This document shows positions 1 to 64,000 of a DNA stretch of 64,000 nucleotides, piece by piece. Numbering within the stretch: position 1 is the stretch's first letter; each line of letters begins with the position of its first letter. The notes beneath the pieces were generated by a model. It was not told where the DNA came from. It worked only from the letters and a program-made list of their open reading frames with translations, and did not search any database. A program made the translations under genes and the position numbers. This DNA is from Halococcus hamelinensis 100A6 (lineage in GTDB: Archaea; Halobacteriota; Halobacteria; Halobacteriales; Halococcaceae), in the NCBI RefSeq assembly GCF_000336675.1, contig NZ_AOMB01000009.1, positions 1,572-65,571 on the forward strand, in the 5' to 3' direction.

Positions 1-253
1 TTCAAAATCTCCGATTTTCGTCACTGAGCGGAGCGAAGCTCCGCGAGGTCCAAAAGAGTCGGAGACTCTTTTGACGATCACGAGAGAGCTTCGCTCTCTC
101 GAACGACCACGAGGCGAACGGCGACCGCGGACACTGTGCGAGGTCCGCGCGAGCAGCGCGAGCGCAGTCGGTTGGGGAGGCTCGTGGCCGTTGCGGGGCG
201 GTGCGGTGTCGAGTTTTGAAAGCGCGTACCGAAACGGAACAGCAGACGAAACC
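1..253. repeat. Intergenic mosaic repeat copy R1 with four triloop hairpins
   Basis: This gene-free stretch lies just downstream of trpS. It holds four perfect inverted repeats, each with a three-base spacer: arms 4-9/13-18 (spacer TCC), 28-34/38-44 (GAA), 51-60/64-73 (GGA) and 81-89/93-101 (TTC). The arms are unrelated to one another. The segment 160-180 is the reverse complement, with one difference, of a segment of copy R4 at 24940-24960. That shared tail places this stretch in the same dispersed family. No AT-rich core is visible here; it may lie left of the window. Confidence 0.75.
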
Positions 254-1483
254 CTACCCGAACCCCATCCGCGACAGCGCCCGGTCGCGCTCGCCGGCGG
301 TCACCCGATACGGCACCAGCGCGGCGTCGAGGTCGTCCTCGCTCGGCCGTCGGGCCTGGTGGGCGTCGAGGAAGTCGGCGATCCGGTCGGCGGCGTAGGT
401 TTTGAGCTCGCCGCTCAGGAGGTCACCCGAGCGGTACTCGTGGGCGAGGCGGTCGAGTTCGTCGTCCTCGGGCTCGAAGAAGGCGTGGAGGAGTCGAAAC
501 GCCACGTCGACTTCGGGGTCGCCGCCGTGTTCGCGGTGGGCGTTGAGGCTCTCCCGACCGCCGGAGTACGCCCGCCCGAGCTTCCCGTGGACCGTCTCGC
601 GGTCGTCCGTGAGGTGGATGGTGGGGGAATCGTCCGAGGAGCTCATCTTGCCCGGCCCGTCGAGCCCCGGGAGGAACTTCGAGAGGAGCGCGCCGGGTTT
701 CTCGACCGGCAGGCGCTCCTTCGCGGCGACGTCGCGGGCGAGTCGGACGTGTGGGTCCTGGTCGACCGCGATCGGGACCGTGGTCGTATGCGGGCCGTCG
801 ATGAGTTGGGGGAGCAGGAGGTGAGCCGCCTGGACGGCGGGATAGAACCCCATCCCGATGTTCGCCGGCTCGCCGTAGACCGCGTCGCGGGCGGCGGGCG
901 TGACGTGCTCGGCGAGCGCGACCGCGAGCGGGTAGACGAGGTCCGCGTCGGCGGTGTCGACCACTATCCGCGTGCGTTTCGGGTCGAACCCGACCGCGAG
1001 GAGGTCCCGGAGGTTCTCGCGGGTGTAGGCGCGGGTCTCGGCTCCCGTCTGGTCCTTCGAGAGGAACTTCTCGTCGTCCGAGAGCGGGATGGTGACGTGT
1101 GCGCCGGTCTCGACCTGGAGCCACTTCGCGAAGTAGAAGGCGAAGACGTGGCCGATGTGCATCGGCCCCGACGGGCCGACGCCGGTGACGACTGAAACCC
1201 GCTCGTCGGCCTCGACGGCGGCGAGAAGTGGTTCGACGTCGCGGCCCGCGTAGTAGATGCCACGCCGGAGCAGTGGGTGTGGCGGCGCTGGGAAGCGGTC
1301 GAGCTGGCCGTCGGTGAGTTCGTCCGCACCGAACCGATCGAGGAGCTTTCGGTAGTCGACCTCGCCGTCGACGGCATCGGGCGTGACGGTGAACTCGTCG
1401 TCGGTAGCGGTACGGTCAGTGGCGGCGCGGTCGGTGGCTGTGCGGTCGGGGGAGTCGGTTGCTGGGTGGTTCGTATCGTCCAT
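254..1483 (-). CDS. trpS: Tryptophan--tRNA ligase
   Basis: This class I aminoacyl-tRNA synthetase charges tRNA-Trp. The HIGH signature is HIGH at residues 109-112 within GPMHIGHVF, and KMSSS follows GLDGPG in the second half. The archaeal/eukaryotic-type arrangement and the 409-residue length fit TrpS rather than TyrS. The first 30 residues are a low-complexity, Thr/Asp/Ala-rich tail with repeated ATDRTATD-like units. No later ATG precedes the catalytic domain, so the start at 1483 is kept, but the tail could be shorter if GTG is used. Haloarchaea often have two TrpS paralogues, so this may be one of two. Confidence 0.93.
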   Translation of the reverse strand: MDDTNHPATDSPDRTATDRAATDRTATDDEFTVTPDAVDGEVDYRKLLDRFGADELTDGQLDRFPAPPHPLLRRGIYYAGRDVEPLLAAVEADERVSVVTGVGPSGPMHIGHVFAFYFAKWLQVETGAHVTIPLSDDEKFLSKDQTGAETRAYTRENLRDLLAVGFDPKRTRIVVDTADADLVYPLAVALAEHVTPAARDAVYGEPANIGMGFYPAVQAAHLLLPQLIDGPHTTTVPIAVDQDPHVRLARDVAAKERLPVEKPGALLSKFLPGLDGPGKMSSSDDSPTIHLTDDRETVHGKLGRAYSGGRESLNAHREHGGDPEVDVAFRLLHAFFEPEDDELDRLAHEYRSGDLLSGELKTYAADRIADFLDAHQARRPSEDDLDAALVPYRVTAGERDRALSRMGFG

Positions 1484-1717
1484 CTATGTCGCTGGTGCTG
1501 GAACTCGGTCGTCGGCGGTGCGAAGGTGGGAAAAGCGGAGGGAGCGCCAGCACGCGCCCGCGGCGGTTAGGCCGTCGCGGGGGCGACCGCTGGACTGTCC
1601 GCTGGCGAAAGGGTGTGCCAGCGCCACAGTCCACGGCTCATCGTCGGTACTATCTCGTCGGACGACATGACTGTTCCGCTCGAAAACGGACGTCAGCGAA
1701 CGGTCGATCCGGCCCGA

Positions 1718-2212
1718 TCAGACGTCGCGGTAGTAGACGAACTCCGGGAGCGTTCGGTCGCCGACCGCCCGGTTGCGTTCGCTGGTTCGCTCGAAGCCCC
1801 GAGACTCGTAGAACGACACCCCGACCGTGTTGTCGCCGAGCACCTCCACGCGGAGCCGCGAGACGCCGCGGTCGGAGAGCCGGTCGAGCACCTCGTCGAG
1901 GAGCGCGGTGCCCGCGCCGCCATCCCAGTGGTCGGGGTCGACGTAGATCGCGTAGAGCTGGCCCTCCTCGTTCGCGGTCGGGGCGGCGCTCGCGTAGCCC
2001 ACCACTTCCCCGTCGGTCTCGGCGACGAGGTAGACCGTTCGGGCGTTCTCGATCGTGGTCTCGAGCTGGTCGGTCGAGTACCAGTCGTCGAGGATGGTCT
2101 CGATGGTCCGTTCGGCGAGGAAATCGCCGTAGCTCGCCCGCCACGCGGCGTCCGCCACGCGCTGGATGCCGGGGAGGTCGTCGGTCGTCGCGCTCCGGAC
2201 GGAGGGGTTCAT
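1718..2212 (-). CDS. GNAT family N-acetyltransferase
   Basis: The 164-residue protein has a single GNAT fold. It starts with the typical VRSATTDDLPGI opening. The acetyl-CoA-binding motif A region runs from LYAIYVDPDHWDGGAG (about residues 91-106) into the helix ALLDEVLDRL. Motif B follows as NTVGVSFYESRGFE. The substrate cannot be told from sequence; small-molecule or N-terminal acetylation are both possible. It lies between trpS and rio1 on the same strand, with 25 bp to rio1. The 234 bp between it and trpS show no gene. Confidence 0.88.
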   Translation of the reverse strand: MNPSVRSATTDDLPGIQRVADAAWRASYGDFLAERTIETILDDWYSTDQLETTIENARTVYLVAETDGEVVGYASAAPTANEEGQLYAIYVDPDHWDGGAGTALLDEVLDRLSDRGVSRLRVEVLGDNTVGVSFYESRGFERTSERNRAVGDRTLPEFVYYRDV

Positions 2213-2237
2213 GCCGGAGTAACGACCGCCGAGGTAA

Positions 2238-3089
2238 TCAGTCTTCGCGCGCGGCCGTCACGTCCGCGAGCAGCTCCTCGCCCGTGGTTTCGAGGCCCTG
2301 GCGTGCGAAGAAGTTCGCCACGTTCTCGCAGTCGCGTTCGAGAAATTCTCGACTATTGGGGTGGTGAACCGTCACGGCCTGGCCGAGGTCGATGACCCAG
2401 AGCTGGGAGTCGTGGACCACGATGTTGTACTCGGAGAGGTCGCCGTGGACCAGTCCGGCACGGTGGAGGCGGCACATATACTCCCGGACGACTTCGTAGG
2501 CGGTCTCGGGGTTCTCGACCTCGACCTCGCCGAGCCGTCTGGCGCGAACCCCATCCGACCCCAGGAACTCCATCACGAGGACGTTGCGCTCGACCGCGAT
2601 GGGGTTCGGCACCCGGACCCCCGCCGCCTGGGCGCGTTTGAGGTTGGCGAACTCCTTCTTGGTCCAGGCCAGCACGACCTTCTTCTTCTTCCCGCCGATG
2701 TCGTCGAACCTGGGGTCGCCTTCGAGGTAGCGGCGCATCTGGGTGAAGTCGCTCGCGTTGATCCGGTAGATCTTGACCGCGACGTCGGCCTCGGGAGCGG
2801 CGGCGAGGAAGACGTGGGCCTCCTTTCCAGTGGAAATGGGACCCCCGAAGGCGTCGATGTGGCCGTGCTGGACGAGGGTGTAGAGCGCGCGGAGGGTGGC
2901 CTCGTCGAAGACCCCGCCCTCGACCTTGAACTGGTCGGCGTCCTTGATCCGCTCGCGGAACTTCGAGAACTCGCGGTCCTGGCGACGCGCGGTACGGTCG
3001 ACGTCGGTGTCGGAGACGTCGAGCGCCTCCCACTCGTCGCCGGGTTCCTCGGCTCCCTCGGCGTCGATCAGGCTGTGCTCGTCGCTCAT
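2238..3089 (-). CDS. rio1: RIO1-type serine protein kinase/ATPase
   Basis: The 283-residue protein is an atypical RIO kinase. Its P-loop is STGKEA (residues 87-92), the ATP lysine is in VAVKIYR (about 106), the catalytic loop is HGDLSEYN (215-222) and the metal-binding loop is IDLGQ (233-237). The N-terminal 50 residues are acidic. RIO1 proteins take part in small-subunit maturation in archaea and eukaryotes (family knowledge). The aIF1A gene sits upstream on the same strand, separated by repeat R2. This pairing is common in archaea and fits a ribosome-related role. Confidence 0.95.
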   Translation of the reverse strand: MSDEHSLIDAEGAEEPGDEWEALDVSDTDVDRTARRQDREFSKFRERIKDADQFKVEGGVFDEATLRALYTLVQHGHIDAFGGPISTGKEAHVFLAAAPEADVAVKIYRINASDFTQMRRYLEGDPRFDDIGGKKKKVVLAWTKKEFANLKRAQAAGVRVPNPIAVERNVLVMEFLGSDGVRARRLGEVEVENPETAYEVVREYMCRLHRAGLVHGDLSEYNIVVHDSQLWVIDLGQAVTVHHPNSREFLERDCENVANFFARQGLETTGEELLADVTAARED

Positions 3090-3094
3090 GGGTT

Positions 3095-3358
3095 AGCGAC
3101 CTCCTGGCGGCTGCGGTTGCGGTGCGGCCGCCGCGGTGGTTGCGGTTGCGGCCGCGGTGGCGCGGCCGCGGTGGTTGTGGCGGTGCCGTGCGGAGCGGGT
3201 GCGGAGGACACGGCGTCCGCGCGAGTGGAACGAGCGCGGTTCACCGCGAGCGAGGCCGGCGGCCGAGCGAGCGGCCCTTTTTAGTCCAGGTTTTTGGAGG
3301 GGGTTCGACCGAGCGAACGCAGTGAGCGAGGGAGGACCTCCTCGAAAAAAGTGGTGGT
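3095..3358 (-). repeat. Intergenic mosaic repeat copy R2 (core A)
   Basis: This copy directly follows the stop codon of aIF1A. On the plus strand it carries core A, TTTTTAGTCCAGGTTTTT, at 3278-3295, then a variable segment, then GAAAAAAGTGG next to the gene end. Read in the direction of aIF1A transcription, the first thing met is a T-run, so it probably terminates that transcript. The part toward rio1 is a degenerate run of GCGGTTGCGGTG-like units. No perfect three-base-loop hairpin is visible in this copy. Confidence 0.75.
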
Positions 3359-3643
3359 TCAGGATTGAACGTGCCCCTCCTCCCGCAGCCGGTCGGCCGC
3401 GCGGTTGTCGTAGCGCCACTCGACGTCGGCCTTCTCGTCCTGCCAGTCCCAGGGCGACACCAGCACGACGTCGCCCTCGCGGATCCAGACGCGTTTTTGC
3501 ATCCGACCCGGGATCCGGGCGGTGCGGTCGGTGCCGTCCATACACCGGACCTCGATCCGATTCGCTCCCAGCATCCCGGTGACGACGGCGAACACCTCGC
3601 CCTCGTCCGGCATCCGCAGCTCCGTGTTCGTCCCCTCGCTCAT
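3359..3643 (-). CDS. eif1A: Translation initiation factor aIF1A
   Basis: The 94-residue protein is an S1/OB-fold initiation factor. It binds the 30S A site and helps start-codon selection together with aIF1. Family features are the [12 protein letters not shown] opening, the [18 protein letters not shown] strand region, and the [16 protein letters not shown] block with the conserved tryptophans. Its length matches haloarchaeal aIF1A. The acidic, disordered tail is short. It is followed immediately by repeat R2. Confidence 0.97.
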
Positions 3644-3664
3644 GGGTCGACTTCGGTTGCGAGC

Positions 3665-3674
3665 GGTTTAAACC
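3665..3674 (-). promoter_or_regulatory. TATA-like box of aIF1A, leaderless spacing
   Basis: GGTTTAAACC is centred about 27 bases before the aIF1A ATG, the distance expected for a leaderless archaeal transcript. The ten bases are also a perfect palindrome. Confidence 0.5.
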
Positions 3675-3705
3675 CACAGCCCGAGCGGGGGATGGTCGGG
3701 AATCG

Positions 3706-3869
3706 AGGCATGAACCCGTAGAGCGCGCCGGTGAGCCCGCCGTAGCGGACCCACGCGGCGAAGCCGACGGGCGCGAGGGTCGGAAGCGAGCTGCGTCGAC
3801 CACGACGACCGTGAGTCAGAGCGGAACGAAGAGGACGTAGAAGCCGAGCGTCAGCCGACGACCGACCAT
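3706..3869 (-). pseudogene. Remnant of a small membrane protein gene (stop plus frameshift)
   Basis: From an ATG at 3869 the minus strand reads MVGRRLTLGFYVLFVPL, then TGA, then LTVVVVDA. The reading then continues in a different frame as SSLPTLAPVGFAAWVRYGG and LTGALYGFMP. The pieces make one plausible two-helix membrane protein if one stop and one frame change are repaired. No intact frame spans them. The parent family is not recognised, and a chance reading in GC-rich DNA cannot be excluded. Confidence 0.33.
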
Positions 3870-3916
3870 CGCCGTCGAGACAGTGGATTTACTTCCGTCT
3901 CGAAGTACACACGAGT

Positions 3917-4105
3917 ATGCTCGGAAAGCTCGGTCTCGCCGGTGCGGTCGGCGTGTGCTGCTGTCTCGCCGGTATCGGTGTCATCGCCTACGTCGCCCCG
4001 GTCGTCGCCGGCGGTCTCGCGCTCGTCCTCGTGGGGCTCGTGCTGGTGGCCCGCGGGCTGCTCTCCGGCGTGCTCTCGGCGTTCGGGATGGACGGGATGT
4101 TCTAA
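3917..4105 (+). CDS. Small two-helix membrane protein (DUF7470-like)
   Basis: The 62-residue protein is almost entirely two hydrophobic helices, around residues 7-30 and 32-52. It begins MLGKLGLAGAVG and ends with AFGMDGMF. It resembles the haloarchaeal DUF7470 family from memory, whose function is unknown. A TATA-like GATTTAC lies about 27 bases before the ATG, fitting a leaderless transcript. The gene end overlaps the end of the convergent gene by 4 bp. Confidence 0.7.
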   Translation: MLGKLGLAGAVGVCCCLAGIGVIAYVAPVVAGGLALVLVGLVLVARGLLSGVLSAFGMDGMF

Positions 4106-4332
4106 CGCCGGACGACGAGAACGTAGACCACGAGCGCCAGTAGTCCAGGGATCAGCCCGGCGAACAGCAACGCGCCGACCGCGACGCCGGCCTGCCAGGC
4201 GTAGCCGATCCCGCGGCGGCTCGCGTCGCGGTAGACGACCCACGCGGCGAGCGCACAGCCCACGAGGAGGATCGCGAGCCCGAGTGGGTCGGCCCCACCC
4301 GGCATGCCGGGGATCTGGAGGGGGAAGGACAC
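4102..4332 (-). CDS. Small membrane protein, intact paralogue of the next gene
   Basis: With a GTG start at 4332 the protein has 76 residues. It begins VSFPLQIPGMPGG, has a first helix at about 17-34, a basic VYRDASRRG loop, a second helix region, and ends VLVVRR. The start was chosen because it aligns with the neighbouring copy (MFALQIPGIPGG) and gives exactly the same length. The family is unknown. Two membrane segments joined by a charged loop are visible. Confidence 0.7.
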   Translation of the reverse strand: MSFPLQIPGMPGGADPLGLAILLVGCALAAWVVYRDASRRGIGYAWQAGVAVGALLFAGLIPGLLALVVYVLVVRR

Positions 4333-4380
4333 GACTCGTCCGTGGGCGAGCACCGACGAAAGCGTTCCCCTCGATCCGGG

Positions 4381-4611
4381 CTATCGCCGCACCACGAGGA
4401 GATAGACGACCAAGCCGAGCAGTCCGGGGACGAAACCGAAGAGGAAGAGGACCGCGACGCCGACGCCCCACTGCCACGCTCACTCGCTCCCCTGTCTTTT
4501 CACGTCGCGATAGACCCATCGGCCGACGAGGCCGAACACCACGACGAGGACGAGCAGCATGACGAGGACCTCGGGTCCGCCCGGGATGCCCGGTATCTGG
4601 AGTGCGAACAT
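4381..4611 (-). pseudogene. Tandem paralogue interrupted by one in-frame TGA
   Basis: The frame from ATG 4611 to TAG 4381 is 77 codons, the same as the neighbouring intact copy. Codon 44 (bases 4480-4482) is TGA. Both sides read as the family: MFALQIPGIPGG, WVYRDVKRQGSE, stop, then AWQWGVGVAVLF, FVPGLLGLVVYLLVVRR. No frameshift is needed. The intact paralogue has tyrosine at the stop position. It is a young pseudogene, a sequencing error, or two half-genes. Selenocysteine is unlikely in haloarchaea. Confidence 0.8.
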
Positions 4612-4707
4612 GCCTTTCCCAGATACCTCATCCTCATAAAAATTTATCGCTACTATCTCCCGAATTCCTCGTCACGGTCGCTACGCACTCGTCGCCGGCT
4701 CGTCGGT

Positions 4708-6711
4708 TCAGGCACCCTCGCCACGTTCGGCGCGGTGCTCGCTGATGAGTTCGTCCACCATCGACTCGTTTTTCTCCTTTCGGCGTTCCTCGGCGCGCTC
4801 GCGCCAGCCCTCGATGGCTTCCTCGACCTCGCTCTCGCGGGCCACCGCGAGGTCGTCGAGCTCCTCGATGGTGACCTCGTCGGCGGGCGCAGTGGGAACA
4901 TCGTGCTCGAACAGCACCTCGCGGGCGACCTCCGAGAGTCCGCCCTCCTTCAGCACGATGCGTGGCTCGCGCTCGGCGAGCGTCTCGGCGGTCGAACGAC
5001 CCGCGCCGCTCGCGTCCCGGAGGTAACAGACGTCGCCGGTCGTGAGCTCCCAGCGCTCGTCGGCCTCCCTGAGCGCGCTCTTCGTGAACTTCGCGACGGG
5101 TTTCACGGGCACGAGCCCCTGTCGCTCCTCGGCGACGTCCGCGAAGTTCGAGTGGTCGAGCCGCCAGAGCTCCTTGAGCCGGTCGAGTTTGGCCTCGATC
5201 GCCTCGGTTTCCTCGCGCTGGTCGTCGAGTTCGGTTTCGAGCCGCTCGTTCTCGCGTTCGAGCCGGTCGACCTCGCGGCGTTCGCGCGCCTCGCGGCGCT
5301 CCTCGCGCCGGGCGTCGGTGAGTTCGCGTTCGTACTCCGCGATGGTCGCCTCCTTCTCCTCGATGGTGTCGTTCAGCGACGCGACGTGGTCGTCGAGGCG
5401 CTCGACGCGCGATTCGAGCCGTTTGATACGGCGTTCCTCGGGGGTGAGCTCGCGGGGTTCGTGCTCGGATTCGTCCTCGTCGGACTCGTCCTCCTCCGTG
5501 AGGTCCGTGAGGACGGCCTCGACGGACTCCTCGCCCGCGACGACGCGCCCGATGACGGTGCCGACGTCGACTCGCGCCGGGACCTTCCGGGCGATGCGCT
5601 CGAACCGGCTCTCGTAGTCGTCGAACGCGAACAGCGCGGCGGCGAGCGCGTCGCGCTCGTGGTCGTTCTCGTAGCCCTCCTCCCTCGTGCGGTGTTGTTT
5701 CTCGTCGATCGGGAGGTCGGTCTCGGGGACCCAGCCCGCCGCCGAGAAGCTCCGCCGGATCTTCTCCACCGTCGAGGGCATCCGCTCGACGTCGGCGGCC
5801 ACCACCACCGGCCGGCCGCGCTCGATGATCCACTCGATCACCCGGGCGGTATCGGCGGTCCGGGTGCTGAGGACGTCGAGCACGCCGCCGTCGAGCCCCA
5901 CGATGGCGACCGCGGTCGTCGTCCCGGGGTCGATCCCCACCAGGACGTGGTCGCGGCGCTTCGCGAGCGGCTCGAACTCGATGCCGTCGCGGCGCACCCG
6001 CTGGATCTCGGTTCGGGTGTCCCCCGCGCGGTTCCGCGAGACCGGGATGTCCGAGGGCCGGGCTTCCACGGTGAAGACCGCGTTCGAGTAGCCACCGTAT
6101 TTCTCGGTCTCGTCCATCTCGTAGTCGAGCCCCGCGTCGTCGAGCGCGGCCGCGACCTCGCGGGCGCGTCGCTTCACCGAGCCGTGGATCCGGCGGGTGA
6201 ACCGGTCCGCGGACCAGCCGCCGCTGCCGGTCGAACGTCCGCGCGAGACCTTCACCTCGGTGGTGTCGGTGAAGGCGGCGACCTCGTAGCCGACGTTCGC
6301 GGCGGCGAGGCGGGCGGCGGCCTCGGCCTCCTTCATCGGCTTTTTCCCGTACGGAACCCCGTGGCGGTTCGCCACCCGCGAGAGGGGTTCGGGTTGCTGG
6401 TCGCCGGTGACCTGGACCAGCCGCGTCTCGTCGGGCAGGCTCCCCAGAAATCGGACGAGGGCGTCCTTGTTCTCGGCGAGTTCGTAGACGTTGTCGGTGG
6501 CGACGATGGCCGGCTCCTCGCGGTCGATGAGCCGCCGGAGCTTCCGGTAGGAGACCACGTCGCGGTCGAAGTTCTCGCCGTCGAAGGCGACGACGGCGTA
6601 GGAGGGCGCGTCGCCACGGACGTCGCCGCTCTGGATGTCGACGCCGAACACCACCGCATCGAGCGCGCTGATGCGACTGCTCACGGGAACGGGTAGGCGG
6701 GTGTCCGGCAT
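4708..6711 (-). CDS. DUF460 family RNase H-fold / coiled-coil protein
   Basis: The 667-residue protein starts MPDTRLPVP. An earlier ATG at 6732 is possible but less likely. The N-terminal half carries two RNase H-like units, with VVFGVDIQSGD near the start and VLVGIDPGTTTAVAIVGLDGG in the middle; both have the beta-strand aspartates of that fold. NDHERDALAAALFAFDDY supplies a further conserved acidic stretch. Residues about 440-560 are a long, highly charged coiled coil. DUF460 is conserved in archaea and its role is unproven. A nuclease of the RuvC/YqgF type is plausible by fold only. Confidence 0.82.
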   Translation of the reverse strand: MPDTRLPVPVSSRISALDAVVFGVDIQSGDVRGDAPSYAVVAFDGENFDRDVVSYRKLRRLIDREEPAIVATDNVYELAENKDALVRFLGSLPDETRLVQVTGDQQPEPLSRVANRHGVPYGKKPMKEAEAAARLAAANVGYEVAAFTDTTEVKVSRGRSTGSGGWSADRFTRRIHGSVKRRAREVAAALDDAGLDYEMDETEKYGGYSNAVFTVEARPSDIPVSRNRAGDTRTEIQRVRRDGIEFEPLAKRRDHVLVGIDPGTTTAVAIVGLDGGVLDVLSTRTADTARVIEWIIERGRPVVVAADVERMPSTVEKIRRSFSAAGWVPETDLPIDEKQHRTREEGYENDHERDALAAALFAFDDYESRFERIARKVPARVDVGTVIGRVVAGEESVEAVLTDLTEEDESDEDESEHEPRELTPEERRIKRLESRVERLDDHVASLNDTIEEKEATIAEYERELTDARREERREARERREVDRLERENERLETELDDQREETEAIEAKLDRLKELWRLDHSNFADVAEERQGLVPVKPVAKFTKSALREADERWELTTGDVCYLRDASGAGRSTAETLAEREPRIVLKEGGLSEVAREVLFEHDVPTAPADEVTIEELDDLAVARESEVEEAIEGWRERAEERRKEKNESMVDELISEHRAERGEGA

Positions 6712-6750
6712 AAATCCACGGCAGGCTTTCACACCACCCCGCGCGCGACG

Positions 6751-7440
6751 TTACGACGAGGCCGACAGGAGCGACCGCACCGCCCACTCGTTGCCACTTC
6801 CGACCCGCTCTCGAAGGGCCTCTGGCTCGGTCTCGCCGTCGGCGGCGACGAGGGAGGTTCGTCCCCGCTGGTCGCCGTAGGAACGGTGGAAGTCGTAGAC
6901 GAAGCCGAGAACCGTCGCGTCCGTCGGGATCTCGTCGGCGTTATCGAGGAACGCGACCTGTTCGCGGACGTTGTACTCGACCAGTCGGTCGACCACGCCG
7001 TCGCCGTCGACGACCGGCCCCGAGAGCGCCTCCTCGACGACCGGAACCAGCGGCTCGATCCGTCGCCGGACACCCGGCTCTTCGGGGAGACTGCCGTCGG
7101 TAGCCGCCTCGTAGGCCGCGGTGACGGCTCCACAGCCGGTGTGTCCAACTACGACGACGGTTCGCGTCCCCGTGTTGGCGACCGGGTAGAGCAGGTTCCC
7201 GTCCACGGAATCGGGGTCGGCGAGGTCCCAGGCGACGTTGCCGATGTTCGAAGGCGTGAACAGCCAGCCGGGTTCCTCGACGGCCCACATACCCTCTTGG
7301 GAGACCCGTGAGTCGGCACAACAGAGCGAGACCACTGGGGGCTCCTGGCCATCGAGTACGTGCTCGAAGTGCTCTTCCGGAAGCCCGTCCGCGTGGGCAC
7401 GGTTGCGGGCCAGCAGGTCGGAGACGGTCGCGTTCGGCAT
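6751..7440 (-). CDS. Beta-class carbonic anhydrase
   Basis: The 229-residue enzyme interconverts CO2 and bicarbonate. The zinc ligands and active dyad are visible: C41, D43 and R45 in CADSRVS, then H100 and C103 in GHTGCGA. Its length and the ANTGTRTVVVVGHTGCG core match beta-class enzymes of prokaryotes. It has no signal peptide, so it is cytoplasmic. It is monocistronic-looking, on the same strand as rnz and ending 40 bp from the DUF460 start. Confidence 0.95.
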   Translation of the reverse strand: MPNATVSDLLARNRAHADGLPEEHFEHVLDGQEPPVVSLCCADSRVSQEGMWAVEEPGWLFTPSNIGNVAWDLADPDSVDGNLLYPVANTGTRTVVVVGHTGCGAVTAAYEAATDGSLPEEPGVRRRIEPLVPVVEEALSGPVVDGDGVVDRLVEYNVREQVAFLDNADEIPTDATVLGFVYDFHRSYGDQRGRTSLVAADGETEPEALRERVGSGNEWAVRSLLSASS

Positions 7441-7464
7441 ACGGGCCGAACATCGCGGGGGACC

Positions 7465-8394
7465 TTAGTCGTGCGCCTCGGGATAGGGGACCTCGACCCG
7501 GTCGCCGTCGTCGGGGAAGAACGCCGAACCGAAGACCTCGCGCGCCTCGGCTTCGAGTCGGTCGGCCTCGCCCGCGTAGCGCGAGGAGAGGTGCGTGAGC
7601 GCGAGGCGTTTCGCGTCCGCGCGCTTGGCGATCTCGGCGGCCTGTCGGGCGGTCGAGTGGCCCGTCGAGCCGGCGCGGTCGGTCCGGTCCTCGGCGAAGG
7701 TGGCCTCGTGGATCAGGAGGTCCGCGTCCGTCGCGGCCTCGACCGTCGCGCCGGTCGGGCGGGTGTCGCCGGTGTAGACCAGCGTTCGTCCGGGCCGCTC
7801 CGGCCCGACCACCTGCTCCGGATCGACGGTCGTCCCGTCCTCGGCCTCGACCGACTCGCCGCGGTGGAGCCGCGAGAACTTCGGGCCCTCGGGAACCCCG
7901 AGTTCGACCGCGCGCTCGCGGTCGAACCGGCCCCGGCGGTCGTCCTCGACCAGCGCGTAGCCGACCGACTGCGTTCGATGATCGGTCTCGAACGCCCGGA
8001 CCTCGTAGTCGTCGTTCCGGAGGACGGTCGCGCCGGGGTGGGCCTCGTGGACCCTGACCGGGTAGCCCGGTCGCGCGCCGGTGACGCCGACGAGGTTCTC
8101 GACGGCGCGTTTGGTCCCCGGTGGGGTGTGGACCGTGAGCGGCTCCTCGCGGTCGTTGAAGTCGAAGGTCTGCGTGAGGCCGGGAAGCCCGAGCACGTGG
8201 TCGCCGTGGAGGTGGGTGAGGAAGACGTGGGAGACGCCGAACCCGGTGGAAAAACGCATCATCTGTCGCTGGGTACCCTCGCCGCAGTCGAAGAGAAACC
8301 GCTCGCCCTCGCGGCGGACGAACACGGCGCTGGTGTTGCGCCGGGTCGTCGGAACCGCACCGCTCGTCCCGAGGAACGTCGCTTCCAGACTCAT
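7465..8394 (-). CDS. rnz: Ribonuclease Z (tRNA 3' processing endonuclease)
   Basis: The start at 8394 gives the canonical opening MSLEATFLGTSGAVPTTRR and 309 residues, the normal short-form length. The frame runs further upstream but that part is not protein-like. The metallo-beta-lactamase motif is HLHGDH, and FDCGEGTQRQM precedes it. ALVEDDRRGRFD marks the flexible-arm region. VYTGDTRP and HLSSRY supply later metal ligands. The enzyme removes the 3' trailer from pre-tRNA. Confidence 0.96.
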   Translation of the reverse strand: MSLEATFLGTSGAVPTTRRNTSAVFVRREGERFLFDCGEGTQRQMMRFSTGFGVSHVFLTHLHGDHVLGLPGLTQTFDFNDREEPLTVHTPPGTKRAVENLVGVTGARPGYPVRVHEAHPGATVLRNDDYEVRAFETDHRTQSVGYALVEDDRRGRFDRERAVELGVPEGPKFSRLHRGESVEAEDGTTVDPEQVVGPERPGRTLVYTGDTRPTGATVEAATDADLLIHEATFAEDRTDRAGSTGHSTARQAAEIAKRADAKRLALTHLSSRYAGEADRLEAEAREVFGSAFFPDDGDRVEVPYPEAHD

Positions 8395-8644
8395 GTGGAC
8401 GAATTTCCGCGTCACATCGCTTGAAACTGTCGTCTTCCGTACCGACTCGCCGTTCCCGCCGGCGGTCCGGGCGAGGCTCCCCGCGAAGCGAGCGAAACCA
8501 CCACAAAGCTCATTACGGAGACCCGAAAAGTCGGGGACGGGACGAGGAATACTCCCGCCCGAGGACCGGTTCGCAAGGGGCAACCCGTTGCGTGGCATCA
8601 CCCGTCCTCGGGGTTTTCGGATCCAGTTCGTTCGAGCGGCGGTG

Positions 8645-9718
8645 CTACACGGGGTCCGGCGTGGTCGGAAAGCGCGACTCCACGACCGCGAACGCCAGCG
8701 TGCTCACGAGCCCGAGGAGCGTGCCGGCGGTGAGCGCGAGCGCCGTGTACGACAGCCCGACCTCGCCGAGCAGGAAGCCACTCACGGCGTGGAGAACGGC
8801 CGCGATGGCGGCGACGTAGACCGGCGCGTTGAGGTAGCGCCACCGGAACCGCTCGGCGAGGTAGGTGTCCGTGATCCGGCCGAGGCTGCTGGTGACGCCC
8901 GCCGCGGCGACCCACGGTACCGACCCCACGGTGAACGCCGCGAGGACCTCGACCGCGTTGACGGTGGTGTGGGCATCGAGCGCACCCAGCCCGCGAACCA
9001 CGCCGACCGCGACCAGCGCGACCGCCACCACGGTCGTGATCACCATCACGCGACCGGCGTAGAGCCCGCGCCGTGCCCGCGCGACGCCCTCGTCGATGAC
9101 GCGTTCGAGGCCAAGCCCACGAAAGAGGACGTAGAGACCCAACAGTGCGGAGAGGACCCCGAAGACCGCCGCGCCGGGGACGCCGAGCTGGGCGGCGGTC
9201 TCGGCGAGCGGGTAGATCAACAGGAGGATCCCGAGCGGGACGAGGATCGTCCCGCGCGTCTCGGGGTCGTCGAGGACCTGTTTCATCGTGTAGTACATCG
9301 ATTCGAGGTTCTGGGCCTGCCGGACCACCACGCGCCGGACGCCGTCGATCGGCAGCCGCGAGCGGATCACGGGGATCACCGACTCGTCCTGGGCCCCGTC
9401 GGTGACGACCACCGCGCGGATCTCCTCGCCCGTGGCGAGCCCCGCGAGGATCTGGTCGATCTCGTTGCCGACCTTTCGGTTGGCGGCCACCCCGCCGCTC
9501 TCGACGCCCGTGACCGCGGCGACCTCGACCTGCTCGTCGGTGATCTCGTCGTGGATGTGGAGCCCCTCGAAGAGGACGTTCGAATCGGAGTCCTCGGGGT
9601 CCGTGGTAGCGAGCGCGACCGCGGCGTGCTCGACCCGGTCGCGACCCACGACGGGGGTCTCGACGCCGGCCTTCCGCCCGAGGTCGTCGTCGAGGTCGAT
9701 ACACAGCACGAGCAGCAT
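8645..9718 (-). CDS. DUF373 family membrane protein
   Basis: The 357-residue protein has a soluble N-terminal domain opening MLLVLCIDLDDDLGRK. It contains GVESGGVAANRKVGNEID and AVVVTDGAQDE. Six or so transmembrane helices follow from about residue 160. This arrangement is the archaeal DUF373 family, whose function is unknown. The conserved acidic first strand suggests a metal or nucleotide site. The 250 bp between it and rnz contain no gene that I can see. Confidence 0.9.
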   Translation of the reverse strand: MLLVLCIDLDDDLGRKAGVETPVVGRDRVEHAAVALATTDPEDSDSNVLFEGLHIHDEITDEQVEVAAVTGVESGGVAANRKVGNEIDQILAGLATGEEIRAVVVTDGAQDESVIPVIRSRLPIDGVRRVVVRQAQNLESMYYTMKQVLDDPETRGTILVPLGILLLIYPLAETAAQLGVPGAAVFGVLSALLGLYVLFRGLGLERVIDEGVARARRGLYAGRVMVITTVVAVALVAVGVVRGLGALDAHTTVNAVEVLAAFTVGSVPWVAAAGVTSSLGRITDTYLAERFRWRYLNAPVYVAAIAAVLHAVSGFLLGEVGLSYTALALTAGTLLGLVSTLAFAVVESRFPTTPDPV

Positions 9719-9823
9719 TGGACGACGGTAGGCGAGTAGCTCTTATGTGCCTTTGGGGGTCGTTGGCGGTCGAGACGCGTTTCAGACGGTTTTTGAGGCT
9801 CGGACGAGTAGGAGGGACAGACA

Positions 9824-10816
9824 ATGATCTCGAAGGGCTGTGAACAGTGCGCCAAGGGGGGCAAGATGGTGCTGTTCGTCTACGGCTACTGCGACCAGCG
9901 TGACTGCTTTTACTGCCCGCTCGGCGAGAACAGGAAGAACGTCACCCAGACCTACGCCAACGAGCGCAAAGTCGAGTCCGACGCCGACGTCCTCGAAGAA
10001 GCCCACAAGATGGACGCGCTCGGGACGTCTATTACTGGTGGCGAACCCCAGGAGGCGATGGAGAAGACCTGTCGCTACCTCCGCCTCCTGAAAGAGGAGT
10101 TCGGCGAGGACCACCACACCCACCTCTACACCGGGATCACGGGCGGTCGCGAGAACATGCGCCGTCTCTCGGAAGCGGGCCTCGACGAGATACGCTTCCA
10201 CCCACCGTTCGAGCAGTGGGGCGATCTTCACGGAACGGAGTGGGAGGACATCCTCTACATCGCCCGTGAGGAGGGCCTGACGCCCGCGTTCGAGATCCCC
10301 GGCATCCGCGCCGAACAGGAGTTCATCGACTTCCTCGACGAGGGCGCGGCCGACTTCTGCAACATCAACGAGTTCGAGATGAGCGACGGGAACTACCGGC
10401 GAATGCAGGAGCAGGGCTTCGAACTCCGCGAGGGTCACATGAGCGCCGTCGAGGGGAGCCACGACATCCTCGAAGCGATGGGCGACCACGAGAAGGTCTA
10501 CTTCTGCACCTCCGTCTTCAAGGACGCCGCCCAGCACCGCAATCGCCTGAAACGGATGGCGAAGACCATCCGCCGGGAGTTCGACGAGGTCACCGACGAC
10601 GGCACGCTCGTCTACGGCAAGGCCTGGGAGACCAGCGAACAACTCGCCGCCCTCGGCGTTTCGGAGGAGTTCTACAGCGAGAAATCCGACCACGTCGAAC
10701 TCGCGTGGTGGCTCCTAGAGGAGATGGTCGAGGACGGCGAGGTCGGCAAGGGCGAGATCGTCGAGCAGTATCCCACTGCCGATGGAACCGTGGTCGAACG
10801 GACGCCCCTCGCGTAG
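9824..10816 (+). CDS. Radical SAM protein with CX4CX2C cluster motif
   Basis: The 330-residue protein has a cluster motif YCDQRDCFYCPLGE with cysteines at 23, 28 and 31, that is CX4CX2C rather than the usual CX3CX2C. ITGGEPQEAM matches the glycine-rich SAM-binding GGE motif. An extra CEQC pair (C6, C9) precedes the motif. The rest reads as a partial TIM barrel (LDEIRFHPPFEQWG, AFEIPG, FCNINEFEMS). It resembles archaeal radical SAM proteins of COG2108 type. The substrate is unknown and no clear partner gene lies beside it. Confidence 0.88.
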   Translation: MISKGCEQCAKGGKMVLFVYGYCDQRDCFYCPLGENRKNVTQTYANERKVESDADVLEEAHKMDALGTSITGGEPQEAMEKTCRYLRLLKEEFGEDHHTHLYTGITGGRENMRRLSEAGLDEIRFHPPFEQWGDLHGTEWEDILYIAREEGLTPAFEIPGIRAEQEFIDFLDEGAADFCNINEFEMSDGNYRRMQEQGFELREGHMSAVEGSHDILEAMGDHEKVYFCTSVFKDAAQHRNRLKRMAKTIRREFDEVTDDGTLVYGKAWETSEQLAALGVSEEFYSEKSDHVELAWWLLEEMVEDGEVGKGEIVEQYPTADGTVVERTPLA

Positions 10817-10901
10817 TGGGTCTGAGTGAGTATCGACGCTACTGTGTGTTGTCTACGGCGAGAAGCACAACTCGTCGAGCCGAAGCAGCGTAAATCGTAC
10901 T

Positions 10902-11009
10902 TCAGTCGTCGCCTTCGCTGTTCTCGCGGCGGAAGAGCTTCGTGAACAGGGCGGGCGTTTGTTTACTCCGCTGCCCGTATCGTTCCAGTTCCTCCTTGCT
11001 CTTTGCCAT
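10902..11009 (-). CDS. Possible 35-residue small protein
   Basis: An ATG at 11009 opens a 35-codon frame starting MAKSKEELERYGQRSK and ending FRRENSEGDD. It is charged, with no membrane segment. It lies 28 bp downstream of the membrane protein gene 11038-11535 on the same strand. Base composition is lower in GC than the flanks. Coding status is uncertain because of its size. Confidence 0.4.
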   Translation of the reverse strand: MAKSKEELERYGQRSKQTPALFTKLFRRENSEGDD

Positions 11010-11037
11010 GCTCGTCTGGTAGCCGGAGCTACACCTA

Positions 11038-11535
11038 CTAAATGACTGCGGATAGTGCAACGAAAACGACACCGATGAAGAGAGACGCCTGAGCGACGGT
11101 CAGTGAAGCACCGTTGAACTCGATGTCGTCCGCGTTCTCGTCGACGAATCCAGCGAGAAATTCGGGCAGGTCCTTCTCCCATGTATCGCTTCGAGCGAAC
11201 TCGTCCGCGATTAACTCATCGATATACTCCTGATTCAGCCCGAGATACGGATCGGTTTCGTTGTACGTGAAGATTCCCGCCCCCAACGAGGCGGTCAGGG
11301 CGAAGCCTCCAATGATCCTCGTGACCGGCTCAAAGGTGAAATCGGAGAGTCGGGCGGCTGAAACGAATACGCCAAGGAGTATCGTCGTTATCCTTACGTT
11401 CTCGATGGCTTTGTTGTCTATCTGGGTGAGGGCCGCCTGTTGTGCACCCAGTGCTGCACGTGTCTCCTGATAGGCGATTTGCCGACGCTTGCTCGACCAC
11501 CCCGACTCCGGAGAACCGTTTTCGCCGTTCCCCAT
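11038..11535 (-). CDS. Haloarchaeal membrane protein of unknown function
   Basis: The 165-residue protein has a hydrophilic N-terminus with a helical stretch (TRAALGAQQAALTQIDNKAIEN). Two transmembrane helices follow at about residues 48-61 and 73-91, then an acidic soluble region (EYIDELIADEFARSD, FLAGFVDENADD) and a last helix at 147-165. GC is visibly below its neighbours, suggesting an accessory gene. The helix-helix-soluble-helix layout recalls small membrane effectors. I do not recognise the family and assign no function. Confidence 0.75.
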   Translation of the reverse strand: MGNGENGSPESGWSSKRRQIAYQETRAALGAQQAALTQIDNKAIENVRITTILLGVFVSAARLSDFTFEPVTRIIGGFALTASLGAGIFTYNETDPYLGLNQEYIDELIADEFARSDTWEKDLPEFLAGFVDENADDIEFNGASLTVAQASLFIGVVFVALSAVI

Positions 11536-11625
11536 CAGTCCGGTTCGATATCTGAATCTACTAGCTAAGGAAGTTATCCTTAGAACGATAGAAGGCGAAA
11601 CAATACCTCACTGACTGCGACCACC

Positions 11626-12882
11626 ATGTTCATACGATGCTCGAACGGATCCGGACGAATGCAGGCGTCCCCAGGATCGCTCAAACGCCGGCTCGCGACG
11701 ACCGGCGGGGGGCTCCGCGGCGACGGCCGCGGCTGGATGCTCGCCGTGGTCGCCGCCGGCTGGTTTCTGATCCTCGGCGGTCGGTATCTCTTCCCCGAGA
11801 TCCTCCCCCACATCCGCGCATACTTCGGCGTCAGCAACGCCACGGCGGGCCTCGCGATCACGGTCGTCTGGGCGGCCTACGCGCTGATGCAGTTCCCCGC
11901 CGGGGCCTCGGCGGACCACTTCGGCGAGCGCACGCTGCTCGCGACCTCCCTCGTGCTTTCGGCGGGTGCGGTCGTCGCGGTGAGCCTCGCGCCCACCTTC
12001 GGGCTGTTCGTCCTCGGCTGTGCGCTCTTCGGTCTCGGGACGGGGCTCTACGGGCCGGCGCGCGGGATGGTCCTCTCGGACGTCTTCGGCGACCGTGACG
12101 GCACCGCAATCGGTGCGACGCTGGCCGCCGGGAGCGCCGGGTCGGCGGCGATCCCGCTCGTCGCGAACGCGCTCGTCGGCCCGCTCTCGTGGCAGACCAC
12201 CGTCGCGCTCCTCGCGGTGCCCTTCCTCCTCGTCGCGGCCGGGATCTATCGGGCGGTGCCACGGCGGACCCCGACCGACCCGCCGCCGCGCCCGTCGGTC
12301 CGTGGGGTCGCCTGCTCGCTCGCCACCGCCGTCTCGCGCCGTTCCGCGACGGCCGTCGTCGCCGCGACCCTGTTGTTGTTCGTCGTACAGGGACTCTCGT
12401 CGTTCCTCCCGACCTACCTGATCTCGGTGAAGGAGCTCTCGGGCGGGGCCGCGGCCGGCCTGTTCGCGCTCTTTTTCCTCTCCGGCGCGCTCGCCCAGTC
12501 GATAGCGGGCAACGCCGCCGACCGCCTCGGCGACCGGACGGTGTTGCTCGCGCTCGCCGCCTTCGGCGTGGTGCCGCTCGCCGTGCTCCCGTTCGTCGAG
12601 GGCCTCGTTCCCCTCGCCGTCGTCACGATACTCCTGGGAACGCGGCTCGGCCTCGATCCGGTCAGCAACGCCTACATCATCGCCGTGATGCCGCCCGCGG
12701 TCCGCGGGATGGCGTGGGGGTTCTTCCGGACGCTGTTCTTCTTTCTCGCGGCGACCGGGTCGACGGTCGTGGGACTGTTCTTCGACTACGGCCTCCGCGA
12801 CGAGGTGTTCTTCGTGCTCGCCGGCATCACCGCGCTCGGGGCCGCGTGTTACGTCTACCTCCCGGCTCGTGACGCCGTCTGA
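11626..12882 (+). CDS. MFS transporter
   Basis: The 418-residue protein has twelve predicted membrane segments in two halves. The MFS loop 2-3 signature is visible as ADHFGERTLL, with its counterpart ADRLGDRTVLL after the central loop. The central loop (PRRTPTDPPPRP) is short. The substrate cannot be predicted. The start could be the ATG at 11659 instead of 11626; the first residues are not conserved-looking. The gene stands alone, with 49 bp to the convergent pdxS. Confidence 0.88.
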   Translation: MFIRCSNGSGRMQASPGSLKRRLATTGGGLRGDGRGWMLAVVAAGWFLILGGRYLFPEILPHIRAYFGVSNATAGLAITVVWAAYALMQFPAGASADHFGERTLLATSLVLSAGAVVAVSLAPTFGLFVLGCALFGLGTGLYGPARGMVLSDVFGDRDGTAIGATLAAGSAGSAAIPLVANALVGPLSWQTTVALLAVPFLLVAAGIYRAVPRRTPTDPPPRPSVRGVACSLATAVSRRSATAVVAATLLLFVVQGLSSFLPTYLISVKELSGGAAAGLFALFFLSGALAQSIAGNAADRLGDRTVLLALAAFGVVPLAVLPFVEGLVPLAVVTILLGTRLGLDPVSNAYIIAVMPPAVRGMAWGFFRTLFFFLAATGSTVVGLFFDYGLRDEVFFVLAGITALGAACYVYLPARDAV

Positions 12883-12930
12883 AGGGTGAGGAAAGCGGAG
12901 AACAGAACGTAGGATTCGTACCGAACGCGG

Positions 12931-13839
12931 TCAGACGCCGCGGCCCTGCAGCATCTCCTCCTCGGGGAGGTCGGCGTTCGCGTCGCCCTTCATTCCCTTT
13001 CCGGTGCTGGTCGCGATCCGGGCGAGCGTCTCGGGGTCGTCCCAGGCGTTCGTGGCCTCGACGATGGCCTCGCCCATCGCCTCGGGGTTCTCGGCCCCGA
13101 AGATACCGGAGCCGACGAAGATCCCGTCGCAGTCGTGGTGCATCATCAACGCGGCGTCGGCGGGGGTCGCGATACCGCCGGCGGCGAAGTTCACGACGGG
13201 CAGGCGGCCCGCCTCGGCGGTCTCGTGAACGAGGTCGGCGGGGGCTTCGATCTCGCGGGCGTAGGCCTCGCGTTCCTCGTGGCTCATCCCTTCGAGCTTG
13301 CGGATCGCGCCCTTGATCGTGCGCTGGTGGTAGACGGCCTGGTTCACGTCGCCGGTGCCGGCCTCGCCTTTGGTTCGGATCATCGCTGCGCCCTCGCCGA
13401 TCCGTCGGAGGGCTTCGCCGAGGTCGCGCGCGCCACAGACGAACGGCGCGGTGAAGTCGCGCTTGTCGATGTGGTAGTCGTCGTCGGCGGGCGTCAGCAC
13501 TTCAGATTCGTCGATCATGTCCACGCCCACGGCTTCGAGGATCTGGGCTTCCTTCGTGTGGCCGATCCTGGATTTCCCCATCACCGGGATCGAGACCTCC
13601 TCGATGATCTCGGCGATGTCGGCGGGGTCGGCCATCCGGGCGACGCCGCCGCGCTTTCGGATGTCGGCGGGGACGGCTTCGAGCGCCATCACGGCCACCG
13701 CGCCGGCGTCCTCGGCGATCCGCGCCTGTTCGGCGTTCACCACGTCCATAATGACGCCGCCCTGCTGCATCCGTGCGAACCCGCGCTTGACGAGGTCGGT
13801 ACCGCGCTTCAACTCCTCCAGATCGGTTCCGTCGGCCAT
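12931..13839 (-). CDS. pdxS: Pyridoxal 5'-phosphate synthase subunit PdxS
   Basis: The start at 13839 gives [14 protein letters not shown] and 302 residues. PdxS makes PLP from ribose 5-phosphate, glyceraldehyde 3-phosphate and ammonia from PdxT. Near-invariant blocks include [42 protein letters not shown] and [16 protein letters not shown]. The catalytic lysines are in VMGKSRIGH and in IRTKGE. No pdxT is next to it in this window. Confidence 0.97.
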
Positions 13840-13938
13840 GGTGGGTCTACCGTCCGGATTCACTTAACGCTCGTCTTCGGCGAGACAGGGGATACCACGA
13901 CCGCTATCGTTTTGCCACGCCCGCTCGACCCCCGCACA

Positions 13939-14664
13939 ATGGCCGGAGAAGGCGGCGTCGGCGCGCTGGCTCGGTTCCTCGACGGGTCGATACCCGACCG
14001 CGAGGCGCTGCCGTGGTACGTCGCGCCGGTCCCCGACGTGCTGGAGGACCTCGGGCTTCGGCTCGCGTGGCTCATCGTCGCCGTCAACCTCGCGGGCACC
14101 GCCTTCGGCTTCTGGTACTACCGGTTCCAGTTCGCGTTCGAACCGGTCGTCGCGTGGCCGGTGGTGCCCGACAGCCCCATGGCGACCCTGTTCATCGCGC
14201 TCTCGATCGCCTCGTGGAAGCTCGGGCGGTCGCGGGAGTGGCTCAACATGCTCGCCTTCTTCGGCTGTCTCCAGCTCGGCTTCTGGACGCCGTTCACCCT
14301 CCTCGCGTTCCACGACGCCTTCCTCGCGAGCACCCCGCTCTGGCTCTACTGCTTCCTCTTCTTCAGCCACCTCGCGATGACCGTCGAGGGGTTCGTGATC
14401 CACCGCTACAGCGACTTCCCCGTGTGGGCGGTCGCGCTCGCGCTGGTCTGGTACGGCTTCAACGACGTCGTGGACTACTTCGTCCCGATCGTCGGGACGA
14501 CCCATCACACACAGCTCCCGGGCCAGTACGTCGTCGACGGCGTCATCCAGCACGTCTGGTCGATCCACCGGGTCGCCGCCGCGGGCGCGGTGGTTCTGAC
14601 CATGGTGATCACGTTCCTGGCGCTCACGACCCGGATCGAGAAACTCAAACGCGCCGATAGCTGA
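13939..14664 (+). CDS. DUF1405 family membrane protein
   Basis: The ATG at 13939 opens a 241-residue protein with about seven transmembrane helices and conserved-looking PWYVAPVPD and VWSIHRVAAAG segments. It matches the DUF1405 family of haloarchaea and bacilli, which has no established function. It lies divergent from pdxS, with 99 bp between the two starts. It ends 43 bp before the Orc1-like gene on the same strand. Confidence 0.82.
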   Translation: MAGEGGVGALARFLDGSIPDREALPWYVAPVPDVLEDLGLRLAWLIVAVNLAGTAFGFWYYRFQFAFEPVVAWPVVPDSPMATLFIALSIASWKLGRSREWLNMLAFFGCLQLGFWTPFTLLAFHDAFLASTPLWLYCFLFFSHLAMTVEGFVIHRYSDFPVWAVALALVWYGFNDVVDYFVPIVGTTHHTQLPGQYVVDGVIQHVWSIHRVAAAGAVVLTMVITFLALTTRIEKLKRADS

Positions 14665-14707
14665 GGTCGCCGAAGGGTTGAAGCCGTCCGCGAGCGTGGT
14701 GAAAGTG

Positions 14708-15826
14708 ATGGCGGACGATGGGATGCTCTCGTGGGACGAGTCGGTCTTCCGTGACGAACACGTCTTCGAGGTCGACTACCTCCCCGAGACCTTCCATCAC
14801 CGCGAGAACCAACTCGATGGGCTCCAGTACGCCCTCCGGCCCGCGGTCCGCGGCTCGCGCCCGCTCAACGCGATGGTTCGCGGCCCGCCGGGGACGGGAA
14901 AGACCACCGCGATCCAGAAACTCTTCGCCGAGCTCGACGGCCGGCGCGGCGTTCGGACGGTGCGGGTCAACTGCCAGGTCGATTCGACCCGGTACGCAGT
15001 GTTTTCTAGGATCTTCGAGGCGATCTTCGAGTACGAACCGCCGGCGAGCGGGATCTCCTTCAAGAGCCTCTTCGAGCAGATAACCGACCACCTCACCGAC
15101 GAGGACGAGGTTCTCACCGTCTGTCTCGACGACGTGAACTACCTCTTCTACGAAGGAGAAGCCTCGGAGACTCTCTATTCACTCCTCAGAGCCCACGAGA
15201 CCCACGCCGGCGCGAAGGTCGGCGTCCTGCTGGTCTCCTCGGACCTCGACCTCGACGTGGTGGCCGAACTCGACAGTCGGGTCCAGAGCGTCTTCCGGCC
15301 CGAGGAGGTGTTCTTTCCGGCCTACGGCGAGAGCGAGGTGGTCGATATCCTCGACGAACGGGTCCGGCGCGGCTTCCGTGAGGGGGTGGTGGGACCCACG
15401 GTGCTGGATCGGGTCGCCGAACTCACCGCCGGCACGGGTGACCTCCGGGTCGGGATCGACCTCCTCCGGCGTGCCGGCCTCCACGCCGAGGGTCGCGCGA
15501 GCGAGCGTGTCGAGGCCGAAGACGTCGAGACCGCCTACGAGAAGTCACGCCACGTCCACCTCTCGCGGCGGGTCCGCGGGCTCACCGACTCCGAGCGCGC
15601 GCTGCTCCGCGTCGTCGCCGAGTACGACGGCGACCGCGCGGGCGACGTCTACGAGGCGTTCCACGACGAGACCGACCTCGGCTACACCCGCTACTCGGAG
15701 ATCGTCAACAAGCTCGACCGGGTGGGCCTCATCGAGGCCACCTACACCACCGTCGAGGGTCGTGGCCGCTCGCGCGAACTCTCGCTGGCCTACGACGCCG
15801 ACGCGGTTCGTGACCGGCTGGACTAG
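14708..15826 (+). CDS. Orc1/Cdc6-family AAA+ ATPase
   Basis: From the ATG at 14708 (MADDGMLSWDES) the protein has 372 residues. Walker A is GPPGTGKT (59-66). The Walker B region is VCLDDVNYL, with a second Asp where many paralogues have Glu. A sensor-1 strand (LLVSSDLDL) and a C-terminal winged-helix region (SERALLRVVAEYDG) follow. Haloarchaea carry many Orc1/Cdc6 paralogues and only some work at an origin. No origin-like spacer is next to this one. Its stop codon shares CTAG with that of tatC. Confidence 0.9.
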   Translation: MADDGMLSWDESVFRDEHVFEVDYLPETFHHRENQLDGLQYALRPAVRGSRPLNAMVRGPPGTGKTTAIQKLFAELDGRRGVRTVRVNCQVDSTRYAVFSRIFEAIFEYEPPASGISFKSLFEQITDHLTDEDEVLTVCLDDVNYLFYEGEASETLYSLLRAHETHAGAKVGVLLVSSDLDLDVVAELDSRVQSVFRPEEVFFPAYGESEVVDILDERVRRGFREGVVGPTVLDRVAELTAGTGDLRVGIDLLRRAGLHAEGRASERVEAEDVETAYEKSRHVHLSRRVRGLTDSERALLRVVAEYDGDRAGDVYEAFHDETDLGYTRYSEIVNKLDRVGLIEATYTTVEGRGRSRELSLAYDADAVRDRLD

Positions 15827-16629
15827 TCCGAGCCGGTCCACCGGAGTAAGAGCAGGGTCCCCTCGAACAGCGTGATCATCGTCGCGGCGACGATGATCGG
15901 GGCCATCCCGGTCGGGTCGGGGCTGAAGAGGAAGGCGATCCCGATGAACGTCCCCCAGAAGTAGAGCCGCTTGTTCGCGAGCCAGGCTCGCGTCGTGATC
16001 CCCATCATGATCGCGAGCATCACGAACAGCGGGATCTGGAAGACGAGCGCGAAAAAGCCCATCAGCAGCGTCATCAATCCGAAGGTCTCGGTGAGGCCGA
16101 ACGCGATGTTCGCGGCGGCCTCGGAGTAACTCAGGAAGTAGGTGAAGATAACGGGCAAGACGACCAGGAAGGCGAACCCCACGCCGACGACCGCGAGCAC
16201 GAGGCTGGTCGGGACCGCGGCGATGTAGTAGCGGCGCTCGCGGGGGTAGAGCCCGGGGCGCATGAAGGCGTAGGTCTCGTAGACGAAGAGGGGCAGCGCC
16301 ACCACGAAGCCCGCGAGGGTCGAGACCTTGAGCCGGGCGAGGATCAGCCCGAGCGGATCGTAGACCCGGGGACACGCCGCGACGTCGGCGGGCGCGTCCG
16401 GACAGAGCTGGGCCGAGCCGGGCAGCAGGGAGTACCAGATGAAGTTGATGAGGTCGTCGGCCACGAGGAAGACGACCCCGGAGACCAGCGCCATCGCCAC
16501 GAGCACCACCCCCAGCCGCTTTATCATCTCCTCGATGTGGTCGGCGAGCGGCATCTCGGCGTCGTCGAGCGGCGCGTTCGCCTCGCTCGATTCGTTCGTG
16601 ACGCCCCCTGTCCCCGTCGATTCCGCCAT
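15823..16629 (-). CDS. tatC: Sec-independent translocase TatC (single, TatCo-type)
   Basis: The 268-residue protein has six transmembrane helices. The conserved TatC segments are PLADHIEEMIKRL before helix 1, VYDPLGLILARLKVS in the first extracytoplasmic loop region, PLFVYETYAFMRPGLYPRERR and AFLFSPDPTGMAP. It binds twin-arginine signal peptides in the membrane. It lies head to head with the double TatC gene, as known in other haloarchaea. Export of folded proteins by Tat is dominant in this group. Confidence 0.96.
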   Translation of the reverse strand: MAESTGTGGVTNESSEANAPLDDAEMPLADHIEEMIKRLGVVLVAMALVSGVVFLVADDLINFIWYSLLPGSAQLCPDAPADVAACPRVYDPLGLILARLKVSTLAGFVVALPLFVYETYAFMRPGLYPRERRYYIAAVPTSLVLAVVGVGFAFLVVLPVIFTYFLSYSEAAANIAFGLTETFGLMTLLMGFFALVFQIPLFVMLAIMMGITTRAWLANKRLYFWGTFIGIAFLFSPDPTGMAPIIVAATMITLFEGTLLLLRWTGSD

Positions 16630-16732
16630 CGTATGGTCGATGGTCGCGTGGGGGTTGTAAGCCTTCTTCTCCGGTCGGGCCGGGAGACAAGATTGATAAC
16701 GACGAGTCGGCTATCCGCCTCGAAGGAGAGAG

Positions 16733-18964
16733 ATGTCCGGAGCCGTCGACGAGGACGTCCGCCGGTCGGTTGCGCGCGGGCGAGAAACCCTCGGCGCGAT
16801 GTTGTCCGCCGCCCAGACTCATCTCCAGAAGGTCGCCATCGTCTTCCTGATCGGCTTTCTGGGCTCGTTCTACGCGCTCTGGCTCTACGTCTGGGACCGC
16901 CTCAAGACCGACCTCTTCGCCCCGCTCCCACCACGGATCGCACGCCAGACCTCCGTCAACGCCATCACGCCGTTCGACGTGCCGTTGCTCCAGGCGAAGA
17001 TCGCGCTGGTGGTCGGCGGGGTCGTCGCGCTCCCGGTCCTGCTCTACTACTCCCGGGACGCGCTCGACGAACGCGGCTACTGGCCACACGTCAGCGCCGG
17101 CTGGAAGGTCGGCGTCATCCTACTGGCGAGCGCGCTGTTGTTCGTCGTCGGCGTCGCGTACGGCTACTTCGTCTTCTTCCCGCTGATGTTCGAGTTCCTC
17201 GCGACAAACGCGGTCAACGTCGGGTTCGAACCCCACTACTCGATCGTCTACTGGGCGCAGTTCATCCTCCTGCTCTCGGCCTCGTTCGGGATCGCCGCCC
17301 AGCTCCCGCTCGCGATGACCGGGCTCTCGCTCACCGGCGTCGTCCCCTACGAGACCTTCCGCGACAAGTGGAAGTACGCGATCGTCGGGGCGTTCGCCTT
17401 CGGCGCGCTGTTCTCGCCGCCGGACCCCTTCACGCAGGTGCTCTGGGCGGTCCCGATAATCGTGCTCTACGCGCTGAGCCTCGGCTTCACGCGGATCATC
17501 GTGACCTTCCAGCGCGGCGGCCGTGCGGTCTCCGTTCGGGACGTGGCCCGCGAACGCTGGCGGCCGGTCCTCGGGGTCCCGGTGGTCGCCACCGGGCTGG
17601 TCGCGGGGGCCATCGCCCTCGGTGCCGGCGGCTACATCAACCAGCTCCTGTTCAGGACACCGTACTTCTCGTCGTCCGACCCCCTGTTCGTCTACATCGG
17701 TCCGCTGTTCGGCCTGCCGCGCGACGCCGCGATCGCGCTGGTCGGGCTCGCGCTCTTCCTGTTCGTGTTGGCGGTCACGCTGGGCGTCGTCACCTACCGG
17801 GCGGTCGCGGTCGCCGCCGAGTCCGCCCCCGGTCGTCCCGGCGCTCCGGCGGCCATCGACGTCGCCGAGCTCGACGAGGCCGGCGTCCGGGCCGCGCCCC
17901 CGGAGGTCTTCACCGCGATGAGCGAACAGGAGGCCACCGCCCAGGCCAGCATGGCGATGAGCGACGGCGACCCGAACAAGGCCCAGGCGGTCCTCGACCG
18001 CTTCGACGCCGCGAACGCCGCCGACGGCGACGACCGGCTCGATGCCGAGGAGGGCACGGGCGAACCGGGAGCCGCGGGCGAACCGGCGGACGAGACCAAC
18101 GACTTCAGCGACCGGCTCACCCGGACCACCACCGGGGTGGTGGACGCGTTCACCGCCGAGGAGACCACCGAGGACGACATCGGGGGCTACTACTACGACA
18201 TCACGTTCGTGCTCAACAGCCTCCGGTCGCGGGCGTTCCTCATCCTCGGGCTGTTCATGGCGGTGCTCGCCGGCACGTTCATCTGGCTCTCACAGGGCGG
18301 GATCGGCGGGATCCGAGCGGACTTCCTCTCGCGCCTCCCCGCCACGGTCCGACCCGAACAGGTCGGGGTCGTCGAGCTCCACCCCGTCGAGGCGTTGGTC
18401 TTCGAGATAAAGCTCAGCACGCTGTTCGCGGCGATCGTCGTCCTCCCGCTGGTGCTCTACTACGCCTGGCCCGCCCTCCGCGAGCGCGGCCTCGCGGGCG
18501 GGGACCGACGTGTCCTGTTCCTGTGGGGCGGCGCGCTCCTGGCGAGCCTCGTCGGCGGTATCGCGGCCGGATATACGGTGATCGCACCCAGCGTGATCTC
18601 GTGGCTCACCGCCGACGTGGTCGGCGCGAACATGGTCGTGGCCTACCGGATCAGCGCGGCCGGCTGGCTGGTCTTCTTCACCACCGCGGGGATCGGCCTG
18701 CTCGCGATGATCCCGGTCACGATGCTCCTGTTCCACCGCGCCGGGCTGGTCCCCTATCGCGGGATGCGCAACCGCTGGCGCGAGGTGACGGTGGGCGTGT
18801 TCGCGTTCACCGCCTACGCCTCGCCGCGCGGCGTGTTCATGATGTTCATCCTCGGAATCCCCGTGATGGCCTGTTACGGCCTCGGCCTCGCGCTCCTCTG
18901 GATCTACACCCTCGGCGGGCGGCGCACCGCCCAGCGTCGGGACCAGCGCGAGAGCGCCGACTGA
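16733..18964 (+). CDS. tatCt: Double TatC fusion (TatCt-type)
   Basis: The 743-residue protein is two TatC domains in tandem. Domain 1 covers about residues 20-270 (PYETFRDKWKYAIVGAFAFG and FSPPDPFTQ are its conserved parts). A linker with one or two extra helices and an acidic, Ala/Glu-rich stretch (about 360-480) follows. Domain 2 runs from about 490 to 740 (RNRWREVTVGVFAF, ASPRGVFMMF). Such 14-helix TatCt proteins are known only from haloarchaea. A GGAG motif sits just before the ATG. Confidence 0.95.
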   Translation: MSGAVDEDVRRSVARGRETLGAMLSAAQTHLQKVAIVFLIGFLGSFYALWLYVWDRLKTDLFAPLPPRIARQTSVNAITPFDVPLLQAKIALVVGGVVALPVLLYYSRDALDERGYWPHVSAGWKVGVILLASALLFVVGVAYGYFVFFPLMFEFLATNAVNVGFEPHYSIVYWAQFILLLSASFGIAAQLPLAMTGLSLTGVVPYETFRDKWKYAIVGAFAFGALFSPPDPFTQVLWAVPIIVLYALSLGFTRIIVTFQRGGRAVSVRDVARERWRPVLGVPVVATGLVAGAIALGAGGYINQLLFRTPYFSSSDPLFVYIGPLFGLPRDAAIALVGLALFLFVLAVTLGVVTYRAVAVAAESAPGRPGAPAAIDVAELDEAGVRAAPPEVFTAMSEQEATAQASMAMSDGDPNKAQAVLDRFDAANAADGDDRLDAEEGTGEPGAAGEPADETNDFSDRLTRTTTGVVDAFTAEETTEDDIGGYYYDITFVLNSLRSRAFLILGLFMAVLAGTFIWLSQGGIGGIRADFLSRLPATVRPEQVGVVELHPVEALVFEIKLSTLFAAIVVLPLVLYYAWPALRERGLAGGDRRVLFLWGGALLASLVGGIAAGYTVIAPSVISWLTADVVGANMVVAYRISAAGWLVFFTTAGIGLLAMIPVTMLLFHRAGLVPYRGMRNRWREVTVGVFAFTAYASPRGVFMMFILGIPVMACYGLGLALLWIYTLGGRRTAQRRDQRESAD

Positions 18965-19051
18965 CGAACGAAGCGCTCATTTTCGCGTGGCGTCCGCCTC
19001 CGATATGACCACGACACACCGACGACGACCGTCCCGCCGCGGGAGGCGAGG

Positions 19052-19786
19052 GTGAGCGCCACCGCCGACACGTCGAGGGTCGGGCGCGCGTCCACGATCC
19101 AGGTCGCCCTCGTCGCGCTCTTCACGACCGCGCTCGTGACCGCCCAGCTCACCGCGACCAAGATCCTGGGGTTTCCGATCCCGGTCTCGCTCCCGGTGAC
19201 GGGGGCGGAGCTGATACTGCCTGGCGCGTCGCTGGCCTACGCGCTCACCTTTCTCGCCTCGGACTGTTATGCCGAGCTCTACGGTCGTCGCGCCGCCCAC
19301 GTCCTCGTCGCCGTCGGGTTCGCGATGAACCTGGTCCTGCTGGGACTCGTGTGGGCGACGATCGCCGCGCCCGCCGCCGCCTCCAGCGTCGACCCGACGG
19401 CGTTCGCGACGGTGCTCGGCGCGAGCACCAACGTCGTGGTCGGGAGCCTCCTGGCCTACGTCGTGAGTCAGAACTGGGACGTCTTCGTCTTCCACCGGCT
19501 CAGGAACCACACCGACGGCCGCGCGCTCTGGCTCCGGAACATCGGTTCGACCGCGACCAGCCAGGCGATCGACACCGTGATCTTCGTCGGGGTCGCCTTC
19601 TACCTCGCCCCGCAGCTCCTCGGGGTCGGCAGCGCGCTCCCCGGGTCGGTTCTGATCGGCCTCGCGGTCGGTCAGTACCTCCTCAAACTCCTGATCGCGC
19701 TGTGTGATACGCCCGTCGTCTACGCCATCGTGGGCTACGCGCGCTCGCGGGCCGACGCCGGCGAGCCACGACCGAGCGCGGACTGA
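19052..19786 (+). CDS. Queuosine-precursor-type transporter (YhhQ/QPTR family)
   Basis: The 244-residue protein has six to seven transmembrane helices. It carries family signatures such as ALVTAQLTATKILG, FLASDCYAELYGRR and WLRNIGSTATSQAIDTVIF. It starts with GTG at 19052. In bacteria YhhQ imports preQ0 and preQ1. In archaea the product would be archaeosine, so preQ0 salvage is a reasonable inference. It overlaps no neighbour and sits 87 bp after tatCt. Confidence 0.9.
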   Translation: MSATADTSRVGRASTIQVALVALFTTALVTAQLTATKILGFPIPVSLPVTGAELILPGASLAYALTFLASDCYAELYGRRAAHVLVAVGFAMNLVLLGLVWATIAAPAAASSVDPTAFATVLGASTNVVVGSLLAYVVSQNWDVFVFHRLRNHTDGRALWLRNIGSTATSQAIDTVIFVGVAFYLAPQLLGVGSALPGSVLIGLAVGQYLLKLLIALCDTPVVYAIVGYARSRADAGEPRPSAD

Positions 19787-19801
19787 GTCGGATCTCGACA
19801 C

Positions 19802-20368
19802 TCAGCTCGTGAAGTCGTCGCACCAGGCGTCGGCGGCGCGGGCGGCGAGTCGGGCGATCCTGAGTGGCTCGGGTCGACCACCCGCCGGCGTGAACTCCCG
19901 AACCACTTCCTCCGCGTCGTCGTCCGAGCAGCCGACGTTCCGGACGAACACCGTCTCGTCGTTGACCGTGAGCTCGCGCCGCGGCGGGAGTTTTCGGTAC
20001 ACGTCGAGCCGGGTGTCGAGCGCCGCGCCCGAGAAGGCCTCGCGGAGCGGGGTTTCGAGCCCCGGACTCGCCTCGAAGGAGACCGAGAGCACGGGTCGTT
20101 CGGTGGCAGCGTGGAGCCGGGGGAGGTCGAGGAGGTTGAACCAGGCGGGCGCGATACCCGCGACTAAGAGGTAGCGAATGTCCTCGCGGTCGAGCGTCGA
20201 GAAGAGGTCGATGACGGCGGTGGTGGCGTCGGTACCGCCGACGGTACAGGAGCCGAACGCGAAGCCGTCGACGACGCGGTCGGCGCGGACCACACAGCCC
20301 GCGAGCGTGCTCCGGTCGTCGTCACGGGTGGATGCGGCGACCCCGAGCGCGCGGGTCCCGGCCTTCAC
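19802..20368 (-). CDS. DUF99 family protein (endonuclease dU-like)
   Basis: The 188-residue protein opens MKAGTRALGVAAST. It contains VVDGFAFGSCTVGGTDAT, YLLVAGIAPAWFNLLDL and RPVLSVSFEAS, the layout of the archaeal DUF99/UPF0215 family, which has been linked to a deoxyuridine endonuclease (family knowledge, weak). It starts with GTG, which overlaps the TGA stop of the upstream DUF5786-type gene by GTGA, so translation is probably coupled. Confidence 0.85.
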   Translation of the reverse strand: MKAGTRALGVAASTRDDDRSTLAGCVVRADRVVDGFAFGSCTVGGTDATTAVIDLFSTLDREDIRYLLVAGIAPAWFNLLDLPRLHAATERPVLSVSFEASPGLETPLREAFSGAALDTRLDVYRKLPPRRELTVNDETVFVRNVGCSDDDAEEVVREFTPAGGRPEPLRIARLAARAADAWCDDFTS

Positions 20369-20535
20369 TCCTCTTTGATGTCCTTGAGCCTGTCGAGGAG
20401 CTCGTCGTTCGACGCGCCGAACTCGAAGCTGACCTCGCCAGCGTGGGCCTCCTCCTCGGTTTCGAGGCTCTCGTCGAGGTCTTGGTCGTAGTCCTGGCTC
20501 GATTGTTCGGATTCATCGTAGCTCCCAAATCCCAT
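20365..20535 (-). CDS. DUF5786 family small acidic protein
   Basis: The 56-residue, very acidic protein starts MGFGSYDESEQ and ends DELLDRLKDIKEE. It matches the haloarchaea-only DUF5786 family, whose function is unknown. A TATA-like CTATTTTTC lies roughly 27 bases before the ATG, suggesting a leaderless transcript. Its stop overlaps the GTG of the DUF99 gene by four bases. Confidence 0.82.
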   Translation of the reverse strand: MGFGSYDESEQSSQDYDQDLDESLETEEEAHAGEVSFEFGASNDELLDRLKDIKEE

Positions 20536-20628
20536 ACATCTCGATATGACGTCCTCATTGAAAAATAGTTTGTCAATTTTCGAACCTTCGCCGGCAGGCT
20601 GAAAGGCCCGCCGCACCGACCGAGGGGC

Positions 20629-21240
20629 ATGGAGACCACGAACGTCACCGAGGGTGCGGACACGTTCACCGCCAACGTGTTCCTGGTCGAGGGCGCGCGA
20701 AACGTCCTGGTCGACGCCGGCGCGATGGCGGGCGTCGAGGACCGGGTGGCCGAGCGCGTCGACGACCTCGACGCGGTAGTGCTCACTCACCAGCACGGCG
20801 ACCACGTCGCGGAACTCGACGCGGTGCTCGACGCGTTCGACGCCGACCTCCTCGCTTACGACGACCACCCACGGCGGACCGACGCGATCGACGACGGCGA
20901 CACGGTCGATATCGGCGACGAGTCCTTCGAAGTGGTCCACACACCGGGCCACGCCGACGACCACGTCTCCCTGGTCTCGGAGACGACGATCTTCTCGGGC
21001 GACGTCGTGGTCCACGACGACGGCGCGTTCGACGACGGGAGCTTCGGACGAACGGACATGGCCGGCCAGTCGCGCGAGGAGCTCATCGAGAGCATCCAGC
21101 GAATCCTCGACCGGCTCCCCGATAGTGTCGAGCGGATGTACGCCGGTCACGGCGGCGAATTCCACGGCAATGTCCGAGACGTGATCGAACGCGCGCTCGA
21201 ACGCGCCGAGCGACGCGAACCGAAGTACCCCGACGAGTGA
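20629..21240 (+). CDS. MBL-fold metallohydrolase (glyoxalase II-like)
   Basis: The 203-residue protein has the dinuclear zinc signature HQHGDH at residues 54-59. HTPGHADDHVSLV, FSGDVVV and YAGHGGEF supply the later ligands. Size and motif spacing fit stand-alone hydroxyacylglutathione-hydrolase-like proteins. Haloarchaea lack glutathione, so the real substrate is unknown. It is divergent from the DUF5786 gene and is followed by repeat R3. Confidence 0.9.
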   Translation: METTNVTEGADTFTANVFLVEGARNVLVDAGAMAGVEDRVAERVDDLDAVVLTHQHGDHVAELDAVLDAFDADLLAYDDHPRRTDAIDDGDTVDIGDESFEVVHTPGHADDHVSLVSETTIFSGDVVVHDDGAFDDGSFGRTDMAGQSREELIESIQRILDRLPDSVERMYAGHGGEFHGNVRDVIERALERAERREPKYPDE

Positions 21241-21615
21241 GGGCGGCGGGTCGGTCGCGATGGCGGTGCGGTCGCCGGGCGGGCGCGGTGCGGTCCTTGC
21301 ATCTCGGCGAGCGCCGCAGGCGCGAGCCGAGAATGCGGTGCGGGGCGGTCTTCTGGTGTCTCGGCGAACGAACGTGAGCCGAGGCTCAGGAGAGCTGTGC
21401 TCTCCTGGCGGATGAAGGGCGAGTGAACGCCGGAGGCGTGAACGAGGGCTTCGGCGGAGGCGGTGCGGTGGCGGTGCTGTGCGGAGTCATTAGTGGCTGT
21501 ACCGCGAGTGAGGCGAAGCCGAACGAGCGGCCCTTTTTAGTCCAGGTTTTTGGGCGGGGGTTGAGCGCGAGAGCGCAGCGAGCGCGATTCCCCCGTCGAA
21601 AAAAGTGGGGGTGTG
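21241..21615 (-). repeat. Intergenic mosaic repeat copy R3 (core A)
   Basis: The element abuts the pcn stop codon. On the plus strand it carries core A at 21534-21551, a variable segment, and CGAAAAAAGTGGGGG next to pcn, so pcn transcription would meet a T-run first. Three-base-loop hairpins are 21311-21323 (spacer GCA), 21387-21407 (nine-base arms, spacer TGT) and 21427-21439 (spacer GGA). About 30 bases around 21357-21386 recur in copy R6. Confidence 0.8.
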
Positions 21616-22359
21616 TTAGTCCGACTGGATGCGCGGCGCGAGCATGTAGGTGACACTTCCTTCGGCTTCGGCGATGTCGAAGTGGAGCTTGACGGGGAAC
21701 TCCTCGCCGAGGTCGAGGGTGACCTCCGCGTCGCCGGGGATCGCCTTGTTCATGTCCTTCAGGTAGTCGAGCGAGAAGAGGGAGTGAGCGGGGCCGGCGG
21801 TGAGGTCGATGAGGTCGTCGTTGTCGAGCTCGAAGTGGACGTCGTCGGTGTCGCCCTCGGCGTCGACGTAGAACTGTTCGTCGGCCTCGTCCACACCGAG
21901 CGCGATGTGGTCGCTCACCATGTCGGCGGCCTTCACGGCGCGATTGATGTCCCGGCCTTCGAGCACGATCGTCGCGGGGAGGTCGAGGTCGGGGATGTCG
22001 GGCTCCTGCCTGATGGAGTCGGGGTCGATGAGCGCGAGGGTGTACTCCAGCCCGTCGATCGAGATGTGGAGTTTCCGGGTCTCCTCGTCGAGTTCGAGGT
22101 GGACGAGGTCGTCGCCGCCCGCCATCCCGGCGATGTCCTGGAGGCGCGAGAGGTTGACCCCGATGACGCCGCCGTCGGCCTCGTAGGACTCGAAGGCGGT
22201 GGCCGAGAGCGTGAGGTCGACCATCCCCACGTTGGCGGGGTCCACCGCCCGGATCTCGACCTGATCCTCGTTGAGGTGGAGCTTACACTCTTCGACGAGG
22301 ACGCTCACCGAGTCGAGGGCCGTCCGCAGGGTCCCCGCGCTCACGATCGCGTTGAACAT
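21616..22359 (-). CDS. pcn: DNA polymerase sliding clamp (PCNA)
   Basis: The 247-residue protein is a full-length PCNA with two similar halves. It begins [16 protein letters not shown] and has [14 protein letters not shown] and [14 protein letters not shown] in the first domain. [17 protein letters not shown] lies at the interdomain region, and the C-terminal strand is [10 protein letters not shown]. It is a homotrimeric ring that tethers replication and repair enzymes. The many aspartates and glutamates are typical of halophilic PCNA. Confidence 0.97.
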
Positions 22360-22380
22360 GACCGCGGTACGAACAGGCAG

Positions 22381-22390
22381 CTTATAAAAG
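22381..22390 (-). promoter_or_regulatory. TATA box of pcn, leaderless spacing
   Basis: The minus strand reads CTTTTATAAG, centred 27 bases before the pcn ATG. This is a textbook archaeal TATA box at leaderless distance. Confidence 0.65.
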
Positions 22391-22446
22391 ATGCGCGTTC
22401 GTCGCCGCGTGCCGAACGTATCGCGGACCGAAATCGATTTACCGTT

Positions 22447-22460
22447 TTAGGTGGGCCTAA
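22447..22460 (+). promoter_or_regulatory. IdeR/DtxR-like palindrome (TTAGG-TGGG-CCTAA)
   Basis: A perfect five-base inverted repeat with a four-base spacer ends four bases before the ATG of an iron-type binding protein. TTAGG...CCTAA is the core of DtxR/IdeR operators, and haloarchaea use DtxR-family iron regulators. A TATA-like CGATTTA lies just upstream, so a bound repressor would cover the transcription start. The regulator itself is not in this window. Confidence 0.6.
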
Positions 22461-22464
22461 CGAC

Positions 22465-23766
22465 ATGGCGAACGATTCGACGATGGACGGGAGGGTATCA
22501 CGGCGACAGTGGTTGCGGTCCGGCGCGGTCGTGGTCGGTGGCGGGCTGCTCGCCGGCTGTAGCGGCGGTTCCGGCAGTGAGGGCGGGAACTCGACGAACG
22601 GGGGCTCGGGGGCCGGAACCGACGCGGCTAACGGGTCGGGACCGAACTCGGGAACGGGTACATCCGGGACGGCGGAGTCGACCCAGTCCTCGGGCACGGG
22701 CGGGTCGTACTCGGTCTCGATGGCCCCCGCGGGCGAGGTCAGTTTCGACGGTGTCCCGGAGGACGTGATGGTCTACAGCCTCTACGCCGCGGACGCGATG
22801 GTCGCCTACGGTGCCGGCGACGCCGTGAACTCGCTGGGGTTCAGCGCGGAGGCCGGCGGGAACACCCTCAGCGCGTACTACGAGCGCCTCGATGGCGTCT
22901 CCTTCGACAGCAGCGGTCTCCAGCAGCTCAACGAGGGCGGGTCCGGTGGCATCAGCGTCAGCAAGGAGGTTTTCTACCAGCTCGATTCCGACCTCCACCT
23001 CATCGATCCTGCGCTGGTGGTCTCGTTCGACGGTTGGAGCCAATCCGACGTCACGGAGATCGGGGAGAACGTCGCGCCGTGGTTCGGCAACAACTACAGT
23101 CGGGATCACACCCAGCCACCGAAACCCTACCGGAGCGACTACCAGTACTACACCCTCTGGGAGGTTGCCGAGAAGCTCTCGCAGGTGTTCCAGCAACACC
23201 AGCGCTTCCAGCAGCTCGCATCGATCCACGACGACCTCGTGGATCGGATCCAGTCGAACCTCCCGCCGAAGAACCAACGGCCCACGGTGGCCGAGCTCCT
23301 CTTCATGGACGGGACGTTCTACCCCTCGAAGATCAACAGTCCCGGCTTCGGCAACGCTCACATCCGGCCGCTCAAGGCCACCGACGCGTTCACGGCGAGC
23401 GACATCGCCTACGGCACCTCCTACGACTTCGAACAGATGCTCGAAGTCGACCCCGACGTGATCCTCCACCAGTACGGGATCGCCTCGTACTACGACGTGG
23501 GCGACATCCGGACCACCCTCGAAAACGATTCGGTGGCGAGCAACATCGCGGCCGTCGAGAACGACCGGGTCTACCCCTCGGGCGACCCGGTGCAGGGCCC
23601 GCTGATGAACCTCTTCCAGCTGGAGATGACCGCCAAACAGCTCTATCCCGACCAGTTCGGCGAGTGGCCCGACTATTCGAGCGGCGACCCCTATCCCCAG
23701 ATCCCGAAGGGCGAACAGCTGTTCGACCGCACGAAGGTGGCGAACGTCGTCACCGAGGGCAACTGA
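22465..23766 (+). CDS. ABC transporter substrate-binding lipoprotein (iron/cobalamin type)
   Basis: The 433-residue protein has a Tat signal with SRRQWL (residues 12-17) and a lipobox LLAGC with C32. It should be exported folded and lipid-anchored. A Gly/Ser/Thr-rich linker follows to about residue 80. The mature part reads as a two-lobe periplasmic-binding fold (VPEDVMVYSLYAADAMVAYG, LLFMDGTFYPSKINS, VDPDVILHQYG). Family and operator suggest Fe-siderophore uptake. No permease or ATPase gene is adjacent, so the partner lies elsewhere. Confidence 0.85.
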   Translation: MANDSTMDGRVSRRQWLRSGAVVVGGGLLAGCSGGSGSEGGNSTNGGSGAGTDAANGSGPNSGTGTSGTAESTQSSGTGGSYSVSMAPAGEVSFDGVPEDVMVYSLYAADAMVAYGAGDAVNSLGFSAEAGGNTLSAYYERLDGVSFDSSGLQQLNEGGSGGISVSKEVFYQLDSDLHLIDPALVVSFDGWSQSDVTEIGENVAPWFGNNYSRDHTQPPKPYRSDYQYYTLWEVAEKLSQVFQQHQRFQQLASIHDDLVDRIQSNLPPKNQRPTVAELLFMDGTFYPSKINSPGFGNAHIRPLKATDAFTASDIAYGTSYDFEQMLEVDPDVILHQYGIASYYDVGDIRTTLENDSVASNIAAVENDRVYPSGDPVQGPLMNLFQLEMTAKQLYPDQFGEWPDYSSGDPYPQIPKGEQLFDRTKVANVVTEGN

Positions 23767-23814
23767 GAGGTCCCAAACCGGGATCGACAAGAGCGCAGGG
23801 TTCCGAGAGGGGGC

Positions 23815-24570
23815 ATGAGCGGCCGAGACGAGTACTACAACAAGGCGAAACAGCAGGGCTACCGTTCCAGATCGGCCTACAAGCTCCAGCAACTCGACGA
23901 GACGGCGGACCTCTTCGACGACGGCGACACCGTGATCGACCTGGGGGCCGCGCCGGGCGGCTGGCTCCAGGTCGCCGCCGAGCGCGTCGGCACCGGACGC
24001 GTGGTGGGCGTCGACCGCCAGCGGATCGACTCCCTCGACGGGGTCGAGACCGTTCGCGGCGACCTCACCGACGAGGACGTCCAGGCGTACCTCGCGGAGC
24101 GGGTCGGCGAGGCGGACGTCGTGCTCTCGGATATGGCCCCGAACATGACCGGCGAGTACGACCTCGACCACGCGCGCTCGGTCTACCTCGCCCGGCAGGC
24201 GTTCGACGTCGCGCTCGACGTGCTCGCGCCGGGCGGTGACTTCGTGGCGAAGGTCTTCGACGGCCGGGACCTCGACGCGCTCGAAGCCGACATCGACACC
24301 GAGTTCGAGTACGTGCAAACCGTGCGTCCCGACGCCTCGCGCGACGAGTCCTCGGAGCTCTACCTCGTGGGGAAGGGTCGGATGACCGCGCCGGTCGAGC
24401 CGGGCGACGAACTCGTCGTCGCGATCACCGAGACCGGCGACGAGGGCGACGGCATCGCGACGGTCGAGGGCTACACCCTGTTCGTCCGGGACGCCGACGA
24501 GGGCGAGGAGGTCGAAGTCCGGATCGAGGACGTGAAACCCCGGTTCGGGTTCGCCGACCGACTCGACTAG
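23815..24570 (+). CDS. rlmE: 23S rRNA 2'-O-methyltransferase RlmE with C-terminal TRAM domain
   Basis: The 251-residue protein has a FtsJ-type methyltransferase domain at residues 1-185. It opens DEYYNKAKQQGYRSRSAYKL. The SAM loop is VIDLGAAPGGWLQ. The K-D-K-E tetrad is represented by the lysine of YKLQQ, the aspartate of LSDMAPNMTG, VAKVFDG and ESSELYLV. A TRAM domain (about 190-251, PVEPGDELVVAITETGDEGDG) is fused, as usual in haloarchaea. It is followed directly by repeat R4. Confidence 0.95.
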   Translation: MSGRDEYYNKAKQQGYRSRSAYKLQQLDETADLFDDGDTVIDLGAAPGGWLQVAAERVGTGRVVGVDRQRIDSLDGVETVRGDLTDEDVQAYLAERVGEADVVLSDMAPNMTGEYDLDHARSVYLARQAFDVALDVLAPGGDFVAKVFDGRDLDALEADIDTEFEYVQTVRPDASRDESSELYLVGKGRMTAPVEPGDELVVAITETGDEGDGIATVEGYTLFVRDADEGEEVEVRIEDVKPRFGFADRLD

Positions 24571-24579
24571 GTGAAAGTG

Positions 24580-25085
24580 CGGAACGTGGAGCCGTTCGGA
24601 GATGATTTTCTCGGTTCGATTCGGTATCGGAGCCGAGTCCCGACACAAACGAGAGACCGCCCCGCTACCGCACAGCACCGCCCCGCGACAGCCACGAGCC
24701 TCCCGCGCCCACTTTTTTCCGACTCGGGTTCGCCTTCGGCGAACCACTCTCTGCTCACGGGCGCGAAGCGCCCGTTCGCACGGCACGAGGGACCGAAGGT
24801 CCCTCGCTGCTCGCAAAAACCTGTTCTGTCGAGTGAAGCGAGACAGAGCTTGGAAGAGCGCGGCTCTTCCAGTGGACTAAAAAACCGCTCGCTCCCTTCG
24901 GTCGCTCACGGGACAGTCGCTAACCGCACCGGCCACACGCCTCCCCAGCCGACTGCGCTCCTCGCTCACTCGCCTTCGGCTCGTTCGCTTCGGTGCTCAT
25001 CCCTCGCACGGTGTCAACGCTCGGCGCTCACCGTCGTTCGCGCCGACCGCTACCGCGCGCCACGGTGGACGGTGAGGGAGCGCGA
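24580..25085 (+). repeat. Intergenic mosaic repeat copy R4 with core split by hairpins
   Basis: The element follows rlmE. In the rlmE direction it opens with CCCACTTTTTTCC and then three perfect hairpins with three-base spacers: 24727-24745 (TTC), 24757-24775 (GAA) and 24786-24806 (GAA). The core appears as AAAAACCTG (24815-24823) and TGGACTAAAAA (24873-24883). Forty-nine bases lie between them, holding a decayed hairpin (24825-24847) and a perfect nine-base-arm hairpin (24851-24871, spacer GCG). A tail similar to R1 and R8 starts near 24935. Confidence 0.8.
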
Positions 25086-25090
25086 TTCCG

Positions 25091-26110
25091 TCACCGGTCG
25101 GCGAGGATGGCGGCGGTACCGCCGCCGACCACCGTCGGAAGGAAGTAGGTCGCGCCGCGGTGGATCGCGACGGCGGCGATGATCGTCGCCGAGGGGATGC
25201 CGCCGGTGGTCGCGCTCACGAGCGCGCCGAGGACGATCTCCACGCCGCCCAGGCCGCCGGGAAGCGGCGTGACGCCGGCCATCGCGCCCGCGGGGATCGC
25301 CACGAGCACCACCGCGACCGGGACGCTGTAGCCGAGCGCGAACAGCGAGAGCCAGAGCGAGGTCGCGAGGCCGATCCACCCGAGCGCCGAAAAGGAGAGC
25401 GCGAGCAGCAAGCCCCGAGGGTTGGTGCCGACGCGCTCGACGGCGGTGAAGAAGCCCTCGATACGGCGTTCGAGCGAGTCCTCCGTCGGCGGGGAGACGC
25501 GTGGGAGGGCCCCCGAGACCCACTGGATCAGCGGCGTGAGCTTGTCCACGGCGGCGTGTTCGACCCGGTATCGGTTCCGCCACCCGAAGTAGGCCGCCGC
25601 GACCAGCAGGATGGCGAACGCGACCACGACGACCGCCACGAACTCGAGGTTCTGACCGAACGTGATCGTGGTGGCGAAGTAGCCCAGTCCGAGGAGCGCG
25701 AGCACGATCGAGGGGACGAAGTTGAGGGCGTCGACGCTCGCGATCGCGGCGAGGCCGGTCTCGTACTCGCTCTCGGAGGCCCGCGAGACGAGCAGCGCGC
25801 TCACGGGTTCGCCGCCGGCCTGCCCGAACGGGGTGACGTTGTTGGCGAACGTCGCGCCGGCGAAGACGAGGACCGCCGAGGGGATCGTGATCGGCGCGCC
25901 GAGCACGCCGAGCACCGTGCGAAGCGAGAGCCCCCAGGCCGTGAGCCAGCACGCCGCGACCACCACGATGACCACGAGCACGGGGGGGCTCGCCATCGAG
26001 AGGGCGGAGACGACGTCGCCGACGCCGACGAACCAGAAGAGGACGGCGAGCACACCGAGCGCACCCGCGAACCCCACGAGCGTGGTTCTGAGGTCGCCCT
26101 CGCGTATCAT
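25091..26110 (-). CDS. Flippase-like membrane protein (UPF0104/LPG synthase TM domain)
   Basis: With the start at 26110 (MIREGDLRTTLVG) the protein has 339 residues and about eight transmembrane helices. Characteristic parts are ASPPVLVVIVVVAACW, FANNVTPFGQAGGEPVSALL and GGLGGVEIVLGALV. These match the UPF0104 family related to the membrane part of lysylphosphatidylglycerol synthase. The substrate is unknown. The frame continues upstream of 26110, but that part overlaps the divergent thiL promoter and does not look like protein. Confidence 0.85.
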   Translation of the reverse strand: MIREGDLRTTLVGFAGALGVLAVLFWFVGVGDVVSALSMASPPVLVVIVVVAACWLTAWGLSLRTVLGVLGAPITIPSAVLVFAGATFANNVTPFGQAGGEPVSALLVSRASESEYETGLAAIASVDALNFVPSIVLALLGLGYFATTITFGQNLEFVAVVVVAFAILLVAAAYFGWRNRYRVEHAAVDKLTPLIQWVSGALPRVSPPTEDSLERRIEGFFTAVERVGTNPRGLLLALSFSALGWIGLATSLWLSLFALGYSVPVAVVLVAIPAGAMAGVTPLPGGLGGVEIVLGALVSATTGGIPSATIIAAVAIHRGATYFLPTVVGGGTAAILADR

Positions 26111-26210
26111 GTCGGTCAAACGACCGACCGTGGCATGAACCCTCCGAAACACGTCCGGTGGCGGGGTTTCCGACCGGACGGGTTTTGTCGCGGGCCGACC
26201 GATCCGGTCC

Positions 26211-27077
26211 ATGGACGAGCGGGCGGCACTCGAACGCCTCGCCGGGCGCGTCCCGGCCGCCGGCGACGACTGTGCGGTGGTCGAGGACCTCGTGCTCACC
26301 ACCGACATGCTCCACGAGACCACGGACTTTCCAAGGGGAGTCACACGCTACACCGCGGGCTGGCGCGCGGTCGGCGCGTCGCTCTCGGACGTGGCGGCGA
26401 TGGGCGCGGCGGCCCACGCCGCGCTCGCGGTCTACGCCGCCCCCGAGTTCGACGAGGGGCTCCTCGATTTCGTCGGGGGGGCACAGGACGTCTGTGAGGC
26501 GGTGGGAGCCTCGTACGTTGGCGGCGACCTCGACACCCACGAGGAGTTCACCGTCTCGACGACGGCGGTCGGCCGTACCACGGATCCAATTCTGCGGTCG
26601 GGCGCGGCGGTCGGCGAGGCGGTCTGTGTCACGGGGAGCCTCGGGCGGAGCGGGGCGGCCCTCCGGCTGTTCGAGGCCGGCGAAACCGAACGCGCGAACG
26701 ACCTCTTTCGATTTACCCCGAGAATCGCGGCGGGACGGGCCCTCCGTCCCTACGCGAGCGCGATGATGGACGTCTCGGACGGGCTGGCGCGCTCGCTCCA
26801 CCAGTTGGCCGACGCGAGCGGTTGCGGTTTCGCGGTCCGGAGCCCGCTCCCGATCGACGAGTCGGTCGATGCGGTCGCCGAGGACCGGGAGGATCGACGC
26901 GAACTCGGGGCCTCCTTCGGGGAGGACTTCGAGCTGCTGTTCACCGTTCCCGAGACTGAGTTCGAAGCCGCCCGAAATTCGACCGACGTAGCGGTCACGC
27001 AGGTCGGAACGGTTGTCGAGGACGGCATTTCACTCGACGACGAGCCGTTGCTCGACCGTGGGTACACGCACGGGTAG
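26211..27077 (+). CDS. thiL: Thiamine-monophosphate kinase
   Basis: The 288-residue enzyme phosphorylates thiamine monophosphate to the diphosphate. It shows AGDDCAVVEDLVLTTDMLHE with the metal-binding aspartates. GWRAVGASLSDVAAMGA, SYVGGDLDTHEEF, MMDVSDGLARSLHQLA and ASFGEDFELLFTV are also present, all standard ThiL blocks. The gene is divergent from the flippase-like gene, with 100 bp between starts, and is followed by repeat R5. Confidence 0.95.
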   Translation: MDERAALERLAGRVPAAGDDCAVVEDLVLTTDMLHETTDFPRGVTRYTAGWRAVGASLSDVAAMGAAAHAALAVYAAPEFDEGLLDFVGGAQDVCEAVGASYVGGDLDTHEEFTVSTTAVGRTTDPILRSGAAVGEAVCVTGSLGRSGAALRLFEAGETERANDLFRFTPRIAAGRALRPYASAMMDVSDGLARSLHQLADASGCGFAVRSPLPIDESVDAVAEDREDRRELGASFGEDFELLFTVPETEFEAARNSTDVAVTQVGTVVEDGISLDDEPLLDRGYTHG

Positions 27078-27421
27078 GTAGCCGTCGCGGTGCGGTGGCG
27101 GTTGCGGGGCGGGTGGCGGTGCGGCCGCCGCGCGGTGGCGCGGTGGCGGTTGCGGTGCGGGCCTGGTGGATGAAGGGCGAGGCGCGCGAACGAGGCCGGA
27201 GGCCGAGTGAGTAGCGACTGAAAGGAGCGCGCGGCGAGGGCTTCGGCGGAGGCGGTGCTGTGCGGAGCGGTTGCGGAGGTGGTTAGTGGTTGTACCGCGA
27301 GCGACCTGCGGGAGCGAGCGGGCCGACGACCGACCAACGGGAGGGAGGAGGCTTTTGATCCACATTTTGCCAGGGAGTGAGCGAGCAACGCGAGCGAACG
27401 ACCGCAGCAAAAGGTGGGGGT
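27078..27421 (-). repeat. Intergenic mosaic repeat copy R5 (core B)
   Basis: The element abuts the stop codon of the HxlR gene. It carries core B, CTTTTGATCCACATTTTG, at 27352-27369, followed by a variable stretch and GCAAAAGGTGGGGG next to the gene. Core B matches copy R7 base for base over 21 positions. The part toward thiL is a GCGGTTGCGGTG-like tract. Only a short four-base-arm hairpin with spacer GGA (27194-27204) is seen. Confidence 0.75.
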
Positions 27422-27742
27422 TTAGAGCCAGTCGTCGGCCCACGCCTCGACCTCGTCGAACACGGGGCAGAGGGCCTCGCCCTTCTCGGTGAGGCGGTAG
27501 TAGGTCGCGATCGGGGCGTCGGTTTCGGCGCGGCGCTCGACCAGGCCCGACTCCCGGAGGTCGTCGAGTACGCGCGAGAGGGTGCGGGCGTTGGCGTCGG
27601 TCGAGCGCTTGAGTTCGTTGAACCGCTGCTCGCCGTCGAGGAGTTCGTAGAGCACGACCAGTCGCCACTGCGAGCCGATCTGGCCGAGCGATTCGACGAC
27701 CGCGCACGGCCCCTCCGTCGGGACGACTTGTTGGGATGACAT
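27422..27742 (-). CDS. HxlR-family winged-helix regulator
   Basis: The 106-residue protein has the HxlR fold. The early cysteine (C13 in EGPCAVVESLGQIG) is present. QWRLVVLYELLDGEQRFNELK forms the recognition region, SRVLDDLRESGLVERR the wing, and PIATYYRLTEKGEAL the end. Such regulators often sense electrophiles or oxidants through the cysteine. It is divergent from the DoxX gene, which is its likely target. Confidence 0.9.
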   Translation of the reverse strand: MSSQQVVPTEGPCAVVESLGQIGSQWRLVVLYELLDGEQRFNELKRSTDANARTLSRVLDDLRESGLVERRAETDAPIATYYRLTEKGEALCPVFDEVEAWADDWL

Positions 27743-27777
27743 CGTTGTTATCTGGTGGCTCCTATGTCCGCGAGCAG

Positions 27778-27785
27778 ATATATAG
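27778..27785. promoter_or_regulatory. Shared TATA-like element between hxlR-type gene and doxX
   Basis: ATATATAG is the only AT-rich block in the 121-bp spacer between the divergent starts, 36 bases from the HxlR ATG. GGTT...AACC half-sites flank the adjacent CGTATCGT. A regulator bound here would affect both genes. Confidence 0.4.
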
Positions 27786-27863
27786 GTTCGTATCGTAACC
27801 AGCTAACGTCGTGATATCGATAGTGCGGTTCGACGGGACGACGTATCGGTCGGTGATGGACGA

Positions 27864-28301
27864 GTGAGCCTCCTCCAGACGGGGGTTTTCGACGCGGCGG
27901 GGGCCGGCGTGCTGTTTCTGGTCGCCCGGGTGGTCTTCGGCGGGGTGCTCGCGTACATGGGGATCGGACACCTCACGAACGCCGACGGACTCACGCCCTA
28001 CGCGGAGTCGAAGGGCATCCCGGCGGCGGGCGTGCTGGTGCCGTTCTCCGGCGGACAGCTGGTGCTCGGCGGCCTCGCGCTCATCCTCGGCGTGTTCCCC
28101 ACGCTCGGTGCGGGCGCGCTCCTCGTGTTTCTGGTCGTCTCGGCGGTCACCATGCACGATTACTGGGCGGCACCCGACGACCAGCGGGGAAGCGAACTGA
28201 CCGCCTTCCAGAAGAACGCGGCGCTCGCTGGGGGCGCGCTCGCGTTCCTCGCCCTGAGCGGCGTCGAGTGGCCGTACGCCCTTGGCATCGGTCTGTTCTG
28301 A
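27864..28301 (+). CDS. DoxX family membrane protein
   Basis: The 145-residue protein starts with GTG at 27864 and has four transmembrane helices. FLVARVVFGGVLAYMGIGHLTN, the PYAESKGIPAAGVLVPFSGGQLVLGG block and AVTMHDYWAAPDDQ are typical of DoxX/DoxD-like proteins. These are usually tied to redox or quinone chemistry. A second, shorter paralogue follows 200 bp later. With the divergent HxlR regulator this makes a small redox-response unit by inference. Confidence 0.88.
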   Translation: MSLLQTGVFDAAGAGVLFLVARVVFGGVLAYMGIGHLTNADGLTPYAESKGIPAAGVLVPFSGGQLVLGGLALILGVFPTLGAGALLVFLVVSAVTMHDYWAAPDDQRGSELTAFQKNAALAGGALAFLALSGVEWPYALGIGLF

Positions 28302-28364
28302 GGCGGCCGCGGTCGACCGGCGCTGTTTTCGAGTGACGGGTCGGGGAGCCCGCTCGGCGGAGGT

Positions 28365-28382
28365 GCTGACATCGATGTCAGC
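28365..28382. promoter_or_regulatory. Perfect 18-bp palindrome between two doxX genes
   Basis: GCTGACATCGATGTCAGC is an uninterrupted palindrome, 64 bp after the first doxX stop and 120 bp before the second doxX start. It may be a regulator site for the second gene. No T-run follows it, so it is not a good terminator. Confidence 0.5.
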
Positions 28383-28501
28383 GGGTTACCCCGCCGTCCA
28401 CCAAGAGCTATGTAGGCCACCCTCCTCCGGACCGATGTGACGAACCTACCGACTCGAACGACCGGTATCGACGGCGAACAGACCGTGGCGGAGGCCGGCC
28501 G

Positions 28502-28879
28502 ATGAACGTCTTCTCGCGGCTCGGCCGGGTGGTCTTCGGCGGCCTGCTCGCGTTCATGGGTATCAACCACTTTCAGGACATGGAGGGCACGATCGCCTAC
28601 GCCGAATCCGAGGGCGTGCCGATGGCCGACAAACTCGTGCCGTTCGCCTGTGGCATGCTCGCGGTCGGCGGCGTCTGCGTCGCGCTGGGGCTGTTCCCCG
28701 TGCTCGCCGCGGGCGCGGTCATCGCGTTCCTCGCGGGCGTGACCCCCCAGATGCACGACTTCTGGAACTACGAGGAGGGCGAAGGCCAGCGCCAGGGCGA
28801 ACGGATCAACTTCCTCAAGAACGCGGCGCTGCTCGGCGCGGCGCTCACCCTGCTCGGCAACGCGCTCGGCGACGACTGA
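28502..28879 (+). CDS. DoxX family membrane protein, short paralogue
   Basis: The 125-residue protein has four helices and the same blocks as its neighbour: GRVVFGGLLAFMGINHFQDM, YAESEGVPMADKLVPFACGM and QMHDFWNYEEGEG. It begins directly at MNVFSRLGRVVFGG without the neighbour's hydrophobic leader. A local duplication is the likely origin. The 183 bp after it hold only AT-rich promoter-like sequence for the next gene. Confidence 0.86.
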   Translation: MNVFSRLGRVVFGGLLAFMGINHFQDMEGTIAYAESEGVPMADKLVPFACGMLAVGGVCVALGLFPVLAAGAVIAFLAGVTPQMHDFWNYEEGEGQRQGERINFLKNAALLGAALTLLGNALGDD

Positions 28880-29063
28880 GCGACGAGACGCCGGCGGACT
28901 TCCTTCGACGATCCCTTCACGTCACCACCACTCACACCGACTGTGAACCGTGGCGGCGGAGGAATAAGCGGAATTTCTTGTTTTTCTCACCGGCAGTGAG
29001 CATCGCCAAGCGATCCACATCCCGTCCGGAGGTGTTATTAAGATCAATGGCGTAGTTAATACT

Positions 29064-30050
29064 GTGGAGAGCAACAACGCTTCCGATGGAGGAAGTCCCG
29101 CGTACGATGTGATCGTCGTCGGTGGCGGGCCAGCAGGCCTCAGCGCCGCGCTTCAGTTGGGGCGCTCGCTCCGTGACGTACTGGTCTGCGACGACGGCGA
29201 GCCACGGAACGGGCCGGCCGACGAGGCCCACGGCTATCTGACCAGGGACGGTATCGCACCCACGGCGCTCCGTCGGCTGGGTCGCGAGGAGGTCGCCGAG
29301 TACGGTGGCGAGTTTCGAGATGCCCGGGTGACGGACGTCACGGAGGACGACTTCGGATTCGCCGTCACGCTCGATACCGGCGAAACGGTCGTGAGCGAGA
29401 AGGTCGTCGTCGCGACCGGGGTGCGTGACGTGCTCCCCGAAACCGACGGCTTCGAAGCGCTGTGGGGGAACGGGGTGTATCACTGCCCCTACTGCCACGG
29501 CTACGAAGTCCGCGACGAACCGCTCGGGGTCCTCATCAGAGACGAACACCCGCACCTGCCCGACTACGCGAAGCTCATCTACAACCTGAGTCGGGATCTC
29601 GTCGTCTTCACCGATGGGCAGGACGTCCTCGACGCGGAGACGCGTTCGATGTTCACCGAGCGCGGCATCACGATCGAGGACGAACCGATCACCGGACTCG
29701 ACGGCTCCGAGGATGGGCTCGAAAGCGTCTCCCTCGCGGATGGCCGCGACGTCGCTCGCCGCGCGCTCTTCTATCCCCCACCGATGGAACAGCACAGCGA
29801 GCTTCCGGACCGATTCGGGCTCGACGTGAACCAGATGGGCGTCGTCGAAACGACGCAGTCCCAGCACGGATTTGGTTTGACAGCTGTTCCGGGCCTCTTC
29901 GTTACGGGCGACGCGTCCAGCGGTTATCCAGCCTCGATAGCCTCCGCCGTCGCCGATGGCTCCGTGGTCGGTGCGACCGTCAACATGGAGCTCTCGAAGG
30001 AAGCGTTCGAGGACGTATCCGGTACCGCGAAAGTCGACCCGTCGGAGTAG
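29064..30050 (+). CDS. Thioredoxin-reductase-like FAD/NAD(P) oxidoreductase
   Basis: The 328-residue flavoprotein starts with GTG. The FAD Rossmann motif is DVIVVGGGPAGLSAAL (from residue 15). VVVATGVRDVLP follows, then a CPYC redox pair in YHCPYCHGYEVRD, and LFVTGDASSGYPASI near the end binds FAD. The CPYCHGYE form is typical of stand-alone TrxR-like proteins rather than canonical thioredoxin reductase. The NAD(P) glycine motif is degenerate (LGVLIRDEHP). GC is a little lower than in neighbours. Confidence 0.85.
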   Translation: MESNNASDGGSPAYDVIVVGGGPAGLSAALQLGRSLRDVLVCDDGEPRNGPADEAHGYLTRDGIAPTALRRLGREEVAEYGGEFRDARVTDVTEDDFGFAVTLDTGETVVSEKVVVATGVRDVLPETDGFEALWGNGVYHCPYCHGYEVRDEPLGVLIRDEHPHLPDYAKLIYNLSRDLVVFTDGQDVLDAETRSMFTERGITIEDEPITGLDGSEDGLESVSLADGRDVARRALFYPPPMEQHSELPDRFGLDVNQMGVVETTQSQHGFGLTAVPGLFVTGDASSGYPASIASAVADGSVVGATVNMELSKEAFEDVSGTAKVDPSE

Positions 30051-30277
30051 GAGGGATCTCAGACCACGATACCGTTCGCGACCACCACCGTCACGTCCTC
30101 GATGACGAGCATACGAGTTCTCTAGTACACGCCAACAAAATACCGTAGGGCATCGGGTTTGGGGATCCCGGTTCGAGTATCGGCAGTCGTATGTCAGCGT
30201 GACCCGTCGAATCTATCCATGCCGGAGCAGTTCTGTCGAGCGCGGTGGTCGGGGCGGAGTTTTCAGCGGGGTCGGCG

Positions 30278-30871
30278 ATGAGGATCGACCCCGACACGGT
30301 CGATTCGTTCTACCGGACCCTCGCAGGGGCGGTAGTGCCACGGCCGATCGCGTGGGTGAGTTCGATGGCTGCGGACGGGGGACTCAATCTCGCGCCGTAC
30401 TCCTTCTTCAACGTGGTCAACGTCGATCCACCGGTGGTCATGTTCGCGCCGAGCGCGCGACCGGACCGACCCGAGGGGCTCGCGGACTCGGCGCGCAACG
30501 TCGAGGAGACGGGTGAGTTCGTCGTCAACGTGGTTACGGAGCCGTTCGCAGCGGCGATGAACGCCACGAGCGCCACCCTCGCGCCGGGCGAGAGCGAGTT
30601 CGAGCACGCGGGCCTCGAAACCACGCCCTCCGAACGGGTCGACCCGCCCCGGGTCGCGGGGATCGAGGTCGCCTTCGAGTGCGAACGCTACGAGACGATC
30701 GAGATCGGCTCGAACACGATGGTGCTCGGCGAGGTCGTGCTCGCCCACCTCGCGGACGGCGTGACGACCGACGGCAAACTCGACGTGACGAAAGTCGACG
30801 CAGTCGGCCGATTGTCGGGGAGTTACTACTGCCACACCGGCGACCGATTCCGGATGGAACGGCCCGACTGA
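30278..30871 (+). CDS. Flavin reductase family protein (FMN-binding split barrel)
   Basis: The start at 30278 (MRIDPDTVDSFY) gives 197 residues. An earlier frame start at 30245 adds an unlikely leader. The blocks VVPRPIAWVSSMAADGGLNLAPYS, PPVVMFAPSARPD and NVEETGEFVVNVVTE match the flavin-reductase-like FMN-binding family. The YYCHTGDRF end is also family-like. The electron partner and substrate are unknown. The 227 bp before it hold only a short open frame that I reject. Confidence 0.9.
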   Translation: MRIDPDTVDSFYRTLAGAVVPRPIAWVSSMAADGGLNLAPYSFFNVVNVDPPVVMFAPSARPDRPEGLADSARNVEETGEFVVNVVTEPFAAAMNATSATLAPGESEFEHAGLETTPSERVDPPRVAGIEVAFECERYETIEIGSNTMVLGEVVLAHLADGVTTDGKLDVTKVDAVGRLSGSYYCHTGDRFRMERPD

Positions 30872-30884
30872 GCGGGAAAAAGCG

Positions 30885-31200
30885 ATCCCGGCGCGCGCCG
30901 CCGCCCCGGCGGTGCGGCCGCCGTGCGGTTGCGGTCGCGGTTCCTGGTGTCTCGGCGAACGAACGTGAGCCGAGGCTCGGGAGAGCAGTGCTCTCCTGGT
31001 GGATGAAGGGCGAAGGAGCGAGTGAAACGAGCGACTGAGGGCTTCGGCGGTGCGGTGCTGGTGCGGCTGGCGGTCGCGGAGGCGGGTTAGCGATCGTACC
31101 GCGAGTGAGGCTGGAGGCCGAACGAGCGGCGGTTTTTAGTTCAGGTTTTTGTGAGGAGTGGTGCGCGAAGCGCACCCGACGAGGAAAAAAAAAGTGGTTC
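30885..31200 (-). repeat. Intergenic mosaic repeat copy R6 (core A variant)
   Basis: The element abuts the phoU stop codon. The core at 31133-31150 is TTTTTAGTTCAGGTTTTT, one base different from other A cores. A perfect hairpin at 31160-31176 (spacer GAA) follows, then a run of nine A bases and GTGG next to phoU. A second hairpin is at 30980-30996 (spacer AGT). Roughly 30 bases before that hairpin recur in R3. Confidence 0.8.
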
Positions 31201-31872
31201 TTAGAAGATGAGTTCGTCGTCGTTGTCGACCATGTAGAGGGTGCGTGCGGAGATGTTGACGGCGTGGTCGCCGACGCGTTCGAGGTCGCGGACCGTGAGC
31301 AGCAACCGGGAGACGTCGGTCATGAGCTGGTCGACGTCGTCGACGGGGTCGCCCTCGATCCCGATGAGTTCGCGGACCACGGTGTCGGAGGCACGCTCGC
31401 ATCGCTCGTCGAGTTCGGTGTCGCGTTCGTCGATGGCGTAGCAGGCGTCGGCGTCGCCGGTCGCGTAGGCCTCCATCGCGTCGGCGACCATCGTCTCGGC
31501 GAACTCGCCGATGGCCTGGACGTCGACCTCCGGGAAGACGTCGCGGTCGGCGTCGAAGGTGTACTCGCCGAGGTTGGTGGCCAGATCCGCGATGCGTTCG
31601 AGGTCGGTGATGACCTTGAACGAGGAGGCGATGAAGCGGAGGTCGCCCGCGACGGGCTGCTGGAGCGCGAAGAGGTCGATACAGTCGCCCTCGAGGTCGA
31701 GATACATCCGATTGACCTCGTCGTCGCCCTCGATGACCTCGCGGGCGAGCCGGTCGTCCTTCCTGGCGAGCGCGTCGAGCCCCATCCGGAGACGTTCGAG
31801 CACGACCTCGCTCATGTAGAGGACGTCCTCGCGGAGGGCTTCGAGCTGGGCCTGATAGCTTTCGCGGGGCAT
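31201..31872 (-). CDS. phoU: Phosphate signalling regulator PhoU
   Basis: The start at 31872 (MPRESYQAQL) gives 223 residues, the normal PhoU length. Two three-helix PhoU repeats are visible: RLAREVIEGDDEVNRMYLDLE with DLRFIASSFKVITDLERIADLATNLGE split by the first metal site, and the second with DVSRLLLTVRDLERVGDHAVNISA. The E/DxxxD metal motifs DLERIAD and DLERVGDH are intact. It would modulate PstSCAB-type uptake, which is not in this window. It is divergent from a second PhoU-type gene. Confidence 0.94.
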   Translation of the reverse strand: MPRESYQAQLEALREDVLYMSEVVLERLRMGLDALARKDDRLAREVIEGDDEVNRMYLDLEGDCIDLFALQQPVAGDLRFIASSFKVITDLERIADLATNLGEYTFDADRDVFPEVDVQAIGEFAETMVADAMEAYATGDADACYAIDERDTELDERCERASDTVVRELIGIEGDPVDDVDQLMTDVSRLLLTVRDLERVGDHAVNISARTLYMVDNDDELIF

Positions 31873-32089
31873 AGCCCTCCGTCGGCCTCTTCGGGTAATG
31901 TATCCTTCGCCGGAACGGTCGCTCACGAGCATATAGTCTATATAGTAAAACAAGAACGAACGTAGTTGTAAGTACTGCTCTAGAACGTTCTATCCACGAC
32001 GTGCGGCGGTCGACTGAATATACGAAGATACGTGACGTGTACTATATATTATTGAGTAGATTTATTGGGGTGGAGGTTCGACTCCCGGT
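31873..32089. promoter_or_regulatory. AT-rich bidirectional promoter region between two phoU-type genes
   Basis: The 217-bp spacer contains ATATAGTCTATATAGT near 31930-31945 and ACTATATATTATTGAG near 32040-32055, far richer in A and T than the flanks. Related CTATATAGT/ACTATATA words occur in both blocks in opposite orientation. They are candidates for TATA boxes and for a shared phosphate-responsive operator. I cannot assign a known Pho motif. Confidence 0.45.
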
Positions 32090-33085
32090 ATGGAGACCCG
32101 CAAGGTCCAGGTCACGGGCGGTTCGACCTACACCGTCTCGCTGCCGAAGGCGTGGGCGACCGACCACGGCATCGAGGCCGGTAGCGAAGTCGAGTTCTAT
32201 CCCGAGGACGATTCGCTGTTGCTCGCGCCGCGTCGCGAGGACGCCGCCACGGAGGGGACGCTCGACGTGACGGGCCTGGAGGGCGCGGAGCTCACTCGGG
32301 CGGTGGTCACGATGTACGTCAGCGGCTTCGACGTCATCACGCTCGAAACCGCGAGCGTCGACGCCGCCCAGCGCCGCGCCATCCGTGAGGCAACTCAGGG
32401 GCTCGTCGGGCTCGAAGTCATCGAGGAGACCGCCGACCGCGTGACCCTCCAGGACCTGCTGGATTCCTCTGAGCTCTCGGTCCACAACGCCATCACCCGA
32501 ATGCGACTCGTCGCGCTCACCATGCTCGGCGACGCCGTCACGGCCCTCCGCGAGGCCGACGCCGACCTCGCGGACGACGTCACCCAGCGCGACGACGACG
32601 TCGACCGGCTGTGGTACATGACCGCACGCGTCTTCCGGAGCGTGCTCCGCGACCCGAACGCCGCCACCGAGGTCGGCCTCCCCCGCGAGACGTGTTTCGA
32701 TTACCATTCGAGCGCGCGCCAGCTCGAACGCGTCGCCGACCACGCCACCAAGATCGCCGAGGTCGCGCCGACGATCGACGGCGTCTCCGAAGCGGTAGCC
32801 GCGGCGCTCGACGCCCTCCACACCGAGGCCGCGACGGTCGTCGAGACCGCGATGGACGCCTTCCTCGCCGAGGACGCCGACGAGGCGGTCCGGCTGGCGA
32901 ACGAGGCGATGGCGAACATCGACGCGGTCGACGAGGCCGCCCGCGAGGCCGATAGCCTGTTCCGCGACCTCGAACCCAAACGCGCCCAGCAGCTCGGGCT
33001 CGTCGTGGATTCCCTCTCGCGCACGGCCGACTACGGGGGCAACATCGCCGAACGTGCGATGCAGAAGGCCGCCCCGCGGCCCTGA
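32090..33085 (+). CDS. AbrB-PhoU fusion phosphate uptake regulator
   Basis: The 331-residue protein begins with a SpoVT/AbrB-like DNA-binding domain (METRKVQVTGGSTYTVSLPKAW, about residues 1-50). A long PhoU-like helical region follows, with HSSARQLERVADHATKIAEV and VVDSLSRTADYGGNIAERAM. This combination is common in archaea and suggests a DNA-binding version of PhoU. It is divergent from the classical phoU gene, and the two probably share control. Confidence 0.92.
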   Translation: METRKVQVTGGSTYTVSLPKAWATDHGIEAGSEVEFYPEDDSLLLAPRREDAATEGTLDVTGLEGAELTRAVVTMYVSGFDVITLETASVDAAQRRAIREATQGLVGLEVIEETADRVTLQDLLDSSELSVHNAITRMRLVALTMLGDAVTALREADADLADDVTQRDDDVDRLWYMTARVFRSVLRDPNAATEVGLPRETCFDYHSSARQLERVADHATKIAEVAPTIDGVSEAVAAALDALHTEAATVVETAMDAFLAEDADEAVRLANEAMANIDAVDEAAREADSLFRDLEPKRAQQLGLVVDSLSRTADYGGNIAERAMQKAAPRP

Positions 33086-33134
33086 CTCAGCGATCGACCC
33101 GCACCTTCAACACGACGCACCACCGAGGGATCCC

Positions 33135-33641
33135 ATGTACGCGGTGGTCGGCTGTGGCGAGTGCAGCGCGCTCTGGGTGGTCGAGGGACGACCGGAGACG
33201 ACGACCTGTCCCTCGTGTGGCAAGCGCCACCGCTTCGAGGCGCTGAAGAAGTTCGCCCAACACGAGTCGGGCGACGCCGCACGCGAGGCCCGCACCCGAC
33301 TCCTCGCCGCCCGAAGCGACCACGCGCCCGACGAACTCGATTCCTTCTCGACCCTCGAATCACGGGCCGAGACCGGCGGGATGAGCGACGCGGAGTACCT
33401 CGAACGGTCGGGGCTCGACCCCGACCGAACGGCCGCGGCCGCGACCGGTTCGAAACGAAGCAAGGGCCGAATGGAGGTCGTTCGCGAGTCGATATCGGCG
33501 CTCGACGACCCCACCGAATCGAACGTCGTCGCGCGTGCCGAACGGAACGGGATCCCAGCCGATTACACCGAACGCGCGCTCGAACGGCTGTCCCAGCGGG
33601 GAGCCGTGAGCCGCCACGACGGGCGGTATCGATTGTTGTAG
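33135..33641 (+). CDS. DUF5817 zinc-ribbon protein
   Basis: The 168-residue protein starts at 33135 with MYAVVGCGECSALWVVEG. CGEC and CPSCG form a zinc ribbon in the first 30 residues. The rest is helical, with a predicted winged-helix end (SNVVARAERNGIPADYTERALERLSQRGAVSR). This matches the haloarchaeal DUF5817 family. A nucleic-acid-binding role is likely but unproven. Confidence 0.83.
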   Translation: MYAVVGCGECSALWVVEGRPETTTCPSCGKRHRFEALKKFAQHESGDAAREARTRLLAARSDHAPDELDSFSTLESRAETGGMSDAEYLERSGLDPDRTAAAATGSKRSKGRMEVVRESISALDDPTESNVVARAERNGIPADYTERALERLSQRGAVSRHDGRYRLL

Positions 33642-33678
33642 CGAGAAAAGCCCACTCGATCCTCGATCCAGCGCCGGC

Positions 33679-34065
33679 TCAGGGGCCCTCGGTCGAGTAC
33701 TCGACCGGGACGACCTCCTCGTCGCCGTCGCGGTCGGCGTTGAGGTCGACCTCTTCGGCGAGCGCGGCTTCGAGTTCGGAGCCGAGGCGCTCGGTCAGCG
33801 TCTGGAGTTCGTCCCCGCTCAGTTCCTCGTCGGGTCCCGGGAGGTCGAGGTCGCTGCCGACGAAGCGCTCGGGGCGGATGTCGACGCCCTCGTCGGGCTG
33901 GTCGATCTCGCCCTCGGGGTTGTCGAACCCCTCCTCGTGGACGAAGAGGTCGGCGTTCCCCTCGGGATCGACCCGAACGACCGGCTCGCCGACGTCGTCG
34001 AGGTACTTCTGCTGGAGCGCAGTTCTGACCAGGTCGGCCTCGGCGGTGATACGGTCGATCGCCAT
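33679..34065 (-). CDS. Conserved acidic haloarchaeal protein, function unknown
   Basis: The 128-residue protein is strongly acidic, with no membrane segment or cysteine. It opens MAIDRITAEADLVRTALQQKYL and contains EPVVRVDPEGNADLFVHEEG and ELQTLTERLGSELEAALAEE. It looks like a DUF5800-type haloarchaeal protein, from memory only. It lies convergent to the DUF5817 gene (37 bp) and 50 bp downstream of hmgA on the same strand. Confidence 0.7.
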   Translation of the reverse strand: MAIDRITAEADLVRTALQQKYLDDVGEPVVRVDPEGNADLFVHEEGFDNPEGEIDQPDEGVDIRPERFVGSDLDLPGPDEELSGDELQTLTERLGSELEAALAEEVDLNADRDGDEEVVPVEYSTEGP

Positions 34066-34115
34066 ACCCCCTCTTCTCGCTCGGACGGGATGTGCGTACC
34101 GACTGCCGACGCAAG

Positions 34116-35324
34116 CTATCGGCCGAGGTCGGCGTGGGCGCTCGACAGGTGGCGCGAGGCCAGCGCCCCGAGTAGCGAGAGTTCGCCCGCGAGCGCGCCC
34201 GCCGCGATGACCTCGGCGAGGGCGTCGGCGTTCGACCCAGGAGGACTCCCACCGCCGCGTACCCCGAGCAGCGAGAGCGCCTCGGCCTGCGTGGGCAGCT
34301 TCGTGCCGCCGCCGACGGTGCCGACTTCGAGGCTCGCGAGCGAGACGCTGGCGTAGAGTTCGTCCTCGCGGGCCGCCACGGTCGTGATCGCGTTCGAGCC
34401 CTCGACGACCTGGGCGGCGTCCTGACCGGTGGCGAGGAAGGCGGCGGCGACGACGTTCGCGGCCTGGGCGTTGAATCCCAAACTCCCCGCCTTCGCCGAC
34501 CCGACGAGGTTCTTCCGGGTGTTGAGTTCGGCGACCGCCTCGGGCGTGGCGTGGAGGCGTTCTTCGACGACCTCGTTCGGGATCGCCACGTCGGCGACGA
34601 CGCTTCGCCCACGACCCTCGACGGCGTTGATAGCGGCGGGTTTCTTGTCGGTACAGAGGTTGCCCGAGAGCGCGACGAGTTCGGCGGGGGTCTCGGACTC
34701 GACCACGTCGCAGGCCTCGCGGGTGGCGATCGTCGCCATGTTCATCCCCATCGCATCCTTGGTATCGTAGCCGAAGCGGAGGAACACCGAATCACCGACC
34801 GCGTAGGGCGTGAGGTCGACGAGTTCGCCGTGCGAGGTCGTGGACTCGGCGGCGCTCGCGAGGTCGGTCTCGTGGTCGCGCACCCACCCGACCACCGCCT
34901 CGGCTTCGACCACTCCATCGACTCGGAAGACCGGTGCGCGCGTCATCGCGCGTTTCGTCACCCGCGCGTCCGCCCCGCCGGCCGCCCGGATCACCGAACA
35001 GCCCCGGTTCACCGACGCCACCAGCGCCCCCTCGGTGGTGGCGAGCGGGAGGTAGTGTTCGGCCTCGCGCTCGCCGCCCGCCACGGGGACCGGCCCGGCG
35101 ACGCCTATCGGGATCTCCACGGTGCCCACGAGGTTCTCGATGGTCGACTCGGTATCGGCGGCCGCGAGATGCGATTCGCCCACCGAGTCGAGGCTCGTGC
35201 CCGCTTCGTTCGCCACCACGCGCCGCCGGGCGGCGGCCGCGGTCTCGGGGTCGGCGTGGGATTCGAGTTCGTGGAGGCGGAGGTCGCCCTCCCGGACGCG
35301 CTCGGCGAGGTCTGCGGCGTTCAT
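34116..35324 (-). CDS. hmgA: Hydroxymethylglutaryl-CoA reductase (NADPH), class I
   Basis: The start at 35324 (MNAADLAERVREGDL) gives 402 residues. The enzyme makes mevalonate for isoprenoid ether lipids. Diagnostic blocks are ENLVGTVEIPIGVAGPVPV with the catalytic glutamate, DAMGMNMATIATRE, SGNLCTDKKPAAIN with the catalytic lysine, and GTVGGGTKLPTQ. Statin-type target residues are therefore intact. The frame extends upstream to 35462 but that part is not conserved-looking. Confidence 0.97.
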   Translation of the reverse strand: MNAADLAERVREGDLRLHELESHADPETAAAARRRVVANEAGTSLDSVGESHLAAADTESTIENLVGTVEIPIGVAGPVPVAGGEREAEHYLPLATTEGALVASVNRGCSVIRAAGGADARVTKRAMTRAPVFRVDGVVEAEAVVGWVRDHETDLASAAESTTSHGELVDLTPYAVGDSVFLRFGYDTKDAMGMNMATIATREACDVVESETPAELVALSGNLCTDKKPAAINAVEGRGRSVVADVAIPNEVVEERLHATPEAVAELNTRKNLVGSAKAGSLGFNAQAANVVAAAFLATGQDAAQVVEGSNAITTVAAREDELYASVSLASLEVGTVGGGTKLPTQAEALSLLGVRGGGSPPGSNADALAEVIAAGALAGELSLLGALASRHLSSAHADLGR

Positions 35325-35448
35325 GCCCCTGCCTCGTCGCGGGCGGGCTAACCGTTTGGGTTCCATCGGAGCGGTCCGGTCGACCCCGAAAACAACCGGG
35401 CGACGGATATTCATGTAACTCGGAGGAACGGTTATATCCTCGGGACGC

Positions 35449-35460
35449 GTTCGTACGAAC
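35449..35460. promoter_or_regulatory. 12-bp palindrome in the DUF4013 promoter
   Basis: GTTCGTACGAAC is a perfect palindrome about 15 bases downstream of a TATA-like GTTATATCC (near 35431). It is therefore placed close to the expected transcription start of the DUF4013 gene. CAAGAAC/GTTCTTG half-sites follow within the leader. Confidence 0.45.
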
Positions 35461-35507
35461 AAGAACAGTTGCGTCGCGCTCGCGAGCAGTCGTTCTTGGT
35501 GACCACG

Positions 35508-36206
35508 ATGATCAGCGAATCGATTACCTACCTGCAGAACAGTGACGAGGTCGTCAAGACCGTCCTCATCGGCGGCTTGCTATCGATCTCGAGCGTCCTC
35601 CTCGTCCCGGCGTTCGTCGTCTCGGGCTACCTCGTTCGGGTCCTCCAGCGGACGATGAACGGCAACGACGAGGCACCCGTCTTCGAGGACTGGGAACGGC
35701 TCCTCGTCGACGGCCTGAAGGCGTTCGCCATCGCCGCCGTCTACGGGCTCGTCCCCGCCATCGTCGGCTTCGTGCTCGTCGGCGGGGGGATCATGGCGGC
35801 ATTTTCGGGTGACGCGGGAAGCCTCATCGGCGGGACCAGCATCTTCGTGGGGCTCCTCCTCTCGATGGTCCTCGGCCTCGCCGCGTGGTACGTCATCCCC
35901 GCCGCGACCGCGAACTTCGCCGAGACCGGCCGTCTGAGCGACGGGTTCGATATCGGCACGCTCCGCCCGGTCCTGCTGAGCAGGACCTACGCGACCGGCT
36001 GGCTGCTGGCGCTCGGTGTCATCGTCCTCGGCGGCCTCGTCGCCGGCGTGCTCAACGTCGTCCCGCTCCTCGGGACGATCGTGGGCGTCTTCGTGAGCTT
36101 CTACGCGGCCGTGGCGGCCTACTACATCATTGGCCACACTTGGGCGGACCTGCGGACCGTCGAAACCCATCACGAAGGGACAGTCGACGAACGACCGGCG
36201 GCCTGA
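35508..36206 (+). CDS. DUF4013 family membrane protein
   Basis: The start at 35508 (MISESITYLQNSDEV) gives 232 residues. An earlier ATG-less extension to 35469 is possible. About six helices are seen, and the blocks LIGGLLSISSVLLVPAFVVSGYLVRVL and PVFEDWERLLVDGLKA are typical of DUF4013. The function is unknown. The neighbour on the other strand, ending 64 bp away, is a similar polytopic protein. Confidence 0.85.
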   Translation: MISESITYLQNSDEVVKTVLIGGLLSISSVLLVPAFVVSGYLVRVLQRTMNGNDEAPVFEDWERLLVDGLKAFAIAAVYGLVPAIVGFVLVGGGIMAAFSGDAGSLIGGTSIFVGLLLSMVLGLAAWYVIPAATANFAETGRLSDGFDIGTLRPVLLSRTYATGWLLALGVIVLGGLVAGVLNVVPLLGTIVGVFVSFYAAVAAYYIIGHTWADLRTVETHHEGTVDERPAA

Positions 36207-36270
36207 ACCGGGCCGAACCCGCCGTCCCGTTTTCCCCACCTCGCAACCGTCCGAAAGGCGTTCCTCGACC

Positions 36271-37281
36271 CTACGCCGTCGTCTCGGTCCGGGCCGCCGC
36301 CCGTCGGTCGGGGATCAGGTCGAGCGCCTCGTCGGTGTCGCCGAGCACGAGGAGCGCGTAGAACCGGAAGTAGGTCTCGACGGGGACCTTCACGAGGAGG
36401 ATAGCGACGAGCGCCAGCACGAGGTAGACGAGACCGATGACCGCGAGCGCGACCACCTCGATCGTCGAGAAGCTCCCGAAACCGCCGACGAGCAGGACGA
36501 CCCCGGCCAGGATCCCGAACGGGATCGCGAGCGCGACGAGGACGAGGAGGTCGACGATCGCCACGGCGATGCCGGCCGCGATCGAGAGCACGAACTCGAC
36601 GACGACGTAGACCGCGTACTGCGCCCACCGGCCGCGGAGCGTCGGCCAGAACCGTCGCCACCCCGCCAGCACGCCACGCTCTTCGAGCAGCATCACCGGG
36701 ACGACGAACATCGTCGTGAACCCGGAGACCAGGGCGGCGACCACGGTGACGAGGAGGACTACCGGCACGACCACCAGCACCGTCCCCACCGCGGCACCGG
36801 CGCTCGGGCCGGAGCCACCGAGAAACGGGAGCAGCGCGAGTCCAACGGGAACCGCGATCGCCGCGAGCGTGAGGAGCCCGAGCACGACCCGGAAGCCGAA
36901 CAGCCGGAGGCCGGCCCCGAGATATCGCCGGCCGAACCGCCGGATATGGACGGTATCGGAGCGGAGCGACTCGACGAAGACGAACTCCATGACCGACCCG
37001 ACGAGGGCGAACAGGAGCGCGAGCACGAGGAGCAAGGCGACGACGAGCGCCACCGCGGCGAGGGTCCACTCGGGGAGGTCGGCGGCCGGTACGTCCCCCG
37101 GAACCGTCTCGGGAACGCCCGTGGTGTCGGTTCCGCTCGACTGGAAACTGAACGTCGACGTGCCACCGACGAAGAACACGACCAGCGCGAGGCGGAGCCA
37201 GCGGGACCGGTCGAACGGGAGGAGATACGAGCGGGTGACGTCGAACGCGTCGCCCAGCGCGTCGACCGCGTAGTATGTCAT
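36271..37281 (-). CDS. DUF7544-type polytopic membrane protein
   Basis: The 336-residue protein opens MTYYAVDALGDAFDVTRSYLLPFD, a typical start of haloarchaeal DUF7544 proteins. It has about six transmembrane helices grouped at residues 30-45, 74-100, 125-210 and 240-310. FTTMFVVPVMLLEERGVLAGW is an amphipathic loop shared with the wider glycerophosphoryl-diester/DUF4013-like membrane folds. No enzyme motif is visible. Confidence 0.78.
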   Translation of the reverse strand: MTYYAVDALGDAFDVTRSYLLPFDRSRWLRLALVVFFVGGTSTFSFQSSGTDTTGVPETVPGDVPAADLPEWTLAAVALVVALLLVLALLFALVGSVMEFVFVESLRSDTVHIRRFGRRYLGAGLRLFGFRVVLGLLTLAAIAVPVGLALLPFLGGSGPSAGAAVGTVLVVVPVVLLVTVVAALVSGFTTMFVVPVMLLEERGVLAGWRRFWPTLRGRWAQYAVYVVVEFVLSIAAGIAVAIVDLLVLVALAIPFGILAGVVLLVGGFGSFSTIEVVALAVIGLVYLVLALVAILLVKVPVETYFRFYALLVLGDTDEALDLIPDRRAAARTETTA

Positions 37282-37415
37282 ATCCTAATGATTGTGCGGC
37301 TGTCGTCATAAGCGGAACGCCGGATCTGACTCGTGTGTGGTGTCGGTTCGGTGGGATACCGAATGCGGACCTGACTCACCGAAGCGCTTTCGCGCCCTTC
37401 GTGCCTCGCTCCGGT

Positions 37416-38939
37416 ATGGCCGCCGACTTGGTCCTCACGAACGCCGAGATCCACACCCTCACCGACCCCGACGACGTCCACGAGGCGCTCGCGGTTCGCG
37501 ACGGCCGGGTCGTCCGGCTGGGGTCGGCCTACGAGGTTGCGTTTCTCGAAGGGGTCGAGACGCGAACCATCGACCTCGAGGGCCGCGTGCTCCTGCCGGG
37601 GTTCGTCGACGCCCACACCCACCTGACCGAGGTCGGAACGCGGCTGGTCCACGCCGACCTCTCGGGAGCGGGGTCGGCGGCCGAGGCCGTCTCGCGCCTC
37701 GCCGACCGCGCCGACGAAACCGACGCCGGCTGGGTCCAGGGCTACGGCTACGACGAGTCCGGGTGGTCCGACGCGCGCTATCTCGACCGGGACGACCTCG
37801 ACGGCGTGAGCACCGACCGCCCAGTAGTAGCGTTCCGCGAGGACATGCACACCGCGGGGATCAACGGCGTCGCGCTCGACCGTCTCGGCGACCGACTCCC
37901 CGTCGACGACGTGCTGGAGGCGAACGGCGTTCCCACGGGCGTGGTGGTCGAGGACGCGCTCGGACCGGTTCGTGAGGCTATCGCGCCGGACGTGGACGAG
38001 ACGCGCGACCGCCTCCGGGCGGCCATCGACCACGCCAACGCGTGCGGCGTCACCGGGATCCACGACCTGGTGCGTCACTCGCACGCGCCCCGCGTCTACC
38101 GCGACCTCCGTCGGGAGGGCGACCTCTCGCTCCGCGTTCGCATCAACTACTGGTCCGACCACCTCGACGCGCTCCGCGAGGTCGGCCTCGGGACCGACGA
38201 CGGCGACGAGTTCGTCCGGACGGGTGCGATCAAGAGCTTCACCGACGGGAGCTTCGGCGGCCGCACGGCGAAGCTCTCCGAACCCTACGCCGACGGCGAG
38301 GGGAGCGGGAAGTGGGTCGTGTCGCCCTCGGAACTCCACGACCTCGTCGAGCGCGCCGACGCGGACGGCTATCAGTTCACGGCCCACGCCATCGGCGACG
38401 CCGCCATCGACGCGGTGCTCGACGCCTACGAGGCGACCGAGGCCGGAGCCGCGCGCCACCGGATCGAACACGTCGAACTCCCGTCCGAGTCGGCCATCGA
38501 ACGCCTCGCCGAGACGGGCGTGGTGGCCTCCGTCCAGCCGAACTTCCTGAAGTGGGCCGGGGAGGACGGACTCTACGAGTCGCGGCTGGGGACCGACCGC
38601 CGTCGGCGCTCGAACCCGTTCCGGGACCTGCTCGATGCGGGGGTTCACCTCGCCTTCGGCAGTGACTCGATGCCGCTCGACCCGCTGTTCGGGGTCCAGC
38701 AGGCGGTGAACGCCCCGGTCGAGGGACAGCGCCTCACCGTCACCGAAGCCCTGCGGGCGTACACCCACGGTGCGGCCTACGCGGGCTTCGACGAGGACCG
38801 ACTCGGCACCGTCGAACCCGGCAAAGCGGCCGACTTCACGGTCCTCGATTCGTCCCCGTGGGACGAACGGGAGGCGATCGCCGACATCGACGTCGCGATG
38901 ACGGTCGTCGACGGGGCGGTCGTCCACGACGCGCGCTGA
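37416..38939 (+). CDS. Amidohydrolase family protein (YtcJ-like)
   Basis: The start at 37416 (MAADLVLTNAEIHTL) gives 507 residues. The metal-binding site starts with GFVDAHTHLTEVG. FTAHAIGDAAIDAVLDAY, IEHVELP and AFGSDSMPLDPLFGVQ supply the later ligands and the catalytic aspartate. This is the YtcJ-type (N-substituted formamide deformylase-like) branch of the amidohydrolase superfamily, where substrates are rarely known. It converges on gpmI. Confidence 0.92.
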   Translation: MAADLVLTNAEIHTLTDPDDVHEALAVRDGRVVRLGSAYEVAFLEGVETRTIDLEGRVLLPGFVDAHTHLTEVGTRLVHADLSGAGSAAEAVSRLADRADETDAGWVQGYGYDESGWSDARYLDRDDLDGVSTDRPVVAFREDMHTAGINGVALDRLGDRLPVDDVLEANGVPTGVVVEDALGPVREAIAPDVDETRDRLRAAIDHANACGVTGIHDLVRHSHAPRVYRDLRREGDLSLRVRINYWSDHLDALREVGLGTDDGDEFVRTGAIKSFTDGSFGGRTAKLSEPYADGEGSGKWVVSPSELHDLVERADADGYQFTAHAIGDAAIDAVLDAYEATEAGAARHRIEHVELPSESAIERLAETGVVASVQPNFLKWAGEDGLYESRLGTDRRRRSNPFRDLLDAGVHLAFGSDSMPLDPLFGVQQAVNAPVEGQRLTVTEALRAYTHGAAYAGFDEDRLGTVEPGKAADFTVLDSSPWDEREAIADIDVAMTVVDGAVVHDAR

Positions 38940-38963
38940 GCTGCGGGCCCCACCGACATCGGC

Positions 38964-40478
38964 TCAATCGAGCAGCGAGTCGCCGGTCATCACGTCGGGG
39001 ACGTCGATCCCGCAGCGTTCGAGCAGCGTGGGCGCGAGGTCCGAGAGTTCGCCGCCCGCCCTCATTCCCCTCCCACCGTCGGTGCCGTCGGGTGCGAGAT
39101 ACACCATCGGAACCGGGTTGGTGGTGTGGGTCGTGTCGGGGTCGTCGGGGGTGCCCATGTCGTCGGCGTTGCCGTGGTCCGCAGTTATCAGGACGTGCCC
39201 GCCCGCCTCCTGGCAGGCCCCGACCAGGCGTTCGAGTTGGTCGTCGACGGCTTCGACCGCCGCCACGGCGGCGTCGAAGTCGCCGGTGTGACCCACCATG
39301 TCGGCGTTGGCGTAGTTGCACACCATCAGATCGGGGTCGTCGGTCTCGATCACCTTGATGGCGGTGTCCGTCACCCCCTCGGCGCTCATCTCGGGTCGCA
39401 GGTCGTAGGTCGGCACGTCGGGGCTGTCGATGATTCGCCTGATCTCTCCGTCGAACGCCCCCTCCCGCCCGCCGTTGAGGAAGTAGGTCACGTGGGGGTA
39501 CTTCTCGGATTCGGCGATCCGGAGCTGACTCAGCCCGTGGGCGGCGAGCGTCTCACCGAGAGTGTCCTCGGGTTCGTGTGGCGCGAACGCGACGGGGAAC
39601 TCGAACGTCTCGTCGTACTCGGTCATCGTGACGAGTTCGACTTCCGGAGGCGAGGTCTCGAACGCCCATTCCGGACGGGTGTCCGTGAGCATCCGGACGA
39701 GCTGGCGCGCCCGGTCCGCCCTGAAGTTGAAGAAGACGACGCTGTCGCCGTCTTCGAGCGCCGGCCCGCCCTCGACCAGCGTCGGCGCGACGAACTCGTC
39801 GGTCTCGCCGCGCTCGTAGGCGTCCTCGACCGCGGCCACCGCCGACTCTGCCGTGTGGTCGGCCTCCCGCTCGACGATCGCGTCGTAGGCGCGTCTCGTC
39901 CGCTCCCAGTTCTCGTCTCTGTCCATCGCGTAGTACCGCCCGGAGACCGTCGCCACGTCGCCGGTGCCGTATTCTTCGACGGCGGCGTCGAGGTTCGCGA
40001 GGAACTGGGTGGCGCTCTCCGGGGCGGTGTCCCGGCCGTCGGTGAACGCGTGGGTCACCGCCTCGACGCCCGCTTCTGCGGCGGCCCCGACGAGCGCCTG
40101 GAGGTGAGCCTGGTCGGAGTGGACCCCGCCGTCGCTCACCAGCCCCACGAAGTGGACCCGACCGTCGTCGTCGAGCGCATGGTCGAACGCGGTTCGGACC
40201 GCCTCGTTTCCGTCGAGCGAGCCCGATTCGACCGCCCGCGTGATCCGGGTGTAGCTCTGGTCGATCACCCGGCCCGCGCCGATCGTGAGGTGGCCGACCT
40301 CGCTGTTGCCCATCTGGCCCTCGGGGAGGCCGACCGCCCGCCCCGAAGTGTCGAGGGTGCCGCTCGCACCCTGTTCGGCCAGCCGGTCCATCGTGGGCGT
40401 CTCGGCCGCCCGGACCGCGTCGAGCCGGTCGTGGTCGGCGAGCCCCCAGCCGTCGAGGATCACGAGCGCCGCCTGCAT
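38964..40478 (-). CDS. gpmI: 2,3-bisphosphoglycerate-independent phosphoglycerate mutase
   Basis: The 504-residue enzyme interconverts 3- and 2-phosphoglycerate. It has the alkaline-phosphatase fold: LVILDGWGLADHD at the start, GNSEVGHLTIGAG with the catalytic serine, VHSDQAHLQAL, FFNFRADRARQL, CNYANADMVGHTGD and ITADHGNADDM for the two manganese ions. The full-length bacterial-type form in a haloarchaeon is normal. Confidence 0.97.
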   Translation of the reverse strand: MQAALVILDGWGLADHDRLDAVRAAETPTMDRLAEQGASGTLDTSGRAVGLPEGQMGNSEVGHLTIGAGRVIDQSYTRITRAVESGSLDGNEAVRTAFDHALDDDGRVHFVGLVSDGGVHSDQAHLQALVGAAAEAGVEAVTHAFTDGRDTAPESATQFLANLDAAVEEYGTGDVATVSGRYYAMDRDENWERTRRAYDAIVEREADHTAESAVAAVEDAYERGETDEFVAPTLVEGGPALEDGDSVVFFNFRADRARQLVRMLTDTRPEWAFETSPPEVELVTMTEYDETFEFPVAFAPHEPEDTLGETLAAHGLSQLRIAESEKYPHVTYFLNGGREGAFDGEIRRIIDSPDVPTYDLRPEMSAEGVTDTAIKVIETDDPDLMVCNYANADMVGHTGDFDAAVAAVEAVDDQLERLVGACQEAGGHVLITADHGNADDMGTPDDPDTTHTTNPVPMVYLAPDGTDGGRGMRAGGELSDLAPTLLERCGIDVPDVMTGDSLLD

Positions 40479-40590
40479 ACGTCAGTTTGGCCGGGCGCGC
40501 GTAACTACCCTTCGCACTCGCGGGCTTCGTGGTTGATGTCTTAGGACTGCTCGCTGGATTCGACCTCGGAGAATTGGAATCCGTTAATAC

Positions 40591-40600
40591 AAAAAAAAAA
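40591..40600 (-). terminator. Oligo-T terminator downstream of the 195-residue gene
   Basis: Ten consecutive A on the plus strand are T10 on the minus strand, beginning about 20 bases after the stop of the gene at 40622. Archaeal RNA polymerase stops at such T-runs. Confidence 0.6.
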
Positions 40601-40621
40601 GAGCAGCGAGGGTCGGCGAGG

Positions 40622-41209
40622 CTAGTCGTCCTCGTTTCTCTCGAGTGCCTCCTCGACCTTGTTCTTGGTTAGGCCGTGGACTCCCTTCGCGAAGCGGTAT
40701 CTGCTGGGGTCTGAGTTGATTCCCAGCACGTTTCTACCGACTGCCCCGTTGACAGCCTTCACGACGGCGTTGAAGTCCGTTCTGTCAACGCTTCCGAGAG
40801 CCGCTTTGGTCTTGCCCTCTCGGCTGAGGACTTGTGTGACGATATCGTCGAGCGCGGCCTTGTAACCGAACGGGGCGGCTGACCGAATGTCTCGGCCCTC
40901 GTCGTACTCCCAGTCGATGACGATAGGGTTCACGCCACCCTGGAACGTTTTGTCGAGATATCCATCCTCCTCGGCGAGGTCGTTGAGGAGCCTGGTATAC
41001 TTGAGACTCGTTAGGACCCGGTCTTTATCGTCGATGACCTTTTCGAGGTCCTTGGTTGCCTCAACGTCGTCTCTGAGACTCGGGCGTTCGAAGACCACCG
41101 GGCCGTTGACGTATGCGATTGTCAGCACGATGCGTTTCCGGGCCGTGGTCAGCTCCCCCCACGGCGTAGGGTCAGTGGCCGTTTCAGGCCTGCTTGAGTC
41201 AGAACTCAA
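40622..41209 (-). CDS. Accessory protein of unknown function (195 residues)
   Basis: The soluble protein contains LTTARKRIVLTIAYVNGPVV, KVIDDKDRVLTSLKYTRLLN, a central GGVNPIVIDWEYDEGRD and a C-terminal FAKGVHGLTKNKVEEALE that could be helix-turn-helix-like. The start is TTG at 41209, since a stop lies two codons upstream. A GTG 27 codons later is the alternative. GC is clearly lower than in flanking core genes, which suggests recent acquisition. I do not recognise the family. Confidence 0.65.
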   Translation of the reverse strand: MSSDSSRPETATDPTPWGELTTARKRIVLTIAYVNGPVVFERPSLRDDVEATKDLEKVIDDKDRVLTSLKYTRLLNDLAEEDGYLDKTFQGGVNPIVIDWEYDEGRDIRSAAPFGYKAALDDIVTQVLSREGKTKAALGSVDRTDFNAVVKAVNGAVGRNVLGINSDPSRYRFAKGVHGLTKNKVEEALERNEDD

Positions 41210-41726
41210 TGTCGGTTACCGACCTAAGACGCGAGGGAAACCTATTTCATTTGGGCTGCCTAAGCGGTAGGCACGCCCAAAACCCTCGCGTGGAGACCCC
41301 ACTCTCCGCGGCCGGCGGGGGTGGATGGCGGGCATTTCGCAGATGGCTCACGTCGATGCTACCAGGCAGGAACGTGGGCCATTTTGTTTTTCGGCGTGCT
41401 TCGTTGTGTTAGACCGGGGTCCACCGGCGTTTCACCCGGGCATTTGCGGCGGATGCACTTAAGTCCCTCGTCCAAAAATGACCTCAGATTGGGTTTTCGG
41501 GCATAGGTTGAATGTTCGGAGACGTGCTTTATTACTAATGATGGTTATGGACCAGCGAGTGTCTGCTGGGTGGACCCACACCCGCTCGTAAGACGTGTAG
41601 AAGAGATATCGACATATGACGAATCGTTGATTCACATTCGACTAGTTAAGCCACCAACTCTTCCGGGGATTCATTGAATTTCCGCGAAAACCTTTTCATG
41701 GAAGCTCCCACCATATTAGACGTGCT
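41210..41726. other. 517-bp stretch without a recognised gene
   Basis: No convincing coding frame is present on either strand. A compact stem GGGC-TGCCTA-AGCGG-TAGGCA-CGCCC lies at about 41255-41280. The rest drops in GC toward 41726. It could hold a small RNA or a decayed gene. A TATA-like CATATTAG lies about 15 bases before the next ATG. Confidence 0.4.
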
Positions 41727-42371
41727 ATGAAGACAAATGTGAAACTAGAGTACGGCTCAGCAACGTTCGAGATACAGGCTCTAGAAGACGATAATTACAA
41801 AGATGAAGTACTAGAAATGCTTGAATTTATTGGCGAACACGAAGACCAATTTGAGATTCTTGGAGAGATGAAATCCGCTCCAAAGATGGCCGACTCCGGA
41901 GCAGAAGACAAATCTTTGGATGAGTTTTTGCCGTCGCAAACAAAGAACGAAGAGGAAGAGAACGCAGAGAGCGACCCGCTATACCCTATTGCTTCACGGA
42001 TCAAGGTACCAGTTTCTGAGCTCAATACGTTTCTCCACGTTGAGCCAGAAGAAGACAGCCCTCCTTTTGTGTACACGGAGGATCTAGATATAGACGCTCG
42101 TAGGCAGGTTGATAAGCAGAGAATCGTGTCGCTCATAATATTGTACCTATGGGACGAGTGCTATGGATATGACCGGATGAAATCAACCCAGCTAAAGGAT
42201 TCTCTTGAATTTTCAGACACTTCGTCAAGTGGTATGGCAAATATGTACCAGGGAAAAGGGGACCGCTATTTTGACCGCCGGGGGAGGGGTCCCTCCGCAA
42301 CCGTGGGGCTGACCCCACCTGGTAAGCGTCAGGCACGAAAGGAGCTGACTCAAATTGTCAATCAAAGGTAA
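41727..42371 (+). CDS. Low-GC accessory protein of unknown function (214 residues)
   Basis: The protein opens MKTNVKLEYGSATFEIQALE, then has an acidic, Lys/Glu-rich linker (EDKSLDEFLPSQTKNEEEEN). A second domain from about residue 85 (YPIASRIKVPVSELNTFLHV, DKQRIVSLIILYLWDECYG) looks helical and wing-like, as in many defence- or plasmid-borne sensor proteins. A/T-ending codons (gaa, gat, aaa, ata) are frequent, unlike the core genes around it. This points to horizontal transfer. No function is assigned. Confidence 0.75.
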   Translation: MKTNVKLEYGSATFEIQALEDDNYKDEVLEMLEFIGEHEDQFEILGEMKSAPKMADSGAEDKSLDEFLPSQTKNEEEENAESDPLYPIASRIKVPVSELNTFLHVEPEEDSPPFVYTEDLDIDARRQVDKQRIVSLIILYLWDECYGYDRMKSTQLKDSLEFSDTSSSGMANMYQGKGDRYFDRRGRGPSATVGLTPPGKRQARKELTQIVNQR

Positions 42372-42515
42372 TTGTCTTAATTCGTTCGTGTGGACTCAGA
42401 ACGCCTAGTACGGACTCGGTAAAATACGTGTCAAGTTGTTAATCGCACCTGTTCATATTTCCTACTGTCTATAGTAGGGCTCATGAACAGCATCAGTTAA
42501 TCTGGTGACACGATA

Positions 42516-42702
42516 TTAGACATCGAGCTTGAAGACGCGATCGAGATACAGGTCCTCAACGTCCTCGTAGTAGGTATGGATATAGTGGTGCATAGCACCG
42601 TCCTCAATACTGGTTCCGACCTCGTCGCCCGGCATATAGTGGACCAGTTCGGCGTTCACGTCCTGATGCACGGACCAGCACGTCGCAAACCAGTATCGAG
42701 AC
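42516..42702 (-). pseudogene. 3' remnant of a truncated gene
   Basis: Directly behind the DUF7113-type gene the minus strand reads YWFATCWSVHQDVNAELVHY, then MPGDEVGTSIEDGAMHHYIH and TYYEDVEDLYLDRVFKLDV before TAA. The composition is protein-like, but no start codon with a sensible N-terminus exists. Upstream the frame runs into the neighbouring gene out of frame. It seems to be the C-terminal 60 residues of a gene whose front was deleted at the island edge. Confidence 0.55.
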
Positions 42703-43044
42703 TTATCGCGCCGCCGAATCCGCCTTCTGGACTTCGATCTCGACGTCCGACTCCGCCACACCGACCCGCGCGAACTGGGTTCTGAGGTGTTCTTTCGCCC
42801 CTTCGACCGCCCGGTCGCGCGTCTCGAAGCCGTGGGCCACCGGGGACTCGAAGGCGACGTTAACGGTTTCGTCGTCGATCTGCTGGGGCTGCCCGCCGGA
42901 CTCGACCTCGTAGAACGAATCGCAGACCCAGACGTAGGGCGCGCTCTCGTCGGGCGCGCCGCTGAACGACGGCGCGTCCTCGCCGCGCTCGTAGAGCGTG
43001 CCGGTCAGTGCCGTCCCGCCGGCGTGGCCGCGAACCAGGAGCAT
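42703..43044 (-). CDS. Conserved haloarchaeal protein (DUF7113-like)
   Basis: The start at 43044 (MLLVRGHAGGTALTGTLYER) gives 113 residues. YVWVCDSFYEVESGGQPQQI and NVAFESPVAHGFETRDRAVEGAKEHLRTQF look like a small alpha-beta domain. I recall similar haloarchaea-only proteins (DUF7113); the function is unknown. It marks the return to core-like GC after the accessory patch and is divergent from the Usp gene. Confidence 0.7.
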   Translation of the reverse strand: MLLVRGHAGGTALTGTLYERGEDAPSFSGAPDESAPYVWVCDSFYEVESGGQPQQIDDETVNVAFESPVAHGFETRDRAVEGAKEHLRTQFARVGVAESDVEIEVQKADSAAR

Positions 43045-43104
43045 GACCGATCTACTCGGCGGGTCGGCAAAACATCGACGTTCGGCGTGGGGGTCGGTCC
43101 GAGG

Positions 43105-43113
43105 GTTTAATCC
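43105..43113 (+). promoter_or_regulatory. TATA-like box of the Usp gene
   Basis: GTTTAATCC is centred about 28 bases before the ATG at 43136, the spacing of a leaderless archaeal promoter. Confidence 0.5.
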
Positions 43114-43135
43114 GTCGCACGCGATATCACTCCAC

Positions 43136-43558
43136 ATGGTCAAACGGGTACTGGTTCCGATCGACGGCTCCGAGCAGGCCTGGGACGCGCTCGACCACGC
43201 GATGGCCGAGTACCCGAACGCCGACGTCACGCTGTTGTACGTCATCAACCCGGTCGGGGCCGGCTCGGGCGCGCAGGTCGGCGACGTGAGCTACGGCGAG
43301 GAGTGGTACGAGGCCTCGAAGGCCCGCGCCGACGGGCTGTTCGAGGCCGCGCACGAGCGCCTCCCGGACGGGACGTTCGCCACCGAGACCACCGTCGACC
43401 GCCCCGCCAGCGGGATCGTCTCCTTCGCCGAGGACGAGGCCTTCGACGCCATCGTGATGGGGAGCCACGGCCGCGACGGCGTCTCGCGGATCCTCCTCGG
43501 AAGCGTCGCCGAGACCGTCGTCCGGCGCTCGCCCGTCCCCGTGACGGTAGTCCGGTAA
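43136..43558 (+). CDS. Universal stress protein (UspA family)
   Basis: The 140-residue protein starts MVKRVLVPIDGSEQAWDALD. It contains the ATP-binding Usp signature GSHGRDGVSRILLGSVAETVVRRS split over the GX2GX9G region, and ends PVPVTVVR. It is an ATP-binding type by these residues. Haloarchaea carry many copies, so a specific role cannot be given. Repeat R7 follows immediately. Confidence 0.93.
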   Translation: MVKRVLVPIDGSEQAWDALDHAMAEYPNADVTLLYVINPVGAGSGAQVGDVSYGEEWYEASKARADGLFEAAHERLPDGTFATETTVDRPASGIVSFAEDEAFDAIVMGSHGRDGVSRILLGSVAETVVRRSPVPVTVVR

Positions 43559-43559
43559 C

Positions 43560-43880
43560 CCGGCCCCACCTCGAGCCCACCTTTTGCTGCGGTCGCTCGT
43601 TCGCCTTCGGCTCACTCGCTCCCTGGCAAAATGTGGATCAAAAGCGCGTCGGGTTCCCGCTGGTCACCCTCGCGCCCGCTCGCTCCCGCTGGTCGCTCGC
43701 GGTACGATCACTACTCTCTCCGCAACCGCACAGCACCGCACCGCCGAAGCCCTCGACCGCTCGCTCCGCTCGCGGTCTCGCCCTTCATCCGCCAGGAGCC
43801 GCGCCAACCGCGCCGCAACCGCACAGCGGCCGCGCCGCACCGCGACCGCCGCAGCCGCCGCTATCGGGTTTTGGGAGAAA
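43560..43880 (+). repeat. Intergenic mosaic repeat copy R7 (core B)
   Basis: The element follows the Usp stop codon. In the Usp direction it gives CCCACCTTTTGCTGCGG, a variable stretch, then core B as its reverse complement, CAAAATGTGGATCAAAAG (43627-43644), then a CCGCAACCGCA-like tract. Core B matches R5 base for base. The hairpins here are weak (GCC-TTC-GGC near 43604). The far side borders the stop of the glutaredoxin gene. Confidence 0.75.
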
Positions 43881-43900
43881 AAACGGTGGTCTGGACCGAC

Positions 43901-44158
43901 TTACGCAGCGGCTTCGGCGTAGTTCCGTTCGAGGTACTCGACGATGTCGTCGGACTCCGCCATCCCCTCGACGTCGTTGTCGGGGTCGACGAGCACCGGC
44001 ACGCCGGTCTGGCCGCTGACTTCTTCGACTTCGGTCCGCTCGTCGTGCGAACTCGGCACCATGTGCGATTCGTACTCCAGGTCGAGCTCTGCGAGCTTGT
44101 CCTTGACTTTCGCACAGTACGGGCAGCCTTCGAGTTCGTAGAGTTCGAGGTTGGACAT
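43901..44158 (-). CDS. Glutaredoxin-family protein
   Basis: The start at 44158 (MSNLELYELEG) gives 85 residues. The thioredoxin fold carries CPYC in LEGCPYCAKVKDKL, the cis-proline in TGVPVLVDPDNDVEG and the ESDDIVEYLE end helix. Haloarchaea use gamma-glutamylcysteine instead of glutathione, so it probably works with that thiol (inference). It lies 66 bp after the start of the arylsulfotransferase-type gene's 3' end, on the same strand. Confidence 0.92.
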   Translation of the reverse strand: MSNLELYELEGCPYCAKVKDKLAELDLEYESHMVPSSHDERTEVEEVSGQTGVPVLVDPDNDVEGMAESDDIVEYLERNYAEAAA

Positions 44159-44224
44159 TACACCTCGTGGTAGGCCGTCCAGCCTCAAGAACACCACGGT
44201 GGTGCGAACCGCTCGCAAACCCGC

Positions 44225-45631
44225 TCAGGGGAGCCGTCGTGCGAGTTCGCGCCGGATCCGCCCTCGCCGGTAGACGACCTCACCGACGAACCAGCAAAGC
44301 CCGAGCACCATTCCGCCGAGCGCCGCCGCGAATCCCCAGCTCGACAGCCACACGGGCCGGACGAACGGCGTGACGTGGCCGTAGCCCCGGGCCAGCGAAC
44401 CGACCTCGGTCTCGACCGGGGTCCCCCTCGCCGTCCTCGAAACCCACTTCGGGAACGACGGGTTCGCGTCCGAGGCGTTCGTCCCGCCCGAGGCGGCGTA
44501 GCGTCCCGCGACCCCGAGATCCGCGATGGTCGGTCCGTTCGACCCCCCGATCGAGGCGTTCCCCGCCCCGGTCGCGTTCGCGGCGGAACGCCGCTCAGCG
44601 TCGTAGGGGGCCCACGGCGCGAAGTACTCCCAGACGACCTCGCCCCGCGGCGTGACCTCGACCACCCGCTGGTTCAGGGTGTCCGTGACGAGGGTGTTCC
44701 CGTTCGGCAGGCGGTCGGCGTCGCGCGGCCAGTCGAAGCCCGTGAGTGTCCAGGTTCGCGTCCACGTCCCCTCACCCGCCGGCCCGCCGGTCTGCTCGTA
44801 CTCCACCACCCGGTCGTTCTCGGAGTCGGCCACGAGGATCGTGGGGGTGCCGTTCTCGCTTTCGAGGTAGTCCGGGTTGTGCTGTTCGTCGAGCGTGGCG
44901 TGCGCGCCGTCGCGACCGAGACGCAGTTCGATCCGCTTCGTCGAGCGGTCGACCACGACCGCCTGGTCGAAGTTCCGGAGCGAGACCAGGTACTCCCCCT
45001 CACGGACCTCGTCGACGTCGTTGACGTGGGTCCAGTCCGCCGAGTAGCCCCCGTCGGTCGCCCTCGGGAAGTGGTTTCGAACGGTCCACTCCCAGACGAC
45101 CCGGTCCTGGCTCCGGTTGTAGACGAAGACCCGGTCGTTCGGCACACCCGAACCGTTGGTCGCGCGCATGTTCGCCACGAGGAGCTCGTCGTCGCCGATC
45201 AGGTCGACGTCGTGGGTGTCCTTGGCGTCGAAGCGCTCGGTCCAGACCCGTTCGTCCGACCGGGGGTCGTACTCGTAGACCACCGTCTCGCCGGGCTCCG
45301 TCGAGGTCACCAGCAGATTGCCGTCCGAGAGGGGGTCGACGTCGTAGTACCACCGCGAATCCGCGCCGCCGTCGTGAACCCACTGCGTGGTGGCGTTCGG
45401 GCCCGCGCTCACCAGCCGCGCGGGCTTCTTGCCGTTGCCGATCCCACGGAAGTGAAAGCCCTGGACGCTCACGACGGTGTTCCCGTTCGCGGGCTGGGTG
45501 ACGTTTCCGGGGCCGAGACCGGTGGGGTCGTAGGTCATCGCCGAGGTGGCCGCCGCGAGCGCGAGCGCGCACAGCGCCGCGCCGAGGAGCCCCCTGAGAA
45601 GCCAGCGCCGGGCGGGGAGCGAATCAGGCAT
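44225..45631 (-). CDS. Arylsulfotransferase-type beta-propeller membrane protein
   Basis: The 468-residue protein has a helix near the start (LLGAALCALALAAATSA), a large extracytoplasmic beta-propeller with repeats such as PLSDGNLLVTSTEPGE, RLPNGNTLVTDTLNQRVVEV and WTHVNDVDEVREGEYLVSLRN, and a C-terminal helix (about 432-455) ending in basic RRGRIRRELARRLP. The propeller matches arylsulfotransferase (Arylsulfotran_2-like) proteins. Whether it transfers sulfate is unproven; many are only structural relatives. Confidence 0.85.
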   Translation of the reverse strand: MPDSLPARRWLLRGLLGAALCALALAAATSAMTYDPTGLGPGNVTQPANGNTVVSVQGFHFRGIGNGKKPARLVSAGPNATTQWVHDGGADSRWYYDVDPLSDGNLLVTSTEPGETVVYEYDPRSDERVWTERFDAKDTHDVDLIGDDELLVANMRATNGSGVPNDRVFVYNRSQDRVVWEWTVRNHFPRATDGGYSADWTHVNDVDEVREGEYLVSLRNFDQAVVVDRSTKRIELRLGRDGAHATLDEQHNPDYLESENGTPTILVADSENDRVVEYEQTGGPAGEGTWTRTWTLTGFDWPRDADRLPNGNTLVTDTLNQRVVEVTPRGEVVWEYFAPWAPYDAERRSAANATGAGNASIGGSNGPTIADLGVAGRYAASGGTNASDANPSFPKWVSRTARGTPVETEVGSLARGYGHVTPFVRPVWLSSWGFAAALGGMVLGLCWFVGEVVYRRGRIRRELARRLP

Positions 45632-45646
45632 CTCGACTCCCAGCTA

Positions 45647-47086
45647 TCAGAGCTGTCCCGCGAGGATCCCGCTCGTGCGGACGAAGAAGTAGCACACGAA
45701 CGCGAGCGCGAGCACCCACTGGCCGGCCGAGACGTCACGCACCTGGCCGCGGGCGGTCTTCACGATGGGATAGGAGATGATACCGGCGGCGATGCCGTAG
45801 GCGATCGAGTAGGTGAACGGCATCACGAGGATCGTGAGGCCGGCGGGAACGGCGTGGGTCAGGTCGTTCCAGTCGACCTCGGCGACGTTCTGGAGCATCA
45901 GGACGGCGACCATCACCAGCGCGATGTGGGAGGCGTACTGGGGGATCGCCGACGCCAGCGGGACGAACAGCAACGAGACGAGGAACAGGACGCCGACGAC
46001 GACCGCGACCAGCCCCGTCCGGCCGCCCTCCTCGACCCCCGTCGAGCTCTCGACGTAGGTCGTCACCGTCGACGTCCCCAGGATCCCACCGATGGTGGTG
46101 CCGACCGCGTCGGCCATCAGCGGTTTGTCGATGTCGGGGAGGTTGCCGTCGTCGTCGAGGAAGCCCGCGACCTGGCCGACGCCGGTGAGGGTTCCCGCGG
46201 TGTCGAAGAAGTCCACGAAGAAGAAGGTGAAGACGATCAGCGCGAACGAGAGCGCGTCGACGTTCTGGAAGCCCTGGACGAACGCGCCGACGAGTGGTGT
46301 GATGTCGTACCCAGCGGCGCTGTACTGGAGCCCGGAACTCGAAACCAGCGAGGCCGAGAGCAGGGTCGTTCCCTCGGGGGCCTGGTCGGCCGGGAACGCG
46401 CTGAAGCCGAGCAGCGAGGCGACGTAGCCCGCGAGCGCGGTCGTGATGATGCCGATGATGATCGCGCCCTTGGTCCCGCGGACGTAGAGCACGAGGGTGA
46501 AGAAGAGCCCGAGCACCGCGAGCACCGCCACCGGGTCGGAGGCGAAGACGGGGTTGAACTGGACGAACGTCGAGGCGTCGCCCGCGACGACCCGCATCGC
46601 CTCCAGCCCGATGATCGCGAGGAAGAGACCGATACCCGTCCCGACCGCGAACTTCACGGGTTCGGGGATGAGGTTGATGACGAACTCGCGTGCGCCGACG
46701 GCGGTCAGGACGAGGAAGAGCACCCCCTCGACCACGACGGCGGCGAGCGCGGTCTGCCACGGCACGCCGAGGCCGAGCACCACGGTGAACGCGAAGAAGG
46801 CGTTGAGGCCGAGACCGGGGGCCTGGCCGAACGGGCGATTCGCGTAGAGGCCCATCACCAGCGTGGCGACCGCGGCGGAGACGAGCGTCACCACCGCGAT
46901 CATCTGGATGGTCTGTGCGTCGGTCCGGCCCGGAACCGAGATCGCTGCCCCGAGGATCGAGGGGTTGACCACCACGATGTAGGACATCGTGAGGAAGGTC
47001 GTCAGCCCCGCGAGGAGCTCGGTCCGGAGGTCAGTGTCGTGTTCGTCGAAGCCGAAGTACGCTGCAACGGTGTCCCTGGCACCCAT
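45647..47086 (-). CDS. NCS2 family nucleobase permease (AzgA-like)
   Basis: The 479-residue protein has about 13 transmembrane segments. It opens FGFDEHDTDLRTELLAGLTTFLTMSYIV, typical of the AzgA subfamily for adenine, guanine and hypoxanthine. QAPGLGLNAFFAFTVVLGLG, FFVDFFDTAGTLTGVG and VTTYVESSTGVEEGGRTGL are the substrate-site motifs. The next gene upstream on the same strand is pyrE, so nucleobase salvage and pyrimidine synthesis genes lie side by side. Confidence 0.93.
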   Translation of the reverse strand: MGARDTVAAYFGFDEHDTDLRTELLAGLTTFLTMSYIVVVNPSILGAAISVPGRTDAQTIQMIAVVTLVSAAVATLVMGLYANRPFGQAPGLGLNAFFAFTVVLGLGVPWQTALAAVVVEGVLFLVLTAVGAREFVINLIPEPVKFAVGTGIGLFLAIIGLEAMRVVAGDASTFVQFNPVFASDPVAVLAVLGLFFTLVLYVRGTKGAIIIGIITTALAGYVASLLGFSAFPADQAPEGTTLLSASLVSSSGLQYSAAGYDITPLVGAFVQGFQNVDALSFALIVFTFFFVDFFDTAGTLTGVGQVAGFLDDDGNLPDIDKPLMADAVGTTIGGILGTSTVTTYVESSTGVEEGGRTGLVAVVVGVLFLVSLLFVPLASAIPQYASHIALVMVAVLMLQNVAEVDWNDLTHAVPAGLTILVMPFTYSIAYGIAAGIISYPIVKTARGQVRDVSAGQWVLALAFVCYFFVRTSGILAGQL

Positions 47087-47156
47087 CGATACTCAGAGGC
47101 CGGGGAGGGTGGTGTTAAACATTTTCATCAAGGTCTGACAAAAGTGAAACAAACGT

Positions 47157-47678
47157 CTACGCGTCCGCGAGGAGATCCTCGGCCGTGACGAGCGCGTCGA
47201 GGTCGACGTCGTGCTCGGCGAGGCGCTCGCGCGCGCCCTCCTCGCGGTCGACCACGACCAGCACACGGTCGACGACCGCGCCCGCCTCCCGGAGCGCCTC
47301 GACGGCATCGAGCGCGCTCTGACCCGTGGTCGCGATGTCCTCCAGCACGGTCACGCGCTCGCCCTCGGCGAGTTCGCCCTCGATCTGGTTCCCGGTGCCG
47401 TACTCCTTTTTGGACTTCCTGACGACGACGTAGGGCGACCCAGTCTCGACGCTCGTGACGGCCACGAGCGGGACCGCACCCAGCGCGACCCCGGCGAGTT
47501 TCCCGTCGTCGAGTTTCGCCGCGAAGGACCGGGCGATCCGCGAGAGGCAGTCCGGATCGGTCTCGAAGCGGTACTTGTCGACGTAGTACTCGCTGGTGCC
47601 GCCGTGGGAGAGTTCGAACTCGCCGTACTGCACGGCGTCGGCGCTCCGGAGCGCCTCGATGAGGTCGGTGTCGGCCAT
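47157..47678 (-). CDS. pyrE: Orotate phosphoribosyltransferase
   Basis: The 173-residue enzyme couples orotate to PRPP. Visible are [14 protein letters not shown], the lysine-rich [19 protein letters not shown] flexible loop and the PRPP motif [21 protein letters not shown]. Its length matches the short archaeal form. It is followed downstream, 71 bp away, by the NCS2 permease. The tRNA-Arg lies 174 bp upstream. Confidence 0.95.
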
Positions 47679-47699
47679 GGCGGCGAGTCGAACGGCCCG

Positions 47700-47850
47700 G
47701 TGATAAACGCCGCGGGCGCGGCGTGCGGCGGCGGAACGGCCGCCGTGCGGTGGTGGACGGTTCCGGTGCTGGTCCGGTGTCCCGGCGAGCGGGAGCGAGC
47801 GGTCGAGGGTCCGGCGGTGCTGTGCGGAGACGGTTCAGCACCGGAAGGCA
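47700..47850. repeat. Possible degenerate member of the mosaic repeat family
   Basis: Between pyrE and the tRNA lies a GCGGCGTGCGGCGG tract, then GTGTCCCGGCGAGCGGGAGCG and GGTGCTGTGCGGAG. These words recur in R3, R5 and R6. Neither core is present. It may be a fragment of the family. Confidence 0.35.
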
Positions 47851-47851
47851 A

Positions 47852-47955
47852 CGGGCACGGCGGGATTCGAACCCGCGACCGTCGGATGGCTTCCCGTGGC
47901 GCTGGCGCGACACGGATAGAAGTCCGACGCTCTATCCGGACTGAGCTACGTGCCC
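47852..47955 (-). tRNA. tRNA-Arg (UCU) with a 29-nt intron
   Basis: Acceptor arms GGGCACG/CGTGCCC, D-arm GCTC...GAGC, anticodon stem TCGGA/TCCGA and T-arm GCGGG-TTCGAAT-CCCGC all pair. The anticodon loop reads CTTCTA plus A after removal of bases 47888-47916. That removal lies between positions 37 and 38, the standard archaeal intron site, and gives anticodon UCU (Arg). The intron contains CCGTG...CACGG, able to form the bulge-helix-bulge substrate of the splicing endonuclease. Mature length is 75 nt without CCA. Confidence 0.95.
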
Positions 47956-48036
47956 TGGGTCCGGGTTCGGCGGGACGGATAAAAGCGGTTGGGTCGAGTG
48001 CGGAGCGTTTAACCCGGATTCCGGCCAATCCCGCCC

Positions 48037-48585
48037 ATGCAGGTCATCGGCGTCGTCGGCCTTCCGGGCAGCGGCAAGAGCGAGGCCGCGACCGTCGCAC
48101 GCGAACGGGGGGTTCCGGTGGTAACGATGGGCGACGTCATCAGGCAGGCGTGTCGCGAGCGCGGGCTCGACCCCGCCGACCACCACGGCGCGGTCGCGAA
48201 GGCGCTCCGCGAGGAGGGCGGTCCGGGAGCCATCGCCGAGCGCTCGCTCCCGACCATCGAGGCCGCGCTCGACGACGCCTCGACCGTCGTCGTCGAGGGG
48301 ATCCGCTCCGACACCGAGGTCGAACGCTTCGAGGCGGCCTTCGGGGAGTCGTTCACCCTCGTCGCCATCGAGGCTCCCTTCGACACGCGGGTCGACCGGG
48401 TCAGCGCCCGTGGACGCGACACACCCGCCGAGGAGGGCGGCGAGAGCCTCGACGCCCGTGACGAACGCGAGCGCGGGTTCGGGATGGACGCCGCCATCGA
48501 GCGCGCCGACGTCGTGGTCGAGAACACCGGCTCGCTGGCCGCCTTCCACGAGGAGATCCGTGGACTCCTGACGGAGGAGCCATGA
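48037..48585 (+). CDS. UPF0200 P-loop nucleotide-kinase-like protein
   Basis: The 182-residue protein starts MQVIGVVGLPGSGKSEAAT with a P-loop GLPGSGKS. VPVVTMGDVIRQAC, VVVEGIRSDTEVERF and a C-terminal lid region (RGRDTPAEEGGESL) recall dephospho-CoA/adenylate kinases. This is the archaeal UPF0200 family. The substrate is unknown. Its stop overlaps the ATG of the UPF0201 gene (ATGA), so the pair is translated together. Confidence 0.9.
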   Translation: MQVIGVVGLPGSGKSEAATVARERGVPVVTMGDVIRQACRERGLDPADHHGAVAKALREEGGPGAIAERSLPTIEAALDDASTVVVEGIRSDTEVERFEAAFGESFTLVAIEAPFDTRVDRVSARGRDTPAEEGGESLDARDERERGFGMDAAIERADVVVENTGSLAAFHEEIRGLLTEEP

Positions 48586-48995
48586 TCTACCGGGTCGACG
48601 TCGAGGTCACCGCGCCGGTCCACGACACCGAGGTCACCGACCGGGTCGCCGACGCGGTCGAGACCCTCGTCCCGGGGGCCGAGATGGAACGCGCACCGGG
48701 CGAGATCCGCGCCGAGGCCCACAGCCTGGATCGGTTCTCCGAACTCCTCCACGAGCAGGAGATCCTCGACAGCGCCCGCAACGAGTTCGCCGCCGGCACC
48801 CGGGGGGACGTCATCGAGTTCGAGTTGAAGAAACAGCCCGCCTTCGTCGGTGTCGTCAACTTCGCGGTGGGCGATCCCGACGAACTCGGCGGGATCCGCT
48901 TCGAGGTACACGTCCACGAGCCCTCGGTCGCCGCGTACATCGACCACGTCGCGCCGCCGACCGAGGAGGGAAGGCCGGTCGAGCGGGAGAGCTGA
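48582..48995 (+). CDS. UPF0201 RNA-binding-like protein
   Basis: The 137-residue protein opens MIYRVDVEVTAPVHDTEVTD. It has RFSELLHEQEILDSARNEF and FELKKQPAFVGVVNFAVG, the ferredoxin-like arrangement of UPF0201 (related to ribosomal-protein-L5-like folds). It is coupled to UPF0200 by a four-base overlap. That conserved archaeal pair hints at a shared but unproven role in RNA or translation. Confidence 0.88.
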   Translation: MIYRVDVEVTAPVHDTEVTDRVADAVETLVPGAEMERAPGEIRAEAHSLDRFSELLHEQEILDSARNEFAAGTRGDVIEFELKKQPAFVGVVNFAVGDPDELGGIRFEVHVHEPSVAAYIDHVAPPTEEGRPVERES

Positions 48996-49031
48996 CCACA
49001 GCGGCTTTGCGTCCCGACGGAAACGGGTCGT

Positions 49032-49673
49032 ATGTCCACGGCCGTCTTTTTCGACCTCGATGGAACGCTCCTCGAATTCACGAAGCCTTACCGCGAGGTC
49101 ATCGAAGCGACCTTGAACGCGTGTCTCGACCGCTCGACGGCAGCGCTGGTCGAGACGTACAACGAGAACTTCTACGAGGCATTTACCGCGATCGAACCGG
49201 AGCCGTATCGGCACGGAATGCGGGCGGTTCGGGCAGAAGCAGAGAGCGACGTGGCCCCTGAGGCGCTCGTCTCCGAGTTGTACGAACGGGAGGTGGCGAT
49301 GACGACCGTGAGCGATGGCGCTCGGAAGCTGACCGAGTCGCTCGCGGAGCGCCATCACCTGGGGGTCATCACGAACGGCCTGACGGAGTGGCAACGAGCG
49401 AAGCTCGCTCATCACGACCTGCTCGAACGTTTCGGGACGGTGGTCACGTCCTACGAGGCCGGCGCGCACAAACCCGACTCGGCACCGTTCGAGCTGGCGA
49501 GAGAGCGCGTCGACGCCGACACCTACGTGATGGTCGGCGACGACTACGAGGCGGATATCGAAGGTGGAAGGCAGGCCGGGTTCGTTCCCGTTCATCTCGA
49601 TCGTGGGGTGTCGGGCGGAACGCAGGTCCGCGACCTCGGGGCGCTTTCGAACCTGCTCGATTCGCTGGCCTAG
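49032..49673 (+). CDS. HAD superfamily hydrolase
   Basis: The 213-residue protein shows the four HAD motifs: FFDLDGTLLEF with the nucleophile aspartate, LGVITNGLTEW, HKPDSAPFELA with the lysine, and MVGDDYEADIEGGRQAG. A helical cap sits between motifs I and II. The subclass is that of YjjG/phosphoglycolate-phosphatase-like enzymes. The exact substrate cannot be read. Its stop shares CTAG with that of the convergent molybdopterin gene. Confidence 0.92.
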   Translation: MSTAVFFDLDGTLLEFTKPYREVIEATLNACLDRSTAALVETYNENFYEAFTAIEPEPYRHGMRAVRAEAESDVAPEALVSELYEREVAMTTVSDGARKLTESLAERHHLGVITNGLTEWQRAKLAHHDLLERFGTVVTSYEAGAHKPDSAPFELARERVDADTYVMVGDDYEADIEGGRQAGFVPVHLDRGVSGGTQVRDLGALSNLLDSLA

Positions 49674-50734
49674 CGGTCGAAGCCGCTCACGAATATCGCG
49701 AGCCACTCGCCGAGGTCCCGCCGTCGAGTCACGTCGACCGCCTCGACCCACTTCACCCACTGGAAGCCGCGGCGACCGGGGGCCACGAGGCGGAGCGGGT
49801 AACCGTGGCCGTGGTCGAGGCGCTCGCCGTCGACGTGGGTCGCGAGCAGCGCCTCGCGGGCCTCCTCGACCGGGAGGCTCCAGCGATAGCCGGTCACCGA
49901 CCGGAAGGAAACCCACTCGGCCTCCGTCCCCGGCTCGACGGCGTCGAGGAGGTCCCCCACCCGGACCCCGCGCCAGTCGTGGGTCGAGTACCAGCCGCTG
50001 GTGCAGTCCAGGGTCGCCCGATGGCCGTTCTCGGGGTCGAGGTCGGAATCGGTGAGTTCGAGCTCTCGTCGGGTCTCGCCCCCGATACGGAGGGTCCAGG
50101 CGTCGGCCTCGATGGGATCCGGGTCGTCGGCGACCCAGCTCGTGACCGGGAAGGCGTTGCCGGCGTCGGAGCCGTCCTCCGTCGACCCGGTGAAGCGGTG
50201 GTCCTCGCCGCCGGTGTCGAGGAGGCGGTTCGCGGTTCGCTGGAGCCGCCACGTCAGCGCGCCGAAGCCCACCACGGCGAGCGACGAGAGCGCGGTTCGT
50301 CGCCCCTCGAAGTCGTGGGTGCTCGGGAGCCGGAAGCGGCTTCGGAGGTGGACGAGCAGGACGGGCACTACGAGCGCGCCGAGGACCATGTGGACGAACA
50401 GGAGTGGCCACGGGCCGAGGCGGGGGGTCACACCGAACGACCAGACCGCACCGGTGGCGAGCGCTCCCACCGCGAGGAGGGCCAGGAGGATCGAGACCGG
50501 CGTGTGGCGGTCCCACGCCCGTCGCACCGTGACCCGTGGCCGAACCCGGCGGAGCTTCCAGAACAGGAGAAGGACGAGCGCCAGCCCGCCTACGCCGTGG
50601 AGGGCGAACACGACGGCATCGCTCGGTCGACCCGAGATAAGGGTCAGGAGGCCGGTCGCGGCGACGAACCCCACGGTGACGAGGATCGACCAGTCGACCA
50701 GCCGTGGCGGGAGTTCGAACCGCGAACGCGTCAT
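49670..50734 (-). CDS. Membrane-anchored molybdopterin-dependent oxidoreductase (fusion)
   Basis: The 354-residue protein joins an N-terminal membrane part with about four helices (residues 15-135) to a sulfite-oxidase-type molybdopterin domain (about 195-345). The membrane part has histidines in FALHGVGG, LLFVHMVLG and LLVHLRSR that could bind haem. The molybdenum-ligand cysteine is in ATLDCTSGWYS. Also visible are WRGVRVGDLLD and YPLRLVAPGRRGFQWVKWV. The layout suggests electrons pass between the cofactor and the membrane quinone pool (inference). Confidence 0.85.
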   Translation of the reverse strand: MTRSRFELPPRLVDWSILVTVGFVAATGLLTLISGRPSDAVVFALHGVGGLALVLLLFWKLRRVRPRVTVRRAWDRHTPVSILLALLAVGALATGAVWSFGVTPRLGPWPLLFVHMVLGALVVPVLLVHLRSRFRLPSTHDFEGRRTALSSLAVVGFGALTWRLQRTANRLLDTGGEDHRFTGSTEDGSDAGNAFPVTSWVADDPDPIEADAWTLRIGGETRRELELTDSDLDPENGHRATLDCTSGWYSTHDWRGVRVGDLLDAVEPGTEAEWVSFRSVTGYRWSLPVEEAREALLATHVDGERLDHGHGYPLRLVAPGRRGFQWVKWVEAVDVTRRRDLGEWLAIFVSGFDR

Positions 50735-50776
50735 GCGTTCGTATAGGCTCTCCGACGGGTTAACCCCCGCGACGAC

Positions 50777-51337
50777 TCACGCGGCCTCGTACCCCCAGAG
50801 ACCGGTTCCGTTGCGCTGGGCACGCGCCTCGGCCCGTTCGAACGCGTCGGTGCGCGTCAGTGGCGCGTCGTAGAACCGGGCGTAACCCCGGACGAGGAGC
50901 TGTCGGTTGAACGGCTGGCCGTCGACGGAGACGTAGACCAGCAGCCGACCGTAGCTTCCGCGGGTGTCGGCGGCCGGGTCGAGCGCGACCGTGACCTGCC
51001 GGCCGTCGAGTTCGTCGCGAGCGAACCGGCTCGCGTTCTCGCCCCAGGCGTGAAGCCAGTCCGCGCCGGCCTCGGTCTCGGGGACTCCCTCGAACTCGTC
51101 GGGCGTGTTGTCGCCGTAGACCTCGGGCGTGTCGACGCCGAGGAGTCGGACGGTGTCCGTGGTGCCGTTCGCAAAGCGCACGTCCATCGTGTCGCCGTCG
51201 ACCACCTCGACGACCGTGACGGTCCAGGAGGTCCCATCGTTCGACCCAACGGGTCCGGAGCTCGTCGTCGGTCCCGTGAGTCCGCTACAGCCGGCGAGCA
51301 CGACGAGGAGACAGACCAGCGGCACGGTCGGTTTCAC
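50777..51337 (-). CDS. Secreted thermonuclease (SNase) family lipoprotein
   Basis: The 186-residue protein has a signal peptide with lipobox LAGC (cysteine 17). The SNase fold shows VVEVVDGDTMDVRF, RLLGVDTPEVYGD and RGSYGRLLVYV, with the catalytic Arg-Glu-Arg positions at least partly visible. It would be anchored outside the membrane and cut nucleic acids. It is on the same strand as the molybdopterin gene, 42 bp upstream. Confidence 0.92.
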   Translation of the reverse strand: MKPTVPLVCLLVVLAGCSGLTGPTTSSGPVGSNDGTSWTVTVVEVVDGDTMDVRFANGTTDTVRLLGVDTPEVYGDNTPDEFEGVPETEAGADWLHAWGENASRFARDELDGRQVTVALDPAADTRGSYGRLLVYVSVDGQPFNRQLLVRGYARFYDAPLTRTDAFERAEARAQRNGTGLWGYEAA

Positions 51338-51405
51338 GAGCCACCCACTCCCGAGGGCGTGCTGAAACCGATGGAACCGGCAGGGAACGCCGCGGGATCG
51401 ACGGC

Positions 51406-51963
51406 TCAGACCACGACCCGGACGACCGCGAACAGCACCAGGACACCCAAAACGTCACACACGTTCGTCACGACCGGGATCACGACGTCGTCGGGGTCGA
51501 GGCTGAATCGGTAGGCGGCGTAGGTCGCGACCACCGTGACGAGGACGGCGAGCACCGCGAGCACGGCCCCGCTCGCGGTCGCGACCACGAGGACCGTCAC
51601 CAGTGAGAGCGCGGTGCCCGAGAGGAGTTCGGAGAGGAGCCACGCGCCGGCACCCACGGCTGGAAACATGGTGAGCGAGAGCCCGACGGTGGCGAGCGCG
51701 TTGCCCGCGAGGGTCTCGTCCGCGGGTGAAAAGGAGAGCCGCCCGAGGTGGAAGGCCGTCGAGAGCCGCGCGGCGAGCACGCTCCCGAGGTTGCCCGCGG
51801 TGCCGATGGTGACCGGCACGAGCACGAGCAGCGAGGGATACCGGAGGAGCGTGGCCTGAAACGAGTCGAGAACCAGCCCGCTGCCGAGTTCGACCAGCGC
51901 GAGCACCACGAGCACCGGCACCGTGGCGCGGGTGATCGCCCGGACGGTCCACTCGGTCGGCAC
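51406..51963 (-). CDS. MgtE-type divalent cation transporter membrane domain, second half
   Basis: The 185-residue protein starts with GTG directly after the upstream TGA. It contains PSLLVLVPVTIGTAGNLGSVLAARLSTAFHLG, the MgtE/SLC41 pore signature, and DPDDVVIPVVTNVCDVLGVL near the end. Five helices are predicted. There is no cytoplasmic CBS or N-domain. With the next gene it forms a split two-half transporter, probably for Mg2+. Confidence 0.9.
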   Translation of the reverse strand: MPTEWTVRAITRATVPVLVVLALVELGSGLVLDSFQATLLRYPSLLVLVPVTIGTAGNLGSVLAARLSTAFHLGRLSFSPADETLAGNALATVGLSLTMFPAVGAGAWLLSELLSGTALSLVTVLVVATASGAVLAVLAVLVTVVATYAAYRFSLDPDDVVIPVVTNVCDVLGVLVLFAVVRVVV

Positions 51964-52548
51964 TCAGCCCCCACCCCCGCCGAGCGCGAGCACGATCCGG
52001 GCCGCGAGCAGGAGGAAGACGAGGCCGAAGACGTCGCCCGTCGTCGTCACCACCGGGCCGACGATGGTGTCGGGGTTGTAGCCGCGCCGATAGCCCGCGA
52101 ACACGACCACCACCACCGCCGTCGTCAACACCGCTCCCGAGAGGAGTCCCGCGATGACGGCGACGGCGACCAGGGTGGTGATCGGTGCCGAAGGCCGACC
52201 GAGGATCCCGAGGATCACGTAGGCCGCGACGGCGGCGAAGCTGCTGACCATCAGCCCGTTCGTTATCGCGGCCACGATGGCGGCGACGAGACGGTCGTCG
52301 CCGGCCCCGACCCGTGGTTCGATCAGTCCCTGGTGGAGCGCGGTGGCGAGCCGCGCGCCGAACGAGCCGTAGACGTTCCCCCGGGTGGCGAGCAGCGCCG
52401 GCACGAGCACCAGGAGTCCGTCGATCATCCGGAGTTCGGTCCGCATCCCGCCGAGGACGACGCCCGCGACGAGGCCACCGACCAGGCTCGCCGACAGCGC
52501 CGGCAGCGCCTCGCGGTAGGCCTCGCGCGCGACCTCGACGATACTCAT
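51964..52548 (-). CDS. MgtE-type divalent cation transporter membrane domain, first half
   Basis: The start at 52548 (MSIVEVAREAYREALPALSA) gives 194 residues. The same signature appears as GLLVLVPALLATRGNVYGSFGARLATALHQG, and the later one as NPDTIVGPVVTTTGDVFGLVFLL. The stop codon touches the start codon of the following half (TGAGTG), so the two are surely co-translated. Both halves being present suggests a heterodimer matching SLC41 architecture. Confidence 0.9.
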   Translation of the reverse strand: MSIVEVAREAYREALPALSASLVGGLVAGVVLGGMRTELRMIDGLLVLVPALLATRGNVYGSFGARLATALHQGLIEPRVGAGDDRLVAAIVAAITNGLMVSSFAAVAAYVILGILGRPSAPITTLVAVAVIAGLLSGAVLTTAVVVVVFAGYRRGYNPDTIVGPVVTTTGDVFGLVFLLLAARIVLALGGGGG

Positions 52549-52674
52549 CACCCGAGAGAACCGCCGCCAGCGGTAAAAACTCGTTCCGTTGGGCAACGGG
52601 ACTATGGGAAGGGAGCAAATGTTCTCGGGTCGCACCCAGAACGTTTTACTCAGATGGGCTCTATTCTGGACGAA

Positions 52675-53046
52675 ATGGTATCGTCCCGGATGCAGGCCGT
52701 GTCGTGCTTGGTCTCCGTCGTCATCGGTGGGGCGATACTGCTCTTCGACTCACTCTCCGGCCTCACGGTCTCTTCCGGCGAGTATTCGGTTTCGCTTGGA
52801 CCATACGGCTTCCTGTTTCTCGTGCTTAGTGTAGCCTTGCTTGCTGGGGACGCCACTGGACGCACACGAATACTTGGTTCGGCAGGCTGGATCACTGGTC
52901 TCTGCCTCATCATCGTCGTCGATGGATTGGTAGCACTCGGTCCGTACATCTACGATGCTGGGGTCGTGGTGCTGGTCGTGACTGGTGCCGTGCTGTTTTT
53001 AGTAGAATTCGACTTCGGTCAAGAACGGAATGTGGACGGCTCGTAG
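52675..53046 (+). CDS. Small four-helix membrane protein, unknown
   Basis: From ATG 52675 (MVSSRMQAVSCLVSVVIGG) the protein has 123 residues and four hydrophobic stretches, at about 7-22, 41-53, 69-87 and 90-111. An ATG at 52654 is an alternative start. GC is lower than in flanking genes. A TATA-like GTTTTACTC lies just before 52654, and an imperfect inverted repeat GTTCT-CGGG...CCCAGAAC lies at about 52620-52642. The family is not recognised. Confidence 0.65.
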   Translation: MVSSRMQAVSCLVSVVIGGAILLFDSLSGLTVSSGEYSVSLGPYGFLFLVLSVALLAGDATGRTRILGSAGWITGLCLIIVVDGLVALGPYIYDAGVVVLVVTGAVLFLVEFDFGQERNVDGS

Positions 53047-53050
53047 CGTC

Positions 53051-54457
53051 TCAGCCGAACGGGCCGCCACCGCCGCCCATGCCACCCATCCCGCCCATGC
53101 CGCCACCGCCGCCGTCGCCTTGCTCCATTCGCTTCATCATCCGCTGCATGTCGGCGTCGCCCATCCCCTGGAACTGCTTCAGGGTGCGTTCCATCATCCG
53201 GTGTTGTTCGAGGAGCTCCCGAACGCGTTCCTCGGGCTGGCCGCTCCCGCGGGCGATCCGGCGGGTCTGGCTCGCGCCCACCGAACGGGGGTTCTCGAGT
53301 TCGGAGTCCGTCATCGAGTCCATCACGATGTCGAAACTCCGCATTCGGTCCTGGGTGACGTCCATCGCGTCGTCGGGGAGCTGGTCCTTCAGCCCGCCGC
53401 CGAGTCCGGGGATCATATCGAGGACCTGATCGAGGGGCCCCATCTTGTTCATCGCGTCCATCTGGTGGCGCATGTCCTTCAGGGTGAACTGGCCCTGGAG
53501 GATCTCCTCGGGGTCCCAGTCCTCCTCGTCGTCGGTGGTCTCCATCGCGCGCTCGACCCGCTCGGCGAGCTGCTTGAGGTCGCCCATCCCCAGGAGTCGG
53601 GAGATGAAGCCGTTGGGCTCGAAGCGCTCGACGTCCTGCACCGTCTCGCCGGTCCCGAGGAACGCGATCGAGGAGTCGGTCTCGTTGACGGCGGTGAGCG
53701 CCCCGCCACCCTTCGCGGTCCCGTCGAGCTTGGTAATCACGACGCCGTCGATCCCGATAGCATCCTCGAAGCGCCGGGCCTGGTCCTTCGCCCCCTGGCC
53801 GATCGCGGCGTCCATCACCAGCAAACTCCGATCGGGTTGGACGACGTCGTCGATCGCGCGGATCTCGTCGATGAGGTCGTCTTCGAGCGCGTGCCGCCCC
53901 GCGGTGTCGACGATCTTGACCTCGGCCTCGTCGGCCGCTTCGAGCCCCTCGCGAGCGATCTCGACCGGGTCGTCGCTGTCGGGGTCACCATAAAAAGTGA
54001 CCTCCGCGCGTTCGGCCATCTGCTTCGACTGGTCGTACGCGCCGGGGCGGAAGGTGTCGGTCTGGATGACGGCGGGCCGGAGACCCTTCTTCGAGAACCA
54101 CCACGCCATCTTCGCGGCGGTGGTGGTCTTCCCCGAGCCCTGGAGGCCAGCGAGCAGGATGGTCTGAGATTCGAGCGGGAGGTCCGTGCTCTCCCCGACG
54201 AGGTCGACCATCTCCTCGTAGACGATCCGGAGGACGAAGTCCCGCGCCGTCGTGCCGCCGGGCGGCTCCTCGTTGAGCGCGCGGTCCTCGATCCGGTCCG
54301 AGAGGTCCATCACGAGGCTGATCTCGACGTCGGCTTGGATCAGCGAACGCTGGATCTCCCGGACGACCTCCTCGACGTCGTCGGCGTCGAGGCGGGTCTT
54401 GCCCTGGAGTCTGTTGAGGGTTCCCCGGAGGGAACTCCCGAGGTCGTCGAGTACCAT
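53051..54457 (-). CDS. srp54: Signal recognition particle 54 kDa protein
   Basis: The 468-residue GTPase has the N domain at about 1-85, then the G domain with [15 protein letters not shown], the [10 protein letters not shown] box, [16 protein letters not shown] and [13 protein letters not shown]. The Met-rich M domain from about residue 300 ends in a Gly/Met tail ([17 protein letters not shown]). It binds 7S RNA and signal sequences at the ribosome. The receptor gene ftsY lies 2.3 kb upstream on the same strand. Confidence 0.97.
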
Positions 54458-54470
54458 TTGCCACCACTAC

Positions 54471-54871
54471 GCCGTGTGGTTCCTAAAGCCCTTCTGGACA
54501 CCCACTTTTTTACTTCGTCGGGTTCGCCGGAGGCGAACCACTCCTCGCAAAAACCTGGACTAAAAACTGCCGCTCACTCGCGCTCCGCGCTCGTTCGCGG
54601 TACAATCACTAACGCTCCCGCTACCGCCCCGCACCGCCCACACGCCTCCCCAACCGATTCGTTCGTGGTTCGAAAATCGCGTGGCGATTTTCGTCATCAC
54701 GAAAGGCGCTTCGCGCCTTTCGAACGACTCCCTCCGGTCGCTCACTCATCCCTCGCACAGTGTTCGCGGCCGCGGGTTCACGTCCACTCACGGGTCACTT
54801 CGTTCCCCGTTCGCATCGAGGCGCTTCGCTCCTCGCGTCGCTCACCCACGACCGCGAGCGCGCGCCAACAG
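54471..54871 (+). repeat. Intergenic mosaic repeat copy R8 (core A), orphan orientation
   Basis: The T-run CACTTTTTTAC is near 54504-54513, a hairpin at 54521-54539 (spacer GGA) follows, and core A as AAAAACCTGGACTAAAAA is at 54549-54566. Two perfect ten-base-arm hairpins lie at 54671-54693 (spacer GTG) and 54700-54722 (spacer TTC). The head faces the 5' end of srp54 instead of a gene's 3' end, unlike the other copies. The tail borders the isochorismatase-type gene stop. Confidence 0.8.
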
Positions 54872-55450
54872 CTACAGCAATGCGTCGGTTTCCACGATCG
54901 TCGCGAATTCGCCGTCGAGATGGGCGAGCGCGAGGCGATGGCTCTGCTCGGCATCGTAGCTCTCGCCGTCGTAGCCCACCCGCTCGTGAGTCGCGGTCGC
55001 GTCGGCGACCACGAACACCCGAAAGTCGAGGTTCTCGGCCATCCTGGCGGTGGTCGAGACACAGTGGTCGGTGGTCAGCCCCACGACCACGAGCGTCTCG
55101 TGGCCCGCCTCGCGGAGTCGCGCTTCGAGGTCGGTCCCGACGAACGCGCTGTTGACCGATTTCTCGACGACTGGCTCGCCGCTCTCGGGTTCGGCGACGG
55201 GTTTGAACGCGTTGCCCGGCCTGTCCGGTCGGAGCGGCGAGTCGGGTTCGGTCGAGCAGTGCCGGACGTGGATCACGGGCCGCTCGGCCGCGCGCCACGC
55301 GTCGAGGAGACCGCCGATGCGCTCTTCGCAGTCGGGGTTGTTCCGCTCGCCCCATCCGGGTTCGTCGAATCCCTGCTGGACGTCCACCAAGAGGAGAACG
55401 GCGTCGTCCGGCACCACATCGCCCTCACCCGTTTCGGCGACCGAACTCAT
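54872..55450 (-). CDS. Isochorismatase family hydrolase
   Basis: The start at 55450 ([11 protein letters not shown]) gives 192 residues. The catalytic aspartate is in [15 protein letters not shown], the lysine in [16 protein letters not shown] and the cysteine in [18 protein letters not shown]. It belongs to the cysteine-hydrolase superfamily including nicotinamidases. The substrate cannot be fixed. Its ATG overlaps the stop of the upstream YqcI/YcgG-type gene by four bases, so the two are coupled. Confidence 0.93.
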
Positions 55451-56205
55451 GGTTTCGTGATTTCGAGCGGGCAGTCCCGATGGCTCTCGCCTTCGGCCTC
55501 GGGCAGGAGGTACTGTTTCCACTCGCGGTCGTCGGGATCGCCCCAGTCGCCGAGGTCGGCGTGGGGACAGACCGCGTCGTACTCGTCGGCGCGTTCGCGG
55601 ATGACCTCACGCGCCCGTCGGCCCGCCGCGGTGTCGCCGGTGATCCCCTCGAAGATCGCCCGCGGCTGGAAGGTGATCTCCAGCCCGTGGGGGTTGTGGC
55701 GGCTCCGGCGGGCCTCGTAGAACGGCGCGCGCGCCGTCGGGAACATCGGGACCCCGCCGAAACAGAACTCCCAGTGGGGGTCGTCGGGGTCGGCGGGGAT
55801 CTCGTAGGGCCACGGCTCGGGGTCGGTGTCGTGGAGATACTGCAGGATCTCCCAGAGCCGGTCGCCGTACTCCGCCTCGGTCAGCGGGGTTTCGGGCGGC
55901 GCGAAGAAGACCACAAGCGAGACGCGCTCGCCGGGCGAGTCGAAGGTCTTCGCGTACTCGTACAGCGTTTCCCGGAGTCCCGCGAGCGCGTCCTCGTCGG
56001 TCGTCGACGCACAGAACGCGTAGCGCGCCATCCCGGTCGCCTCGCTCTCGACGCCGAAGTAACACGGAAAGGGCGCGTCGGTGTCGAGCATCGTCTTCCG
56101 GAAGGTCCCGTACTGCTCGGCCGCCCACGCAGGTAGCTCGTCGTGGTCGATCCGGTCCCGGAGGGTCGACTGGTCGAGATACCTGCTCGGAAGCGAAACG
56201 CTCAT
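55447..56205 (-). CDS. YqcI/YcgG family protein
   Basis: The 252-residue protein contains [55 protein letters not shown] and [22 protein letters not shown]. These are typical blocks of the YqcI/YcgG family, related to heme-dependent guanidine N-hydroxylase-type enzymes. [20 protein letters not shown] lies near the end. It is co-translated with the isochorismatase-type gene. Confidence 0.9.
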
Positions 56206-56272
56206 ACAGTCGGTTTCGTCGCCCGTTCGCGTATGTCTTCCGATTCAGCCGGCGAGAGTCGAACGTTTGGTC

Positions 56273-56761
56273 TCAGATCAGCCCGACGAGCCGAAGCGTG
56301 ATCGCGGTCGCGCCGGCACCGAGAAGGAGAAGCAGGGCGTTCGCGGTCGTGTTCGCGGCGGTGGCGAGCCCGAGCGAGTACCGCCGCGAGGAGAGCGGCC
56401 AGAACGGCGCGACCCCCATCGGCGTCAGCCAGTCCGCGAGCAGGTGGGCGAGAACGACCAGCGCGCCGAGGAGGCCACCGAAGCCCGCGAGGGGACGTGG
56501 CCCGAACCCGACGAGTCGAGTCCCCAGAGCCCAGCCGCCCGCGCCGCAGGCGAGCCCGAAGAGGGCGGCGAACGCCAGCGTGTGGGTCGCGCCCCGGTGG
56601 GTGAGCAATCGCGTTCGTGTATCGAGGTCGGGCACCATCGCGAACCAGACCACGACGACGAACCCCGCGACGGCCAGCGCGAACCGACCTCCCGAGAGCA
56701 GAAAATAGCCGACCGGTGCGTAGAGGAACAGGCCGACGCCGACGTGACCCGACCGGTACAC
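56273..56761 (-). CDS. YdjM/DUF457-type membrane metal-dependent hydrolase
   Basis: With a GTG at 56761 the protein has 162 residues and four helices. Visible are GHVGVGLFLYAPVGYF near the start, MVPDLDTRTRLLTHRGATHTL and VVLAHLLADWLTPMGVAPFWPLS. These HxxxH-like and D/H patterns define the DUF457/YdjM family. The start codon lies one base after the ftsY stop, which suggests coupled translation. Confidence 0.85.
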   Translation of the reverse strand: MYRSGHVGVGLFLYAPVGYFLLSGGRFALAVAGFVVVVWFAMVPDLDTRTRLLTHRGATHTLAFAALFGLACGAGGWALGTRLVGFGPRPLAGFGGLLGALVVLAHLLADWLTPMGVAPFWPLSSRRYSLGLATAANTTANALLLLLGAGATAITLRLVGLI

Positions 56762-56762
56762 C

Positions 56763-58193
56763 TCAGTCGTCGTCCCCGAGGAGCCGGTCGACGAGCACGT
56801 CGGGCTCGAACCGCTCGATGTCGTCGTAGCCCTGGCCGGTGCCCAGGAACAGGATCGGCTTGCCGGTGACGTGGGCGATCGAGATCGCCGCCCCACCCTG
56901 GGAGTCGGCGTCGGCCTTCGCGAGGATCGTCCCGTCGATCGTCGCGGCGTCGTCGAACTCCCGGGCGCGGTTGGTCGCGTCCTGACCCGCGACAGCCTCG
57001 TCGACGAAGATCGTCATGTCCGGATCCACCACTCTATCGATCTTCTCCAGCTGGGCCATCAGGTCGTTCGAGGTGTGGAGCCGACCCGCGGTGTCCCCGA
57101 GCACGACGTCGATGTCGTTGGCCTCGGCGTACTCGACGGCGTCGTAGAGCACCGCCGCCGGGTCCGAGCCCTGGTCGTGGGCGATGACCTTCTTCCCCAG
57201 GTTCTCGGCGTGCTCGGCCAGCTGCTGGTTCGCGCCCGCCCGGTAGGTGTCGCCGTTGGCGAGCACGGTCGAGAGGCCCCGCTCCTCGAAGTAGCGTGCG
57301 AGCTTCGCGATCGAGGTCGTCTTCCCGACGCCGTTGACGCCGGTGAAGACGATCGTCACGGGTTTGTCGGCCTCCGCGATCCGCTGGTCGAAGTCGAACT
57401 GCCCGACGCTGATGACCTCCCGGAGGGACTCCGCGAGCGCCTCCTCGACGACGGTCCCCGTGCCCTTGACCTGGGCGCGTGTCGCCCCGGTGAGCTCCTC
57501 ACGGAGCCGGTCGAGGATCGCCTCCGTCACCGTCATCTCGACGTCGCTTTCGAGCAGCGCCATCTCCAGTTCGAACAGCGGTCCCTCCAGCTCGGCGGCC
57601 TCGATCAGCGACTGGCCGGTGGCGAACAGCTTCGCCCGCGTCCCGAAGCCGAGGTCTTCGTCCTCGCCCGCCGATTCGTCCTCGTCCGGAACCGTCGTCG
57701 GCCGGTTCAGTCGGGTCCGCCGGCGCTCCGGTTCGGCGTCGTCGTTCGTCTCCTCCCCCGTTCCCGGTTCGACGGTCCCGGACGCGGCCGCGCCGCTTCC
57801 CGATTCGTTCGTGTCGAGGTCGGAGGATGCCGACGCGTCCGAGGACGCCTCGGCGGGTTCGTCGGTCGTTTCCGAGTCGACGGACTCTTCGGACTCTTTG
57901 GGCTCTGCGGGGTCGGCTGCCGACGCGTCCGTGCCCGCTCCGAGCGGCGACGGTTCGCTCTCGGCTGCCTCCGGTTCGGTCCCGTCGAGCGTGGGTTCGT
58001 CCTCGACCGCCGGTTCGGGTTCGGAAGCGGCCTCCGGTTCGGCGGTCGTCGTTTCGGGCTCCGCGACCGTTTCGTCGGTCCCTGCCGCGGCTGCCGCTTC
58101 GTCGGCCTCGTCAGCCTCCGCCGCCGCGTCGTCGATCTCCTCCTCGGCGTCGTCCCGGAAACTGCTGAGCCGGTCCTTGAGTCCGTCGAACAT
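56763..58193 (-). CDS. ftsY: Signal recognition particle receptor FtsY
   Basis: The 476-residue GTPase has a very acidic N-terminal region of about 185 residues, rich in Glu, Ala, Ser and Asp. The N domain and G domain follow: TGVNGVGKTTSIAKLARYF, NGDTYRAGANQQL, VVLGDTAGRLHTSNDL and LAKADADSQGGAA. It docks the SRP54-ribosome complex at the membrane. It follows pfdA by 3 bp and belongs to the pfdA-ftsY cluster typical of archaea. Confidence 0.97.
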   Translation of the reverse strand: MFDGLKDRLSSFRDDAEEEIDDAAAEADEADEAAAAAGTDETVAEPETTTAEPEAASEPEPAVEDEPTLDGTEPEAAESEPSPLGAGTDASAADPAEPKESEESVDSETTDEPAEASSDASASSDLDTNESGSGAAASGTVEPGTGEETNDDAEPERRRTRLNRPTTVPDEDESAGEDEDLGFGTRAKLFATGQSLIEAAELEGPLFELEMALLESDVEMTVTEAILDRLREELTGATRAQVKGTGTVVEEALAESLREVISVGQFDFDQRIAEADKPVTIVFTGVNGVGKTTSIAKLARYFEERGLSTVLANGDTYRAGANQQLAEHAENLGKKVIAHDQGSDPAAVLYDAVEYAEANDIDVVLGDTAGRLHTSNDLMAQLEKIDRVVDPDMTIFVDEAVAGQDATNRAREFDDAATIDGTILAKADADSQGGAAISIAHVTGKPILFLGTGQGYDDIERFEPDVLVDRLLGDDD

Positions 58194-58196
58194 CGC

Positions 58197-58673
58197 CTAT
58201 TCGTCGTCCGGCTCCCCGCCCATTCCACCCATCTGGCCCTGGAGTTGCTGCATCTGTTGTTGTTGGAGCTGCTGGGCCTGCTGTTCGAGCTCCTCGCGTT
58301 CGGACTCGACCTCCTCGATCTCCTCTTCGACCTCCGAGATACGGTCGTCGAGCGTTTCGCGTTTGCGTTCGAGGGTCTCGACCGCAGCCTCCTCGTCCTG
58401 TTCGGCCGCGTAGCCGCCGCCGAGGCTCACGACCGTCTCGTCGAGGTCCTGGACCTCGGCGCGAACGTAGGCGTCGCCGCCGAGCGGGACCTGGACCGTC
58501 GAGCCGCTTTCGAGCGCGTCGAGCGCCTCGGTGGCCTCGTCGATCTCCGATTGTTCGTCACGGAAACCCTCGATCTCGGCCTCCATCGCCTCCTTTTGCT
58601 GTTCGAGCACGTCGAGCTCCTGGGAGAGCTGTTCGAGCTGCCCACCGCCACCGCCGCCACCACCGAGGCTCAT
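58197..58673 (-). CDS. pfdA: Prefoldin subunit alpha
   Basis: The 158-residue protein is two coiled-coil helices around a short beta region. The first is QLEQLSQELDVLEQQKEAME. The linker strand region is VQVPLGGDAYVRAEVQDLDETVVSLGGGYAAE. The second helix is QEEAAVETLERKRETLDDR-like, ending in a Gln-rich tail (QQLQQQQMQQLQGQ) and GGMGGEPDDE. It is a chaperone subunit that hands unfolded proteins to the thermosome. Confidence 0.94.
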   Translation of the reverse strand: MSLGGGGGGGGQLEQLSQELDVLEQQKEAMEAEIEGFRDEQSEIDEATEALDALESGSTVQVPLGGDAYVRAEVQDLDETVVSLGGGYAAEQDEEAAVETLERKRETLDDRISEVEEEIEEVESEREELEQQAQQLQQQQMQQLQGQMGGMGGEPDDE

Positions 58674-58735
58674 CGGTCGCCCTCCGTGGCGCGTGCTTCG
58701 ACTCCGGTCCCGAACGCAGTAACGAACGTATCCAT
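58670..58735 (-). CDS. Possible 21-residue ORF coupled to pfdA
   Basis: The minus strand reads MDTFVTAFGTGVEARATEGD and a last R before TGA, which overlaps the pfdA ATG as ATGA. It may be a real leader peptide or a remnant. Its position is where ribosomal protein L18a is often encoded in archaea, but it does not resemble L18a. Confidence 0.35.
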   Translation of the reverse strand: MDTFVTAFGTGVEARATEGDR

Positions 58736-58814
58736 ACCCGGTGGTGGGTGAGCACGTCGGAAGAACCTTGTCCTCTCGTCGGACGACGGTCGAGCCGTTC
58801 GGAATCGCGCGGCC

Positions 58815-59483
58815 TCAGCCGTCGATGTAGCCGAGCGCGTCCTCGATACGACCGAGCTCGGGGCCCGTGCTGTCCCGCCCGACGACGTAGCCGTGCTCGT
58901 TGGCGAGCAGCCCCGAGCCGACGAGCGGCGCGCCGTAGTTGACGGTGCCGATGTCGGCGGGGACGTCGAGCAGCTCTTCGAGGTAGTCGAGCTCCTCGTC
59001 GGTGGAATTGGGGTGACAGAGAACCCCTCGATCGGTGGCGACCGCCGCGGTGCCCACCGTTCGAACGTCCGCGAGCGCGCCGCGCTCGGCCGGAACCCCG
59101 AGGTGCTCCTCGACGACCGCGACGGCCTCCTCGGGGAGGTCGGGGTGGAGGTACGCCCCCGAATCGTTGACCAGCACGACGTTGCCGGCGGCGTTGATCC
59201 GGCCGGGAAGCGTCGCCACCGGGAGGTCGGTCGCGTCGGCGATCCGCTCGCGCTCGGCGTCGGTGATGCGTTCGCTCGTGAGCAGTCCGTTCGAGTTGCC
59301 GGTGACGAGCGCACCCACAGTACCGGATCCGGCGACGGTGGTCTTCACTGGCGGGACACCGAGCTCGTCGGCGAGCTCCGAGACGAATTCGTCGTCGACG
59401 TCGGGTCTGACGAGGAGGCAGTCGTCGGTGGCGCTCGCGAAGACCCCGACGTACGCCGAACCGGAAAAGGCCGCGCGGAGCAC
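58815..59483 (-). CDS. eif6: Translation initiation factor aIF6
   Basis: The 222-residue protein is an anti-association factor that binds the 50S subunit. Five-fold repeats are visible, such as [55 protein letters not shown] and [21 protein letters not shown]. It starts with GTG, one base after the rpl31e stop. It is the distal gene of the rpl39e-rpl31e-eif6 cluster known across archaea. Confidence 0.97.
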
Positions 59484-59484
59484 G

Positions 59485-59763
59485 CTACTCCGCGTGTTCT
59501 GCTTCGACGACCCGCTCGCCTTCCTCCTCGAATCGAGCCGCGCGCACCCGAAGCTTGCTCGGGGGCTTCTTCCGGCCGCGCGACCAGACCGCCTCGTTGA
59601 TCGAGGGGTCGAGACGCACGGCGTCGGGGTCGGCCTTGAAGTGCTGGGCGAGGTGGTCGCGGATGAGGCCCATCGCGCGGTCGGCGCTCTCGTGTTTGGC
59701 CCCGGCCTTGACCTTGCGGAGCGGTACCGTCACGACGCGCTCCTCGAAGTCGTCGGCGCTCAT
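59485..59763 (-). CDS. rpl31e: 50S ribosomal protein L31e
   Basis: The start at 59763 ([18 protein letters not shown]) gives 92 residues. [35 protein letters not shown] and [16 protein letters not shown] are standard L31e blocks. Its ATG overlaps the stop of rpl39e as ATGA. Confidence 0.97.
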
Positions 59764-59912
59764 TCGTCCGTGTCCGAGCGCCGCCAGTTGCGTCGCTTCG
59801 GGTTGCGCATGGTGTCGCGGTCGGTCTTCATGATGACCCACGCCGGCACGCGACTGTTCTGCCGTTCGAGTTTGCCGAGGCGCTTTTTCTTCGCCTTGGA
59901 CTTCTTGCTCAT
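59760..59912 (-). CDS. rpl39e: 50S ribosomal protein L39e
   Basis: The 50-residue protein is basic and starts [20 protein letters not shown]. It continues [18 protein letters not shown] and ends [12 protein letters not shown]. It lines the ribosomal exit tunnel. Its size is exactly the family norm. It is the first gene of the three-gene translation cluster. Confidence 0.97.
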
Positions 59913-59982
59913 GGTGGAGGTCCTATCCCGCCTCGGCTTATATCTTTGTCCTTTTGGCTGCTTCCCGCCGACGCCGTTCGCC

Positions 59983-60786
59983 TCAGACGACCGCCAACGG
60001 GAGCATGACGAGCACGCCGACGACCAGCCCGAACACCAGCTCCCGACGGCCACCGCCCGGCAACCCCGCACCGATCTCGCGGGCTTCGGGGATGAAGTCC
60101 GCGAGCACGAGATAGACCATCGCGCCGGCGGCGAAGCCGAACCCGACCGCGAGGAGGTCGCGTGCGATCCGGACGAAGTAGAAGGCGACCACCGCGCCGA
60201 TGGGTTGGGGGAGGCTCGAAAACACCGCCCACCACACCGTCCGGGGGTTCGAGACGCCCATCGACCGGAGCGGTATCGAGACCGCGACGCCCTCCGGGAC
60301 GTTGTGGATCGAGATGGCGACCGTCATGAAGACCGCGAGCACCGGTACCGTGAGCCCGAAGAGCGCGACCCCGCCCCCGAGGTCGAGGTCGGCGAACGAG
60401 ACGCCGACCGCGACCCCCTCCGGAAAGCTGTGGACCGTGAGCACTCCCAAAATGAGGAGGAGCTTCCGGTAGTCGGCCTCCTCGTAGTGGCGCGGGTGGA
60501 CCTCGATGTCGGAGAGCACGCGCTGGCTCACGACCACGAGCCCCACACCCGCGAGGAGGCCGAGCGCGAGCTCGGCGGGCGTGCCCTGGGCGAGTCCCTC
60601 GAAGACCAGCCCGAACGTCGACGCCGAGACCATGATACCCGAGGCGAGCCCCCAGAGCACGACGTTCGTCCGGTCGCTCACGTCGTCGACGAAGAAAAAG
60701 GGCACCGCGCCGAGACCCGTCGCGAGCGCGGTGAGGAGCCCCGCGACGAAGACCAGGGTGAGCCCCGCCAGGAGATCCGGTTCCAT
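59983..60786 (-). CDS. ZIP family metal transporter
   Basis: The start at 60786 ([16 protein letters not shown]) gives 267 residues and about eight helices. The two metal-site helices are [19 protein letters not shown] and [19 protein letters not shown], the classical ZIP motifs. A histidine-containing loop [13 protein letters not shown] precedes them. It likely imports zinc or a similar ion. It is downstream of nothing obvious and stands 70 bp after rpl39e. Confidence 0.93.
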
Positions 60787-60889
60787 ACCGGCGAGAGGGC
60801 TCCGAGACACATATCAACCACCTTTCAGATTTAGGCGACCCTCAACCGTACTCTTCTGTTCGATCGGGCTCCGCTCCGTTCGCTCGCGT

Positions 60890-61441
60890 CTACAGCTCGA
60901 CCCGTTCGACGGTGGTGTACTCGGGACCGTCGTCGGTGAGCACGCTCTCGGTGAGACCGATGGAATCGACCTCGCGGCTCCCCAGGGTCGGGTCGGTCTC
61001 GCGGAGCGCGCGCTGTACCCGTTCCTTCCCGCCGGCGTGGTCCATCCGGGCGACCGTCGCGTGCGGCGTGAACGCGTGGTCGGCGGGATCGAAGCCGAGT
61101 TCTACCGTTCTTCGCTCGATAGCCTCGTGGAGCCGCGTGAGGTCGTCGCTACCTTCTCGAACGCCGACCCAGACCACCCGGATGTACTCGTCGCTCGGGA
61201 ACGCGCCGAGCCCGCCGAACTCGGCGGTGAAGGGTTCGACGTCGGTCTCCTCGACCGCCGCTTCGAGGGCGTCGGTGAGGTCCGGAACACGCGATCCGTC
61301 GACATCGCCGAGGAACTTCAGCGTGACGTGAACTTGATCGGGAGCCGTGAGTCGGATCCCGCCCGCGTCCGCGAGGGGTTCTTGGACGGCGGCGATCTCG
61401 TCTTCGAGGCCGTCGAGGGCGACGCTGACGAAGAGTCGCAT
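60890..61441 (-). CDS. thpR: RNA 2',3'-cyclic phosphodiesterase
   Basis: The 183-residue protein begins MRLFVSVALDGLEDEIAAVQ. The two catalytic HxTx motifs are HVTL in QVHVTLKFLGDV and HATV in FTPHATVARM. This 2H phosphoesterase opens 2',3'-cyclic phosphate ends of RNA and belongs to the LigT/ThpR group. It is divergent from the TPR gene, with 53 bp between starts. Confidence 0.94.
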   Translation of the reverse strand: MRLFVSVALDGLEDEIAAVQEPLADAGGIRLTAPDQVHVTLKFLGDVDGSRVPDLTDALEAAVEETDVEPFTAEFGGLGAFPSDEYIRVVWVGVREGSDDLTRLHEAIERRTVELGFDPADHAFTPHATVARMDHAGGKERVQRALRETDPTLGSREVDSIGLTESVLTDDGPEYTTVERVEL

Positions 61442-61494
61442 GGGGTGCGTAGCAGGCCGCAGGCCTTAATCGGGGTCGTCCCGTAGGGGGGGTC

Positions 61495-62256
61495 ATGACT
61501 GACCCTGACGACGAGCGAGAGGGTGGTTCGCACCCGTTCTCGGAGGGCGAGGGGTTCTCCGACCCCGAGGGGTTCGACCTCGACCCGCCCGAGCTCGCGG
61601 TCGACCCGAGCGAGGTCGACCCGGTGGACTCGCGCGTGCTCTCGGACCTACTCGACGAGCGCCAGATCGGCGGCGACGTCGACGTCGAGGAGCTCATCGA
61701 CGTCGGGTTGAGCTACATCGAGATCAACCGGTACGAACAGGCCACCGAGACCTTCGAGCGCGCCGCGCGGTTCGCCGAGGACGACGGCCTCGAACAGGAG
61801 GCGTGGGTCAACAAGGGCGCGGCCCACGCCGAGTTGGAGGAGTACGACGCCGCCATCGGGGCCTACCAGGAGGCACTCTCGCTCGACGCCGACTCCGAGC
61901 ACGCCGCGAGCGCCGAGACGAACCTGGCCTACGCGCTCTGGGAGAGCGGGCAGACCGAGCAGGCGCTCGACCACGCCGAGCGGGCGGTCGAGCGCGACCA
62001 CCGCTTCGCCCAGGGCTGGTACAACCGGGGCTTCTTCCTGCTCGAACGCGGGCTCGCCGAGGAGGCGCTCAACAACTTCGACAACGCGCTTCGGCTGGGT
62101 TTCCGAAACGCCGAGGTGCTAGAGGAGAAGGCGCGCGCGCTGGAGGAGACCGGCCAGGACGAGCGCGCGGAGGAGGTGGCCGAGGAGGCCCGCGAGCTTC
62201 GCGAGCAAGCCGAGGAGGAACTCGTCCGTGATCGTCAACGAGCGCAAAACGCCTGA
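61495..62256 (+). CDS. Tetratricopeptide repeat protein
   Basis: The 253-residue protein has an acidic disordered N-terminus of about 70 residues, then TPR units at about 71-205: GLSYIEINRYEQATETFERA, VNKGAAHAELEEYDAAIGAY, NLAYALWESGQTEQALDHAE and GWYNRGFFLLERGLAEEALN. A charged helical tail follows. It is a protein-binding scaffold with no enzymatic motif. Its 3' end overlaps the next gene by 29 bp. Confidence 0.92.
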   Translation: MTDPDDEREGGSHPFSEGEGFSDPEGFDLDPPELAVDPSEVDPVDSRVLSDLLDERQIGGDVDVEELIDVGLSYIEINRYEQATETFERAARFAEDDGLEQEAWVNKGAAHAELEEYDAAIGAYQEALSLDADSEHAASAETNLAYALWESGQTEQALDHAERAVERDHRFAQGWYNRGFFLLERGLAEEALNNFDNALRLGFRNAEVLEEKARALEETGQDERAEEVAEEARELREQAEEELVRDRQRAQNA

Positions 62257-62521
62257 GGGACGACTCGTCTCGGTGTGTGACGAGGCCATCCTCGGCGAGA
62301 CCTTCGACAACGACGGCGTGCCGTTCGAGGTGACCGAGGAGTTCTACGACGGCGAGCCAGCCGACGAGGACCGGGTGGTGGCGAGCCTCGCGCGCGCTCG
62401 CGTAGCGAACATCGTCGGGTCGGAGGCGGTCGACCTCGCGGTCGAACACGGCTTCGTCGAGGAGGGGAACGTCCTCGACCTCGGCGGGACGGCCCACGCC
62501 CAGCTGTTGCGGCTCGGGTGA
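62228..62521 (+). CDS. DUF424 family protein
   Basis: The 97-residue protein starts with GTG at 62228, inside the end of the TPR gene. MIVNERKTPEGRLVSVCDEA, ILGETFDNDGVPFEVTEEFY and AVEHGFVEEGNVLDLGGTAH match archaeal DUF424, found near translation genes. The function is unknown. The 29-bp overlap in another frame suggests translational coupling with the TPR protein. Confidence 0.9.
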   Translation: MIVNERKTPEGRLVSVCDEAILGETFDNDGVPFEVTEEFYDGEPADEDRVVASLARARVANIVGSEAVDLAVEHGFVEEGNVLDLGGTAHAQLLRLG

Positions 62522-62806
62522 CTACTCGCCGACGAGCGCGCCGAACTCCTCTATCGGGACGCCTTCCATCGTGTCCATATCGAGCCCGTGGCGTGCGGCG
62601 GCCGTCGAGACCTCGAAGACGGTCTCGCGGTCCGGGGCCTCGAAGACCACGAGGAAGTCATAGCGCCCGAGGAGGGCGTAGGTGTCCTCGAGTTCGGCGT
62701 CGACGTCCTCCAGTTCGAGACTGATATCGCCCCAGAGCGAAGCGAGCTCCTGGAGGTTCTGGAACTCCGCGTCGACCGCCTCGACGAGCGCGACCCACGT
62801 CTGCAT
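62522..62806 (-). CDS. GYD-domain-like small protein
   Basis: The 94-residue protein opens MQTWVALVEAVDAEFQNLQE. It has ELEDTYALLGRYDFLVVFEA, the GRYD-type GYD signature, and AARHGLDMDTMEGVPIEEF. GYD domains are ferredoxin-like, often dimeric, with no settled function. It converges with the DUF424 gene with no gap between the stops. Confidence 0.88.
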   Translation of the reverse strand: MQTWVALVEAVDAEFQNLQELASLWGDISLELEDVDAELEDTYALLGRYDFLVVFEAPDRETVFEVSTAAARHGLDMDTMEGVPIEEFGALVGE

Positions 62807-62928
62807 ACCCTCGACTTCGAGGCGACGCCGAAAAGGGGTTCCGGCCGTTCGCCGGTCGGTGGTTTCGCGCGGGCAGCGCTTGTGAATGCCTGCGCAGGTC
62901 TTATCCGTCGACCAGCGCGTGTACGGAC

Positions 62929-63075
62929 ATGAGTTACTCGACGACCATCGGCTGGTCGCTGTTCACCTCGGGCATCGTCACGCTGTTGCTCAAAGTCGCC
63001 CCCTACGATTCGCTCTACTGGGGCATTGCGTTGCTAGTCGTCGGGCTCGTGATCATGTCCCGGCGCGTGCTGTAG
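62929..63075 (+). CDS. Small two-helix membrane protein
   Basis: The 48-residue protein starts MSYSTTIGWSLFTSGIVTLL and ends ALLVVGLVIMSRRVL. Two hydrophobic stretches flank a short PYDSLYWG turn. It is a plausible haloarchaeal small membrane protein. It lies 51 bp upstream of sufS and reads in the same direction. Confidence 0.6.
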   Translation: MSYSTTIGWSLFTSGIVTLLLKVAPYDSLYWGIALLVVGLVIMSRRVL

Positions 63076-63126
63076 TCCGACTAGGGCGACCGAAGGAATG
63101 TTCCGCGTCGGGACCGTAACGAGGCC

Positions 63127-64000
63127 AATGAGCACGCAAACCGAGGAATCGCTCGACGTCGACCGTCTTCGAAGCGAGTTCCCGATCCTCGAACGCGAGG
63201 TCGGCGACGGCCAGCGCGTTATCTACCTCGACAACGCCGCCACGAGCCAGACCCCCGACCGGGTGGTCGACGCGATGAGCGACTACTACCGGGGAACGAA
63301 CGCAAACGTCCACCGCGGGATCCACCACCTCAGCCAGGAGTCCTCGGTGTCCTACGAGGAGGCCCACGACCGGCTCGCGGCGTTCGTCGGGGCCTCGGGC
63401 GGGCGTTCGGAGATGGTCTTTACGAAGAACACCACCGAGGGCCTGAACCTCGTGGCCTACGCGTGGGGCCTCCGGGAGCTGGGTCCGGGCGACGAGGTGG
63501 TGCTCTCGGAGATGGAACACCACTCCGCGCTGGTGACCTGGCAGCAGATCGCGAACCGGACCGGGGCCGACGTGAAGTTCATCGGCATCGACGACGAGGG
63601 CCGGCTCGACATGGACCACGCGGCGGAGCTCGTCACCGACGACACCGAGATGGTCTCGGTGACCCACGTCTCGAACACCCTCGGGACGATCAACCCCATC
63701 GCCGACCTCGCCGACCTCGCCCACGACCACGATAGCTTCGTCTTCGTCGACGGCGCGCAGGCCGTCCCCCACCAGTCCGTCGACGTCGAGGCGCTCGACG
63801 TGGACTTCTACGCCTTCTCGGGTCACAAGATGTGTGGGCCGACGGGCATCGGCGGGCTCTACGGCAAGGAGGACCTGTTGGCGACGATGGAGCCGTTCAT
63901 GTACGGCGGCGGGATGGTCAGGAAGGTCGCCTTCGACCGGACGACGTGGGCCGAGGTCCCCGAGAAGTTCGAGGCCGGCACGCCCCCGATCGCCGAGGCG
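63127..64000 (+). CDS. sufS: Cysteine desulfurase SufS (5' part, runs off the window)
   Basis: The ATG at 63127 opens MSTQTEESLDVDRLRSEFPI, and 291 codons are visible before the window ends. Visible are YLDNAATSQTPDRVVDAM, HRGIHHLSQE, FTKNTTEGLNLVAYAWG, MEHHSALVTWQ, VDGAQAVPHQ and the PLP-lysine motif FSGHKMCGPTGIGGLYGK. It supplies sulfur for Fe-S clusters with the Suf scaffold. The catalytic cysteine loop and the C-terminus lie beyond position 64000. Confidence 0.97.

Follow-up and report, generated by a model that had tools for sequence, protein, structure and literature searches.

Three-base-loop hairpins as slots of two intergenic repeat families in Halococcus, and their possible origin as mobile DNA elements

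Hairpins and repeats of the window

The window analysed here, a stretch of 64,000 nucleotides from Halococcus hamelinensis 100A6, holds several copies of a repeat, called the Halococcus scaffold below, that adjoin the genes for PCNA, PhoU, FtsJ and SRP54, among others. In the gap 54458-54871, the scaffold core TTTTTAGTCCAGGTTTTT was located at 54549..54566 on the minus strand (0 expected in shuffles), and the right end, CACTTTTTT...AAAAACCTG around the hairpin 54521-54539, at 54503..54557 on the plus strand, i.e., opposite to the core (G000:C9:56074-56128). The same gap contains DH1, a 62-bp double-hairpin cassette (54666..54727, minus strand) in the order TCGTTCGA, hairpin 1, TCGTGATGACGA, hairpin 2, TCGAACCA, which was recognised by a covariance model (R1; 72.3 bits, E 7e-19) and by an exact pattern. 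The stretch 54671-54722, singled out in the first-pass annotation, is one copy of this cassette. On the minus strand, hairpin 1 (54700..54722; arms of 10 bp, loop GAA) is followed by the linker TGATGA (54694..54699), invariant in 38/38 aligned copies, and then by hairpin 2 (54671..54693; arms of 10 bp, loop CAC, which reads GTG on the plus strand). A degenerate DH1-like match (R1, 39.7 bits) lies at 46..106 on the plus strand, within a nested composite that also contains the hairpins 4-18 and 28-44. Just left of the window, at about base 1571 of the contig (L363, G000:C9:1-1700), an N of the assembly's scaffolding, with a duplicated stretch of about 80 bases, was seen within a nested hairpin cassette and is likely an assembly join.

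Inserts were also seen in the scaffold elsewhere in the window. On the minus strand, a 50-bp hairpin cassette sits within the core (TTTTTTAGTCC / insert / CAGGTTTTT; 24824..24873), contains the hairpin 24851-24871 and has a relative at L213, and a second double-hairpin insert (24751..24809; hairpins 24757-24775 and 24786-24806) lies between scaffold GCGAG and GAGTGG, matches the DH1 model R1 weakly (E 0.003) and has relatives in L290 and L241. A right-hand scaffold hairpin, GGTTCGCC-GAA-GGCGAACC on the core strand, lies at 24727..24745 (minus). On the plus strand, a core with one changed base (TTTTTAGTTCAGGTTTTT; 31133..31150) is accompanied by the right-hand hairpin GGTGCGC-GAA-GCGCACC (31160..31176), and a further core (21534..21551) by the hairpin of a left-hand DH2-type module (GAGGCTCAGGAGAGC...CTCCTGG; 21387..21407) and by the hairpin of a module framed by GGATGAAGGGCGA and GAGGGCTTCGGCGG (21427..21439). 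An extra element copy, with its core at 3278..3295 (plus), was absent from the earlier list. Among Rfam families, only tRNA was matched in the window, and the best score within 54450-54900 was 17.8 bits against a cut-off of 58 bits. The tRNA match at 47852-47955 (minus strand) is 104 bases long, longer than a plain tRNA, was missed by ARAGORN and probably contains an intron.

The first-pass annotation had listed 16 perfect inverted repeats and proposed that their spacer is always exactly three bases. All 16 are perfect, and 15 of them have this spacer; in the repeat 30980-30996, the ends of the spacer AGT pair with each other, so that the true spacer is 1. With arms of at least 8 bp, spacer-3 repeats number 18 in the whole window versus 2.6 in shuffles. 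Spacers of 0-12 bases were then scanned, with a shuffled control, in the window and a further 400 kb of this genome (464 kb, with 273 intergenic stretches totalling 88.6 kb), and spacer 3 stood out, in intergenic DNA only. There, 27 repeats with arms of at least 8 bp were found at spacer 3, against 1.9 in dinucleotide shuffles, and 1-5 at each other spacer from 0 to 12; hence spacers of 0-8 bases are not equally common in these regions. With arms of at least 7 bp, the count at spacer 3 was 37 versus 6.5 in shuffles, with a slight excess also at spacer 4 (16 versus 6.5). Coding DNA showed no such peak, with 22 repeats at spacer 3 and 15-35 at other spacers.

The hairpins occupy slots of two repeat families, the Halococcus scaffold and DH1. 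The scaffold lies near gene ends, and its linkers are invariant while its hairpins are exchangeable: the slots hold different arms in every copy, and at one slot 59/64 were paired versus 37 after shuffling. Its core, TTTTTAGTYCAGGTTTTT, has 27 copies in this genome (34 with a looser pattern; 0 for the reversed-sequence control). It was found in 10/10 Halococcus genomes including this one, with 6-28 copies, the lowest count coming from an incomplete genome, and at lower copy number in two further genera of the family; Halomarina, Halorientalis and Halocatena are among the named genomes that match the core. A GC cut-off of 0.55 removed the hits in low-GC bacteria, which were taken for chance. 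At one scaffold end pattern (G000:C41:57046-57105), the interior hairpin is oriented opposite to the ends, as if inverted. The element end adjoins GGGTTCAAATCCC, similar to the 3′ part of a tRNA, at L101, L154 and L251. A run of about 15 G and then one of about 14 C, which may be real or a sequencing artefact, makes up the right-hand hairpin of L251 (G004:C1:2086600-2092900), where its orthologue L280 has an ordinary hairpin.

The loop rule and tandem GA pairs

The three-base spacer is the expression of a triloop rule of the C(GNA)G type, under which most loops read GNA on one of the strands. The pair that closes the loop was C...G in 16/16 of the listed repeats, and 12 of the 16 loops were GNA or its complement TNC. 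For arms of at least 7 bp, the closing pair was C-G 31 times and G-C once in intergenic DNA, versus 31 and 27 times in coding DNA. The stems are often framed by tandem Py-GA-Pu: among 499 two-by-two internal loops between stems in 109 scaffold core copies, 294 were GA/GA, with Py-GA-Pu in 248 of these and a GNA loop in 261 of the 294 hairpins concerned. Tandem-GA hairpins were found 283 times on the core strand versus 10 times on the other, a preference that the perfect long-armed hairpins do not share. This bias fits RNA as well as single-stranded DNA, and hairpins of the C(GNA)G/tandem-GA type may plausibly form in RNA too.

Distribution, covariation and junctions of DH1

DH1 is 60-62 bp long, its ends and TGATGA linker are invariant, and its arms covary. 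In one analysis, 99.6% of the cells were paired, with 41 double-changed versus 9.9 after shuffling and 5 one-sided changes; in another, 99.7% were paired, with 41 versus 14.7 double-changed and 0 one-sided. Among 755 pairs of the arms, there were 10 G-U and 16 other non-Watson-Crick pairs, which gives no clear sign of G-U tolerance. Eight arms occurred in both hairpin positions. The cassette was present in 10/10 Halococcus genomes and in 110/196 Halobacteriales genomes, with up to 27 copies in each (reversed-pattern control, 0), and none was found outside this order in a phylum sample of 148 genomes, 24 of them from Halobacteriales and about 124 from other orders. In this genome, the covariance model gave 63 matches at E <= 0.01, counted on both strands and thus representing roughly half as many places. 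DH1 was also found in 22 plasmid records, all haloarchaeal where named, in which the best match did not fall on an annotated gene, and the phage records searched gave no match. Searches of an open-access library for palindromes or MITEs of haloarchaea, and for the sequences themselves, turned up nothing relevant.

Of 73 DH1 copies, 66 meet their surroundings at a G|C junction and 5 at G|T. No duplication of target bases, as in a MITE with target-site duplication, was detected at the 73 junctions or in one empty/filled pair. In 16/63 cases the junction coincided with the first base 3′ of a triloop (stem of at least 3), compared to 4.4% of the GC sites in the vicinity (p about 6e-8 when the two positions tested are combined), the control being GC steps within 300 bp of cassettes only. 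A second target class inside the TNC loop (TG|C) was suggestive by eye, and was not enriched when scored (1/63 versus 1.4%). A triloop tip could be recognised at only about one quarter of the junctions, so that G|C may be what chiefly matters.

In the one pair examined for this purpose, L252/L281, the orthologous DH1 site is empty in one genome and filled in the other, with flanks identical at 65/70 and 94/96 bases and a loop that differs between the alleles (GAA versus TTC). L249 and L274 differ by a 50-bp insertion of another double hairpin. In alignments of orthologous elements, the scaffold and the flanks were kept, and the hairpins were replaced wholesale. In addition, the 62 flank pairs collected over five genomes included cases where X|Y and Z|W in one genome appear as X|W and Z|Y in others, the pattern that an exchange at the element should leave. 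At L002 and L021 (G000), L247 (G004) and L285 (G001), the flanks of two elements have swapped partners from one species to another, as if recombination had taken place at the element.

These results support the explanations offered in the first-pass annotation in part. Its view that the hairpins are selected or generated by shape was supported by the covariation of the arms, the chemical rule obeyed by the loops and the preference of DH1 for hairpin tips. Copying of arms by independent slippage at each site, by contrast, is unsupported as an origin, because the hairpins are slots in two families whose linkers do not vary, because arms are met repeatedly within lineages, and because whole cassettes differ between orthologous sites.

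Origin of the elements and comparison with known systems

The strongest competing idea is that the scaffold acts at the RNA or transcription level, as a structured bidirectional terminator or insulator whose T-tracts end transcripts from both sides and whose one-strand GNA/tandem-GA hairpins pause the polymerase or protect 3′ ends. The core contains two T5 tracts, and T-stretches terminate transcription in Haloferax volcanii (PMC7237163). The motif density peaks in convergent gaps. When the right-hand gene is convergent, its stop is usually 46-70 nt from the core and about 8 nt from CACTTTTTT, and CACTTTTT, about 8 nt after a gene stop, was seen only at elements. When folded as RNA, the core strand was the more stable one in each of 109 copies (means of -64.9 versus -48.6 kcal/mol), which would fit the earlier suggestion of hairpins needed after transcription; that strand, however, is not consistently the sense strand of the neighbouring gene. 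By orientation counts that are approximate, as genes were called here by codon usage, the left neighbour is on the plus or minus strand about equally, around one fifth of the copies lie between divergent genes, and tandem gaps show no sense-strand bias of the motif (10 versus 17). A simple mRNA 3′-UTR reading was rejected on the same grounds, i.e., the tandem gaps and the neighbours on both strands. The DH1 arms, moreover, show no clear G-U tolerance, and such a role leaves the G|C insertions unexplained; it is judged unlikely, if far from negligible, as the explanation of the hairpins.

Less can be said for an origin with no mobility, in which template switching during quasi-palindrome correction makes perfect short hairpins that gene conversion spreads between dispersed copies. 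This would produce paired changes with few one-sided ones, wholesale replacement at orthologous sites and shared flanks in exchanged combinations, all of which were observed. Yet the order-wide invariance of the DH1 ends and linker, the uniform G|C junction and the empty/filled pair need the transfer of a defined unit, and the tandem GA/GA mismatches persist uncorrected, making this origin improbable. Movement as REP/BIME elements in trans by a Y1 HUH transposase (RAYT or IS200/IS605 TnpA), for which the inverted arrangement of two hairpins with GTCG/GTGG-like feet and the absence of target duplication would speak, is about as improbable and was rejected for want of association. Among 196 genomes, the presence of Y1 (searched as PF01797) was unrelated to that of DH1 (Spearman 0.11, Fisher p 0.24). 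No Y1 match was obtained in 11 genomes that have 5-27 copies of DH1, although some of these are incomplete, and the motifs tested are all absent from the surroundings of the sole Y1 gene in the genome studied here.

The reading with a somewhat better than even claim is that the hairpins are slots in nested, non-autonomous, BIME/DHE-like DNA elements that form hairpins and spread through the intergenic regions of haloarchaea. The moving form would be a single strand folded into mini-hairpins, which a structure-guided nuclease or recombinase, as yet hypothetical, might insert next to a G-C step in the tip of a hairpin. When copies recombine with one another, hairpins would be swapped and neighbours rearranged, so that shape and linkers persist while the arms turn over. 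A hairpin-recognising nuclease, as proposed in the first-pass annotation, fits this picture, although the Y1 (IS200/IS605-type) transposase does not track DH1 and no mobilising enzyme was found. More tentatively, and with doubt outweighing belief, DH1 itself can be seen as a mobile element that inherits its identity through fold and linkers and not through its arms, with a single strand held by C(GNA)G triloops being placed at a G-C step in another hairpin's tip by a structure-guided enzyme, leading to nesting across Halobacteriales. Against the mobile-element reading, the tight distance of the scaffold to gene ends looks functional and not merely selfish, and the scaffold around DH1 may have been retained as a terminator or insulator. 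In our best reading, mobile elements account for the linkers, the junctions and the presence/absence differences, and the scaffold's strand bias and its place at gene ends would also allow it to act as RNA or as a terminator, which is compatible with mobility. If true, haloarchaea would harbour an order-wide class of very small structured elements that target hairpins, apparently undescribed in that searches of an open-access library found no account of it; the class would offer a tractable route to an archaeal enzyme guided by DNA shape, and explain part of the hairpin-rich intergenic DNA and of the rearrangement breakpoints in Halococcus.

Several known systems resemble these elements in part. 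REP/BIME elements are short intergenic palindromes of high copy number, with paired inverted hairpins, conserved feet and no coding content, and DH1 likewise has its hairpins in pairs with conserved feet and is scattered over the gaps between genes. It differs in having no link to a Y1 transposase, in its G|C junction and nesting in hairpin tips, and in its stems, which in REP/BIME are conserved in sequence within a family and in DH1 vary widely with compensation. Integron attC sites are used as one folded strand with a shape more conserved than their sequence, a likeness to DH1 that is offered as an analogy only. The mitochondrial double-hairpin elements (DHE) and repetitive hairpin-forming elements (RHE; PMC2800124) share the intergenic single and double hairpins, the patchy distribution, the link to rearrangement and the unidentified enzyme, and here, too, double hairpins are scattered in intergenic DNA and differ between relatives at the same site; in sponge RHE, however, stems are conserved and loops variable (PMC2800124), whereas here the loops and linkers are constrained and the arms vary. 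The T-stretch terminators of Haloferax volcanii (PMC7237163) also have T-tracts beside hairpins at gene ends, but in Halococcus both belong, as constant components, to a repeat family whose copies occur between divergent genes as well. Finally, mini-hairpins of the d(GCGAAGC) type are exceptionally stable in DNA, and melting temperatures near 76-88 °C are given for hairpins of the d(CGCGAAGCG) type (PMC10527192). The trait in common with the former is the C(GNA)G triloop on two or three G-C pairs, which is the inner unit here; what was in vitro chemistry there recurs here in a dispersed genomic element.
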